DNA of 39,377 bases from a virus. Numbering within the stretch: position 1 is the stretch's first letter; each line of letters opens with the position of its first letter. A program made the position numbers and the translations under genes. The stretch is from the IMG/VR virus record IMGVR_UViG_3300045922_000817, positions 1-39,377 of that record; one strand, written 5' to 3'. Below the pieces are notes generated by a model. The model had not been told where the DNA came from and did not search any database. It was given only the letters and a program-made list of their open reading frames with translations. Shown here piece by piece: positions 1 to 39,377 of this stretch.

Positions 1-805
1 CTTGCCGTGCGCATCGCGGTGGTCGCTCGGTAGTAACCGGCAACCGGAGCGGTAAAGACGCCGGTGGAGGGGTTGTAGGCGTTGTGCGTGTCGTAGTCCC
101 GAGTCGGAAATACGACCGTCGTGTACGTTGCTGACAGCGCAGTTGTCGAGCTTGTGTATCGCGCAGCTACCGTCCGCCCATCATAGCTTCCAATCTGAAC
201 GTTCGAGCCCCAGCCGACCACTGGAATGTCAACGGTGCATTGCAAGACATCGTTGTTGCCGATGGTGAATGGTGCCGAGGTGGATATACCCGCCGCGAAG
301 TTTCCCCCAGTCGGCTTGTAAGCAAAAGTCACAGCGGACGCCCCGGCGGTGCCTAAGTATCTGGGGATAATGGGGTAGGTACTTGCACCGAAGTCGCGGA
401 ATTCACCAAAACCAAGCTGGGCTCGCTCTTCAGCTTGCGAAAGTAAGCTAGTGTCTATTGCTATCCCGCTAGGAAGGTTGATCGTGAACGGCGTCGCAAA
501 CGAAGGTGTGCCGGTAAAATTAGCCTGGAAGGTAATGGTTGCACGCCCGCCAACGCGCCAAACGTTCGCCGTAGCCGTAACGTTCGTCGAATTGGTCGAG
601 CAAGAAAATGACCCAAGATAGGTGACTGCGGCAGCGAAGGCCACCGGAGACGGAGCGATGGAGATGCGGTCAATCTTCAGCGTGTAGGCCGAATTGCTTG
701 TGGTCGCGACATGAAAGCAGAGCCGATAGCTCGTGGCCGTGGGCCCAGCCTGGAACGTCCCGGTGTAGAGCGCCCCGCCGGTGCTGTCGGCCTTCGGAAT
801 GCCGG
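1..805 (-). repeat. Window-end repeat, copy A (fibre allele with core 1)
   Basis: Positions 1-215 match 38588-38802 with only about two mismatches before the sequences part. Positions ~640-805 match ~39209-39377 with about five mismatches, most at third codon positions. Between them (about 216-637) the DNA is not alignable by eye, though both versions encode a domain of similar pattern. Copy A is 805 bp and copy B is 790 bp, a difference of 15 bp, so both keep the reading frame. Confidence 0.9.
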
Positions 806-1772
806 CGGGAGTGAGCTGAATGACTTCCGGCGTGCCTGAGGGGTCTGCGATGACGTAGACGAGAACGTCGTTTGCGACGTAGCCGGAGTTGCTCTGCGAG
901 ACAAACGAAACGGTGAGCTGTTTCCCAAGGTCCGCAGGCGCAATGGTGAAGTCGAAGGCGACGCCTTGGCCCTGTCGGTTTGCTGCGTCTTTCGACAGAA
1001 GAAAGGAGCCAATACCTTCGAGCGGCGACGACGTCGTGCGCGTCCATGTGATGTTCGGCGAGCCGCCCGCACCGGTGACCGGCGCGGGCCCCGCGGTGTT
1101 GGCATAAGTGACCCAGCCGGTTGTCGCGACCTCCGCGTCAGGATTCGAGCAGTAATTAATGCCAGCTCCGTCTCCAGAGCCGATCTTCCGCTCAAGACCA
1201 GAGGAGTTGAGAGAGTACAGATGCCCATCAGACTTAAAGTAAGTGCGGTACCGAGACGCAGCGGGATTTGGCGGCGTCGTCGTTTGGACCCACGTCACAA
1301 AGCTCGGCACCTCTTTCGAGATGACTGGCCACTCGGTGCCCGTAGAGTCTCGCGTGTACAGGTAACCATCGGTTTTTTGGTACAGCGCGAGTATGGTCGC
1401 GGCCGGTGTGGTCGGAGTAGCCTGCGAGAAAGTTAGCTGGTTTGCGACGCGGCAGCTTGAGAGAAATGATGTGAGGTTCGCGTAGTTGGTAGGTGTGACC
1501 GGAGGGGTCGCTGTTTCCGACCCTTGAAGAAGCGTAAGACCACCGCCTGCCGCCGGCACGTAGAATCGGACATTGTTCGCCGGAGTTGCGTTTGTGCCGA
1601 TGATAAGAGGATCGGTATTGAGTAGTATCTCTCGGTAGCCGGTACCGTCACCTATGTACGGTTTCAGCGTGATGATGTCGAAGTAGAACCGCCCCTGCAA
1701 CTGAGCAGGAGCAGCCGAGAGGCGCTCGAACTGCGCCTTACCAAGCTCGTTGTAGAGATTGAGTACGCCCAC
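1..1772 (-). CDS. Tail fibre / receptor-binding protein, 5' part (runs off the window)
   Basis: This frame is open from a GTG start at 1772 to the window edge, about 590 codons. GGGAGG lies just upstream of the GTG, and an in-frame TAG precedes it. The N-terminal ~35 residues (VGVLNLYNELGKAQFERL) look like a virion-attachment segment. Two short repeats of the form K-[TS]-DG-x-LY follow, typical of phage fibres. Next comes a carbohydrate-binding-like domain (around codons 255-375), a variable domain, and the start of a C1q/TNF-like jelly roll (YNPSTGVFTAPVAGYY) at the window edge. The same jelly roll continues in the 3' fragment at the other end of the window. The gene follows capsid and the 1807-2331 gene on the minus strand. 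A receptor-binding role is inferred from architecture and location. Confidence 0.88.
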   Translation of the reverse strand, partial: MGVLNLYNELGKAQFERLSAAPAQLQGRFYFDIITLKPYIGDGTGYREILLNTDPLIIGTNATPANNVRFYVPAAGGGLTLLQGSETATPPVTPTNYANLTSFLSSCRVANQLTFSQATPTTPAATILALYQKTDGYLYTRDSTGTEWPVISKEVPSFVTWVQTTTPPNPAASRYRTYFKSDGHLYSLNSSGLERKIGSGDGAGINYCSNPDAEVATTGWVTYANTAGPAPVTGAGGSPNITWTRTTSSPLEGIGSFLLSKDAANRQGQGVAFDFTIAPADLGKQLTVSFVSQSNSGYVANDVLVYVIADPSGTPEVIQLTPAGIPKADSTGGALYTGTFQAGPTATSYRLCFHVATTSNSAYTLKIDRISIAPSPVAFAAAVTYLGSFSCSTNSTNVTATANVWRVGGRATITFQANFTGTPSFATPFTINLPSGIAIDTSLLSQAEERAQLGFGEFRDFGASTYPIIPRYLGTAGASAVTFAYKPTGGNFAAGISTSAPFTIGNNDVLQCTVDIPVVGWGSNVQIGSYDGRTVAARYTSSTTALSATYTTVVFPTRDYDTHNAYNPSTGVFTAPVAGYYRATTAMRTA

Positions 1773-1806
1773 GGCGCCTCCCGGCAACTAAGACCCAATG
1801 GGCCTG

Positions 1807-2331
1807 TTACTCCGACACCACGTAGTCTACGAACACCTTGATCTTACCGCCGGTCAGAGCGGCGGTAGCAACCGTTGCGTAAACCTTACGCTCTGCCGTT
1901 AGCTTAATCATATTCGCAACCGAACCGTCCGGAATGCCTTGCGCCAGACCAACAGTCCAAGAAGCAATCGCGGTAGCAGCACGAAGATCCGCCGCCGACT
2001 GCACCTTGAAAGCAATGGTCGCAGAACCACCCGATGTCGGCTGAACCAGAGTGTCGAAAAAAACTCTCCGCACAATGGCCTTGTTCGGAAGCGTGATGCC
2101 GGTTTCATGATCACCAACCGCCCCGCCCACAAGCGCAAAGTCGAGAATGCCAACCGCAGTATTGTGAGCCTGCCGCAACTTCGTACCGAGCAGCGTGGCA
2201 AACGCCGTCGGACCCAAGAAGCGATTCCACTGATACTCTTGCCCAGCCGTCGGAACCTGCGACGTTGGAGGAGCGGCAAAAGCCACCTGACCGATAAAAA
2301 GCGCTGAAAAGAGCGCGACTAATTCCTTCAT
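1807..2331 (-). CDS. Virion-type (decoration/head-fibre-like) protein with a signal peptide
   Basis: 174 aa. The ATG at 2331 is preceded by GGGGGAAG at a short spacing, which favours it over in-frame starts further upstream. Residues 1-19 (MKELVALFSALFIGQVAFA) form a clear Sec-type signal peptide with a likely cut before APPTS. The body, with segments such as LPNKAIVRRVFFDTLV, GSATIAFKVQSAADL and LTAERKVYATVATAALTGGK, resembles small phage structural proteins often found beside the major capsid gene. This resemblance is from memory of the family, not a search. It lies 33 bp before the fibre gene and 73 bp after the capsid gene. A signal peptide on a capsid-neighbourhood protein is odd. It could be an exported protein rather than a virion component. 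Confidence 0.75.
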   Translation of the reverse strand: MKELVALFSALFIGQVAFAAPPTSQVPTAGQEYQWNRFLGPTAFATLLGTKLRQAHNTAVGILDFALVGGAVGDHETGITLPNKAIVRRVFFDTLVQPTSGGSATIAFKVQSAADLRAATAIASWTVGLAQGIPDGSVANMIKLTAERKVYATVATAALTGGKIKVFVDYVVSE

Positions 2332-2404
2332 GCTTCCCCCATGTGAGAACGCGGCGGGAGTAGGTGACACCTGCCCCCGCCGCGCCCAAGCTTAATTCAG
2401 TGCG

Positions 2405-3637
2405 TTACGGGATGTTGTAGAGGATCCCACAGTAGCTGGGCCGCTGGAGAACGAGATCCCCAAAGAAGCACATGTCAACGATGTAGCTATAGCCAGTCGT
2501 CGCACGAACCTCGAAGTATTCCCGTCCGTCTGGAGCACGCCGCTTACGGAAGCCACCGTTCGACGCGATCACCGCGGCACGCTTATCAATGGCCATGACG
2601 TAATCATCGTCCATCTCGTTAAGCGCGACGAGCTTCATCGACCCCTTCGGCCCGAACACTTCGATCTCCTGGAAGCCGTACGGAGACGCCTTCTGCGAGC
2701 CGGGGACCACGTTGAACGCGCCCTTCGTGCTCTCGAGGATCTTCATGCAGTAGCCGAAGTTCCGGTACGACATCACCAAGTGATCCGGGTTACCCCGGCC
2801 ACGCTGACGAACCGTAACCTGGAAGTCGAACAGGTCCTGAAGGAACGTGACCGCCGTGACCGTCGAACCATCCTGCGCAATCGCCTGAAGGTAAGGGTAG
2901 GACGTCTTCGTCTGACCGTAGAGCGTAGTCGAACCGCCCGCCGAAGCCGGAAGCAGCGAGGACTTCAACGACGTGAAGCCTGAGCCGATTCCGCCGACCC
3001 AGAACAACGCAGCGTTCTGCGACACGGTGTAAGCGGAAAGGTTAACCGCCGTACCACCGGTACGCGCGTTGTAGATCGACACAACGCCGGTCAGCATGTT
3101 GATGTTGCGGACATAGCCATCAACCGGCGGCGAGTTGTCGTCGTCAATCGTGACTTTTTGACCAAGGGTCAAACGCTCAGGGTTCGCGACCGTGATATCG
3201 CCACCCGCCGTACCGTCCGCCGTTGCCTTCGTGATGCGCGCTCCGTTCAGCATCGCAAGCGACACTGCCATCCGCACATACTCAATGAAGTCTTCAATCT
3301 CATCCGGAAGCAGGCGAAGCAGGTTCTGCTCCGACAACTTGCCGTGCTCCATGAGGTCTCGATGATAGAAAATCAGCGAGCCCCACATTTCCGGCTGCGT
3401 CGAAATCGTACCGCGCACCGCGTCCGACTGAGCGATATCGTTGCTCGCAGGCAAAGCGCCAAACTCTACGGACGAAGCCTGCGCGCCCTTGAAGGGAACA
3501 ATGTAGTTCCCACCAAGCCACGAGTTATCCATCTCGAACGTTTTAAGAATCCAAGTACGATCGACCATCTCTTCCTTCAGAAGAGAGTTCGGCACGTACT
3601 CGTTGAGCATGTCCTGAAACTCACGTGTAGTAGCCAT
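2405..3637 (-). CDS. Major capsid protein
   Basis: 410 aa, starting MATTREFQDMLNEYVPNSLL with AGAGG upstream. It has the length and character of an HK97-fold capsid protein: a helical N-terminus (residues 1-35), an extended stretch (40-90), a helix-rich spine region around LRLLPDEIEDFIEYVRMAVS (about 106-130), and a C-terminal beta-rich part ending in VLQRPSYCGILYNIP. The order portal, scaffold, this gene is the standard order of head genes and supports the call. The fold itself was not tested. No N-terminal protease-cleaved delta domain is obvious, which fits with a separate scaffold gene upstream. Confidence rests mainly on position and size. Confidence 0.85.
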   Translation of the reverse strand: MATTREFQDMLNEYVPNSLLKEEMVDRTWILKTFEMDNSWLGGNYIVPFKGAQASSVEFGALPASNDIAQSDAVRGTISTQPEMWGSLIFYHRDLMEHGKLSEQNLLRLLPDEIEDFIEYVRMAVSLAMLNGARITKATADGTAGGDITVANPERLTLGQKVTIDDDNSPPVDGYVRNINMLTGVVSIYNARTGGTAVNLSAYTVSQNAALFWVGGIGSGFTSLKSSLLPASAGGSTTLYGQTKTSYPYLQAIAQDGSTVTAVTFLQDLFDFQVTVRQRGRGNPDHLVMSYRNFGYCMKILESTKGAFNVVPGSQKASPYGFQEIEVFGPKGSMKLVALNEMDDDYVMAIDKRAAVIASNGGFRKRRAPDGREYFEVRATTGYSYIVDMCFFGDLVLQRPSYCGILYNIP

Positions 3638-3701
3638 CAGAACCTCTACGAGATGCAGCGAGCCAGAAAACTCTGGCCGCAGCTAAATTGTCTGGTTGGC
3701 G

Positions 3702-4838
3702 TCAGCCCTGTGCTGATGCCGCTTTTGCACGCTCACGCAGGTCGGAAAGCCGTCGTATCGCGTTGCCCGTCTGGCTAGCGGTGCCCGTGGGCACTTTCGG
3801 AAGCACGGCTGGTGCTGGAGCCTTGATGACTGCTGGACGTTGCGCGGCAGCGGGCGCAGGCGGGCTTACCGGCGTCGGCTGTTGACCGGGCTTGTATCCC
3901 AACAGGTGCATCACTTCCGTAACAGCTTCTTCTGCGCTGAGGTCTCTCTCTCCTTGGCTCATCAATGCTTCCGTCCGCCCATAGCGAATCACCAGGTTCC
4001 GGAAACCGTTCTCGTCTCCGACACGCCGGTTGTACTCGGCAGCAAAGCTCTGAACCTCGGGGCGAGAAAGAACCGTGTCGAGTTCCTGCGTCCGCGCTCG
4101 AACAGCAGTCTTCTCGAACTCGGAGCGGAGAGTCTCCAGGGCTGCGGAGAGTCCCTCTCGTTCTTCCTCAAGCTCGCGGTTCTTATTATACACGGCGCGC
4201 TCTTCTTCGCTCATCTGCTCAAGAGCCGCTTGACTGCGAATCCACTTAGCGAGCGATTCCTTCGTGACGCCGACCTTTTCAAGAAACTTCCCTAAATCCT
4301 TGTCGCGAAGGCCGATGATGCCAGTCAGTGCCTGCTGAAGAGCCGCGTACTTATCCGCCGTTTCGGTAAGTTTCCCCTTAACCTGCTCAAGTCCATAAGC
4401 TTTTTGGAACAGCTCCAGAACCTGCTTCTCGTTGTCCTTCGTGATCCAACTACGCGCAAACTCCGGAATCTCGTGCTCCTCATCAGCCGCCTTGAATTTC
4501 ACCGGCGGCTTCCACTCTTCCGCGCCTTCCAGCGCCCCACCGTCTTTTTGCTCCGACCCATCGTTTAGAGCCGAGGCCGCGGCGATTTTTTCCGCCCCCG
4601 AACCCTGGGTAGGCTCCGGGCCTTTCGATTCAATGGCGAGGCTTTTAAGGCCGTTTCCGGCGGCGTTTTCGCTTTGACTCGCCGCGTTATTTTTGGCTTC
4701 GGGCGGACTCCCATCCCCTTGGCTCGAACTCCCAACCGACGAGTCAGAAATAGTCGGCGGCGAAGCAATCGATTCAATTTTGGCAGCTTCCAGCGCCGCC
4801 GCTTTCTCACGCAACCCCTGCAAAGTCATTTCGGACAT
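3702..4838 (-). CDS. Scaffold-like protein
   Basis: 378 aa from the ATG at 4838 (MSEMTLQGLREKAAALEAAK), which has AAGGAG nine bases upstream. The frame is open further upstream, but the SD favours this start. It overlaps the portal gene by 32 bp. The first ~130 residues are low-complexity and rich in S, A, E, G and P. The middle (about 180-310) is strongly charged and predicted to be coiled coil (EEERAVYNKNRELEEEREGL). A Pro/Ala-rich linker and a short basic helical tail (RLSDLRERAKAASAQG) follow. This layout, next to portal and capsid, is typical of podovirus scaffolds, whose basic C-terminal helix binds the capsid protein. No protease active site was seen. Confidence 0.75.
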   Translation of the reverse strand: MSEMTLQGLREKAAALEAAKIESIASPPTISDSSVGSSSQGDGSPPEAKNNAASQSENAAGNGLKSLAIESKGPEPTQGSGAEKIAAASALNDGSEQKDGGALEGAEEWKPPVKFKAADEEHEIPEFARSWITKDNEKQVLELFQKAYGLEQVKGKLTETADKYAALQQALTGIIGLRDKDLGKFLEKVGVTKESLAKWIRSQAALEQMSEEERAVYNKNRELEEEREGLSAALETLRSEFEKTAVRARTQELDTVLSRPEVQSFAAEYNRRVGDENGFRNLVIRYGRTEALMSQGERDLSAEEAVTEVMHLLGYKPGQQPTPVSPPAPAAAQRPAVIKAPAPAVLPKVPTGTASQTGNAIRRLSDLRERAKAASAQG

Positions 4839-6951
4839 CAGGCAAATCTCCTTGAGCGGGAACGGCCCCAGCGCCATTTCCGAACATCTGAGCAATCTCC
4901 GCCTGAGAATCAGACGAGAGCGCTTCAAGCTGCTTTAGCGTCGTTCCTTGAGCGTCCAGTTTCTTAATCAACCAGTCGATAGATTCGGAAGGTAAAGCAA
5001 CACGATGCACTTTCTGCGGGTTGTTCGGATCCGTTCCTACATAGAAATCGCACTTTACCAGATAACCGCCGCTTGGAATAAACCCAGCTTTCGCGCGCTC
5101 AATCTCCTGAATCGCTTCCGCCGCCATGGCCTGATGCTCTTGGACGACCTTTTCGTACAACGCCTTCACGTTGTCCGGAAGAAACTCATAATCCGAACGC
5201 GACATGCGAGCCGTCAGATACTGAATGTAATACTGATGGTCCTGGTACTTCTTCGCCGGTCGGTAAATACCACGATCTAGAGCCAGAATGTCATTCAACA
5301 CCGCGTCGTACCGAAGCGTGAACTTCTGAAGCATCAGCTCTTTGTTCAAAAACGGCGATACACGAAGCAGAAGACCTAAATCTTCCTTGTCGAGAGAAGA
5401 CCCAACATACTGAATGATGCTCTGTATCGCCACCTGCTTTCCAAACTGCGACTCCATGTCCTCGGTACGCGCTTTAACCGAAATGCGGTAGCCAACAGGA
5501 TCGGCAAACTTAAACTCTGAAGCGTTTAACATCTCCGTGCGCCCAACGGCAGGGATAAGCTCATCCTCGGATATGGACGCCTTAGCGATGGCAAAAGTCC
5601 TCTCAACACACCGCTGCAAGAAGCGCTCGAACTTCTCACCGTAAATAACGAACTTGTTACGGAATCGATAGCTCTTCCAGAGATTCACCATCAGGTCCGG
5701 CGACTCTTGTTGCTCCTCGTTGATCTCGGGGATGTTGGCGAGACGATACAACTCGTCAACCTGCATCGTCATGTACTCGAAGTACTGATCCCCAGCCCGA
5801 CCTGGGAAGTACTTAGGCTCGCCACCAGAGTACGAGAACGTACGCACGCCGGGCAAAAGCGCCCCTTGGGAAATCTTGGTGTTAGCAGGCACCATGATTT
5901 TGTCGTCACCATGCGTTACCTGAGCCTCCGCAATGCGCGAGGCACAGCGGTTTAGCTCCACCTGACATGGCCGCACCGGGCGAATAATGGAGAAGCAGCG
6001 CGGGTTCCCCGTCTGCTCGTCGAAGCCTTCCCATTCGATCGGGAACTCTCCGTACGGCAGCTCTCCCTGCGAGATGATCAGCTTATCGGTCGCGTAGTAG
6101 AAGTAGCCGTTTGGTAGCAACCTGCTCGGGCGGATGTAGTACTCCCGCATCGCAGAAAGCTCTTCCGAAGTTCGGTAACTACCCGTGTTGCTGTCAAAGA
6201 TCGTGTATTCCTGTGTCGGGATGGACTCAAGCTGCGCCAATTTCTTCTTGTCGGAGATCATCGCACGGAGCGAGTTCCGAGCAACTAGCTGAGTCACGCA
6301 AATGAGTGGGGATTCGCTCATCTTGCGCGCTCCAGGATCCCGACGAAGGTTGAACGGCTCAATCGGCTGCCACTTGATGGCACCACCGTACACTGGCGTC
6401 TGCGTCATCACGATGTTGCCAGTATCATCTACCACCGGAACCAAGGTGCCATCTTCAAGCTCCGTCACCTTGGCTTCGTAGCCAATAATACGGCCCGCTT
6501 CATCGTCCCAGTAAATCTTGACCGCAGTCTCTCCCAACTCAACGAACAGCTTCAGAAGCTCCGCTTTCGCACGCGGGAAGTCGATCTGCTTCTTCGCGAA
6601 CTGCCAGTAACTCTCGTACAACTCCGCGACCTTTTGGTCCGCTAGTTCCTTCTCGTTCCCAGGCTCCACAGCAACGTCAGGACAATGACGCTCGATGGCG
6701 TTTCGATACGCCTTCGTGACGCGCTGAATGTGATTCTTCGTGAGTTTCAACCGCTGCCAAGAGTTCAGGTTTGGAGCCTCACGTATTCGATCAAATGCCC
6801 GCCCCCAGTAATCCCGTTGGTAGTGCTCACCGGAAACAAGCATCAAGTTAGTCCGCATCTCTGCAAAGACTCGCTTGTCCGCTTCCTCGGCCTTGAAGTA
6901 CCAAGTGTTCAGATCATCAACAGTAAGCTCATTGAGCGGCTTGTCGAACAT
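4807..6951 (-). CDS. Portal protein
   Basis: 714 aa, beginning MFDKPLNELTVDDLNTWYF, with AGAGGG upstream. The stop of the preceding gene overlaps the ATG (TGATG). The length matches P22-type portal proteins (about 700-725 aa). Segments such as LKLTKNHIQRVTKAYRNAIE, FVELGETAVKIYWDDEAG and GAIKWQPIEPFNLRRDPGA are the sort of sequence seen in the clip/wing regions of that family. The C-terminal ~100 residues are helical, consistent with a barrel. The portal forms the dodecameric DNA-entry ring and the seat for the terminase motor. It sits between TerL and scaffold, the usual position. Confidence 0.9.
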   Translation of the reverse strand: MFDKPLNELTVDDLNTWYFKAEEADKRVFAEMRTNLMLVSGEHYQRDYWGRAFDRIREAPNLNSWQRLKLTKNHIQRVTKAYRNAIERHCPDVAVEPGNEKELADQKVAELYESYWQFAKKQIDFPRAKAELLKLFVELGETAVKIYWDDEAGRIIGYEAKVTELEDGTLVPVVDDTGNIVMTQTPVYGGAIKWQPIEPFNLRRDPGARKMSESPLICVTQLVARNSLRAMISDKKKLAQLESIPTQEYTIFDSNTGSYRTSEELSAMREYYIRPSRLLPNGYFYYATDKLIISQGELPYGEFPIEWEGFDEQTGNPRCFSIIRPVRPCQVELNRCASRIAEAQVTHGDDKIMVPANTKISQGALLPGVRTFSYSGGEPKYFPGRAGDQYFEYMTMQVDELYRLANIPEINEEQQESPDLMVNLWKSYRFRNKFVIYGEKFERFLQRCVERTFAIAKASISEDELIPAVGRTEMLNASEFKFADPVGYRISVKARTEDMESQFGKQVAIQSIIQYVGSSLDKEDLGLLLRVSPFLNKELMLQKFTLRYDAVLNDILALDRGIYRPAKKYQDHQYYIQYLTARMSRSDYEFLPDNVKALYEKVVQEHQAMAAEAIQEIERAKAGFIPSGGYLVKCDFYVGTDPNNPQKVHRVALPSESIDWLIKKLDAQGTTLKQLEALSSDSQAEIAQMFGNGAGAVPAQGDLPDVRNDFAGVA

Positions 6952-7244
6952 CAGACCCTCTTTTCACGGAGAACACGCTCGACCATCTCTTCGTAGACCA
7001 GAGGATCGGTGAGCATAAGGTTTTCCCCTTCAGGGCCAAAAATGTCGATCTTTTGGTCCTGATGTGCGACAGGCTCGACTTCCGTAACGTTCGGCTCCGA
7101 CGAACTGGCTGTTTCCTGCCGCGGAACTCCCGGCTCGAAAGTGACCTCCAAGCCGTCATAGACCAACCGCACCGCTCCAAGCTGCCGGCAACGGGAGACA
7201 AGATAAATTATAGCTTCAACCTCGTCGCGCTGCGTCGCCTTCAT
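6951..7244 (-). CDS. Small acidic protein between terminase and portal, unknown
   Basis: 97 aa if started at the ATG at 7244 (MKATQRDEVEAIIYLVSRCR), which overlaps the TerL 3' end by 29 bp and has GGAACGG upstream. A longer in-frame version reaching 7352 would overlap TerL much more and adds a basic, low-complexity N-terminus, so the shorter one is preferred. The first ~35 residues look like a small alpha/beta unit (GAVRLVYDGLEVTF). The rest is acidic, ending in a helix (LVYEEMVERVLREKRV). The gene is coupled to the portal gene by a one-base stop/start overlap. No function can be assigned. Confidence 0.65.
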   Translation of the reverse strand: MKATQRDEVEAIIYLVSRCRQLGAVRLVYDGLEVTFEPGVPRQETASSSEPNVTEVEPVAHQDQKIDIFGPEGENLMLTDPLVYEEMVERVLREKRV

Positions 7245-8784
7245 AGAGGCCGTTCCACTCGTCGCAGTACTCTTCGAGCGTGAGGAGCTTTTCATCCTCG
7301 GTTTCGTAAATCCGACGACGGTCGTCCCACGAATGTTCGACTTTCTTGGCAACTGACACCCCGTTCCGAAGCTTGATAATCTCGGCAGATTCTATCGCGG
7401 ACCAGTCCCAATAAGCCCCGGTCGCCGCATAGCGAGCCGCGTCACAGAAGTCATCCTTCGCCGACTTCTTCGGAGTATCCTTCCGAAGATTACGAAGCTC
7501 CGCCCGCAGCGGGCGCAGGTCCTCGATGTCGTCGATCATGATCATCTGGTTCTTGAATCCGACGTTCAACACCTGCTCGCCAATAGCATGAGACTTTTCG
7601 GCAGGCGTAGGAGTCAAACCCATCCCAATGGCGATGTTGTAGAAGTCCCGAGAAGCATGATCGTACCGAAGCGCTGTTAACGGCAAATCGTGCGACAACT
7701 GGAGCGCCTTCTCCACAACGTCGCCAGCCGTCGTTGCCACGTTGTCCCCACGCCACCCGCGAATGAACCGGCCAAACTTCCCATCCGGACGTACAGCCAG
7801 AACAGCTACCGCAGCCGGATGATTGTCCTCGCCCGAGCCTATGTCGCATCCCACGTAAAAAAACCAATCGTGATTCCACTGCTGTTCCGGCGGATAATCT
7901 TCCGGACGTCGCACGTTTCGCGAATCGTGGAAGGAACTGAACTTTAAACCCGTTGCGCTAGCAAACCTACCGTGCACACGCACCTCCACCTGCTGAGGTG
8001 TCGCACAGGCGTTGATCGCATAATTGATCTTCTCCCTCGTCCACGGCGAAGGTGTTCCGTCCATGTAGTACTGACAGTCGTACATGGAAATCTGCCGCTT
8101 CCAAGCCTTCGGGAAACGCTCCCGCGCGCCCCTCTCCTCAAACACCTCGCGCCAATACTCTTGACCACGCGTAGGCGTCATCACCGCAGATAAGTACCCA
8201 TCACACGCCGCAAGCCGCATGAATACCTCGCTCATGATGTACTCCGGCGGCTCTTCATCAAGATCAATCTCGTGAACGGTACCCGTCTGAAGGTCCATCA
8301 CGTCCTGGCTATACGATTTGAAGTAGATGCTTACGCCAGTGTTGAAAGTGATAGAGTATATCTCCCCAACACGCTCGTCGGCCTTCCAACCGTACTGCGG
8401 GTGATTGATAAAACTACCTCGCGGCAAAAACTCGGGCTTCCACTTCGTCTCAAACTCTATAGTCGCTGTAGCTTTGTTCGGGTAGAAGTACCAAAACATC
8501 CGAGGCGTGGTCTTCCACAGCTTCGGCCACAACTTCGGCTCAGTAGCGCGATGTATGATCCGACGAATCTGCGACGAAGACTTAGAGATTTGATTCGCCG
8601 CCGAGATGAAACACATTCGGTTCGTCTCGTTGAAATACTCCCAAGCCCACTTGTACCACTTGAAGCCGTAGAGATGCGGCAACCCTTCTTGAAGCGCCAC
8701 TTTCTGGCGCATAAGCCGAAGCCGCTGAAGTGCTATCTCCTTTTCATCAATGATCGGTTCGCCGGTGCGCAATGATGATGTCAT
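7216..8784 (-). CDS. terL: Terminase large subunit
   Basis: 522 aa, ATG at 8784 with AAGGAG nine bases upstream. The N-terminal ATPase shows a P-loop-like motif SAANQISKSS (about 61-70), Walker B IDLDEE (173-178) and a coupling motif SAVMTPTRG (199-207). The C-terminal nuclease shows the acidic RNase H-like motifs VGCDIGSGED, LRYDHASRDF and KDDFCDAARY. This enzyme pumps DNA into the prohead through the portal and cuts the concatemer. The second glycine usual in the related ANQIGKS loop is serine here. It overlaps both neighbours (38 bp upstream, 29 bp downstream), so the packaging genes form one tightly coupled unit. Confidence 0.93.
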   Translation of the reverse strand: MTSSLRTGEPIIDEKEIALQRLRLMRQKVALQEGLPHLYGFKWYKWAWEYFNETNRMCFISAANQISKSSSQIRRIIHRATEPKLWPKLWKTTPRMFWYFYPNKATATIEFETKWKPEFLPRGSFINHPQYGWKADERVGEIYSITFNTGVSIYFKSYSQDVMDLQTGTVHEIDLDEEPPEYIMSEVFMRLAACDGYLSAVMTPTRGQEYWREVFEERGARERFPKAWKRQISMYDCQYYMDGTPSPWTREKINYAINACATPQQVEVRVHGRFASATGLKFSSFHDSRNVRRPEDYPPEQQWNHDWFFYVGCDIGSGEDNHPAAVAVLAVRPDGKFGRFIRGWRGDNVATTAGDVVEKALQLSHDLPLTALRYDHASRDFYNIAIGMGLTPTPAEKSHAIGEQVLNVGFKNQMIMIDDIEDLRPLRAELRNLRKDTPKKSAKDDFCDAARYAATGAYWDWSAIESAEIIKLRNGVSVAKKVEHSWDDRRRIYETEDEKLLTLEEYCDEWNGLYEGDAARRG

Positions 8785-8992
8785 CGGTCAATTCTCCTTC
8801 AGCGCTCACTTGCCTGATGACCTCTGGGTGACACCAACAAAAAGAACTATGCCCCTCGTGCATTAGAGGCTCGTCACCGTAACGCAACGGCGGTCCTGCC
8901 ACCACGTTCTCATTCGCTTGCGGCTCAACCGGATTCTCCACGAAAACGATGCCCCGCACCTTCTGCTTCGCTTTGCGACGCGATTTCTGCAT
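8747..8992 (-). CDS. 81-aa protein with a CWCHPE motif, unknown
   Basis: 81 aa from the ATG at 8992 (MQKSRRKAKQKVRGIVFVEN), with GAGGTG six bases upstream. It lies between the TerS-like gene (68 bp overlap) and TerL (38 bp overlap). The N-terminus is very basic. The C-terminal half carries HEGHSSFCWCHPEVI and ends TDDIIIAHRRTDH. The His/Cys cluster could bind a metal, but the set of ligands is not a recognised zinc finger. Small proteins with a C-x-C-x-P-E and a terminal I-x-H-R pattern occur in packaging clusters of other phages, as far as I recall. The conserved-looking end, good SD and dense overlap argue that it is real. Confidence 0.65.
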   Translation of the reverse strand: MQKSRRKAKQKVRGIVFVENPVEPQANENVVAGPPLRYGDEPLMHEGHSSFCWCHPEVIRQVSAEGELTDDIIIAHRRTDH

Positions 8993-9776
8993 CGAGCACC
9001 TCGACGCTGCGACCGCCACCAGGAATGGAAAGATTCATCGACTTCTGCTCAAGCAGCTTAAGCTCAAGCTCCAAATCTTCCATCGACTTCAATTCATCCG
9101 GGAACTGGGACTCGAAAGACGCTGAGTCCGCATCAATGTTCACGTTCACATTGCGCTGATCAATTCGCTGTACAATCGCGCCCTTCAGACGCAGATCAAG
9201 CGATTCGTAAATACGACGCTTTACATCTGCTAGCTTCGCGTCCGGGGTCCCGTCAGGAAGCAATAGCGGCAAATCTAAAATTTTCTGAATCTCTAGTAGC
9301 CCCCTCTGGTGAAGACGCCGCACCTGATTCTCGTACAACGGCGGCGGCGTGCATAAGAAAACTACCTTGCCAGGATCAGGAAGTACCCGAGCACGGAAGT
9401 ACCCCATCGTGCAGATACCACGCAGGCACTTCTCCATGTCTAACGCAGAAAGCTTAAAGCGAAAGCATCGGTCGTAATCGTCCCATAACGCGAGGCGCAA
9501 TTTCTCGCACACCGAGTCCGGCCCGCTCTGCTCCGGCCAAACCCTCTGGACGATCTCTTCCTCGGAGAGATCCCACCACATGAGCGGGATGGCCGCCACA
9601 CGATCCTGCACAAACCGCGGAAGAAGCTTCAAGAAGTGCCGGTCCACGTCGAACGAGAACCCGCCTTCTTCAAGCACCGTTTCGTCTGGCTTTTTTTCGG
9701 CAAGGACAAGCGCTGGAAGCGCTTTCTCTTCGTTGCGAGGGAGCTTCTTCCCGGCTGAACGTGTCTTTCCGTGCAT
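8925..9776 (-). CDS. TerS-like protein upstream of TerL (putative small terminase)
   Basis: 283 aa from the ATG at 9776; a TTG two codons upstream is also possible. No good SD is visible for either. The central region (about residues 40-130) is helical and ends in GYFRARVLPDPGKVVFLCTP. The C-terminal third contains LRLKGAIVQRIDQRNVNVNI followed by an acidic helix, which resembles the end of some phage small terminases. Small terminases bind the packaging site and regulate TerL. The position directly before TerL is the main support. No clear helix-turn-helix was identified, and the protein is longer than many TerS proteins, so the call is tentative. Confidence 0.5.
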   Translation of the reverse strand: MHGKTRSAGKKLPRNEEKALPALVLAEKKPDETVLEEGGFSFDVDRHFLKLLPRFVQDRVAAIPLMWWDLSEEEIVQRVWPEQSGPDSVCEKLRLALWDDYDRCFRFKLSALDMEKCLRGICTMGYFRARVLPDPGKVVFLCTPPPLYENQVRRLHQRGLLEIQKILDLPLLLPDGTPDAKLADVKRRIYESLDLRLKGAIVQRIDQRNVNVNIDADSASFESQFPDELKSMEDLELELKLLEQKSMNLSIPGGGRSVEVLDAEIASQSEAEGAGHRFRGESG

Positions 9777-9811
9777 CGACAATCATTCTATCCGATGCCA
9801 CTCAAATAGCA

Positions 9812-9843
9812 GCGCCCTGAAGAGAGGGCTCTCTTCAGGGCGC
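9812..9843. other. Perfect 13-bp inverted repeat (hairpin) before the TerS-like gene
   Basis: The arms GCGCCCTGAAGAG and CTCTTCAGGGCGC pair perfectly around a 6-base loop. There is no T-tract on either side, so it is not a typical intrinsic terminator. It lies in the 94-bp gap between the 94-aa gene and the TerS-like gene. It could be an RNA processing or stability element, a weak terminator, or a protein-binding site. Confidence 0.7.
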
Positions 9844-9870
9844 GCTTCGAAGCACTTTGCCAAGGAATAC

Positions 9871-10155
9871 TTAGCTTCTTGGGCCAGTGTTCCTAAGGCG
9901 CTCTTGCGCCATTTCCTCAACCTGCGCCAGAGCGCTTGCAAGCGACTCGGACGATTCCGACTGCCAGTCATTGAGACTCGACAACTTCGAGACCCAAAGC
10001 GTCATGATAGGCGAGCGGCGTATCTCCTCATCGCCCATACCGACATCCCGCATCGCCTTCAGAGCGCGAGCAAAGCCGTTGGCCAAAACCACCGGATTAC
10101 ATGCATTCTGAACAAACAATGCCTCAGACGCTATTTGCTGAAGAGTGTTATTCAT
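9871..10155 (-). CDS. 94-aa phage protein, first gene of the late cluster
   Basis: 94 aa, ATG at 10155 with AGAGGTG upstream. The pattern VQNACNPVVLANGFARAL followed by PIMTLWVSKLSSL matches a small helical phage protein family I recall from other phages (Q-[DN]-A-[CS]-N, then F-x-x-x-[ML]-K, then S-K-[IL]-[AS]-S-L). No biochemical role for that family is known to me. It is the most upstream gene of the minus-strand late cluster and faces the serine recombinase across a 250-bp spacer. The late promoter may lie in that spacer. Confidence 0.75.
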   Translation of the reverse strand: MNNTLQQIASEALFVQNACNPVVLANGFARALKAMRDVGMGDEEIRRSPIMTLWVSKLSSLNDWQSESSESLASALAQVEEMAQERLRNTGPRS

Positions 10156-10405
10156 CCGACACCTCTTCCGAAGCCTCGGCGAGTATCTGGAACTGGAGTT
10201 TTACGCTTTTATCGCCACTTTGAGATTTCATGGTTTGTCCTTTGTCCGTATGGTTTGCTTGTCCATAAGGGCCAATTTTCGAAAAATTGGCCTCGAAAAA
10301 TTTTTTAAATTTAAATTTTTAAAAAAATTCAATAAAAAAATCAAAATTTTTGTATGTGAGCATGGTTGCTCATCACAGACAAACCAGACAAAAGGGAAAG
10401 TAATC
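10156..10405. promoter_or_regulatory. Divergent intergenic region with a very AT-rich tract
   Basis: A 250-bp spacer between the late cluster (leftward) and the serine recombinase (rightward). Positions about 10285-10353 are almost pure A/T, with long A and T runs, in a genome that is otherwise GC-rich. A palindrome GGCCAATTTT-CG-AAAAATTGGCC sits at its left edge (about 10270-10292). Promoters for both directions should lie here, and the tract would be easily melted or curved. A recombination site for the adjacent recombinase is another option. I could not fix a -35/-10 pair. Confidence 0.55.
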
Positions 10406-11128
10406 ATGCGTGTGGCGATTTACGTGCGGGTCTCGACCAAAACCCAATCAACAGAGATGCAGCTAGAAGAGATAGAGCGTTATATCTCCGCTCGCGGCTG
10501 GCAAAAGGGACCGCTGTACGAAGACATCGGAACGGGACGAAGCGACCAACGCCCCGCATACAAACGGTTGATGGAAGACGCAGCGCGAGGACACATTCAA
10601 GCTGTCATCGTGTGGAAACTCGACCGCTTCGGTCGAAGCGTGAAGCACTTACTCACTGCGCTGCAAGACCTACAAACGTTCGGCGTCGCCTTCATCTCCG
10701 TCCGCGACCACATGGACTTCACAACCCCAGCAGGACGGATGATGATCACCATGCTCGCCGCAATCGCAGAGTTCGAAGCAGACCTCATCCGCGAGCGCGT
10801 GCGCGTTGGCGTAGAAGCCAAAATTGCCAAAACCGGCAGGTGGGGCCGCCACAAAGGCGAGGAAAGCAAGTGGAAGCACCTCATCCCACAGCTCGACGCG
10901 CTCCTTGCCACAAAGAAAAGCTACCGAGCTATCGCCCGCGAACTCTCTTGCCCAGCATCCTTTGTGCGAGCTTACGTCCTTCGGAAGCATCCGCCAGCGC
11001 CACAGGCGGAAGCACCACGCGACATTGAAGCGAGTGAACAGACTCCGCTGAGAAGTGCTCAACCGTTTGGACAGCAGCCCCACTGTCGCGAAGGTGGCCA
11101 CCAAATGCCGACTTCAACGCCGTGCTGA
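10406..11128 (+). CDS. Small serine recombinase (resolvase/invertase family)
   Basis: 240 aa from the ATG at 10406, with AGGGAAAG just upstream. The catalytic domain fits the family: VAIYVRVST with nucleophile Ser10 and Arg8, the arginine cluster WKLDRFGRSV (about 70-79, Arg74 and Arg77), and the dimer helix EFEADLIRERV. A hinge (TGRWGRHKG) leads to a helix-turn-helix, KKSYRAIARELSCPASFVRA, at about 183-202. The last ~35 residues look unstructured and overlap a minus-strand gene by 200 bp. The family does resolution, inversion or integration at short sites. Here it could resolve genome dimers or act on phage DNA, but no target site pair was found. Confidence 0.88.
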   Translation: MRVAIYVRVSTKTQSTEMQLEEIERYISARGWQKGPLYEDIGTGRSDQRPAYKRLMEDAARGHIQAVIVWKLDRFGRSVKHLLTALQDLQTFGVAFISVRDHMDFTTPAGRMMITMLAAIAEFEADLIRERVRVGVEAKIAKTGRWGRHKGEESKWKHLIPQLDALLATKKSYRAIARELSCPASFVRAYVLRKHPPAPQAEAPRDIEASEQTPLRSAQPFGQQPHCREGGHQMPTSTPC

Positions 11129-11309
11129 CGAGCATCTCCTGAAACTGCGAAGCCCCTGGCTTCAACGTCTCTTCCAGCGTCTCAAGGCGCGTCCACTTGT
11201 AGTACCAGTCGCGCAAGCGATCCTGGACCGTCTTAACCCACAACTCCGGAGCCCCTTCCGCACAGGCAAGAAGCTCCTGTAGACCATAGTCCGTCGCTTC
11301 CAACTTCAT
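10929..11309 (-). CDS. 126-aa protein, convergent with the recombinase, unknown
   Basis: 126 aa, ATG at 11309, with GGAG eight bases upstream. The first ~80 residues (MKLEATDYGLQELLACAEG, then LRDWYYKWTRLETLEETLKP and FQEMLVSTALKSAFGG) look like a genuine helical protein. The remaining part lies opposite the recombinase 3' end and has a less protein-like composition. One of the two reading frames may have a non-functional tail, or both genes may simply overlap tail to tail. I do not recognise the protein. It could be translationally coupled to the small membrane ORF just upstream (ATGA overlap). Confidence 0.5.
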   Translation of the reverse strand: MKLEATDYGLQELLACAEGAPELWVKTVQDRLRDWYYKWTRLETLEETLKPGASQFQEMLVSTALKSAFGGHLRDSGAAVQTVEHFSAESVHSLQCRVVLPPVALADASEGRKLAQRMLGKRVRGR

Positions 11310-11389
11310 TGGCCGTACTCCGGAGCGCGCGCATACGCCACAAGATAAGCAAACACCACTAACCCAAACACAAGAACGAACGAATCCAC
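11306..11389 (-). CDS. Possible 27-aa membrane peptide
   Basis: A GTG-started frame encodes V-DSFVLVFGLVVFAYLVAYA followed by RAPEYGQ: one strongly hydrophobic helix and a short tail. Its TGA overlaps the ATG of the next minus-strand gene (ATGA). No good SD is visible. The composition is clearly membrane-like, but the evidence for expression is weak. Confidence 0.35.
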   Translation of the reverse strand: MDSFVLVFGLVVFAYLVAYARAPEYGQ

Positions 11390-11415
11390 GTGATTAATGT
11401 ACCACTGCGCCGCCT

Positions 11416-11517
11416 ATGATGGATGCCATGGACCAAAAAGCATTTCTGAACATACTATTCTGGTCTACCGTGCTTCTCATCGTGGTTGCTTGCCACGTCG
11501 CTTCTCTACTTGCCTAA
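11416..11517 (+). CDS. Possible 29-33 aa single-pass membrane peptide
   Basis: In-frame ATGs at 11416, 11419 and 11428 lead to MDQKAFLNILFWSTVLLIVV and then ACHVASLLA before TAA. It is a short polar N-terminus followed by one hydrophobic segment. No strong SD is present. It lies 46 bp upstream of the DUF6948-like gene on the same strand. Small phage membrane peptides of this size can act in lysis or host interaction, but no role can be assigned. Confidence 0.4.
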   Translation: MMDAMDQKAFLNILFWSTVLLIVVACHVASLLA

Positions 11518-11563
11518 AAGACTATGGTCTGATGCTTCTCGAAGAAGAATCCAAGGAGAAACC

Positions 11564-11878
11564 ATGGAAGCGGTAAAAACCGAAACTAGAAACCGTCCCT
11601 ACGTCATCGTCCGCGCGCACACCGCAGGCGTCCATGCAGGCTATCTCGAATCGCGCGACGGAACCGACGTCGTTCTCACCAATTCCCGGCGCCTGTGGAA
11701 GTGGTGCGGCGGCTCGCTGTCGGAGGTTGCGACCTACGGGCCGTCGCCGAAGGGCGAGAACAAATTCGGCGCCCGTGTTGTGCGGACAACCATCGTGAGC
11801 CCGCAGGGCCTTGAGATTGCCGAGTGCACCGAAGAAGCACGGCAGGCGATTGAGGCGATCCCGGAGTGGCGGCGATGA
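11564..11878 (+). CDS. DUF6948-like phage protein
   Basis: 104 aa from the ATG at 11564, with AAGGAG at 11553-11558. The sequence follows the pattern I associate with DUF6948: YVIVRAHTAGVHAGYL near the N-terminus, VVLTNSRRLWKWCGG, a middle LSEVATYGPS, and the C-terminal IAECTEEARQAIEAIPEWRR. Members are widespread in phages and have no established function. Its TGA overlaps the start of the first Gly/Tyr-rich gene (ATGA), so the two are translationally coupled. Its last ~15 codons reappear as a free-standing 17-codon frame before the second Gly/Tyr-rich gene, which points to a local duplication. Confidence 0.75.
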   Translation: MEAVKTETRNRPYVIVRAHTAGVHAGYLESRDGTDVVLTNSRRLWKWCGGSLSEVATYGPSPKGENKFGARVVRTTIVSPQGLEIAECTEEARQAIEAIPEWRR

Positions 11879-12345
11879 ACGAAAATAGCGGCGCAGGCTA
11901 CGGCGCAGGCTCCGGGGACGGCTCCGGCGCGGGCTATGGCGACGGCGACGGCTACGGCGACGGCGACGGCTCCGGCTACGGCGACGGCACCGGCTACGGC
12001 CTCGGCGACGGCGACGGCCACGGTTCTGATGCCGGTGATGGCTACGGCTACGGCTACGGCGACGGTACCGGCTACGGCTACGGCTACGGCTACGGCGAAG
12101 GCACCGGTTCCGGCACCAGTGACGGCTACGGTTACGGCTACGGCTACGGTGATGGCTACGGTTACAGCGGCGGCTATGGCTACGGCTTCGGTTACGGCTA
12201 CGGCTCCGGCTACGGCGACGGCTACGACGACGGCTATGGCAACGGCTACGGCGACGGCTCCGGCTCCGGCTCTGCCGACGGCGGCGGCTACGGCTACGGC
12301 TCTGGCGACGGCGCCGGTTCTGCCAATGGCAAAGGGTACGGCTGA
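11875..12345 (+). CDS. Gly/Tyr/Asp-rich low-complexity protein, copy 1
   Basis: 156 aa from the ATG at 11875 (MNENSGAGYGAGSG), which overlaps the upstream stop. The protein consists almost entirely of G alternating with Y, D, S, T and a few F, A, N and E, for example GYGDGDGYGDGSGYGDG. Nearly every second residue is glycine. Codons are highly uniform (GGC, TAC, GAC). There is no signal peptide, cysteine or hydrophobic segment. The reverse strand is also open but encodes Ala/Val repeats and lacks an SD and a partner gene, so the plus frame is preferred. Function is unknown. Candidates are a disordered or phase-separating protein, or a DNA mimic given its acidity. Confidence 0.7.
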   Translation: MNENSGAGYGAGSGDGSGAGYGDGDGYGDGDGSGYGDGTGYGLGDGDGHGSDAGDGYGYGYGDGTGYGYGYGYGEGTGSGTSDGYGYGYGYGDGYGYSGGYGYGFGYGYGSGYGDGYDDGYGNGYGDGSGSGSADGGGYGYGSGDGAGSANGKGYG

Positions 12346-12346
12346 A

Positions 12347-12393
12347 TGAGGTATCGACGGCAAGGGAGAAGAGACATGCACGACGAAGCGCGC
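12347..12393 (+). repeat. 47-bp direct repeat, copy 1
   Basis: It matches 12820-12866 with three mismatches. Each copy carries a GGGAG/AGGAG ribosome site and an ATG followed by a frame starting MH[DG]EAR. It marks the boundary of a duplicated module. Confidence 0.9.
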
Positions 12394-12429
12394 AAAGCGA
12401 TCGAGGTTATTCCCGAGTGGAGACGATGA
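12376..12429 (+). CDS. 17-aa leader peptide, remnant of the DUF6948-like C-terminus
   Basis: The complete frame is MHDEARKAIEVIPEWRR, with GGGAGAAGAG upstream and a TGA that overlaps the ATG of the second Gly/Tyr-rich gene. It matches the last residues of the 11564-11878 protein (EEARQAIEAIPEWRR). The likely history is duplication of the coupled gene pair followed by loss of most of the first gene. What remains would still load ribosomes and couple translation into the second copy. Confidence 0.65.
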   Translation: MHDEARKAIEVIPEWRR

Positions 12430-12818
12430 ATCAGCATTACGGCCCCGGCACCGGCTACGGCTACGGCTTCGGCGACGGCGAAGGCACCGGCTCCGGCAAC
12501 AGCGACGGCAACGGCAACGGCTACGGCGACGGCTCCGGCTCCGCCGACGGCTCCGGCTACGGTTACGGCTACGGCGACGGCTACGGCTTCGGCTCCGGCT
12601 ACGGCTCCGGCTACGGCTTCGGCTCCGGCTACGGCTGCGGCTCCGGCGACGTTGGCGGCTACGGCTACGGCTTCGGCGACGGTGACGGCGACGGCTCCGG
12701 CGCCGGCTACGGCGACGGCTACGGCTACGGCTACGGCTACGGCGAAGGCTCCGGCTACGGCTACGGCTACGGCGAAGGCTCCGGCTACGGCTACGGATCC
12801 GGAGAAGGGGACGGATGA
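12426..12818 (+). CDS. Gly/Tyr/Asp-rich low-complexity protein, copy 2
   Basis: 130 aa from the ATG at 12426 (MNQHYGPGTGYGYGFGDGEG). It has the same composition as copy 1 but a different order of repeats, with more GSGYG and GFGSG units and one cysteine (GYGCGSGD). It ends in YGSGEGDG. The start overlaps the stop of the 17-aa leader, as copy 1 overlaps its upstream gene. The copies are paralogous in layout, yet the repeat units cannot be aligned one to one, which fits repeat slippage after duplication. Function is unknown. Confidence 0.7.
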   Translation: MNQHYGPGTGYGYGFGDGEGTGSGNSDGNGNGYGDGSGSADGSGYGYGYGDGYGFGSGYGSGYGFGSGYGCGSGDVGGYGYGFGDGDGDGSGAGYGDGYGYGYGYGEGSGYGYGYGEGSGYGYGSGEGDG

Positions 12819-12819
12819 C

Positions 12820-12866
12820 TGAGGCATCGACGGCAAAGGAGAAGAGACATGCACGGCGAAGCGCGC
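12820..12866 (+). repeat. 47-bp direct repeat, copy 2
   Basis: Second copy of the 12347-12393 element. Here it provides the ribosome site and first six codons (MHGEAR) of the 68-aa gene. Confidence 0.9.
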
Positions 12867-13055
12867 GACAAAGAGGCGGTGGCGTACCAGCTGCGGCGCC
12901 TTGAGACGAGTTCGTGGGAGGGGCACGAGAAGGAGATTGAGGCGGCGTTTCGTGCTGGTTGGAATGCGTGCTATGCGGCGATGACGACGAAGCGGAGCGA
13001 GCCGGAACCCGACTGGTTCGGCAAAGAACAAACGCGCGACTGCGACCTCACGTGA
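12849..13055 (+). CDS. 68-aa protein with a duplicated N-terminal leader, unknown
   Basis: 68 aa, ATG at 12849, with AAAGGAG upstream inside the second 47-bp repeat. The first six residues come from the repeat. The body reads LRRLETSSWEGHEKEIEAAF followed by RAGWNACYAAMTT, similar to small phage proteins with a conserved F-x-A-G-[WF] helix. It appears to be a fusion of the repeat leader to a pre-existing gene. It closes the Gly/Tyr-rich gene block. No function is known. Confidence 0.65.
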   Translation: MHGEARDKEAVAYQLRRLETSSWEGHEKEIEAAFRAGWNACYAAMTTKRSEPEPDWFGKEQTRDCDLT

Positions 13056-13100
13056 CCGCGTAAAGCCGGGACGAGTCGGCGTTGGGGGGGCCGGTGGACG

Positions 13101-13172
13101 ATGGCCGAGTTCGTCCGGCAGGCGCTCTTCTGGCGAATCGAAAAGAAGGGAAGTAAAGTGAGGCGTTCCTAG
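13101..13172 (+). CDS. Possible 23-aa frame with a ribbon-helix-helix-like fragment
   Basis: ATG GCC starts MAEFVRQALFWRIEKKGSK, which looks like the second helix of a ribbon-helix-helix regulator. The in-frame sequence before it lacks a convincing beta strand and start. It may be a decayed gene fragment or chance. Confidence 0.2.
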   Translation: MAEFVRQALFWRIEKKGSKVRRS

Positions 13173-13177
13173 CGAGC

Positions 13178-13200
13178 GGCGTAGCGGCTGGCGCTACGCC
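13178..13200. other. Perfect 9-bp hairpin upstream of the methyltransferase
   Basis: GGCGTAGCG and CGCTACGCC pair around a 5-base loop. It lies 45 bp before the methyltransferase GTG. No T-tract follows. It may be a weak terminator or an RNA/protein recognition element controlling the methyltransferase. Confidence 0.65.
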
Positions 13201-13244
13201 CTCGTTATCCATCCCAGCTCGACCGCAGCGGAAGGCCGGCCAAG

Positions 13245-14126
13245 GTGCTTCGTGGCTTGGATTTGTTTTCAGGAATTGGTGGCATCGCCATCGCGCTTCA
13301 GCGATGGGTGCGGCCGGTCGCCTACTGCGAAATCGACGCTGCGGCGCAGAAAATCCTTGCCCGCCGAATCCTCGAAGGGAAGCTCCCCGCCGCTCCTATC
13401 TGGGACGACGTGCGAACACTGCGCGCCGAAGCCATCGGCTCGCCGATCGACATCGTCTACGGCGGCTTCCCGTGCCAGGACGCATCCGTTGCTAACTGCG
13501 CTGGCAAGGGCGTGGATGGAGAGCGAACCGGCCTGGTGTGGCATATCCTCAGGCTTGCCAACGAGACGAAAGCGCCGCTCGTCTTCCTCGAAAACGTCCC
13601 TGGAATCCGCACCCGTGGCGCAGAAGCGGTGGGGAAAGCGTTGGCCGAAGCAGGGTACGATTGTCGCTGGGATTTGTTTTCCGCTGCCGAAGTCGGTGCG
13701 CCACATCTCCGAAAACGTTGGTTCCTGTTGGCCGCCCACGCCGACCGCCTCGACCTACGGAAGCAACCGGACCGATTTCGTGACGCTTTGGCCGACGCCA
13801 CGAGCGACCGACGGGAGCAAAGGCTCTCGTTCGATGGCGGGGGCTCGGAACGCCCTCAAGAGAAAGGGATTCGGCGGTGCCGACCTTCAGTCGGCGGTGC
13901 TTTTCGCAACGCCAACGGCGCGCGACTGGAAGAGCGGCAAAGCTTCGAAGGCGACGCTCGCCCGAAATTCGAGGCCGCTGTCGGAACAGATTGGTGGGCA
14001 TTTGAACCCGACGTGGGTCGAGTGGCTCATGGGGTACCCAACCGGGTGGACCGCCTTCGAATGCTCGGTAACAGCGTCGTGCCTCTTCAAGTCGAACTAG
14101 CATTTCGCGAGCTCGCCGGGCTCTGA
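13245..14126 (+). CDS. C5 cytosine DNA methyltransferase (Dcm-like)
   Basis: 293 aa, GTG start with GGAAGG about ten bases upstream. It transfers a methyl group from SAM to cytosine C5. Motifs appear in order: I DLFSGIGGIAIAL (6-18), IV GGFPCQDAS with nucleophile Cys77, VI ENVPG (116-120), VIII HLRKRWFLLA (154-163), and X LGNSVVP near the C-terminus. The target-recognition region between VIII and X is short and variable, and the specificity cannot be read. Odd feature: the +1 frame (about 13640-14100) is also open and resembles a tail I have seen attached to other Dcm-like proteins. Next to it lies a dense (CG)n palindrome array, a possible substrate. Confidence 0.9.
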   Translation: MLRGLDLFSGIGGIAIALQRWVRPVAYCEIDAAAQKILARRILEGKLPAAPIWDDVRTLRAEAIGSPIDIVYGGFPCQDASVANCAGKGVDGERTGLVWHILRLANETKAPLVFLENVPGIRTRGAEAVGKALAEAGYDCRWDLFSAAEVGAPHLRKRWFLLAAHADRLDLRKQPDRFRDALADATSDRREQRLSFDGGGSERPQEKGIRRCRPSVGGAFRNANGARLEERQSFEGDARPKFEAAVGTDWWAFEPDVGRVAHGVPNRVDRLRMLGNSVVPLQVELAFRELAGL

Positions 14127-14169
14127 ACCAACACGACTCTAAGGCGGTTACCAATGCCTCGAGCGCCGT

Positions 14170-14520
14170 ACGCGCGCGCGGGGCTTAGACGGCGGTCAGT
14201 ACACGCAACAGCCCGCCCACGCGCTCCCCCACGCCTTCCCCCCCACATATCACGCGCGCGCGCGCGCGCGTAATATGTGGGCCGCTTCATCTAACGCGCG
14301 CGCGCGCGCGTTAGATGTTCGCTGATTCGTTTACCGGCAGAATACAGCGCCGAATTCTTCAATGATTTCAAGGCGCATTCAACCGGAATTCGCTAGGCTC
14401 GAATACTCTAGTGGACGAACCGACCAGGCATGGAACGCGCGCGCGCGCGTTCTACCACGCGCGCACGCGCGCGTATTCCAACATGCGCGCGTGATCGCGC
14501 GCGCGGGCGCGCGTGTTTAA
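14170..14520. repeat. Array of (CG)n-core palindromes
   Basis: At least five hairpins share a long alternating CG core but have different arms. At 14242-14281 a 40-bp palindrome has arms CCCACATAT and one mismatch. At 14288-14317 a 30-bp palindrome with arms CATCTAA is perfect. At 14433-14452 a 20-bp palindrome with arms GAA is perfect. Near-palindromes follow at about 14455-14475 and 14479-14518. A further CG run lies at about 14170-14180. No coding frame is supported. Alternating CG of this length favours Z-DNA or cruciform extrusion. Function is unknown. Confidence 0.85.
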
Positions 14521-14815
14521 CTAAAAAAATGCACCGTATACAGTCAGTGCGCGTATTCGGCGAGCATACAGTGCCGTTTTTTGTCAAGTGACATTTTTTG
14601 GCAGACTGTCAAACATTTTTCGGCATTCCGATGGGTGACGAAAATTGTCACAAATCGCCGAAGTTATTGAATTTTTTAGCGATTCGACTCGCCGCGTTAA
14701 AGCGGCACGGCGACTGCAAAAAAAATTTTTCGCCGGCCATCAAGGCCGGACTAGGTCGTACGACGCGCGTTCAAGGTGAACGAGTGTCCGAGAGGCCTAA
14801 AACAAGGAGTATACC
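14521..14815. promoter_or_regulatory. Leader of the 140-aa gene with TGTCA-type inverted repeats
   Basis: This stretch has no supported gene. It holds TGTCAAGTGACA at 14582-14593, a CTGTCAAAC half-site at about 14606, and GTGAC-7-GTCAC at 14635-14651. Two CATACAGT/TATACAGT words occur at about 14536 and 14569, and a small hairpin CCGGCC-ATCAA-GGCCGG at about 14733-14751. The repeated TGTCA half-sites look like a regulator operator. The promoter of the 14816 gene is probably here, but no clear -35/-10 pair was fixed. Confidence 0.45.
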
Positions 14816-15238
14816 ATGAACGTGAACGACTACGTGATCCCAGGCCTGAACGCGTCCGTGAAGCGGACCCTCGACGAGAATGGGATCTCGGTCTCCCTGA
14901 CGCATGCGGAGCTTCGCATGATCGGGCGGATGCCTGCGGAGCTTCAAGATGCCGCGGCCTTAGAACAGCTTCGGGATAAGCTCGCGCGGAAAACACTGCG
15001 ATCGCTTAACCCTAACGAGCCAGGCGTATTCCCTGCGTATCCGCGCGAAAAGGGTCCGAACGACACATGGGTCGAGCGGACCGATCTCCCGCCGATCGGT
15101 GCACGCTTGAGCGGACCCGGCTTCGGGCATCGAGGCACGATCGTCAACAGGAAAAAACACGCAGCCTTGAAGGCACTGTATTCTAACCCGGTCGAAGTAG
15201 CGAAGATCGAAGCCGTACTCGCGAAGACTGCGGAGTGA
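14816..15238 (+). CDS. 140-aa protein, unknown
   Basis: 140 aa, starting MNVNDYVIPGLNASVKRTLD, with AAGGAG eight bases upstream. It is soluble and mixed alpha/beta, with no cysteine, signal peptide or membrane segment. A helical N-terminal part (residues 1-60) precedes a Pro-rich centre (PGVFPAYPREKGPNDTWVE) and a basic C-terminal region (GHRGTIVNRKKHAALKALYS). It stands alone between two repeat arrays, has its own strong terminator and a repeat-rich leader. This independent, well-controlled unit beside the candidate origin suggests a regulatory or origin-binding role, which is inference only. Confidence 0.7.
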   Translation: MNVNDYVIPGLNASVKRTLDENGISVSLTHAELRMIGRMPAELQDAAALEQLRDKLARKTLRSLNPNEPGVFPAYPREKGPNDTWVERTDLPPIGARLSGPGFGHRGTIVNRKKHAALKALYSNPVEVAKIEAVLAKTAE

Positions 15239-15253
15239 CGCCCGGACCGCTAT

Positions 15254-15289
15254 AAGCCCGTCCACCACTGGTGGACGGGCTTTTTTTTT
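15254..15289 (+). terminator. Strong intrinsic terminator of the 140-aa gene
   Basis: The stem AGCCCGTCCACC pairs perfectly with GGTGGACGGGCT around a 3-base loop and is followed by nine T residues on the plus strand. It starts 16 bases after the stop codon at 15238. Confidence 0.92.
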
Positions 15290-15504
15290 GACGCATCCCG
15301 TATTCTCCCCGAATACGCCCTTCGGTTCCGACAGACACATCGCGCGTACCGACTGCCGCAGAATAAGCCTCAGAATACGGCTTAAACGCCTTCAGGGGAC
15401 GCCCGCGCCGCGCGCCCGTACCATGACCACTCCCACGCCCGTCCGACGCAATAGAAGGCCGCCTAGGCCGTATTCTCCCCGAATCCGCCTGGCGGTCTCG
15501 CGTG
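15290..15504. repeat. Non-coding stretch with repeated CGTATTCTCCCCGAAT words
   Basis: No supported gene. The word CGTATTCTCCCCGAAT occurs at about 15299 and 15470, and CAGAATACGGC occurs at about 15372. They belong to a GAATACG motif scattered through 14.3-15.9 kb. The rest is GC-rich and featureless to me. Confidence 0.6.
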
Positions 15505-15597
15505 CACGCAGGCGCGCAGGCATGCAGGCGCGCAGGCATGCAGGCGTGCAGGCATGCAGGCGCGCAGGCGTGCAGGCGCGCAGGCGCGCGGGCGCGC
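15505..15597. repeat. 8-bp minisatellite, about 11 units of [CT]GCAGGC[GA]
   Basis: Units alternate between CGCAGGCG, CGCAGGCA, TGCAGGCG and TGCAGGCA, then decay to CGCGGGCG and a CG run. Eight is not a multiple of three, so the repeat would shift any reading frame. Open frames crossing it are artefacts of the repeat. Confidence 0.85.
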
Positions 15598-15991
15598 GCG
15601 TGAAGCGTCGGGTCCCTCGCGTCGAGCTCGTGCGCACACAGGCAGAGTACGCAGCGCGTTAGAGGCGCTCACGCGCACACAGGCAGAATGCGCAGCGCGT
15701 CAGAAGGTACTCGGTCGGACCCTCGCGCGCGCGCGCGGGCGAACGCGTGAAGCGCCGGGTCCTTCGCGTCGCGCTCGAGCGCATGCAGGCAGACTACGCA
15801 GTGAGGCAGAGGGCGCTCGGTCGGACCTTCGCGTGCGCGCGCGGGCCCGCGGGCGTGCGAGCGGGCGGGCGTGCGCGTGAAGCATCGGGTCCCTCGCGTC
15901 GCGCTTGTGCGCACACAGGCAGAATACGCAGTCAATCAGCGCGCGCTTGGACACGTTCAGGCGCGAAGCCTCGGTTCCTTCGCGCGTCTCG
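15598..15991. repeat. Degenerate tandem repeats of about 130-147 bp
   Basis: A ~57-bp element starting GCGTGAAGC, containing CGGGTCC-[CT]-TCGCGTCG and ending CAGGCAGA-[GCA]-TACGCAG, occurs at 15598, 15745 and 15875. A partial copy of its 3' part lies at 15671 and a degenerate copy of its 5' part at about 15961. A second word, CTCGGTCGGACC followed by a CG-rich run, occurs at about 15710 and 15815. Several long frames are open on both strands, as expected for repeats without A/T-rich stops, but none has an SD or protein-like composition. Confidence 0.8.
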
Positions 15992-16020
15992 ATCGCGGAT
16001 CGAAGCACCCGAATAGCCCC

Positions 16021-16335
16021 TGATCACAATAACTACCGAACATTATTGATCTAAAATTGGGTGTGATCACGTGCGATCACACTTATGATCACACTTTTGA
16101 TCACACTAAGTATATAATATTATTAGTATATATATATATATTATTAGGTGTGATCAGGTTTTTTAGAATTTAAAATCTTTAAGAGAGAGAGTTCGTATAA
16201 ACAGATTTTTGTGTTCCTAAAATTTCATAGGGCTCTATGTTTAAATTTGAGATCACGGTGATCACACCTGAAATTTGAGGTTATTCTCCAGTGATCTTCG
16301 AACCTTAGTGTGATCAAAAATGTGATCACTTCCCT
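16021..16335. other. Candidate replication origin: GATC iterons around an AT-rich unwinding region
   Basis: Twelve GATC sites lie in 306 bp (16022-16327); about one would be expected by chance. Most sit in TGATCAC or TGTGATCAC contexts. Four form a tandem set at 16065, 16075, 16087 and 16099, spaced 10-12 bp. They abut a pure A/T segment (about 16110-16147, mainly TATATA/ATTATT). A second group lies beyond it at 16152, 16251, 16260, 16293, 16312 and 16324. Iterons plus an AT-rich melting element beside a primase-helicase gene is the layout of many theta-type origins. The initiator is not identified. A regulatory operator cluster is the main alternative. Confidence 0.6.
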
Positions 16336-16485
16336 GCACACACGCGCACACACCCGGCGCTTCGAAGGCGCTCAACCTTGACGCAACGCGTTGTAAAACT
16401 GTGAGATGCCGCAGGCGTGTGCTTCCCCTCTTTCCCGCGATGGATGTCGGGAGTTGCTGAAAACGCTGCGCGTTAGATGCTGTCG
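16336..16485. other. Spacer between candidate origin and primase 3' end
   Basis: Contains a short CA/CG repeat (about 16338-16356) and a GGCGCTTCGAAGGCGCT near-palindrome (about 16357-16373). No gene or clear terminator was seen. Confidence 0.4.
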
Positions 16486-19005
16486 TTAGCCTTGCGTCTG
16501 AAGCGGGATGCGCACGGCAGGCTCGACCCTAGCGTACCGACCGCCGAATCGGTGCCGTATGCGACTGGCGCCGGGCAGAAGCGCCAGTAGCTGGCCGAAT
16601 TGCCCAGCCTGGTTCCGAGGAAGCGTTTTCTTAAGATCGGCGTTGTTCGTGCGCACTATGAGGTAATCGCCGACGACATCGAACCCGTGGCCCTGAAGAT
16701 CTGCGCGTTCCACACGACCTTCGTCTGACTCGTGCGATGCGTCCAAGATGCGCTCGATGGCTTGGGCGACGGACACCACGGTGGTGCGCTCAATGCGCCC
16801 GAAAGTGTCCTTGTGTGCGATCGAGATGCGGTGGGCGAGAACGGATCCGAGACACTTCTCCTCAAGTGTTTCTTCTTCTGCGCGGTTGAGCGCTTGGAAC
16901 TCCAGGCCATCGACTAGTTCGCGCGCTTGCTCAAGGGTGAGTGCTTCGTCCGAGGTGACCGTAGCGGTACCTGCAAGGACGACTGCAATGTTCTCGGCAA
17001 GACGTCCTGGACAGTTACCGGACAAGGCGACTTGGATTGCTGTAACGTTTTCGCGGAACTGCTCCCACCGTCGCATCATCCTTGTGAGGAGTCGAGCGCC
17101 GAACTTGTCGTCGATATGGCGGTAGGCTTCCTTGGCGGCAGCGTACTGCTGAGCTTGCTTTACCGGGTCGCTTTCTCTTCTGGCCAGCACGGACAAAAAG
17201 CGCGAGCGATCCTGTGGCTCGCGGAGTGGTGAAGCCACTGCGCACATCATGAACGACGACACACACCGGAACTGTTGGCCCTCACCGTCGGCGGTCCCTT
17301 TGGTAATCAGGTTGTCGGGAGTTGCGTCGTACGACGAACGTGCAAGCACGATGACTCGTTCGATGGCGTGGTTGGTGCGCTCGTTGTCTTCGGAGAGTTC
17401 GATGTCGTCGCACACGACTGGCATTGCCGCCATTCTTACGTCTTGGCGGATACCTGCTTCGGTCGATTCGCTCCCGCGCTTCACAATAGCGCGTTTACCG
17501 AAAACCTTTGTGACAACGGCATCAACGAACGCGGTCTTTCCGACACCTGGTGGGGCGATAAGCTCAAGGTGAGGTCTCTTGCGGAGTGCGCCGCACAAGG
17601 GTGCGGTTGCGAGCCATCCCGCAACAATGAGTGCCGATTTTGGGGCGCGCCATTGTAGGGTGTTGCACGCTTCTACCAACTGTCGTCCTTCGTCGCAGGT
17701 GAGTTCTTCTGTGGCGAATGGTGGTAGTACTCGGTCCCGAGTGAAAACGATTCCGTTCGAACTGGCTTCGAGTAGGTTCCGCGCTTCACCTTCTTGGCTG
17801 ATCACTTCGTCGCCGCGGTGGTACACGAGCTTGTTTTCAGCGACTTCCCATACGCCGCATCCGCGTGCTGCGGAAGATCGGTTGAAGATGCCCCGCTGGC
17901 GGCATCGCTCCATGAGGAACGATCCGGCGCCAACCCAGTTGGCGCTTATGACCGCGCCTTCCTTGTTTCGTTTGGGGAAGAAGTGCTGCCAGAATTCGAG
18001 TGGCATAAGTTCCGTGAGGCTTGGTGAACAAAGCGCTGTGGATCCGAGGGACAGCACCGAGTAGTTAGAGCGGCTGATGAAGTAATACTTCCGTCCGTTG
18101 TAGCCGAGTGGGCGCACGTATTTCTCGACGTCACCGTCGATGGGTGTTTGTTGAGCGGCTTTTTCTTCCAGGACTATAGGCGGTTCTTGTGGGGCCTGTG
18201 CGAGTCTTCCTAGAGCGCCGATGCGGGCGCGAAACCACTGGAGCATGTTTTTGAGTTCGCGCTCGAACACGTCTGGCGGTTTCGGTTCTTGGTATGAGGC
18301 ATTTCTTTCGCGGAGCTTTTGCTCGACGATCGTTTCGTCATGCGTATGGTCCCAGAGCCAGCGCCCGTAGGTGAGTAGGTCGTGATGTCTTTCGCCTGGG
18401 ATGACGTCGCGAGAGCCGCCGTGCGGCGACACGTCCGGTTCATCGTCGGGCAGTTCTTCGAAAGGTTTCTCGTGGTCGAAGCAGCGGAGCATCCACGGTG
18501 GTGCTTCTGCGAGTTCGCACTCTCCTGGTCGGAGTCCCCCGCCAGCATCGGAGTCCCATCGGTATTCCCACGGTTCCAACGGCTGGTTGGTTTTTTCGCA
18601 CCAGGAGACGACGGACGGGGGCGCGACGAAGTAGTGCCCGTTGCCTCGGACGTGAGCGGTAGCGGCGTTACTGGTACCGCCGAAGAGCGGTTGGATGCCT
18701 TTTTTCAGGCGCGGCGTGTATTTAAAGTAGATGTGGTAGCCATCGCGCGAGCGCACGCGCCATGTGCGCGGGAACAATGCGAGGTCTTGTTGGCTTGCTC
18801 CGTGGTCAAGATCGACGCCGATGACGCCGGAGATTTGTCCGGTGGCGATGCCGATGTTGTAACCGACCAGTCCGGAGAAGCGCGCCTGGAGTGGCTCTTC
18901 GAGCATTTGCCGCCACTTGTAACCCTTGCTTGGGACTTTCGAGTTCCGCGCGAGAGCGAATGTTTTCAGACCGTACTTCTCAAGCTCCGCTGCCGATTCG
19001 AACAT
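16486..19005 (-). CDS. Primase-polymerase/helicase fusion protein
   Basis: 839 aa, ATG at 19005 with GAGGG upstream. The N-terminal part (1-180) is an archaeo-eukaryotic-type primase-polymerase: IGIATGQISGVIGVDLDHG gives the metal pair D65/D67, RSRDGYHIYFKY gives the catalytic His91, and VRGNGHYFVAPPSV follows at about 119-132. A linker leads to a C-terminal helicase of the D5/superfamily 3 kind with Walker A IAPPGVGKTAF (483-493) and Walker B PVVCDDIEL (529-537). Such fusions unwind the origin and lay down primers. The gene's 3' end faces the candidate origin. No phage DNA polymerase was found, so the host replicase is probably used for elongation. Confidence 0.88.
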   Translation of the reverse strand: MFESAAELEKYGLKTFALARNSKVPSKGYKWRQMLEEPLQARFSGLVGYNIGIATGQISGVIGVDLDHGASQQDLALFPRTWRVRSRDGYHIYFKYTPRLKKGIQPLFGGTSNAATAHVRGNGHYFVAPPSVVSWCEKTNQPLEPWEYRWDSDAGGGLRPGECELAEAPPWMLRCFDHEKPFEELPDDEPDVSPHGGSRDVIPGERHHDLLTYGRWLWDHTHDETIVEQKLRERNASYQEPKPPDVFERELKNMLQWFRARIGALGRLAQAPQEPPIVLEEKAAQQTPIDGDVEKYVRPLGYNGRKYYFISRSNYSVLSLGSTALCSPSLTELMPLEFWQHFFPKRNKEGAVISANWVGAGSFLMERCRQRGIFNRSSAARGCGVWEVAENKLVYHRGDEVISQEGEARNLLEASSNGIVFTRDRVLPPFATEELTCDEGRQLVEACNTLQWRAPKSALIVAGWLATAPLCGALRKRPHLELIAPPGVGKTAFVDAVVTKVFGKRAIVKRGSESTEAGIRQDVRMAAMPVVCDDIELSEDNERTNHAIERVIVLARSSYDATPDNLITKGTADGEGQQFRCVSSFMMCAVASPLREPQDRSRFLSVLARRESDPVKQAQQYAAAKEAYRHIDDKFGARLLTRMMRRWEQFRENVTAIQVALSGNCPGRLAENIAVVLAGTATVTSDEALTLEQARELVDGLEFQALNRAEEETLEEKCLGSVLAHRISIAHKDTFGRIERTTVVSVAQAIERILDASHESDEGRVERADLQGHGFDVVGDYLIVRTNNADLKKTLPRNQAGQFGQLLALLPGASRIRHRFGGRYARVEPAVRIPLQTQG

Positions 19006-19102
19006 TCTTGGCCCTCAAGATTTTGCTTGCGCGGTGGCGGGAGCTTTGGCAGAGACAAGCCACCACGCCACACGTGGTTTGCTAAAGTCCTAGTTGCAAC
19101 CT

Positions 19103-19142
19103 AAGGCCCGGCGGTTTGTCCCCGTCGGGCCTTACCTTTTTT
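19103..19142 (+). terminator. Hairpin with T-tract in the primase/19284 divergent region
   Basis: AAGGCCCG pairs with CGGGCCTT around a 15-base GC-rich loop, followed by ACC and six T residues on the plus strand. No plus-strand gene lies just upstream, so it may insulate the 19284 genes from antisense transcription of the primase gene. On the minus strand the hairpin would lie in the primase leader. Confidence 0.6.
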
Positions 19143-19148
19143 GCTGTT

Positions 19149-19211
19149 TGTGACATGTCTGCTGTTAACAACCCCGACCAACCATTGGTCGATCTAGCCT
19201 CGATGTGACAT
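19149..19211. promoter_or_regulatory. Operator-like sites: two TGTGACAT words and a 17-bp inverted repeat
   Basis: TGTGACAT occurs at 19149-19156 and 19204-19211. Between them CGACCAA-CCA-TTGGTCG (19175-19191) is a perfect inverted repeat. The TGTGACA word resembles the TGTCA/TGACA repeats at 14582-14651, so one regulator might act at both places. The region lies between divergent primase and 19284 transcription units. Confidence 0.45.
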
Positions 19212-19274
19212 TCCTTCAACGGCGATTGTTGCTGTATCTATCAGCACTTGTACGACTCGGTGCGTTGATACGAT

Positions 19275-19291
19275 GATGCCATCATGGCATC
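19275..19291. promoter_or_regulatory. Palindrome over the start codon of the 110-aa gene
   Basis: GATGCCATCATGGCATC is a perfect 8+1+8 inverted repeat, and the ATG of the next gene lies within it. It could be an operator or a translation-blocking hairpin. Confidence 0.5.
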
Positions 19292-19616
19292 TTTGAGTCC
19301 TACGTCCTCTGTAGACGGATCGCTCAGTGTACCCGAAGACGAGTGGCTCCGCATGTGGGCAGCGTCGCGCATGGAGCTAAAGCCGAGAGGCTCGGTGTCT
19401 CTTACGTATTACGCAGCGAAGTACATGGTTTATCGGTGGTATCTGTCGGATGCGGTGGCGGCTGGCTATAGTCCGGTTCGCGTGGATAGATTCGATGAGA
19501 TACTGTTGGATGCGTTCCCGAGTTTGCGGGTATCGCGGGTTCGGGGCGTAGAAATCTTAGACGGTGCTCGCTTCTATCGGGATAGGGTAGGCGGGCGACT
19601 CACTTACGGAGTGTGA
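19284..19616 (+). CDS. 110-aa protein, possible D5-type winged-helix domain
   Basis: 110 aa, starting MASLSPTSSVDGSL. No SD is visible and the ATG lies in a palindrome. The region from about residue 40 to 100, with SLTYYAAKYMVYRWYLSDAV, then RFDEILLDAFPSLRV and RVRGVEILDGARF, resembles the winged-helix domain found at the C-terminus of D5-type primase-helicases: a Y-x-x-W helix, F-x-x-[IL]-L-x-x-x-F-P, and R-G plus a final strand. The neighbouring primase-helicase ends without an obvious copy of that domain. A stand-alone DNA-binding partner for replication is therefore possible. The match is from memory and weak. Confidence 0.55.
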   Translation: MASLSPTSSVDGSLSVPEDEWLRMWAASRMELKPRGSVSLTYYAAKYMVYRWYLSDAVAAGYSPVRVDRFDEILLDAFPSLRVSRVRGVEILDGARFYRDRVGGRLTYGV

Positions 19617-19619
19617 TTC

Positions 19620-20126
19620 ATGGGGGCAGCAGTCAGGTACGTGTACGGGGATTTTACGGCGACGACGGGTGCGTACGCTGCGGGGCAGGCGGTGGGTAGC
19701 ACGCTTTCGCTGCCGCGCGCGTTTGCGAGTCCGAGGGGCGTGGCGTTTGTGCGCTCCATCTCGCTGTTGGGTAGCGTGGCGGTTGGTGTGGCGTTTGACA
19801 TCATCCTCGCGGGAAGCCGGGAAGGTGTGCTTGCGACGGACAAGACGACGTGGAGTCCGACGAGCTTAGGGATTAGTGGCAGTCCGCCGACGGTGCTGGC
19901 GCGGGTTCCGTTTGCAACGTCGGACATTGGCACCTACGGCACTAACTTTGTGGCGCATCGGTCGGGTTTGTCGATTCCGGTGTATGCGGTTCCGAACGCT
20001 CTGGCGTCTGCACCGAATCAGTCTGACAGGGAAGGGCGGTCGCTTTGCGCGGTGATGGTTGTTCAGGGTGCTGCGACCTATGGTGCTATTCCTCTGCGGC
20101 TGGTTGTCGCGCTATCTGACGAGTGA
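19620..20126 (+). CDS. 168-aa virion-type protein outside the structural cluster
   Basis: 168 aa, starting MGAAVRYVYGDFTATTGAYA, with GGAG nine bases upstream. The pattern (GAYAAGQAVGSTLSLPRAF, then VRSISLLGSVAVGVAFDIIL, ending LRLVVALSDE) is beta-rich and resembles small phage structural proteins of the decoration or head-fibre kind. I recall such proteins with a T-A-[YD]-A-[AS]-G-[DQ] start. It is the second gene of a two-gene plus-strand unit ended by the 20204-20240 terminator, far from the other virion genes. It could be a morphogenesis accessory gene acquired separately. No cysteines, signal peptide or membrane segment are present. Confidence 0.6.
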   Translation: MGAAVRYVYGDFTATTGAYAAGQAVGSTLSLPRAFASPRGVAFVRSISLLGSVAVGVAFDIILAGSREGVLATDKTTWSPTSLGISGSPPTVLARVPFATSDIGTYGTNFVAHRSGLSIPVYAVPNALASAPNQSDREGRSLCAVMVVQGAATYGAIPLRLVVALSDE

Positions 20127-20139
20127 GAGTGTCAGCGCA

Positions 20140-20166
20140 TTGACAGATGTCGTATTGGTGTAGGAT
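20140..20166 (+). promoter_or_regulatory. Possible sigma70-type promoter
   Basis: TTGACA at 20140-20145 and TAGGAT at 20161-20166 with a 15-bp spacer, shorter than the optimal 17. A start near 20173 would give a transcript of only about 70 nt before the terminator at 20204-20240, a possible small RNA. Confidence 0.3.
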
Positions 20167-20203
20167 GTTCGACGGGTGCGATCGCTTTCAGGCGCAGTAG
20201 AGG

Positions 20204-20240
20204 CCCCGGAGAGATGTGGCGATGTTCTCTCCGGGGTTTT
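20204..20240 (+). terminator. Intrinsic terminator after the 19284-20126 unit
   Basis: CCCCGGAGAGA pairs with TCTCTCCGGGG around a 10-base loop and is followed by four T residues then CC on the plus strand. It separates this unit from the convergent minus-strand operon, whose last stop is at 20242. Confidence 0.85.
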
Positions 20241-20241
20241 C

Positions 20242-20418
20242 CTATTTGTTCCATTTGCCTGTTTTAAGCCACTTTTTCGCCTTGAAGTACGAGTAGTGCT
20301 TCACTCCTAGTCTTTGGCACGCTTCGCGGACGGAACACTTTTCGCGCAGGACGAACTCGTCGATTAGGCGCAATAGTTCGAACACTTTTCGTTCGGTCTC
20401 CGTATGGGGGCCGGTCAT
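20242..20418 (-). CDS. 58-aa helix-turn-helix protein
   Basis: 58 aa: MTGPHTETERKVFELLRLID, a middle containing REKCSVREACQRLGVKHYSY, and a basic end KKWLKTGKWNK. The central part is a compact helix-turn-helix (about residues 28-48) followed by a basic tail, so it should bind DNA. Its ATG overlaps the stop of the preceding gene by four bases (ATGA). It is the last gene of a four-gene minus-strand operon with the same overlap at each joint. It is a candidate regulator for the inverted-repeat operators at 14.6 and 19.2 kb, which is inference. Its stop is two bases from the plus-strand terminator hairpin. Confidence 0.7.
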   Translation of the reverse strand: MTGPHTETERKVFELLRLIDEFVLREKCSVREACQRLGVKHYSYFKAKKWLKTGKWNK

Positions 20419-20636
20419 TGTTTGCGCAGTCGTTCAAGCACGTTCTGGTGATTTTCGAGTGCCACGATGGCGATTTGCGGTGCGTGAAGCTCAATTGCTT
20501 GGAGCATGTCAACGAGCGCGGCTTTCATTTCTCGTTCTTTCTGCGTTGCGAGGGTGTCCGAGAGTGTCAGCAGTTCGTCTCTTTCGTGGAATGCGACGAA
20601 CAAGCGCACGTCGCTTGCGGTCACTTCGTCTGTCAT
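20415..20636 (-). CDS. 73-aa helical protein, unknown
   Basis: 73 aa from the ATG at 20636 (MTDEVTASDVRLFVAFHERD), with AAGGG eight bases upstream. Longer in-frame extensions would run deep into the M15 peptidase gene. The protein is acidic and almost wholly helical (LLTLSDTLATQKEREMKAAL, then VALENHQNVLERLRKQ), suited to a coiled-coil or adaptor role. It overlaps both neighbours by four bases (ATGA). No membrane segment is seen, so it is not a holin. Function is unknown. Confidence 0.65.
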   Translation of the reverse strand: MTDEVTASDVRLFVAFHERDELLTLSDTLATQKEREMKAALVDMLQAIELHAPQIAIVALENHQNVLERLRKQ

Positions 20637-21118
20637 CGGAACGCCCTTGCCATATTTTCGTCGGTGACGGGAAGGAAGCCCGGAGCGATAGCGCGGCACT
20701 GCATCCAAGTGGCGACGCGTCCGTTTTCCGTCGGTCGTATATCCACGTGGAAGCCGCCGATGGGGGGTTCTGATCGGGCGAGCTTCCAGTCGGCGTAGAT
20801 ACCGACGCCGCCGAAGCCTGCGAGCGTTAGCATCTTGAAGATGGCTGGTAGCTTCTTGCGCGGCACAAGAGGCAGCATGAAGTCGAGCGCCATCCCAAGG
20901 CCGCCGCGTTCTGCGAGCGGGTAGTGGAAGCTTTTCGGCGAGTGTTTTCCGCCGGTGCCGCTTGTCACGACGGCGTGATGCAGACCTGCGTCGTAAAGCG
21001 CTTTGTCGAGGGTGAGAATGACTCGGCGGTCAATAAGTCGGGGATTCCCCCAGGTGTGCCCGTCGCCGGTGAGTACGCGCAGTGAGTTCCAGTCTTTAAG
21101 CTGCATCACGTGATTCAT
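20633..21118 (-). CDS. M15-type peptidase, candidate endolysin
   Basis: 161 aa. Likely zinc ligands are visible: His65 and Asp79 in SFHYPLAERGGLGMALDF, and His124 in GGFHVDIRP with Asp126. This is the S-x-H...A-x-D plus H-x-D pattern of the M15/VanY-like D-Ala-D-Ala or L-Ala-D-Glu peptidases used as endolysins. Compared with the usual motif, the H-to-D spacing carries about seven extra residues (PLAERGG). No signal peptide is present. It cleaves peptidoglycan cross-links if active. It lies in a small operon in the early half of the map, away from the membrane proteins at 36.8-37.7 kb. The start has a four-base overlap with the upstream gene. Confidence 0.7.
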   Translation of the reverse strand: MNHVMQLKDWNSLRVLTGDGHTWGNPRLIDRRVILTLDKALYDAGLHHAVVTSGTGGKHSPKSFHYPLAERGGLGMALDFMLPLVPRKKLPAIFKMLTLAGFGGVGIYADWKLARSEPPIGGFHVDIRPTENGRVATWMQCRAIAPGFLPVTDENMARAFR

Positions 21119-21384
21119 ACGGGGATAAAAATAACGTTGCTTAGGTCTACTTTGCCACCATGCACTCGGTACATGGTGAGCTTGCGGTTAGCCGGCTCCG
21201 CATTCCACGTCACGCCGCAGCAACTGCCGTGTAGGTTCAGGTCAATGTCGTGTTTCCAGTCGATGTAGGATGAGCACGCGCTGCACAGGGCAAGTAGCAT
21301 GTCGGCAGTGGACACAAGGTAGTCGCCGAGCCAGAGATCGACTTCCTTTGGTATCATCTCCCCAAGTCTAACAGCTCGAAACAT
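21115..21384 (-). CDS. 89-aa Cys-containing protein, unknown
   Basis: 89 aa from the ATG at 21384 (MFRAVRLGEMIPKEVDLWLG), with AGGTG six bases upstream. An internal ATG ten codons later has its SD too close to be likely. Four cysteines lie in CSACSSYIDW and HGSCCGVTW, with histidines nearby, so a small metal site is possible. The C-terminus (MYRVHGGKVDLSNVIFIPV) is beta-like. It heads the minus-strand operon with the M15 peptidase, the 73-aa protein and the HTH protein, and diverges from the protease gene across 52 bp that must contain promoters for both. Confidence 0.6.
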   Translation of the reverse strand: MFRAVRLGEMIPKEVDLWLGDYLVSTADMLLALCSACSSYIDWKHDIDLNLHGSCCGVTWNAEPANRKLTMYRVHGGKVDLSNVIFIPV

Positions 21385-21436
21385 CTAAGCACCTGTGAAG
21401 CATCACTCGTTTCGAGCATGAGAGGAGAACACAACA

Positions 21437-22387
21437 ATGACTGCATTCGCTCGCACTGCGGTCGTGCTAATGCTTGGGCTTTTGACGCCCTTGCATGCCG
21501 ACACGCGTCTTATCAATGGCTCGCCGGTGCCGCCGGAAGAGCATCCTGAGATCATCAACATTCGCACTGGGAGTGCTGGGTGTACTGCTACGGTGATTGG
21601 CCCGAGGGTGGGTATTACCGCCGCTCACTGTGGTGCCAATGGGGCCACGACGCAGGCTCGCATCAACGGCAAGGTTTACTCCGGTAGGATTACGCGTTCG
21701 AGCCTTTATCCGCGTCGGGATCACGACGTGGCACTCATCCTCTTCTCCGAGGTGGTAGCGCTGCCGCCGGGCAAGAGTTACATGACGGTTACGACAGTAG
21801 CGCCGTCGGTCGGCATGGTGTTGCGGTTGTTTGGCTATGGCTGCACAAGCGCCGGCGGCGGCGGCGGCAACGATGGCGTGCTTCGGCGCGGTGACACGAG
21901 GGTGACGGGCTTCTCCGGCTTCGACGCCGTGTCGAAGACCGTTGGTGGTGCTGCTCTCTGCTATGGCGATTCGGGCGGTCCTGGGTTGCGCGAGGTAGGC
22001 GGTCGGTGGCTACTGACGACGATTAACTCCAAGGGCAACATCAGGGACACGAACTACACGGCGCGTCTCGATTTGCCGGAGTCGAAGGCGCTGTTTGACG
22101 ATTTCATCGCGGCGAACAAGGTCGATATTTGCGGCATCAACAGGGATTGCTTCGGTGCCGCACCGCCTAGCGGTGATATTGTCGTGGAAAACGAGGCGGT
22201 GAAGATTGTCGTCACTCGAAAAACGCAGTCGTTGGATATCGACTACGTGAGAGTCACGGCTGAGAACTTGGCTCGCTTTTTGAGCAGCCAAGTCACCATG
22301 ACCGACTCGGATGTTGTCCATCCCATTGGTCCGCCACCGGACTTAGAGCATGATATTGTTAATCCCATAGGGCCTGCACAGCCCTAA
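21437..22387 (+). CDS. Exported trypsin-like serine protease (S1 family)
   Basis: 316 aa, ATG at 21437 with GAGGAG about nine bases upstream. Residues 1-21 (MTAFARTAVVLMLGLLTPLHA) are a Sec signal peptide. The mature chain begins DTRLINGS, where cutting after Arg would give the usual S1 N-terminus. The triad is His64 (TAAHC), Asp97 (HDVAL) and Ser179 (YGDSGGP). A C-terminal extension (about 230-316) contains two N/H-PIGP repeats and no recognised domain. The enzyme should act outside the cytoplasm on protein substrates. Such proteases are rare in phages. It may be host-derived cargo, a lysis aid or a modifier of host surface proteins. Confidence 0.88.
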   Translation: MTAFARTAVVLMLGLLTPLHADTRLINGSPVPPEEHPEIINIRTGSAGCTATVIGPRVGITAAHCGANGATTQARINGKVYSGRITRSSLYPRRDHDVALILFSEVVALPPGKSYMTVTTVAPSVGMVLRLFGYGCTSAGGGGGNDGVLRRGDTRVTGFSGFDAVSKTVGGAALCYGDSGGPGLREVGGRWLLTTINSKGNIRDTNYTARLDLPESKALFDDFIAANKVDICGINRDCFGAAPPSGDIVVENEAVKIVVTRKTQSLDIDYVRVTAENLARFLSSQVTMTDSDVVHPIGPPPDLEHDIVNPIGPAQP

Positions 22388-22416
22388 ATCTCTCCTATCC
22401 GTTTCGTGTTCCTAAG

Positions 22417-22445
22417 ACGCCCCAGGGGGTTCTCCTCTGGGGCGT
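22417..22445 (+). terminator. Hairpin after the protease gene
   Basis: ACGCCCCAG pairs perfectly with CTGGGGCGT around an 11-base loop. No long T-tract follows, so termination may be weak. It starts 29 bases after the protease stop codon. Confidence 0.55.
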
Positions 22446-22498
22446 TGTCGTGCGCACCGCGCCGTGAACCAAACAAAGGTGTCTTGGACAATTTGCTA

Positions 22499-23392
22499 AT
22501 GCGTTACACCAATCACCTGAATTTGCCGCAGCCGTTGGTCGATGCGGTCCTGAACGACGACTATTCGAAGCATGGCGCGAAGTACTCGATCACGGGTCTA
22601 CTGTCTCCGCCGCAGATCGCAGCATTGCTTCGGGAACATGGCGACGAAGTTACCGAAGACGTTTCCGATAAGCTTCCTGCGCTCTTTGGCAAGCTGGTGC
22701 ACAAGCTGCTCGAAGAGCGGGAGCGGGAAGCTTTGCCGGAAGCCGTGGTGCTCTTCGAGCTAGACGGCGTGCTGATTAAGGCAGGGACGGACCGGTTGGT
22801 CGTGCATCAGCAGCACCTCGACGACTATAAGTTCGTTTCGCTCTATAAGTTCTACCGCCCGGAAGGCCGTTCGGTGCCGAGAGAGTACGTCGAGCAGATG
22901 GCGGGCTATCGGTACGCGCTTGCGGCTGGCGCAGACTACTTTGTGAAAAGCTGCGACATCGTGGCGATGTACCGCGACTACAAAAAGGGCGTCATGCTTC
23001 GGTCCGAGGAAGGGAAGTACCCTTCCGCCGGGGCAGAACGCTGGCATGTTGACCTGTGGGACCTTGAGGAATGCCGGCGGTTTCTTTCCCATCGCCTTGA
23101 ACTCCACGAGCGCGCTTTGAAGGGCGATGTGGTGGAGTGCACGGAAGAAGAGCGGTGGGCAGAGCCCACTCGGTTTGCCGTGTGGAAGCAAGGGGTCAAG
23201 AAGCCGGTCCGCGTCTACGACACTTGGGACGAGGCCGAGCTTCACATTCGAGTCGCTCCGGAAAGTGAGCGTGAGCGGTACAGCATTCAAAAGCGTGTCG
23301 GCACGAGCAGACGGTGTGAGGGCTACTGTCCGGTGGCGTCGTTCTGTCCGCAGTGGAAGCGGTTGCAAGAGGAACAAAGTGCGACCGCGTAA
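22499..23392 (+). CDS. RecB/Cas4-like PD-(D/E)XK nuclease
   Basis: 297 aa from the ATG at 22499 (MRYTNHLNLPQPLVDAVLND). An in-frame TTG five codons upstream has an AAAGG and is also possible. The nuclease core is visible: LFGKLVHKLLEER, the acidic D-Y-K motif in HLDDYKFVS, and the Q-x-x-x-Y motif in EQMAGYRYAL. The C-terminus carries RRCEGYCPVASFCPQW, a Cys cluster like the Fe-S-binding end of Cas4/AddB-type nucleases, though with three cysteines only. Such enzymes trim DNA ends in phage recombination and replication. It opens a plus-strand operon with a helicase and a second nuclease. Confidence 0.8.
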   Translation: MRYTNHLNLPQPLVDAVLNDDYSKHGAKYSITGLLSPPQIAALLREHGDEVTEDVSDKLPALFGKLVHKLLEEREREALPEAVVLFELDGVLIKAGTDRLVVHQQHLDDYKFVSLYKFYRPEGRSVPREYVEQMAGYRYALAAGADYFVKSCDIVAMYRDYKKGVMLRSEEGKYPSAGAERWHVDLWDLEECRRFLSHRLELHERALKGDVVECTEEERWAEPTRFAVWKQGVKKPVRVYDTWDEAELHIRVAPESERERYSIQKRVGTSRRCEGYCPVASFCPQWKRLQEEQSATA

Positions 23393-23654
23393 CATCGACT
23401 ACTTCTCCGTTGGAACGCACGAAGTAGGGAAAAAGCCCGTAGAGTACGTTCGCTTTGATGCGGTTTGCTTGTCTCTTATCTGTGGCGGCAGGGTGTACGA
23501 CGTACCGAAGAGTACCGTATTTTGCCCCCGTTGCGAGGACGCTCTGGTTTGGATGCCCATTCGAAAGAACGGCTTGCCGAAGCGGTTTTATGCGGGTTTT
23601 GGTGCTAAGAACAAGAGGGTCAGACCAAAATGCAACAAGAATACGAAGAACTGA
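23379..23654 (+). CDS. 91-aa protein with a possible zinc-binding pair, unknown
   Basis: 91 aa from the GTG at 23379, with GAGGA five bases upstream, inside the 3' end of the nuclease gene (14 bp overlap). The sequence holds VCLSLICGG and VFCPRCEDAL; C-x-x-C plus the upstream cysteines could make a zinc ribbon. The C-terminus is strongly basic and asparagine-rich (KRVRPKCNKNTKN). A nucleic-acid-binding accessory role in the replication operon is plausible but not shown. It overlaps the next gene by 25 bp. Confidence 0.6.
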   Translation: MRPRNIDYFSVGTHEVGKKPVEYVRFDAVCLSLICGGRVYDVPKSTVFCPRCEDALVWMPIRKNGLPKRFYAGFGAKNKRVRPKCNKNTKN

Positions 23655-23830
23655 TACCTACCGACATGGATAAGTTTCACGAAGAGAAAGCTCGAGAGAT
23701 GTTCCATCGATATTTGAACAGGCTGAAGATAGAAACGTTTTTGACGGTCGAAGAAGCGTTTGTCGCAGGCTTCTGTCGCGGCGTCGAGTACGGCAAAGCG
23801 ACATATAACAAGAAGGAAGAGTACCGGTAG
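23630..23830 (+). CDS. 66-aa helical protein, unknown
   Basis: 66 aa, ATG at 23630 with AGAGGG upstream. It is acidic to neutral and helical (MQQEYEELIPTDMDKFHEEK, then AREMFHRYLN). It ends with VEEAFVAGFCRGVEYGKATY, a pattern seen in other tiny phage proteins (A-F-x-A-G-[FW]-x-x-G). The 68-aa product at 12849 carries a similar F-x-A-G-W segment. It fits tightly between the 91-aa gene and the helicase. Function is unknown. Confidence 0.65.
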   Translation: MQQEYEELIPTDMDKFHEEKAREMFHRYLNRLKIETFLTVEEAFVAGFCRGVEYGKATYNKKEEYR

Positions 23831-23882
23831 TAGCAAGTTCCCCGAATTGTCGGTTACTATCGCCGACGGGTTGGGGTATCTG

Positions 23883-25331
23883 ATGCCGGTAGAGTTGTGG
23901 GAGCATCAACGCGAAGCGTTGATGCGATCGGCTGGGCGGAAGTACTACGCCTTGTTCTTTGAGCAAGGGTGCGGGAAGACGGCCACCGCAATTCATTTCT
24001 ACTGGCAGAAGTGCGCGGAGGCGGGCTGTGCACTCCGCGCACTTATCTTTTGCCCCCCTATTGTCATTTCGAACTGGGGGCGAGAGTTCCGGGAGCATAT
24101 GCCGCAAGCTGTCGTACGAGAGCTTACGGGGCCTGGTACTCGACGCGCGAACAAACTTACTTTGTTCAATAACGGAGCCTATCGCGTAGCGGTTACGAAC
24201 TATGAGTCGGTTCTTATCCCGTCGTTCTTTACGGCGGTGAAGGCGTGGAAGCCAGAGGTTCTAATCCTGGATGAATCGCACAAGGTCAAAGATCCTGCAT
24301 CAAAGCGAACGAAAGCGATTACCGAGCTTGCGACGACGATTGAGTACCGTATGCTTCTGACGGGCACTCCGTGCCCGAACAGTCTTGAGGACATCTTTTC
24401 CCAGTTCCGCATACTCGACGGTGGCGAGACGTTTGGTAATAACTTTATCCGCTTTCGCGAGGAGTTTTTCACCAACAAGAATGCTTGGCAGCGTAGTCGC
24501 TTTGCCTATCCGAATTGGCAGCCGAAGAAAGGTGCCGAGGAAGAGATCCAGCGCCGGATGGCTCCAAGCGCAATGAGGGTGGCCAAAAGTGAGTGTCTTT
24601 CCTTGCCGCCTTTGGTCCGCCAGTACATCGACGTGGACCTCACGAGCGAACAGCGCCGTGCTTATGAGAGCATGGAGCGCCACGGTGTCGTGCGGCTTCC
24701 CGAGGGCAAAGTCGCATCGGCGGATCTTGCGATCACCAAAGCGGTCCGTTTGCAACAGTTGGCGAGCGGCTTCGTTCAAGCAGATGACGGCAGCATCAAA
24801 CGCTTCTTCCCGAACAAACGAGCCGAAACTCTCCGCGAGGTGATTGAGTCGTTCCCCAAAAAGGCGAAGTTTATCGTCTGGGCCGTTTACCGTGAGAACT
24901 ATTTGGATATCCGCCACGTTCTGGATGAAATGCGGATTCAGTATGTCGAACTAACTGGTGAGGTTCCGCACATCAAGCGCGCTGAGAACATCGCTTGCTT
25001 TCGCGAAAACTTGCTTTGTCGTGCAGTCATCGGCAACCCGCAAGCAGCAGGCATCGGCATCAACCTCGTTGAGGCCGAGTACTCGATCTTTTACTCGCGC
25101 GGTTTCTCGCTGGAAAGTGACATGCAAGCAGAGGCGCGCAATCATCGCGGTGGCTCCGAGATACACCAGCAAGTGGTGCGCATTGATTTAGTGGCAAGAG
25201 GTACCATCGACGAGGTGGTGCTTCTCGCTCTGAAGGAAAAGAAAGACGTTCAGGCAGCGTTGCTAGAACATCTCAATCAAGCAAGGGGTAACAAACCATG
25301 GGTGACAAGAACGAATCAATCGTTGCGGTGA
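23883..25331 (+). CDS. SNF2-family DNA helicase/translocase
   Basis: 482 aa from the ATG at 23883 (MPVELWEHQREALMRSAGRK). The frame is open upstream, and a TTG at 23847 is an alternative without a clear SD. Motifs of superfamily 2: Q-like WEHQ, I FEQGCGKTA (27-35), II LILDESHKV, III LLTGTPCPN, IV/V region GNPQAAGIGINL, and VI QAEARNHRGG. These place it with the SNF2-like phage helicases that replace uvsW or other branch-migration enzymes. It probably remodels forks or recombination intermediates. The two nucleases in the same operon support that. It overlaps the next gene by 34 bp. Confidence 0.87.
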   Translation: MPVELWEHQREALMRSAGRKYYALFFEQGCGKTATAIHFYWQKCAEAGCALRALIFCPPIVISNWGREFREHMPQAVVRELTGPGTRRANKLTLFNNGAYRVAVTNYESVLIPSFFTAVKAWKPEVLILDESHKVKDPASKRTKAITELATTIEYRMLLTGTPCPNSLEDIFSQFRILDGGETFGNNFIRFREEFFTNKNAWQRSRFAYPNWQPKKGAEEEIQRRMAPSAMRVAKSECLSLPPLVRQYIDVDLTSEQRRAYESMERHGVVRLPEGKVASADLAITKAVRLQQLASGFVQADDGSIKRFFPNKRAETLREVIESFPKKAKFIVWAVYRENYLDIRHVLDEMRIQYVELTGEVPHIKRAENIACFRENLLCRAVIGNPQAAGIGINLVEAEYSIFYSRGFSLESDMQAEARNHRGGSEIHQQVVRIDLVARGTIDEVVLLALKEKKDVQAALLEHLNQARGNKPWVTRTNQSLR

Positions 25332-26023
25332 CGCAGGTGGGGTTTGCGGCAGACGTTCCGACGACGGTGCCGCAGGGTGCATGGGGCACCGAAGGCACAG
25401 ATGCTCAAGACGTACTTATCCCGCGACTGATTCTTGCGCAAGGCATGAGCCCCATCGTACAGCAAGGCAACGCTGTCGTTGGGTCAATTTTTAACTCGAA
25501 CACGGGTCAGACGCTCGCGAAGAAGAAGGAGAAGCTAGCGATCGTCCCGATCATGTACTTCCGCGAGTGGCACGTGTGCGAGGTGGACGATCGCGGCAAC
25601 GAGAAGCTCATTGGCCGGGATAAGATCACACCGGCAAACGAGAACGCTCCTAAGGAAGACGTGTTCCAGAAGGACGGGAAAGCCGTGCCGATTCGGCGAC
25701 ATAAGGCGCACAATTTCTTCGTGCTGCTGCCGAAGTTACTGGACGAACTACCGTTTTTATTGACGTTTAAAAAGTCGAACCAGATGGCCGGAAAACGCTT
25801 GGTGACACACTTGAAGACGAGTGCCCTGAAGGGGCAGCCGGCGGCGAGCCTGACGTGGAATCTCTACTCGGACGACCACACTTTCAACGGAAGAACATAT
25901 CCGGTGTTTAACGTGGAGCCTGGTGAGCCAACGTCGAAGGGAATTCTCGAAATTGCTTTCCGGTGGTACAACCAGCTTTCGAAGTCTCAAGCCATGGTGG
26001 CTGAGGCACAAGATGAGGAGTAA
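25298..26023 (+). CDS. 241-aa replication-module protein, possible ssDNA-binding
   Basis: 241 aa, ATG at 25298 with AAGGGG upstream. After a flexible ~35-residue N-terminus comes DVLIPRLILAQGMSPIVQQG and VGSIFNSNTGQTL, then a beta-rich body (KLAIVPIMYFREWHVCEV, NFFVLLPKLL, GKRLVTHLKTS) and an acidic tail ending AEAQDEE. This pattern is familiar from phage replication clusters. The acidic C-terminus and OB-like strand order would suit a single-stranded DNA-binding or recombination partner, but I cannot confirm it. It sits between the SNF2 helicase and the VRR-NUC nuclease genes. Confidence 0.6.
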   Translation: MGDKNESIVAVTQVGFAADVPTTVPQGAWGTEGTDAQDVLIPRLILAQGMSPIVQQGNAVVGSIFNSNTGQTLAKKKEKLAIVPIMYFREWHVCEVDDRGNEKLIGRDKITPANENAPKEDVFQKDGKAVPIRRHKAHNFFVLLPKLLDELPFLLTFKKSNQMAGKRLVTHLKTSALKGQPAASLTWNLYSDDHTFNGRTYPVFNVEPGEPTSKGILEIAFRWYNQLSKSQAMVAEAQDEE

Positions 26024-26027
26024 CCAC

Positions 26028-26303
26028 ATGATAAGGACGAAAAAGAACATGAAATCGAAGAAGTCGGCGGCCCCGTCTATCGCGTGGCCGCAGATGCACA
26101 CGCGCGTGTCTGCTCCGAACCAGAAGTTCCTTCATTCCGTCAAGAAGGCGTCCGGTAAGGACATGATTTTTATTCTCGACGCGGTTTTGAGCGAAGCGCG
26201 CAAGCGCGGGGTTTCGAACGTAGCGAAGATGTTCGTGAATAGTCCGGGCCTTAAGCGACGGCCCAAGTCTATGGCTTCGGCGGCGAATGTCGCAGAAGCC
26301 TGA
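26028..26303 (+). CDS. 91-aa basic protein, unknown
   Basis: 91 aa from the ATG at 26028, with GAGGAG seven bases upstream. The first ~25 residues are very basic (MIRTKKNMKSKKSAAPSIAW). A helical middle follows (FLHSVKKASGKDMIFILDAV), then LSEARKRGVSNVAKMFVNSP and a basic tail. The net charge suggests nucleic-acid binding. It overlaps the VRR-NUC gene by 17 bp. I do not recognise a family. Confidence 0.6.
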   Translation: MIRTKKNMKSKKSAAPSIAWPQMHTRVSAPNQKFLHSVKKASGKDMIFILDAVLSEARKRGVSNVAKMFVNSPGLKRRPKSMASAANVAEA

Positions 26304-26589
26304 GACGCTATTCCGTCAGAAGGTGACGAAGTGGCTGGATGCGAACCTTCCTGGGAGTTGGTTTGAGTCCATCCAACAGGTAGCGATCCGCGGCACGCCA
26401 GATTTACTCGGGTGTGTCCGTGGCCGCTTCGTCGCCTTGGAGCTTAAAGCGTCGGAGAAGTCGCCAGTACAGGAGATTCAGAAACTAAAACTTGAGCGCA
26501 TCGCGTCCGCTGGAGGTGTTGCGCTTCTTGTTTATCCAGAGAATTGGGAGAGCGTGAAGGGCACGCTCTTGGGTTTACGGGGGGACTGA
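26287..26589 (+). CDS. VRR-NUC domain nuclease
   Basis: 100 aa, a complete minimal VRR-NUC (PD-(D/E)XK) domain: KVTKWLDANL helix, IRGTPDLLGCVRGRFVALEL with the catalytic D and E-x-K (ELKAS), then a Q-x-x-K-L helix and AGGVALLVYPENW. Stand-alone VRR-NUC enzymes are small structure-selective nucleases and often accompany SNF2 helicases in phages. It probably cleaves branched DNA in replication or recombination. The start has no strong SD and overlaps the upstream gene by 17 bp, so translational coupling is likely. Its stop overlaps the next start by one base. Confidence 0.85.
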   Translation: MSQKPETLFRQKVTKWLDANLPGSWFESIQQVAIRGTPDLLGCVRGRFVALELKASEKSPVQEIQKLKLERIASAGGVALLVYPENWESVKGTLLGLRGD

Positions 26590-26969
26590 TGGAATTCACG
26601 TTGAAAGAAGTTTTGGAGCGCGGTTTTGGCGAGGGGCTTGAGACGCTCGCGGAGTGTCGCTCGCTTCCAAGCGAAGTCGCTTGTAAGGTCGCTCGCATCT
26701 GGAAGAAGACGCGCACAGAGGCCATCGCATGGGTACGGGCGTGCGAGGCGAGGCGAGAGGAGCTGGAGAAGAGCTTCGCGTCGGAAGAGTCGGAAGGCGT
26801 CAAGCAGCGGGCGCGCATGGAGCTGAACAAGCAGCTTGAGCAGGAAGCCGAGTCGAAGTCCTTCGAGGTAGACGTGTCGCCGCTTGACTTTGCGCAGCTT
26901 GGGGAAGCGAAGCTGTCGCCGAGCATGATCGCGGCGCTTGAAAAACTCCTGACCAACTTGCCTGAGTGA
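26589..26969 (+). CDS. 126-aa charged helical protein, unknown
   Basis: 126 aa from the ATG at 26589 (MEFTLKEVLERGFGEGLETL), with a run of G residues upstream. It is rich in E, K, R and A and almost wholly helical, with a long coiled-coil region (VRACEARREELEKSFASEES, then MELNKQLEQEAESKSFEVDV). LPSEVACKVARIWKKTRTEA looks like a conserved phage motif. It follows the VRR-NUC gene by stop/start overlap. It may be a structural adaptor in the replication complex. Function is unknown. Confidence 0.65.
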   Translation: MEFTLKEVLERGFGEGLETLAECRSLPSEVACKVARIWKKTRTEAIAWVRACEARREELEKSFASEESEGVKQRARMELNKQLEQEAESKSFEVDVSPLDFAQLGEAKLSPSMIAALEKLLTNLPE

Positions 26970-26975
26970 TCGCTC

Positions 26976-27185
26976 GTGGTACAGCTATCGGACGACGATC
27001 CTAGGGTGCTTGAGGCTGAAACGTGGGTAAAGGAAAACATCATGGCGTTCGTAAAACACCACGAAGGAACGCTTCGCCACGTAACTCCAGAAAACCTTTA
27101 CCGGGTGTTGTTCTCGGCGCTGGCGACAGGGTATCTATCGGGCCGATGCGGAGAAGAGGAACACGAAGCGAAAAACTTGCATTGA
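26976..27185 (+). CDS. 69-aa protein, unknown
   Basis: 69 aa from the GTG at 26976 (VQLSDDDPRVLEAETWVKEN); no SD is clear. It is acidic and helical, with HHEGTLRHVTPENLYRVLFS and a short GYLSGRCGEEEHE end. Six bases separate it from the previous stop. Most likely real because of the continuous operon and protein-like composition, but the start codon is uncertain. Confidence 0.5.
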   Translation: MVQLSDDDPRVLEAETWVKENIMAFVKHHEGTLRHVTPENLYRVLFSALATGYLSGRCGEEEHEAKNLH

Positions 27186-27409
27186 ACACGTACGCGCGGG
27201 TGCAAGCGTTCCTACGGATGATTTACTTCGCTACAGGCCGCGACCCGCACTGCTTGCGGCTGCGTCCAGCGGATTATGCCGCGCTCTGTAAGGAGCGTTT
27301 TAACAGTATGCCGCTGTTGCCTGGAGTGCCGGTGGAGTTCAAGAAGGGCCGTTTTGCGACGGTCATCGCGAACGACCCTCACTTGGATTTTCCCGTGCTT
27401 ACGTTTTGA
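27146..27409 (+). CDS. 87-aa protein at the end of the replication operon, unknown
   Basis: 87 aa from the ATG at 27146, overlapping the previous gene by 40 bp. A TTG at 27182 would give a shorter product without the basic start. The region TYARVQAFLRMIYFATGRDP followed by LRPADYAALCKERF and FPVLTF looks like a genuine small alpha/beta protein. It is the last plus-strand gene. Its stop lies only eight bases from the convergent stop of the minus-strand late cluster, with no terminator between them. Confidence 0.55.
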   Translation: MRRRGTRSEKLALNTYARVQAFLRMIYFATGRDPHCLRLRPADYAALCKERFNSMPLLPGVPVEFKKGRFATVIANDPHLDFPVLTF

Positions 27410-27417
27410 AGCGCGGG

Positions 27418-27672
27418 TCAGCTTTCGTCTTCGCCGAACGCTTTCTTCGCTTCTTGGGCGTCGATTTCCGCTTTCTTGGCGCGGAGGTCTTTCAAGCTTG
27501 CGAGATCTTTTTGTCGCTTGCCGATCTCTTTGCCGACAAGCTCCATCATTTTCGGATCGCGCTTGTATTCTTCTGCTTTGATCAGACATTCGACTGCACT
27601 CCGCACCGCCCACTCGTCGTATTTGTACTTCTCGCTATCGGGCGAGCACGGTTCCGCTTTCGTCTCATTCAT
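27418..27672 (-). CDS. 84-aa helical protein, last gene of the late cluster
   Basis: 84 aa, ATG at 27672 with AGGAG upstream. It begins acidic and then forms a continuous charged helix (YDEWAVRSAVECLIKAEEYK, then GKEIGKRQKDLASLKDLRAK). The Y-x-x-x-[WY]-x-[AV] start followed by a Lys-rich helix is common among small phage virion or assembly proteins. It is the final gene of the leftward late transcription unit. No function can be assigned. Confidence 0.7.
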   Translation of the reverse strand: MNETKAEPCSPDSEKYKYDEWAVRSAVECLIKAEEYKRDPKMMELVGKEIGKRQKDLASLKDLRAKKAEIDAQEAKKAFGEDES

Positions 27673-27699
27673 GGAACTCTCCTGTCTCCAAGTGGAACT

Positions 27700-29562
27700 T
27701 TATTGTTCGGGGGCCGTAAGAAGACGCGCCCCGTAAAGCGCCGCATCACGCGCACCGCCATCCATCAGCGTCGAAACCCAAGGTGAGCGTGCGGCACTTC
27801 TTAGTCCAAGACCTATTTTTGTACCGTGAATCGGGTTGTTGAGAAGGCCGGTGGCCTTTTTCAACAAGAAGTAGGCCCAATTGTCGCCGCCTTCGCGCAA
27901 AGCGTGGGCGACAGTGAGCGCGTCCGCTTGAGTAAACGGTAGTCGCCCGGTAGAGGCTTTGACGTCTCGCGCGAGCCCCTTATTGCCGCGAGTGAAGAGC
28001 GAGTAGTCGAAAGCAAGTTTGTCCAACGCCGCGCGTTCCGCGTCCAGCGCTTCTTGTGTCATCCCGCTCGCAAGCGCCCTTTCGTCGACTAGCTCGTCCA
28101 TTAGGTCGGTCATGTCGCGGCGCACGTTCTTCGCTCGCGTGACGCGGGGGTTGCCGCGGAAGTTCTTGGCGTTTGCGTTTTGTCCCATCGGGATGTTACC
28201 GAACGCCGACGCCTGTAACCTCTGCCTCATCTCTTCGAACCGTTCGAGGCTGATGGGCCCGCGAGACAGTTCCTCGCCTATTTCCTGAGCGAACTGTTGC
28301 GTCTCTTTCTTACCGACGCCTTCGACGCCTTCTTTCAGCTTCGAGAGAAGTGGCTTCAGTTTCGGTTGCGCTTCTTCGAGCATGTCCAGTGCTTTTCGTA
28401 TCTGCGTGATCTCGTCTATACCCTTTTCGGTAAACACTGGATGGTTTCCAGAAAGAAGCTTTCGGAAACCCGAAAAACTGAATCCTTCGCGCGTGAGAAC
28501 ATCTCGCAAACCAGGAGCGAGGTCGATGCCGGATTCGCCAAACAATTTCTTTCGGATTGCACCAAGTTTGCTGCCAATCCCTTGCCGTACCTCGTCCGCC
28601 TGTTTCCAGAGTGCGTCTGCGGACCAAGCGCCCTTACCGACGCCTTCGTCCATCATGCGCTCAATGTAGGCATCGGAGCTGACCTTTGCGGCGTCTCGCA
28701 TCTCGGACATGCCGGTTTTGACGCCGCGCATACCGGCGCCGTAGATCGTCTTTCCCAGATTCTCAACATGAGAAGAAACCTTAGGTAGAGCTTCGTCTGC
28801 CATCTTGAGCCATGGCAGCGCCTTGGCTAACTTAGGCGCTCGCGCGAGTGCCGTAATCAGTAAGCCCGGCGACAACACGAGGTCGCGCACGGTTCCGACG
28901 GAGCGATTGAGTGTCTCATCTTGGCCCAGCGCGTTCATCTGTGCCATTCGATCCGCTGCCGAACCTTCGCCAGCTAGGGACTTGGCGTAGTCCTCTTTGG
29001 TCACGTTAAGACGCCGACCTTCAATTGCGCCGCGATCCGCGGTGTCGTCGATCATCAGGTTCAGCGCGGCTCCAGGGGCGTTCAGCGCGCGTAGCATGTT
29101 CGAGAAGAATGCTTTCGCTTGAGCGCGGTTCTGCGCGCTCTGGGCTTGACGCGCTTCGGCCCATGCTTTGAGTCGTTCGTTACCGGTAGCGTTTGCCGGA
29201 AGGGTTCGGCTGGCTGCAGCTGCCTCGACCATTCGCTTGGTCAGCTCCGGCACGTCCGCCCAGTCGCTGCCATATGCGTCGAGAACCGCGCTCCAGAAGC
29301 CCTTGGAAGTCTGAGGGGCGCGAGCCGCCAGCTCTTCTGGCACTTCAATCCCGCTGGTGTCCACTCCCGACAGATCGATGCCCGAGGCGTCTATCTGCGG
29401 CTCATCCTGAGTTGCAGCGACGTCGCGGGATAGCGCGGTAGCGTCGGTAACGCCGCCTTCCGACGGTGGAATCAGGTCGATATCTTCTGGCAAAACAACA
29501 CCAGAGATGTCGATTTCCGACGTGTCCCGCGCGGGAGATTGAGCCGCACGCTTCTTAGCCAC
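27700..29562 (-). CDS. 620-aa putative internal virion (ejection) protein
   Basis: 620 aa from the GTG at 29562, with AAGGG upstream inside the end of the preceding gene. The first ~85 residues are acidic and repetitive: IDISGVVLPEDIDL and IDASGIDLSGVDTSGIEVPE share an I-D-[IA]-S-G-[VI]-x-L unit. The rest is Ala-rich and mostly helical (SRTLPANATGNERLKAWAEA, a long middle helix region, and a C-terminal SPWVSTLMDGGARDAALYGA). No enzyme motif was recognised. Size, composition and position at the end of the late cluster suit an internal core protein ejected with the DNA. Confidence 0.55.
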   Translation of the reverse strand: MAKKRAAQSPARDTSEIDISGVVLPEDIDLIPPSEGGVTDATALSRDVAATQDEPQIDASGIDLSGVDTSGIEVPEELAARAPQTSKGFWSAVLDAYGSDWADVPELTKRMVEAAAASRTLPANATGNERLKAWAEARQAQSAQNRAQAKAFFSNMLRALNAPGAALNLMIDDTADRGAIEGRRLNVTKEDYAKSLAGEGSAADRMAQMNALGQDETLNRSVGTVRDLVLSPGLLITALARAPKLAKALPWLKMADEALPKVSSHVENLGKTIYGAGMRGVKTGMSEMRDAAKVSSDAYIERMMDEGVGKGAWSADALWKQADEVRQGIGSKLGAIRKKLFGESGIDLAPGLRDVLTREGFSFSGFRKLLSGNHPVFTEKGIDEITQIRKALDMLEEAQPKLKPLLSKLKEGVEGVGKKETQQFAQEIGEELSRGPISLERFEEMRQRLQASAFGNIPMGQNANAKNFRGNPRVTRAKNVRRDMTDLMDELVDERALASGMTQEALDAERAALDKLAFDYSLFTRGNKGLARDVKASTGRLPFTQADALTVAHALREGGDNWAYFLLKKATGLLNNPIHGTKIGLGLRSAARSPWVSTLMDGGARDAALYGARLLTAPEQ

Positions 29563-29565
29563 GGT

Positions 29566-30891
29566 TTATTTCCCTTTCTTCCGCAACGACGTTGCGAGTT
29601 CTTCCGCTTTCGCGAGCAACTGCTCGTCGGAGAACCGAGCGTTATTAGGGTTATTCCGAAGCTGTGTGTAGATTGAGCGATAGGATTCAGGCACGTACCT
29701 GCCCGAACTCATCGTGATAGGCTGTGAGCCTGGAACGTCGCCCGTTGCTTTGAAGTCGTCGACCATCTTCTTGCGGTTCTTCGAGTTGAAGAAGTCATCC
29801 ACCTCTTCCGGAGCGATCCCGCGTCCAGCTGCCACCTGATACATGTCTTGGCGCGTGGCAGGGTCTCGGTAGAGTCGGGCGAACTGCGGAAGTAACCGAC
29901 GCTTTTCAGAATCAAGCTCACGCTGAAGCACCGACGATTCGGCGTTGAGCATTTGCTCGACCATCTTTACGAACTCGCCTTGACGCGCCTTCCCAGGTTT
30001 GGACGTGAGGTAATCGCGCACCTGGGCAGCGGTCATCTGTATGTTGGAGGGCAGAAAGTTTCTCAATCGTGCTTCCGAGGAAGCCATTGCCCCACCGGTG
30101 ATAAGGGGCACAATGGATTCGGCCAATTCCGCCACTTGCACCGACGTCAAGTCGTCGTATTTTTTGTCTCCAAGAACTTGCCGTATCTTGGCAGCGCGCG
30201 AGAGCTGCTGCGTGAGCAAAGCTTTGGTGTTGCGACTTTTCTCGTAACCTGTCAGCGCGTTGCCTAGGCGCTCAAGCGTCTTCTGCATCTGGTCGTCGTA
30301 GCGCATCATTGCGAGGGCGCTGAGCCCGCCGCCTAGCTGCGACGCCAGCATTCGGTCGTACATTTGCGCAAGTTTTGCGTAGCCAAGCTCTTCGCCTTTG
30401 TTGGCCTTGATGAGGTCTACTTTCTGCTTCGCAATGGCTGCTTCGTCGTCGCCTATTTGCTTGTCGAGTGCGAGCAACGTCGCCTGTTTTTCTTCCGGCG
30501 TCATCGCTACGTCTTTGAACTTCTTCACCGAGTCGGAGTTAAGCCACGTGTCGGTGATGCCAAGTAACGGCATCGCCCACTCTGGGGATGCATCCTTGGC
30601 AGCCAGTTTCTCTCGCTGCTCCTTTAAGCCTTGAACGGCTTGCTGCTGTGGGGCGAAAAGCTGATCAAGCAATGCGTTGGCTTCTTGCTCCGCTAGGGCG
30701 CTCTCCGCAAGGAACCGTTTGGAGTTGTCCGGTATACCACGTACCCTTGCTTTAACCGCCACGCTTGAGGGCCCGCGGATGGCTGCCGACTGACGCAGTA
30801 TCGCTTCCGTCGGATCTACGGGAACTACTGGCGTCGAGTTTGGCTGAGCCTGTGCCGCTGCGATTAACTGCTCGAAGGCTTTTGGGTCCAT
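29566..30891 (-). CDS. 441-aa putative internal virion (ejection) protein
   Basis: 441 aa from the ATG at 30891, with GGAG seven bases upstream; a TTG one codon earlier is possible. It is rich in A, Q, L and K and predicted almost wholly helical, with coiled-coil stretches such as LFAPQQQAVQGLKEQREKLA and EEKQATLLALDKQIGDDEAA. Near the C-terminus a basic patch (FFNSKNRKKMVDDFKAT) precedes a short P-x-S-Y-R segment. No catalytic motif is visible. With its neighbours it forms a set comparable in layout to the internal core proteins of podoviruses. The role is inferred from position and composition. Confidence 0.55.
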   Translation of the reverse strand: MDPKAFEQLIAAAQAQPNSTPVVPVDPTEAILRQSAAIRGPSSVAVKARVRGIPDNSKRFLAESALAEQEANALLDQLFAPQQQAVQGLKEQREKLAAKDASPEWAMPLLGITDTWLNSDSVKKFKDVAMTPEEKQATLLALDKQIGDDEAAIAKQKVDLIKANKGEELGYAKLAQMYDRMLASQLGGGLSALAMMRYDDQMQKTLERLGNALTGYEKSRNTKALLTQQLSRAAKIRQVLGDKKYDDLTSVQVAELAESIVPLITGGAMASSEARLRNFLPSNIQMTAAQVRDYLTSKPGKARQGEFVKMVEQMLNAESSVLQRELDSEKRRLLPQFARLYRDPATRQDMYQVAAGRGIAPEEVDDFFNSKNRKKMVDDFKATGDVPGSQPITMSSGRYVPESYRSIYTQLRNNPNNARFSDEQLLAKAEELATSLRKKGK

Positions 30892-30903
30892 CAAAGCGCT
30901 CCG

Positions 30904-31290
30904 TTACTCGTTGACAGCGAGCATTCGTTGCCAAGGGGATAGCTTCAGAAGCTTCGCAACGTCCGACATATCCGGCGTTAGGACGTCGTAGTTGACGCCG
31001 AGCGGCGAATAGTGCGAGGCCCTACTTAGAACAGAGTTAGCTCCACTATTGGCGGCAGAAGAGCCAATGTCGCCGATGGTTGATGCGAATACTCCTGTCT
31101 GAACCCCTTTCATCAGGTTGCCCAGAGTATCGACTTTGCGGATAGGGTCGGCTTTTAAACCGGTCCATGGTGAATATCGTGTGATTTCACCGGCAAGCTC
31201 TCGGTCTCTCTTATTCTGCTGAGCCTGCTGTATCTGCGCTAGTGCCGTCGTACCCAGCGCCGCGAGGACGGGAATCAGAGGAAACGCCAT
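30904..31290 (-). CDS. 128-aa virion-associated protein
   Basis: 128 aa, ATG at 31290 with AAGGGAG upstream. The N-terminus (MAFPLIPVLAALGTTALAQI) is hydrophobic and may act as a membrane-interacting helix. It continues QQAQQNKRDRELAGEITRYS and PWTGLKADPIRKVD, a S-P-W-T-G motif I recall from small podovirus virion proteins. The centre is Ala/Gly/Ser-rich (STIGDIGSSAANSGANSVLS). It overlaps the GNAT-like gene upstream by 80 bp. It may be an ejection protein; the lipid-facing helix fits with that. Confidence 0.6.
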   Translation of the reverse strand: MAFPLIPVLAALGTTALAQIQQAQQNKRDRELAGEITRYSPWTGLKADPIRKVDTLGNLMKGVQTGVFASTIGDIGSSAANSGANSVLSRASHYSPLGVNYDVLTPDMSDVAKLLKLSPWQRMLAVNE

Positions 31291-31702
31291 GTTTAGTCTC
31301 CCTTACGAGTTCCAAAAGAACTGAGCCTGCGTACGTCCTGATGCCCACCGGAATGAAGCCCCTGGAGAGCGCTAGTTTGAGCATCGGCGTGTTGGTGTTT
31401 TCGATGCGCGTCGCGAAACGCTTCGAAAGCTTTTCCTGGGCTTTGATGCAGAGGTCGTAGCTTTTCGCGACCATCCGTGATTTCCAGGCCCATGGAAACA
31501 TCCCCCCAAACTGCCAGTATGCCGTATCGGCATCGAGTTCGAGTACCGTGATGTACCCTGCTGGCCTGTCGTTCTCGACGACAAGCCAAGCGTATGAAAT
31601 TCGCTCGGTTAGAGGGTCTTTTGTCTTTCCAAAGACTGCCTCGTGTGCGTATCCGGATAGCTTTTTCCACTGCTCCGGAGTGAGCTTTTCGACGCGCATC
31701 AT
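31211..31702 (-). CDS. GNAT-like acetyltransferase-fold protein in the virion cluster
   Basis: 163 aa; two adjacent ATGs at 31702 and 31699, neither with a clear SD. The core reads like a degenerate GNAT fold: YAWLVVENDRPAGYITVLEL (strands 2-4), FPWAWKSRMVAKSYDLCIKA (acetyl-CoA-binding region and helix), NTPMLKLALSRGFIPVGIR (helix 4, strand and G-F motif). The usual Q/R-x-x-G-x-G/A loop is not clear, so activity is doubtful. GNAT-like proteins in structural clusters of other phages have been reported. A role in modifying or assembling virion proteins is inference. Confidence 0.6.
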   Translation of the reverse strand: MMRVEKLTPEQWKKLSGYAHEAVFGKTKDPLTERISYAWLVVENDRPAGYITVLELDADTAYWQFGGMFPWAWKSRMVAKSYDLCIKAQEKLSKRFATRIENTNTPMLKLALSRGFIPVGIRTYAGSVLLELVRETKHGVSSDSRPRGAGYDGTSADTAGSAE

Positions 31703-31717
31703 TGGAAGATTGTAACC

Positions 31718-32494
31718 CTATTTTTTGCCGGAATTCTCCTGTGCTCTAGCGGATCGATCCGCAGCCCACGCTTTCATGATCTCGGAGTACTTGTTCATTT
31801 CAAACTGTTGTTTTTTATCTCTTTCGGCGATGAGATTCGCGACGTTGAACTTATTGGCGTCATACTGTTGTGCCGATTCCTGGCCCGCCATCTGCGCCCA
31901 GATGTTGGTCTTCTGAATGCCCGGCTGTAGTGCCGCGACTTCCATTGCTGGCAGCTCGCGAAGCAAGGAGAGGCGATTGCCCTCGTCGGTTGCGGAGATG
32001 TTGGCCCGCGCTTTGGCTCCTTCCATCGCGATGTCCTGTCGACCCCGCATCATACCTAGAGCCCCGCCGGCGGCGAGGCGCTCGCGCGCCCCCGCATTCA
32101 CGCCACCACGACGCGCAAGGTTCGAGAATGCCGAAGCGGTTGAGGCCGCACCTGCGCGCGCAGCGCGATCTAGCAACGACTGCTCTTCTAACGCCTGCTG
32201 CTGTTTGGCGATCTGCGCCCACACCGAGGCAGTGCCCGCATCGCGCAGCGCTTCACCGCGGAGCTTTTCCAGCCCTTGGGTGTTTAACTGAAGCGCATTG
32301 AGCATCTGCTCAAGTTTCGGCAGGTTGGAAGGAGCAACCCTTACTTGGTAGTTCTCGCCAAGCTGCCCGGTATTGCTATCGACAAGCGACTCAAAGCTAG
32401 GACGCAGCCGCTCCATCGTGCTGAACGTTTTAGAACTAAAGAAGTCTGGTTCGCTGCGCTTTACGCCCGATACTCTTTCAAAAAAATTTGCCAC
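31718..32494 (-). CDS. 258-aa putative internal virion protein
   Basis: 258 aa from the GTG at 32494 (MANFFERVSGVKRSEPDFFS), with GGGGG nine bases upstream. It is largely helical and rich in A, Q, R and S: LEQMLNALQLNTQGLEKLRG, then KQQQALEEQSLLDRAARAGA and a small Gly/Ala turn. The C-terminal helix contains QQYDANKFNVANLIAERDKK. Such Ala/Gln-rich, coiled-coil proteins next to the head-tail adaptor are typical internal or tail-needle-type virion proteins. No enzyme motif was found. Confidence 0.55.
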   Translation of the reverse strand: MANFFERVSGVKRSEPDFFSSKTFSTMERLRPSFESLVDSNTGQLGENYQVRVAPSNLPKLEQMLNALQLNTQGLEKLRGEALRDAGTASVWAQIAKQQQALEEQSLLDRAARAGAASTASAFSNLARRGGVNAGARERLAAGGALGMMRGRQDIAMEGAKARANISATDEGNRLSLLRELPAMEVAALQPGIQKTNIWAQMAGQESAQQYDANKFNVANLIAERDKKQQFEMNKYSEIMKAWAADRSARAQENSGKK

Positions 32495-32506
32495 GTCAGA
32501 ATCCCC

Positions 32507-33241
32507 CTACCAGCTGAGGTTCTGGTCCAAGTAAGAAGACAGGTCCGGTGGTATCTTGTTGTCCTCGTCCGGCACCATCTCTTTCAGCGCGTCACACATG
32601 AGATCATACTGGATTTTTAAGTCGATGCGCTCCTGTTCGATCATAGACTGTATCCGCATCTTCTTGGCTATTGATAGACGGACGTGCTGATACACAAAGT
32701 TTACACACTCTGGAATCTCACAAATGTTCGAAGCGTCCTCGACGTCCGTCGTCATCTTCTTCATGTTGCGGATGTACCAAATGGTAACGTTCTCCGACGT
32801 TTCCGTAACTGACGGGTAGAACTGCACGTACACGCCACCATTTGAGAAGGCTGGAGCTTCCTGCGGTGAGCTAGTTGGTGTCGAGTTGTATATGATGTAC
32901 TGGTATCGATCTCCGCTCTTGATGTACGGTATCTGCATCAAGTTTCTAATGCGCGTAATCGGGTACTTCACGCTACCGTTCGAATAAAACATGAGCCGAA
33001 TCTTGTTGCCGTAGATGTCACCAGGCAGTGAGTACTGGCTCATGCCGCTCTGCCACGCGAAGACCGCAGGCACGAGGAAGTACTTGTCCTCATGATGGAG
33101 CGTGTGGATGCACGTCTCCGCGTCATCGAGAGCGCGGTTCACGTATCGAACAAGCCCCTCATCATCAATAAATCGCTCGTCCTCAAGGTCCATGTCGTCC
33201 TGAAGGTTTGCCTTTAACTGTTCCCAAGTAAGAAGCTCCAT
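32507..33241 (-). CDS. Putative head-tail adaptor protein
   Basis: 244 aa, ATG at 33241, the base next to the upstream stop. The first part (MELLTWEQLKANLQDDMDLE, then DEGLVRYVNRALDDAETCIH) is helical. It is followed by YSLPGDIYGNKIRLMFYSNG and VYVQFYPSVT beta strands, and the protein ends in long helices (VYQHVRLSIAKKMRIQSMIE). The pattern of an N-terminal helix pair, Y-x-L-P-x-D-x-x-x-x-x-I-R and a helical C-terminus is what I associate with podovirus adaptor proteins that bind beneath the portal. The call is from memory of the family and location. Confidence 0.65.
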   Translation of the reverse strand: MELLTWEQLKANLQDDMDLEDERFIDDEGLVRYVNRALDDAETCIHTLHHEDKYFLVPAVFAWQSGMSQYSLPGDIYGNKIRLMFYSNGSVKYPITRIRNLMQIPYIKSGDRYQYIIYNSTPTSSPQEAPAFSNGGVYVQFYPSVTETSENVTIWYIRNMKKMTTDVEDASNICEIPECVNFVYQHVRLSIAKKMRIQSMIEQERIDLKIQYDLMCDALKEMVPDEDNKIPPDLSSYLDQNLSW

Positions 33242-33868
33242 CTAGAAAGTCTCCTCTGCGCACAACATGCACCCCGAGATGGTAACGGACACCGAAGGTG
33301 TCGTTGGTGGCGGAATCGTCGGGGTAGCCAGTGCGCTCCATTGTAACTGGTAAGTCCGCTGCACACCGCTTGGAGCATCGTCCACGAAAGAGAAAACAGA
33401 GGGTGCATGCCACTGGCTGAACGTCCCAGAAGCGCCGCCGGGAGTCGTTGTGCCGAAAATTGCGCAGCTGATCGCAGCAATCGATACGCCGTCCCGAAGC
33501 AAGGTGACGGAGAACTGGGCGGCCGTGTTCACCGTGCCGAAGCTGACCGAAGCGGGGTCTGGAACATCGACAGGGCCGCCGATGGTGGTGATATTTATGA
33601 TTTTGCTGGTTGGCGCCAAGTAAATCCGCAGCGGCTTTCCAGACGTGGGGGTCGTGACGACAGAAAATGTTTGGATGCGCTCGCCGTTCCCAGCCGAAAG
33701 CAGAAAGGACTTCGAGTAGTTGCCCGGCTTGGTTACCCAAAACCGCCGCCGCTTAACCTCATCGAACAGTTGGATGAAGTTCTCTTCCGTGAGACGAAGC
33801 GCAGTGCGTGCTCTAGTGTCTTTGACGCCATCGCGAGAGATGACTTTCCGGTTTATAGGACTAGCCAT
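33242..33868 (-). CDS. 208-aa virion protein, unknown
   Basis: 208 aa from the ATG at 33868 (MASPINRKVISRDGVKDTRA), overlapping the tail-hub gene by eight bases. After a basic helical N-terminus (residues 1-45) the protein is beta-rich and Ser/Thr/Pro-rich (TFSVVTTPTSGKPLRIYLAP, VDVPDPASVSFGTV), ending in a PPPTTPSV linker and VSVTISGCMLCAEETF. It lies between the tail hub and the adaptor, so it is probably part of the tail or connector. I do not recognise a family. Confidence 0.6.
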   Translation of the reverse strand: MASPINRKVISRDGVKDTRARTALRLTEENFIQLFDEVKRRRFWVTKPGNYSKSFLLSAGNGERIQTFSVVTTPTSGKPLRIYLAPTSKIINITTIGGPVDVPDPASVSFGTVNTAAQFSVTLLRDGVSIAAISCAIFGTTTPGGASGTFSQWHAPSVFSFVDDAPSGVQRTYQLQWSALATPTIPPPTTPSVSVTISGCMLCAEETF

Positions 33869-36347
33869 TGGTCACGCTCGCGTCGCCTTTACCTGGCCGC
33901 TGAGATAGCTCTTTGTCGGTTACCCAGAGGGTCACCGACTGAAGCTTGATACGCTCGTTCTTACGATAGCCGCGCATCTGCCACTTTTTCGTGTCCCAAG
34001 GCCACGTCGCAAGAGTTCCGTACGGATCGATGACTTTTACGACCGTGTCAGAGGTGCGCTCGATCACCGTGAAACCTTCGGTGTAGTTGTCGTCGGAGAA
34101 CGTAAGTTCGTAGTCCTCGCAGTCGTCGGGCCAACTCTTCGCGGAGTCGTCGAGAGTGACCGCGACGTAAGGTGCTGCGTTAGAGCAGGTAGCCGTACCG
34201 AGTAGGTCGCTTCGGGCAATCCAAGTCTTTGAGTTGGTCAGCGCCACCTGCCACCGAGCGCCGCGGAAGCCCGGATGCTTGTTGCTGCGCTGACCGTCGA
34301 CGAGAGCCACTTCGTTCCAACCCTGGCCTGTGACGGTCGGGTCGTTCCACGGGTACTCGGATGTGCCCCAAACGATTGCGCCGTCCTGACGAAACTCGGA
34401 GAGGCTTGCCCACGCGCCTCGGACGTCGCGCCTCGTGTAGAACTGCGCCGACACCTCTGTCGCCGCATCGAGTTCCGCCGTGAGCTGTATCACGTAGGAC
34501 CGCATCGAGTCGTCGCCGAGAGAAAGCGCTGCCGACTCCCACCGGTACTGAATCACCTTCTTGTTGAAGTCGGTTGGGAACTTGGTGATGTCGATGTACG
34601 GGTCCGTGTAAACGGCGGGATTAGTCCAAAGCAAATACCCGCGGCTTTCGCCGATGAGTAGCCGGTTGCGGTATTGGTCAGGCACATCTCCGTCGCCGGA
34701 GAACCCAAGCGTCGTAGGATAGATGTTATTTTTTGCTGTTTGAACCGCAAACGTGGAGAACTCCGAAATGCCGAAGTCGAGAAACAGTGTGATGCGGATG
34801 TCGTTCGCGGCCGTCGTGTTGTTCTCGGCGGAAGATGCGGTCCACTCCACAGTGTTCTTTTTGGCGTCGTACACACCCACCATCTGCGGGTTGTTGTAGA
34901 TCTTGTACCGCTGCGGCAAACCCATGGAAATCCGCCGGGCTTGGTAACCGTCGGTCCACCAGAAGCTTCCAATGCCAGGCCACACGATGCCCTGCGGCGT
35001 TTTGACTATCCCTCGGTTAGACACGCAACCGGCGTTTTCACTTATCTCCTTGAACTCGAATCCACCGTCGCCAAACTCGTCGAAAGTACCTTCGATGCGC
35101 TGTACAGATCGCGAGAAGAAGGCAACCGGGAACGTGTCGGTCGAAGCAAGCCCCATGAGCTTCGAAGCGGTTGGCTGTCTAAATAGCGACGGACAACCGC
35201 CGGGAGCCCCCTGCACCGACTGCTGAATGTAGCGGTCTCCGCCGTACCAAAAAACGTCGTTCACCTCGACGACGTACTTCGCGTCCGCAGGAGGCGCCTC
35301 CCACGGCTGCACGTCTCCGTCCGTGTAGATGACGTCATTGTCGGTGATGGCACTGTCGGCAATCGAGTCCGAGAACGACGTGGTGCCGTTGGCTATCGTG
35401 GCCAGCTCAAAAAGTGTCGTGCCATTGGACGCAGTACGAAAAATCTTTACGACTAACCGTGTGAAAGTAACCGTCACCGAAGAGGTAGCGGTGCAGTTTC
35501 TGCTGAGCGTGACTGTGGTCGCCGTTTTCGACAGAACGCGGGTTCCAGCGGGAATTCCTGAGCCAGAGACCGCCATACCAACGAGGATGTTCGCTGTTGA
35601 ACTAAAACCCGTTAGTACTGCCGAGCCGTTCGTCGTACCGACGCTTGCGACCACAAGCGTTCCGGTGTCGTAGTTCGTCGAAGCCGTATTAGTAATCGAC
35701 GGCAAACCTGTAATCGTCACGGTGTTGGTGTTCGGCGTGCCGATGTTGGTGAGCTGGACGTAAACAGGCGGACCAAGCTCTTCGTAGACCGTAGACGCAC
35801 CGTCTTGGAAAACCCACAACCAGTGAAAGCCCCATAAGTAGGTGTTACCAGTCCCACCTGCGGACGAAACGCTAGGCTTCGTGGTTATCGCCGGAAGCCC
35901 TAGCGTGTATGCGACGAACGTGTCATCACCCGACGTGTTCACAACGCGAGCTGGAAGAAAAGTCGAGGGCGCGCCGGCCACGATAAGCTGCCGCTGCCAT
36001 ATCGTTGCTGACTCGAAGTCCGTGTGCGTCTTGTTTGGGAAGGCAGGGTTTCCCGTAGGCCCCTGGATCTCGTTCGGAGTGTCAGTCGCATCGACGCGGT
36101 ACAGTTTGTCGGCGCGAACCACCAACGGATAGTTGAACGGGATGGAGTCGAGGTAGATTCCGGACAACCGCGTGGATGCGCCGTTTACCGGGATTCTCTG
36201 TGACAGAACCTCGGTCCCCTCCCGGACATAGGGCTTCCCCACTTCGTCGAGGTAAAAGTTTTCCAGCCATGCGTTCCTCGGAGGTTGGACCGCAAGATAC
36301 GAGTCGGCAATGCCGCCGTCGAATTTTTCGATCCGATACGGATTCAC
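33861..36347 (-). CDS. Large tail-hub / tail-tubular-B-like protein
   Basis: 828 aa from the GTG at 36347 (MNPYRIEKFDGGIADSYLAV), with GAGGGG upstream. The opening F-D-G-G-I segment and the following LVVRADKLYRVDA repeat are typical of podovirus tail proteins with beta-propeller-like hubs. Several Trp/Gly-rich blades follow (YLWGFHWLWVFQDG, VVEVNDVFWYGGDRYIQQSV, IVWPGIGSFWWTDGYQARRI). The C-terminal part looks like jelly-roll modules (EGFTVIERTSDTVVKVIDPY). An insertion around 225-300 (VLTGFSSTANILVGMAVSGS) is of the I-set kind found in fibre proteins. It probably forms the tail nozzle that fibres attach to. The call rests on these patterns, not on a search. Confidence 0.75.
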   Translation of the reverse strand: MNPYRIEKFDGGIADSYLAVQPPRNAWLENFYLDEVGKPYVREGTEVLSQRIPVNGASTRLSGIYLDSIPFNYPLVVRADKLYRVDATDTPNEIQGPTGNPAFPNKTHTDFESATIWQRQLIVAGAPSTFLPARVVNTSGDDTFVAYTLGLPAITTKPSVSSAGGTGNTYLWGFHWLWVFQDGASTVYEELGPPVYVQLTNIGTPNTNTVTITGLPSITNTASTNYDTGTLVVASVGTTNGSAVLTGFSSTANILVGMAVSGSGIPAGTRVLSKTATTVTLSRNCTATSSVTVTFTRLVVKIFRTASNGTTLFELATIANGTTSFSDSIADSAITDNDVIYTDGDVQPWEAPPADAKYVVEVNDVFWYGGDRYIQQSVQGAPGGCPSLFRQPTASKLMGLASTDTFPVAFFSRSVQRIEGTFDEFGDGGFEFKEISENAGCVSNRGIVKTPQGIVWPGIGSFWWTDGYQARRISMGLPQRYKIYNNPQMVGVYDAKKNTVEWTASSAENNTTAANDIRITLFLDFGISEFSTFAVQTAKNNIYPTTLGFSGDGDVPDQYRNRLLIGESRGYLLWTNPAVYTDPYIDITKFPTDFNKKVIQYRWESAALSLGDDSMRSYVIQLTAELDAATEVSAQFYTRRDVRGAWASLSEFRQDGAIVWGTSEYPWNDPTVTGQGWNEVALVDGQRSNKHPGFRGARWQVALTNSKTWIARSDLLGTATCSNAAPYVAVTLDDSAKSWPDDCEDYELTFSDDNYTEGFTVIERTSDTVVKVIDPYGTLATWPWDTKKWQMRGYRKNERIKLQSVTLWVTDKELSQRPGKGDASVTNG

Positions 36348-36378
36348 AAAACCCCTCGCCTCTCGCGCCGGTCACACA

Positions 36379-36777
36379 TCATCGCAGCACCATGACGAAC
36401 TCAGCCGTGTTGTCCGAACAATATACTTCAACCGCGGTCGGACTAAGCCGCTTAAAGGCAAGCTGCGCGTTCATGCCAACCTCGGGCGCTGGAGCCGTCT
36501 GGCGGAAGCGGACCGACACTTCGTTGACCTCTGGTACCGAGCCCGGCATGGTCACCGTCTGCTTGTACGAGGGGCCATCGGCCACCCATCCCGCGGCAAG
36601 GATGCTCACGGTCGAAGTGGGGATGGCGGTCGGAGATAGAAGGCGGGAGTTTGTGCCGTCGTGGTTGTGGTTGTCCACCCGGTCGATATCAAACTCGACC
36701 GACTCGTACCAACCGCCGGTCCCTTTTGCCGGGTCACCCGTCTCCGGAACCCGGTAACCGTATGGAGTTGTCCGCAC
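36379..36777 (-). CDS. 132-aa tail-associated protein
   Basis: 132 aa from the GTG at 36777, with GAGGTG upstream. The N-terminal third contains the hallmark YGYRVPETGDP, a tryptophan and DNHNHDGTNSRLL, similar to the short H-x-H-D-G pattern of tail-fibre-linked phage proteins. The rest is beta-rich (VSVRFRQTAPAPEVGMNAQL, then VEVYCSDNTAEFVMVLR). It lies next to the tail hub, 31 bp upstream of its start. It may be a fibre-attachment or tail accessory protein. Histidines could bind metal at the trimer axis, as in other fibre tips, but that is inference. Confidence 0.65.
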   Translation of the reverse strand: MRTTPYGYRVPETGDPAKGTGGWYESVEFDIDRVDNHNHDGTNSRLLSPTAIPTSTVSILAAGWVADGPSYKQTVTMPGSVPEVNEVSVRFRQTAPAPEVGMNAQLAFKRLSPTAVEVYCSDNTAEFVMVLR

Positions 36778-36790
36778 GACGGCACCTCAC

Positions 36791-37150
36791 TCACTTTAGT
36801 CGGTTGTCGTCAGCCCTCACCACCTGACAGACCGAGCCGACACAGACCTTCTTGAAAACAGGCTTTAACGGCTCCGGCGACTTCGCGCGAACCGATTCCT
36901 TCGCCGCTTCAATCAGCTCACGCCTGGCTTGCTTTCGCTCAAACCAAGGTAGCTTATCGATGATGGCGATGATGACCGGCAGCGCGGTAATCACCCACGC
37001 CGGAATGCCTGGAATGAACCGGAGAAGGAAAACAACGATCTTGGCCCAGAACGGGACGTTGAGATCCAGTTCCTTCTGCGCCTGCTCGATGAGCGATTTA
37101 ATCTCTTCGGTCGATTCAGCGCGAGCCTTCAGATCCTCTAGGGTAACCAT
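36791..37150 (-). CDS. 119-aa membrane protein, candidate lysis protein
   Basis: 119 aa from the ATG at 37150, which overlaps the preceding TGA by one base. A helical N-terminus (TLEDLKARAESTEEIKSLIE) is followed by two hydrophobic stretches, FWAKIVVFLLRFIPGIPAW and VITALPVIIAII, then a basic tail with FERKQARRELIEAAKESVRA. A longer frame reaching 37243 is open but not coupled. The membrane segments and position among small late genes suit a holin-like or other lysis protein. No definite family is recognised. Confidence 0.6.
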   Translation of the reverse strand: MVTLEDLKARAESTEEIKSLIEQAQKELDLNVPFWAKIVVFLLRFIPGIPAWVITALPVIIAIIDKLPWFERKQARRELIEAAKESVRAKSPEPLKPVFKKVCVGSVCQVVRADDNRLK

Positions 37151-37413
37151 CACGCCTTCGCCGGAACGGTCTGCACGGTGTCGGATACAAGCACTTGAGC
37201 GAGATTGACTCCGAAGAGCACCAAAGTGTTCACGAACGCCCACGTCTGCGTCTTCGCTTCCGTGGGGACCACAGCAATCCCATCCACTGCTTTCACAAAA
37301 TCCGGAAGAAGCTCGGAAAGCGGCTTCTTAGCCTTCGCCAAACTGGCCGCCTTCAACACCAAGTCGCAAACGTCTTTCGTTTCTTTTGCTAACTGCACCT
37401 GAATCGTAACCAT
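37150..37413 (-). CDS. 87-aa small late protein, unknown
   Basis: 87 aa, ATG at 37413 with GGGGAG five bases upstream. It is helical, with an N-terminal VQLAKETKDVCDLVLKAASL and a more hydrophobic C-terminal half, WAFVNTLVLFGVNLAQVLVS, that could sit in or on a membrane. It lies between two membrane-protein genes, three bases after one and overlapping the next by one base. This trio looks like one functional set, perhaps for lysis. No family was recognised. Confidence 0.6.
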   Translation of the reverse strand: MVTIQVQLAKETKDVCDLVLKAASLAKAKKPLSELLPDFVKAVDGIAVVPTEAKTQTWAFVNTLVLFGVNLAQVLVSDTVQTVPAKA

Positions 37414-37415
37414 TT

Positions 37416-37652
37416 TTACTCCCCCATCTTGCGACGCGAGCCCTCGATCCGCGACAACCGCTGATCAATGCTGCGAAGCAGTTCACAAACAATTTTATGA
37501 TACTCCATATCCGCTTGCCTCTGCTCTTGAATGGCGGCTTGCGCCGCTGAGATGGTCATATCCATTTTCGTGGCCCAAGCGGCAGCACCGCCTATGACCA
37601 CGAGCGCTAGACCAATCGGTACAAGAGTCTTTTCGGAGATACTTGTAGGCAC
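37416..37652 (-). CDS. 78-aa single-pass membrane protein, holin/spanin-like
   Basis: 78 aa from the GTG at 37652, with GAGGGTGGG about nine bases upstream. One transmembrane helix (LVPIGLALVVIGGAAAW, about 10-26) is followed by a coiled coil (ISAAQAAIQEQRQADMEYHK and onward to RIEGSRRKMGE). A short N-terminal tail, one membrane helix and a long charged helix are shared by inner-membrane spanins and some small holins. It directly follows the fibre gene. Which lysis role it has cannot be decided from sequence. Confidence 0.6.
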   Translation of the reverse strand: MPTSISEKTLVPIGLALVVIGGAAAWATKMDMTISAAQAAIQEQRQADMEYHKIVCELLRSIDQRLSRIEGSRRKMGE

Positions 37653-37692
37653 GATTAGTTACCCACCCTCTGCATTGAGAAGCTCGGGCGTC

Positions 37693-39377
37693 CTAACGGA
37701 AATGCTCCTCAACGATAATGACACCAGAGCCTCCTGAGCCGCCGTTGTGATTGGTGCCAGAGCCAGGGCTCCCGCCAGCGCCCACCGTGTAGGAATAAGT
37801 CGGAAGCGGGTTGTAGATAATAAACTCGATCCCTTCCCCGCTATTGCCGCCAGAGCCGGCCCAATCGTTCGCACTGCCAGAAGTCGAGCTTCCACCACCG
37901 CCACCGCCGCCGGTGTTAGCTAATGCAGCAAATCCACCACCACCACCATTACCTTGACCGCCGCCGCCCAAGAACGACGAGCCGCCCTTGCCGCCGGAGA
38001 TTGTTACGCCACTGCCGCTTGCAGTTCTTCCGCCCGATTGCCCGATGTCCGAGCGGTAGATGTTTACCACCACATAATTAGGCGCATCGGTGCCGGATGG
38101 TGCCGCACTGGCATTTGCCGAACGCCCGCCTGTGCCGCCTTTGGCCACAGCAGTACCAAAGGTCGTGTCACCACCGGCGCCGCCGGCAGAAGCGTTCGAC
38201 GTAGTGTTATTGCCACCACCACCACCGCCGCCACCCACCATTAGCACGCGCAGATACTTCGTGCCCGCCGCCACGTTATGCGTGCCCGAGCCGGACGTGT
38301 AGCGCGTCACTTTCGGCGGAACGTAGTCTCCCGCCGCCAGCGTCGAGCGGCCGGGCACGAGCGAGATTTCGAAAACGTTCTCGGTGGCGTCTCCGCTCGC
38401 CGACACTGAAACAGAAGTCACAGCCCGAAGATCGAGCGTGTCTCCGGCATTTAGGAACACCTCACAGGCGCCTTGAGCGCCAAGCTGGAACGTGGCCGTG
38501 GTAGCGGCGTAGTTGAAGTTTTGTTTGATCGAAGTGCCGTTTTTGCGCCAGTTGAAAAAGAATCCGTTGTTAGCCGCCCACGAAGCGCTTGCCGTGCGCA
38601 TCGCGGTGGTCGCTCGGTAGTAACCGGCAACCGGAGCGGTAAAGACGCCGGTGGAGGGGTTGTAGGCGTTGTGCGTGTCGTAGTCCCGAGTCGGAAATAC
38701 GACCGTCGTGTACGATGCCGACAGCGCAGTTGTCGAGCTTGTGTATCGCGCAGCTACCGTCCGCCCATCATAGCTTCCAATCTGAACGTTCGAGCCCCAG
38801 CCCGCGATGGGAATACGAAGCTGATAAGTGACGCGGTCGTTGTTTGCGAACGCACTCGAATCGACAGCGTTCGACGTGTCGTTTCGGACGAACGAGACCG
38901 AGGTCGCGCTGTTGCGGCGTGCATAACCGCCACGAGACGCGGCCGAGCCCGAATCGTCGTACCAACCCCAGAAGCCTAGAATTTGGCTCAAGGAATCGTT
39001 GCCGTCGAAAGCAACCGTGTCATCGATCGAATACCCAGAAGGCAGCGAGACAGTGAATACACTTGCCGCGCCCGTGCCACTATAGCGCACGGCCCCTTCA
39101 ATCATCATGTAACGCCCAGCGCGCCACCAGCGAGCGTTATTGGCTGCAACACCGGTGTTTGAGTTGAGAGTTGGCGTATAGGCCACCGGGTCCGTCACCG
39201 CTGCCGCGAATGCCACCGGAGACGGAGCGATGGAGACGCGATCGATTTTCAGCGTGTAGGCCGAATTGCTTGTGGTCGCGACATGAAAGCACAGCCGATA
39301 GCTCGTGGCCGTGGGCCCAGCCTGGAACGTCCCGGTGTAGAGCGCCCCGCCGGTGCTGTCGGCCTTCGGAATGCCGG
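37693..39377 (-). CDS. Tail fibre / receptor-binding protein, 3' part (starts beyond the window)
   Basis: The frame is open from the window edge to a TAG at 37693, about 561 codons. A GTG at 39216 lies inside the same open frame but is not the true start, because the sequence upstream is homologous to codons inside the 5' fragment. From the edge: carbohydrate-binding-like domain, variable domain (about 39209 down to 38803), C1q/TNF-like jelly roll (YNPSTGVFTAPVAGYY), and a long glycine-rich tip (VLMVGGGGGGGGNN onward) ending GSGVIIVEEHFR. Gly-rich tips with a final V-I-I-V-E-E strand are common in adhesins. Receptor binding by the variable and tip domains is inferred. Confidence 0.88.
   Translation of the reverse strand, partial: GIPKADSTGGALYTGTFQAGPTATSYRLCFHVATTSNSAYTLKIDRVSIAPSPVAFAAAVTDPVAYTPTLNSNTGVAANNARWWRAGRYMMIEGAVRYSGTGAASVFTVSLPSGYSIDDTVAFDGNDSLSQILGFWGWYDDSGSAASRGGYARRNSATSVSFVRNDTSNAVDSSAFANNDRVTYQLRIPIAGWGSNVQIGSYDGRTVAARYTSSTTALSASYTTVVFPTRDYDTHNAYNPSTGVFTAPVAGYYRATTAMRTASASWAANNGFFFNWRKNGTSIKQNFNYAATTATFQLGAQGACEVFLNAGDTLDLRAVTSVSVSASGDATENVFEISLVPGRSTLAAGDYVPPKVTRYTSGSGTHNVAAGTKYLRVLMVGGGGGGGGNNTTSNASAGGAGGDTTFGTAVAKGGTGGRSANASAAPSGTDAPNYVVVNIYRSDIGQSGGRTASGSGVTISGGKGGSSFLGGGGQGNGGGGGFAALANTGGGGGGGSSTSGSANDWAGSGGNSGEGIEFIIYNPLPTYSYTVGAGGSPGSGTNHNGGSGGSGVIIVEEHFR
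38588..39377 (-). repeat. Window-end repeat, copy B (fibre allele with core 2)
   Basis: Counterpart of 1-805: the flanks at 38588-38802 and ~39209-39377 are nearly identical to the other copy, while the core at about 38803-39209 differs. Overlaying the two copies restores a single in-frame fibre gene. Both copies have the same orientation, so they are not an inverted pair. Confidence 0.9.

Follow-up and report, generated by a model that had tools for sequence, protein, structure and literature searches.

A probable iteron-type replication origin beside a primase-helicase gene in an uncultivated phage, and the protein domain predicted to read its repeats

Where does an uncultivated phage begin to copy its DNA, and which of its proteins recognizes the place? 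The question is raised by positions 16021-16335 of virus record IMGVR_UViG_3300045922_000817, a contig of 39,377 bases that is classed as linear in IMG/VR and is referred to below, at its full length, as the window. A preliminary description of this locus proposed an iteron-type origin with 12 GATC sites, lying 150 bp from the 3' end of a primase-helicase gene. The cluster is confirmed: none of 2,000 dinucleotide-preserving shuffles of 16001-16335 reaches the 12 GATC found there (positions 16022-16327; shuffle mean 1.8, maximum 8), the eight TGATCA (mean 0.25, maximum 3), or the 14 GATCAC/GTGATC, and the segment is the densest cluster of these words in the window. Across the window as a whole GATC is not enriched (145 observed versus 168 expected), and G+C content is 33% in the segment versus 57% for the contig. 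The distance to the gene also stands, its stop ending at 16486, 151 bp from 16335. Four TGATCAC copies had been described as 10 to 12 bp apart; the spacing is right, with GATC at 16065, 16075, 16087, and 16099 (steps of 10, 12, and 12 bp), but the word is not, the second copy being CGATCAC. The most-repeated unit is GATCACA, of which nine copies in both orientations flank a (TA)n core (Table 1), 159 to 464 bp beyond the stop of the Prim-Pol/helicase gene. The core itself, said to be pure A/T, is nearly so, with a single G at 16126. Because the word GATCACA contains GATC, the GATC count of the array is incidental.

Table 1. Coordinates in the window of the repeat array and of the neighbouring gene
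Feature	Position	Strand	Basis or remark
Iteron GATCACA, outer left	16022..16028	+	exact copy
Iteron, TGTGATC on +, within palindrome TGTGATCACG	16062..16068	-	exact copy
Three tandem GATCACA at 16075, 16087, and 16099, 12-bp spacing	16075..16105	+	
A/T core, 35/36 bases A/T, (TA)n run; presumed melting element	16111..16146	.	
Inverted iteron, far side of core	16149..16155	-	
Iteron, outer right cluster	16260..16266	+	
Two inverted iterons at 16309 and 16321, 12-bp spacing	16309..16327	-	
Putative initiator gene, 839 aa: Prim-Pol, D5/Rep-like helicase, and C-terminal winged-helix-like domain	16486..19005	-	PF09250, phrog_35358, AF2/Foldseek
C-terminal domain (codons 705-839), predicted reader of the iterons	16489..16893	-	AF2, cassette exchange, covariation
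Codon of Arg819, whose counterpart residue tracks the iteron word	16549..16551	-	mutual information, core-only tree

The surroundings of the array have features of their own. G+C-rich tandem repeats at 15500-15990, comprising units similar to GCAGGCGC together with a 130-bp repeat that contains alternating CG, directly adjoin the candidate origin on the side opposite the primase, and (CG)n palindromes occur at 14250-14330, between a methyltransferase gene and a small open frame. Farther off lie an 865-bp GGCTAC hexamer array (11932-12796), apparently Gly-rich coding repeats; a recombinase gene (10145-11128; phrog_125, DNA invertase), close to whose start 34 consecutive bases are A or T (10296-10329); and, among phage genes, a trypsin-like protease (PF00089) at 21437-22387. 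GC skew along the window tracks gene strand, with no clear switch at 16 kb, and is uninformative. Rfam and tRNA searches gave no matches. No close relative of the window was found via its primase or terminase in the collections searched, and a nucleotide search with the window matched methyltransferase pieces alone. A search for the window's own word found GATCACACnnnnGATCACAC in 18 viral contigs, in surroundings mostly without a dense array. One of them, an unrelated viral contig (L014), does carry a dense GTGATCACAC array at 559-640 and has 12 GATCAC/GTGATC in 820 bp.

What kind of protein does the adjacent gene encode? Its N-terminal domain is a Prim-Pol (PF09250, 3e-14), and the product matches phrog_35358, DNA primase (4e-74). 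An AF2 model of the whole protein has a mean pLDDT of 71.7, with a poor N-terminal part. Foldseek placed 5dgk, the Cch of SCCmec, at the top (6e-10), with 8tch at 1e-6 and MPXV E5 at about 1e-7; the structural matches comprise, besides Cch, poxvirus D5/E5, AsfvPrimPol, SaPIbov1 Rep, and the C-terminal region of NrS-1. By these matches of the model, the protein is a helicase of the D5/Rep kind. The C-terminal domain, modelled alone, is much better defined (pLDDT 90.9, pTM 0.84) and shows the element order of a winged helix, then helices, then a two-strand hairpin, Arg819 being the final residue of the first hairpin strand in the model. VIA-align 2 ranked the C-terminal part of SaPIbov1 Rep first for this domain (Z 4.6, rmsd 3.3, 86 residues), ahead of relaxosome and initiator-binding proteins; Cch had Z 3.3 and PriRep1, further down the ranking, Z 2.8. 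Such low scores agree with a shared fold for the modelled domain and are no proof of one. Foldseek of the C-terminal model against the PDB gave no match at E<=0.001, and the profile of the domain against PDB sequences gave one globin fragment alone (E 0.66). The PDB profile searches contained no sequence match to SaPI Rep or Cch, which speaks for distance, not exclusion.

Is an array at this place peculiar to one phage? Relatives were gathered by tblastn in named phages (23 records) and by a profile search of viral contigs (80 of 571 loci kept). They have the helicase part in common, while the N-terminal primase part differs, being a Prim-Pol, a zinc ribbon plus TOPRIM, or PriCT_2. Relatives at 24-30% identity carry short repeats in both orientations adjoining the primase gene, with unrelated words such as CCGAACGGT in Synechococcus phage S-H1, GGTAACAC in Bdellovibrio phage phi1422, and TGTAACAC in Acinetobacter phage Acjo_20; comparable inverted arrays occupy the same place with GTAACA, GTAAGA, GTTAGG, or GGGGACA. 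In an unweighted scan for repeated 8-mers, many loci had their strongest array no more than about 200 bp from the primase gene end. For the statistics, 87 loci were reduced to 35 representatives (<70% primase identity), and 400-bp test windows were compared with 200 shuffles each. A significant array (p<=0.01) was present in the 3' flank of 18/34 representatives and in the 5' flank of 1/31. At the same threshold, 1/208 test windows inside the gene, 2/244 further upstream, and 13/302 further downstream were significant, at least four of these 13 being simple repeats in the window (the 39,377-base contig) itself. The 3' flank lacked a significant array (p>0.05) in 12/34 representatives. A few have their array elsewhere (L027 before the gene, L025 and L054 further downstream), and the surroundings of the gene in L024 and L026 showed none. 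Contigs from prokaryote genomes, many of them cyanobacterial, gave significant arrays in 31/74 3' flanks versus 0/64 5' flanks. One relative, on an Elusimicrobia MAG contig (L295), matches residues 10-837 of the window protein, Prim-Pol included, at 28% identity, and its 3' flank has nine copies of GGGGACA, the first a few bases past the stop codon. An alternating CG stretch lies inside this array, as one does beside the candidate origin of the window. Dinucleotide runs of at least 8 were found in 100/218 distinct 3' flanks of relatives versus 8/217 stretches within the gene; the control stretches are coding DNA, and the runs could therefore be a general intergenic feature. Like the (TA)n run of the window, they may be the easily melted part.

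These relatives bear on several proposals of the preliminary description. It had called the layout unusual for a lytic-looking phage; among relatives of this helicase it is the usual one. It had also expected sensitivity to Dam-type methylation, an idea that fares poorly, as the relatives' arrays use words without GATC, and at least six GATC per 350 bp occur in 6/218 distinct 3' flanks. An origin of the iteron plasmid or Vibrio chromosome 2 type under Dam control was rejected on the same ground, GATC not being conserved in the relatives' iterons. The window does encode a DNA methyltransferase (13245-14126; phrog_363), a cytosine-type enzyme to judge from how its DNA matches are named, and a GATC target for this enzyme would touch every iteron. 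Relatives with the primase but no TGATCAC array had been named as a sign against an origin. The word is indeed lost, but the array stays with a new word, and the protein predicted to read it changes along. The arrays of the relatives lend good support to the central proposal of an iteron-type origin adjoining the primase; its parts concerning GATC and Dam, unusualness, and separate small DNA-binding proteins are unsupported, the last since the covariation described below implicates the primase-helicase's own C-terminal domain.

Could the cluster instead be a set of operators, at which a phage repressor or the initiator controls transcription while replication starts elsewhere? TGTGATCACA is palindromic, as many operators are. 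Promoter-like sites are nevertheless at the level of chance (1 found versus 0.8 expected), the array is downstream of the primase gene, with the arrays of relatives at the 3' and not the 5' end, and the covariation is explained without a separate repressor. We regard operators as improbable.

How tightly are the array and the C-terminal domain associated? Even where helicase cores are identical at 99.8%, primases can have different words and C-terminal domains, the two being exchanged as one cassette of about 550 bp. In one set of close relatives, eight loci with CGTAAGA/CGTCAGA and three with CGTAACA are separated by 37 fixed differences, every one of them within the final ~90 residues. The DNA of L108 and L173, two loci compared pairwise, has 94.9% identity as far as about codon 746; a divergent stretch of about 550 bp follows, covering the C-terminal codons and the array, after which identity returns to 95.6%. 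Among pairs with helicase cores at least 97% identical, the 140 that share a word class average 97.5% C-terminal identity and the 17 that do not average 79%, some of these 17 differing by mixed A/C class alone. A second, milder case of exchange sets L161 and L165 (GTTAGG) against L179 (GTGAGG). A partition (centromere) or packaging site bound by some other phage protein is also conceivable, and partition is known to use iteron-like arrays; yet the word changes along with the primase C-terminal domain, a domain without a known part in partition or packaging, and such a site is very improbable here. The array and the C-terminal domain adjoin on the DNA, and joint exchange alone could be linkage. 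Residues that track the word were therefore examined.

The correspondence was first spotted by eye, with C-terminal fragments set beside words, and then tested on the same loci and on loci fetched later. From 158 loci with 240 nt of flank, 130 were distinct and 124 were kept (6 had no word of 4 or more); 118 of the 124 were classed for mutual information, ranked on 44 loci under 80% C-terminal identity, and 117 were used for a tree. The column of Arg819 came first of 768 by mutual information (z 12.7; runner-up, 8.8). Words in ..AGG go with Trp at this column in 33/33 loci, words in ..AC with Arg or Lys in 59/60 (one His), and words in ..AGA with Tyr in 21/24, the rest having His, Ser, and Gln. 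The Gln reflects an alignment shift: L033 is scored Gln, with Tyr one place on in its sequence. Overall, residue and word agree in 113/117 loci. A 117-leaf tree built from only the helicase core has 13 changes of word class, each of them accompanied by a residue change at the Arg819 column. That column undergoes 16 changes in total, against 45 for the next-best column, which coincides with 11 of the word changes. A single column standing out in this manner is not what linkage alone predicts. The fourth base of the word is best tracked by the columns of window residues 817 and 823, in the same hairpin, which share 7/11 and 8/11 changes, respectively; a code for this base is suggestive only.

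Does the correspondence extend to loci outside the founding set? Of 159 later-fetched loci, 90 were kept after removal of 10 with short flanks and 59 duplicates; 49 of these have a significant array, 44 of them with Arg, Lys, Tyr, or Trp. Residue and word agree in 43/44, many of these loci being related to earlier ones. The mismatch, L344, has Arg with a GTGAGG count, its top 7-mer being CCTCACA, perhaps a strand error of the rule; of the five others among the 49, four have His and one has Gly, the latter seemingly through an alignment shift, and all five have AGA words. Among non-redundant genome loci with any significant array, the top 7-mer contains ACA in 15/19 loci with Arg and 2/2 with Lys (chance, 0.147), and an AGA word occurs in 3/3 loci with Tyr/His. 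Some of these ACA words are far from the GTnACA type (GGGGACA, CGGGACA, GTTCACA, and CCTCACA). The window itself, with Arg819 and GATCACA as its top word, fits the Arg/ACA pattern. GATCACA falls outside the three founding word classes, however, and fits solely when read as ..TCACA; in the window the inner copies have their ACA ends facing the core, whereas in relatives such as L028, judged by eye, these ends face away from it. Exceptions are L098 (Ser with AGA), L100 (His with AC), L183 (His with AGA), and L312 (Ser with GGTCATA), and a strict code leaves unexplained L289 (Trp with CCAAACA) and L099 (Trp, no AGG array found). The 3' flanks of L286, L291, and L309 have CGTTCCA arrays with Arg-type initiators, outside the ACA rule.

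Might the shape of the DNA suffice, without any recognition of a word? A large stem-loop or cruciform 3' of a replication gene has been proposed as the origin of pRN1 and phage BIP-1, and pRN1 requires a 100-bp stem-loop 3' of its rep gene, according to PMC4234260. The strand folds better than 100/100 shuffles (z -6.43), and two 52-nt arms, 16059-16110 and 16304-16355, are 75% complementary. Such folding arises from inverted iterons by themselves, however, and an origin defined by shape would require neither tandem direct copies 12 bp apart nor a word that tracks one protein residue. We consider this unlikely, although a little less so than the operators. The pRN1-type stem-loop proper, which is without iterons, was rejected as a match, iterons being present here even though the strand also folds well.

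We thus return to the primase-helicase, whose C-terminal domain, judging from the covariation, probably reads the repeats of the neighbouring array. Three results come from comparing the relatives: (i) the array keeps its place and architecture, (ii) it is exchanged jointly with the C-terminal domain, and (iii) its word corresponds to a residue of that domain. It is very probable that 16021-16335 is the replication origin of this phage and that the adjacent gene product is its self-loading initiator. How might the pair work? We infer a site of initiation at which the C-terminal winged-helix-like domain of the Prim-Pol/helicase would bind the GATCACA iterons, whose opposite orientations across the A/T core would lead to the loading of two helicase rings in opposite orientations. 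The core would then melt, the loaded helicase would unwind the DNA, and the fused Prim-Pol would prime both forks, making the start bidirectional. As to the code, we lean slightly towards a reading in which the short C-terminal hairpin reads the repeat word, Arg/Lys standing for ..ACA, Tyr/His for ..AGA, and Trp for ..AGG, with the hairpin neighbours at window 817 and 823 recognizing the variable base that stands two positions ahead of the C/G, and in which domain and origin form one exchangeable cassette of about 550 bp.

If this is true, the primase of an uncultivated phage would allow its origin word to be predicted, and words may be diversifying in a way that keeps co-infecting phages or satellites from using each other's initiator. 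Initiator-origin specificity has so far been known from a few model replicons. A large environmental phage family offers a natural experiment, with many words, one reading domain, repeated switches, and clean swaps. The specificity could be tested by one substitution, origins could be located in uncultivated phage genomes, and the pairs would be candidate orthogonal initiator/origin combinations for vectors. Literature searches, limited to open-access papers, turned up no account of such an array in phages of this family, nor of the exchanged cassette or the residue code.

How does the proposed pair compare with known systems? In lambdoid phages, the O protein and its cognate iteron origin are inherited together as initiator and site; O is neither a helicase nor a primase, and its iterons lie inside the O gene. 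The Vibrio PLE uses a RepA_N initiator instead, according to PMC7145576. PMC4234260 describes pRN1 ORF904 and Bordetella phage BIP-1/BPP-1 as combining a Prim-Pol/AEP primase, an SF3 helicase, and a winged helix, with a stem-loop origin proposed 3' of the gene in pRN1 and phage BIP-1; as described there, these stem-loops are without iterons, in contrast to the window. The alpha protein of satellite phage P4 is, in the same paper, a primase-helicase fusion whose winged helix binds origin repeats. The window protein is likewise a primase-helicase fusion with a winged-helix-like order of elements in its AF2 model, P4 having been compared by description; the primase of P4 differs in being of the TOPRIM type (PMC4234260). 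According to PMC7581432, the isolated C-terminal domain of Cch2 of SCCmec binds AAGTG direct repeats downstream of its own gene. That system differs in having three iterons alone and a separate primase-polymerase, CCPol-MP. In the SaPI Rep helicases, the C-terminal domain recognizes iterons directly downstream of the helicase gene (PMC7581432, citing Ubeda 2007). Because of the precedents of SaPI Rep, Cch2, P4 alpha, and pRN1/BIP-1, the proposed mechanism is, by analogy, of a known kind. The window resembles the rep-ori of SaPIbov1 and SaPI5 in its multiple short repeats directly downstream of a putative initiator helicase gene, and its protein has, by Foldseek, a helicase fold of the Rep/Cch/D5 kind; in contrast to SaPI Rep, the helicases of this family carry a fused Prim-Pol or TOPRIM primase and are found in phage-like contigs. 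A SaPI-like initiator/origin pair is, from these comparisons, the best reading of the locus.

What the first reader, a model, noticed from the sequence alone, without database searches (positions are those of the whole stretch)
38588..39377. Two versions of the receptor-binding domain at the two ends of the contig
Positions 1-805 and 38588-39377 are the same fibre-gene segment with near-identical flanks (about two mismatches in 215 bp and about five in 165 bp) around cores that do not align as DNA. Overlaying them gives 2667 bp (889 codons) with core A or 2652 bp (884 codons) with core B, both in frame; direct end-to-end joining gives 3457 bp, out of frame. The simplest reading is a circular genome of ~38.6 kb whose assembly stopped because the population carries two fibre alleles, swapped as a cassette by recombination in the conserved flanks. 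A single genome with two tandem fibre genes or modules is the alternative.
Basis: partly seen in the sequence, partly recalled or inferred. Interest (0 to 1): 0.8.

Follow-up and report, generated by a model that had tools for sequence, protein, structure and literature searches.

The report
Two tail-fibre variants break phage contig
This virus contig ends at both sides inside the same tail-fibre gene because the sampled phages carried two interchangeable versions of one inner fibre domain, one of which also sits in an otherwise unrelated phage; this is a clear example of a known kind of phage variation.

Summary
Window 1-805 and 38588-39377 are the same fibre-gene segment: 2 mismatches in 215 bp and 10 in 184 bp of flank, around cores (216-621 = A; 38803-39193 = B) that do not align as DNA. 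Overlaid, both give one intact gene (893 or 888 aa); joined end to end, the frame breaks.

Three things are new. (1) The longest exact repeat in the window is exactly 127 bp and starts at base 1. 127 is the largest k-mer of JGI metaSPAdes runs, so the left end is an assembly-graph branch point: a closed 38,587-bp A loop plus a B branch. (2) Core B is not confined to this phage. A contig with unrelated TerL and portal (L017) carries it in a 990-bp, 91%-identical module. A third phage (L018) shares 400 identical bp of that module with L017 and also breaks inside it. (3) Site patterns put a recombination breakpoint in the N-side flank and suggest that B is the older arrangement and A the import.

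The variable piece is an inner domain between a CBM-like and a C1q-like domain, so 'receptor-binding domain' is not shown. A and B as alleles of one phage species is most likely; B in another co-resident phage with the same fibre is not excluded. Known kind.

The parts
1..127 (.). Exact 127-bp repeat of 38588-38714; the longest exact repeat in the window, starting at its first base; read as the K=127 branch vertex of the assembly graph
   Evidence: JGI metaSPAdes k list ending in 127 (PMC7171226); metaSPAdes contigs share maxK end sequences at breaks (PMC10914622)
1..215 (-). C-side conserved flank, copy next to core A (start of the C1q-like domain)
216..621 (-). Core A: beta-rich domain of about 135 aa (LPSG...GWGS family), version A
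622..805 (-). N-side conserved flank, copy next to core A (end of the CBM-like domain); carries the recombination signal between 720 and 621
806..1787 (-). Fibre gene, N-terminal part (TTG start at 1787): unique N-terminus 1176-1787 and most of the CBM-like domain (624-1175)
37693..38587 (-). Fibre gene, C-terminal part: glycine-rich end (37693-38289) and most of the C1q-like domain (38290-38787)
38588..38802 (-). C-side conserved flank, copy next to core B
38803..39193 (-). Core B: same domain family, version B; close DNA homologue in L017 (IMGVR_UViG_3300044993_000124)
39194..39377 (-). N-side conserved flank, copy next to core B; its last 85 bp are identical to 721-805 and the contig stops there

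Best explanation
The record is one turn of a circular (or circularly permuted / terminally redundant) podovirus-like genome of 38,587 bp carrying fibre version A, plus 663 bp of an alternative path carrying version B. In the K=127 graph the A genome closes on itself at the 127-mer 1-127 = 38588-38714; B leaves at that vertex and its path ends 85 bp after its last difference from A. Biologically, A and B are two alleles of one inner domain of the tail fibre, between a CBM-like and a C1q-like domain. Such CBM-core-C1q cassettes circulate among unrelated phages. The A-type core probably entered this lineage by homologous recombination, with the N-side crossover in the last ~185 bp of the CBM-like domain and the other crossover at or beyond the GWGS boundary. 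The expected consequence, inferred and not shown, is a change in what the fibre binds. Shown: the sequence relations, the 127-bp signature, intact genes by overlay, core B in another phage, and the breakpoint pattern. Inferred: co-existence in one species, direction (B older, A imported), effect on host range.
For: Exact 127-bp repeat at base 1 and JGI's k list 33,55,77,99,127. In simulation the A genome closes V1 to V1 in every run in which a B branch was seen, and at intermediate B coverage B ends as a tip or rejoins. Single open frames by overlay and frame break on direct joining. N-flank codon differences 10 of 11 synonymous, so both versions look functional. Site patterns: in 721-805 A=B while L017 differs from both at 6 sites; in 622-720 A differs from B at 10 sites and L017 has B's base at 8; Fisher p = 0.0015. 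B against L017 is 91% over 990 bp straight through the core, while L017's TerL and portal are unrelated to the window's by BLASTP. L018: 400 bp identical to L017, other portal and capsid, contig stops inside the module. Same domain order in L004, L008, L009, L012, L014; L010 lacks the core. Bellas et al. report that assemblers stop at competing variant regions (PMC7468147).
Against: No reads, so neither coverage nor linkage of B to the rest of this genome is shown. L017/L018 show that a near-identical fibre module can sit in phages with different head genes, so B might belong to another phage. The right end is 85 bp, not 127 bp, into the exact flank; that needs a coverage drop-out or a further variant. 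B being the older form rests on 8 of 10 sites (two-sided binomial p = 0.11). No close relative of core A was found.
Confidence: 0.68

Rival explanations
1. Core B belongs to a different co-resident phage species that shares this fibre gene (at least the identical 127-bp and 85-bp flank stretches); the contig end is a chimeric path into that phage.
For: L017 and L018 are phages with unrelated portals that share 400 identical bp of this very module. The assembler would follow such a shared stretch.
Against: The distal 85 bp of B's N-side flank match A exactly and differ from L017/L018 at 6 sites, so B has this phage's own flank on that side too. No other IMG/VR contig carries the C1q/Gly-rich part or the YDGRTV[AV]ARY stretch, except L017; near-identical records may however be withheld from these searches.
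Confidence: 0.18
2. One genome carries both cores as tandem fibre genes or tandem cassettes in one gene, and the piece between them is missing from the contig.
For: L012 has two core/C1q cassettes in one 988-aa fibre, and L004 and L014 have doubled C1q domains, so tandem cassettes exist in relatives. A longer repeat would also start the A edge 127 bp before the divergence.
Against: Direct joining breaks the frame. At equal copy number B should rejoin A, as it did in 40 of 40 simulations at 60x, instead of stopping 42 bp short. The L012 cassettes are diverged, not near-identical.
Confidence: 0.08
3. Programmed switching inside one lineage: a diversity-generating retroelement, or a site-specific inversion or cassette switch.
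For: A serine recombinase (PF00239, 1e-41) lies at 10418-11128.
Against: Neither core nor a silent relative of one occurs elsewhere in the genome. The difference is a replacement with graded flank divergence, not an inversion or adenine-targeted substitutions. No reverse transcriptase was noted among the ORFs, though not every ORF was profile-searched.
Confidence: 0.03
4. Pure assembly artefact: core B is a misassembled or foreign piece with no biological counterpart in a fibre gene.
For: B sits at a contig end, where chimeras collect.
Against: B is in frame, of the same domain family and length, with mostly synonymous flank differences, and has a 91-92% identical counterpart inside a fibre gene of another phage.
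Confidence: 0.03

Closest known systems
Allelic 'metagenomic island' variants within phage populations (Bellas et al. 2020, PMC7468147)
   Same: Otherwise stable phage genomes with interchangeable allelic variants of single genes; assemblers stop at such regions and contigs break there.
   Different: That study closed variants with reads across sites; here two versions are seen at the two ends of one contig and the swapped unit is one domain inside a gene.
Tail-fibre / host-recognition module sharing between distant phage families (Alteromonas phages A5 and V22, PMC10579305)
   Same: A fibre module shared by phages with unrelated structural genes.
   Different: There the whole module with its chaperone is shared; here a CBM-core-C1q cassette without any identified chaperone.
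Recombination within the tail-fibre gene between phage genera (Litunavirus / Luzeptimavirus, PMC9786124)
   Same: Recombination concentrated in the fibre gene.
   Different: Cultured Pseudomonas phages; kinship of the fibre domains was not tested here.
Podoviridae sp. ct8d5349 (MW202898), 'caprin-2 domain protein'
   Same: Similar size (38.7 kb circular) and a fibre with the same CBM-core-C1q order; core A 34% and core B 31% identical.
   Different: Of the other window genes tested, only the SNF2-type helicase shows weak similarity (27%); a different phage.

Membership tests
Within-species allelic variant of a phage host-recognition gene | Two alternative sequences at one locus with near-identical flanks on both sides | tested here: met
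Within-species allelic variant of a phage host-recognition gene | Each version gives an intact gene in the same genome context | tested here: met
   (by overlay)
Within-species allelic variant of a phage host-recognition gene | Both versions linked by reads to the same genome | not testable with these tools
   no reads or coverage available
Within-species allelic variant of a phage host-recognition gene | The variable piece determines host range | not testable with these tools
   no isolate; the piece lies between CBM-like and C1q-like domains
Horizontally exchanged fibre module | Close DNA homologue in a phage with unrelated core genes | tested here: met
   L017: 91% over 990 bp, TerL and portal without significant BLASTP match
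Horizontally exchanged fibre module | Recombination breakpoint in the flank | tested here: met
   site-pattern switch between 721-805 and 622-720, p = 0.0015
Diversity-generating retroelement | Template repeat / variable repeat pair plus reverse transcriptase | tested here: not met
   no second copy of either core; RT not noted, but not every ORF was profile-searched
Invertase-switched fibre (Gin/Cin type) | Alternative segment present in the genome in inverted orientation | tested here: not met
   cores occur only at 216-621 and 38803-39193, same orientation; neither strand holds another copy
Direct terminal repeats of a linear phage genome | Identical sequence at both ends | tested here: not met
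   the ends share flanks but differ in the core; the record is classed 'linear', no end repeats

The most novel reading that the evidence does not exclude
A defined domain slot (CBM / core / C1q) acts as a community-wide exchange point: unrelated phages in one habitat draw alternative cores from a common pool through the conserved ends of the neighbouring domains, so that tropism variants are shared across phage families rather than within one lineage.
Probability: 0.2. Interest if true: 0.55.

Novelty: new member of a known kind. Interest (0 to 1): 0.33.

Why it matters
It turns an apparent oddity at contig ends into a closed genome plus a fibre polymorphism, and shows that the polymorphic unit is a single inner domain shared with a phage that has unrelated head genes. 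Contigs that break inside fibre genes can therefore be read as markers of allele exchange. The exact-K repeat gives a simple test for calling such records circular although IMG/VR classes them as linear.

Tried and rejected
Single-sequence searches of IMG/VR with the fibre N-terminus, capsid, TerL and C1q/Gly-rich C-terminus gave no relatives, so no close sister genome with a third core could be compared. GenBank phages gave only MW202898 for the fibre. Structure models are weak over both cores, too weak to assign a fold to the core; only the CBM-like and C1q-like neighbours are readable. The top hit of the B model is the TM4 gp23 receptor-binding domain (9n6a), but with TM 0.28 it is only a lead. 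The idea that both ends carry the K=127 signature was tested and fails: the right exact stretch is 85 bp. Tandem genes, inversion and DGR were considered and are ranked low.

Full report
OBSERVATION. The window is a whole IMG/VR virus record of 39,377 bp classed 'linear'. Its first 805 bp and last 790 bp are two versions of one segment of a minus-strand fibre gene. The left flank (1-215 against 38588-38802) has mismatches only at 128 and 132. The right flank (622-805 against 39194-39377) has ten, crowded towards the core. The cores have no DNA similarity but are about 32% identical as proteins over the whole domain. Overlaying the ends gives single genes of 2682 bp (893 aa, core A) and 2667 bp (888 aa, core B) from the TTG at 1787. 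Joining the ends directly breaks the frame.

WHY THE CONTIG ENDS THERE. The longest exact repeat in the window is exactly 127 bp and begins at base 1 (1-127 = 38588-38714); the next are 85 and 83 bp. A JGI assembly described in the literature used metaSPAdes with k 33,55,77,99,127 (PMC7171226), and metaSPAdes leaves end sequences of maxK at graph breaks (PMC10914622). The left end is therefore read as a branch vertex, not a natural end. The simplest graph is a loop V1 to V1 (38,587 bp, core A) plus a B edge from V1. The B edge stops 85 bp after its last difference from A, 42 bp before it could merge at K=127. In a simple simulation with 150-bp reads, loop plus dead-end B is the usual outcome up to moderate B coverage, whereas B always rejoins at 60x; dead ends as long as here appeared only around 30x. 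The short right side is thus compatible with B being the minority version, but it could also be another branch. That this assembler and K apply to this very record is an inference from the number 127.

WHAT THE VARIABLE PIECE IS. Order in the fibre: unique N-terminus; CBM-like domain (Foldseek: CBM4/16/22 modules, TM by target about 0.6-0.7); core; C1q-like domain (PF00386 above the gathering score for the C-terminal part; Foldseek C1q heads); glycine-rich end. The same order CBM-core-C1q occurs in contigs L008, L009, L012 and L014 and in MW202898, while L010 has CBM followed by C1q without a core. The core is a removable, replaceable unit. Models of the core itself are poor, so its fold and its role in binding are open. 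'Receptor-binding domain' is a reasonable guess, not a result.

THE OTHER PHAGES. Searching with core B and with the CBM-like part found L017 (IMGVR_UViG_3300044993_000124, 6.5 kb) and L018 (IMGVR_UViG_3300044940_000566, 8.4 kb). L017 matches version B at 91% over 990 bp, from codon 210 through core B and some 16-20 codons into the C1q-like domain, with a different N-terminus and different sequence after that. Its TerL and portal, and the portal and capsid of L018, have no significant BLASTP match to the window's. L017 and L018 share 400 identical bp of the module, and L018's contig stops inside it. So the module moves between phages with unrelated heads, recently in the case of L017/L018, and contigs break there repeatedly. 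L018 stops before the core, so its core version is unknown.

RECOMBINATION SIGNAL. In 721-805 A and B are identical and L017 differs from both at 6 sites. In 622-720 A and B differ at 10 sites, L017 shares B's base at 8 and A's at 2, and only 2 sites have A=B with L017 different. The change of pattern has Fisher p = 0.0015. Ten of eleven N-side codon differences up to the core boundary are synonymous, so relaxed constraint does not explain the gradient. B stays at a fairly steady distance from L017 through flank and core, while A departs, so the likely history is B first, A imported with about 100 bp of its own flank. Direction alone is weak (8 of 10 sites, p = 0.11).

HOW IT WORKS, MOST LIKELY. 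Phages co-infecting a host recombine in the conserved ends of the domains next to the core and exchange the core. The phage population then holds two fibre versions that differ in one inner domain. Altered binding is expected from precedent (fibre and host-recognition recombination: PMC10579305; PMC9786124; population allele variants: PMC7468147) but was not tested here.

ALTERNATIVES. B could sit in another co-resident phage with the same fibre (0.18): the L017/L018 case makes this realistic, while the exact A-type distal flank on B speaks against it. Tandem cassettes (0.08) are attested in L012 but do not fit the frame break and the unmerged B end. Programmed switching (0.03) lacks any second copy. 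Pure artefact (0.03) is contradicted by the intact B homologue in L017.

NOVELTY. Known kind: modular fibre evolution and allelic variants that break assemblies (Bellas et al. state that assemblers stop at such regions and that many incomplete contigs appeared broken there, PMC7468147). What is added is a clean, single-record example with a K-mer explanation, a domain-level definition of the swapped piece and a close relative of one version in an unrelated phage.

LIMITS.

Noticed in passing
L017 5525-5924 and L018 6055-6454: 400 bp are exactly identical between two phages with unrelated portals, from two metagenomes: a very recent fibre-module transfer.
   Followed up: partly
21437-22387 (+): Trypsin-like serine protease (PF00089, 3e-12) with a signal-peptide-like start and TAAHC / GDSGGP motifs, unusual cargo for a phage genome.
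   Followed up: no
10418-11128 (+): Serine resolvase/invertase (PF00239, 1e-41); a 38%-identical relative lies directly upstream of the terminase gene in the Megaira phage OP381185.
   Followed up: no
11866-12345 and 12417-12818 (+): Two ORFs of GYG/DGYG repeats (Gly/Tyr-rich low-complexity proteins).
   Followed up: no
15480-15605 and 14255-14334: An 8-bp tandem array of GCRYGCAG type and two (CG)n tracts in a region of direct repeats.
   Followed up: no
L012 4345-7311: One 988-aa fibre with two core / C1q-like cassettes around a CBM-like domain, showing that cassettes can also be stacked.
   Followed up: partly
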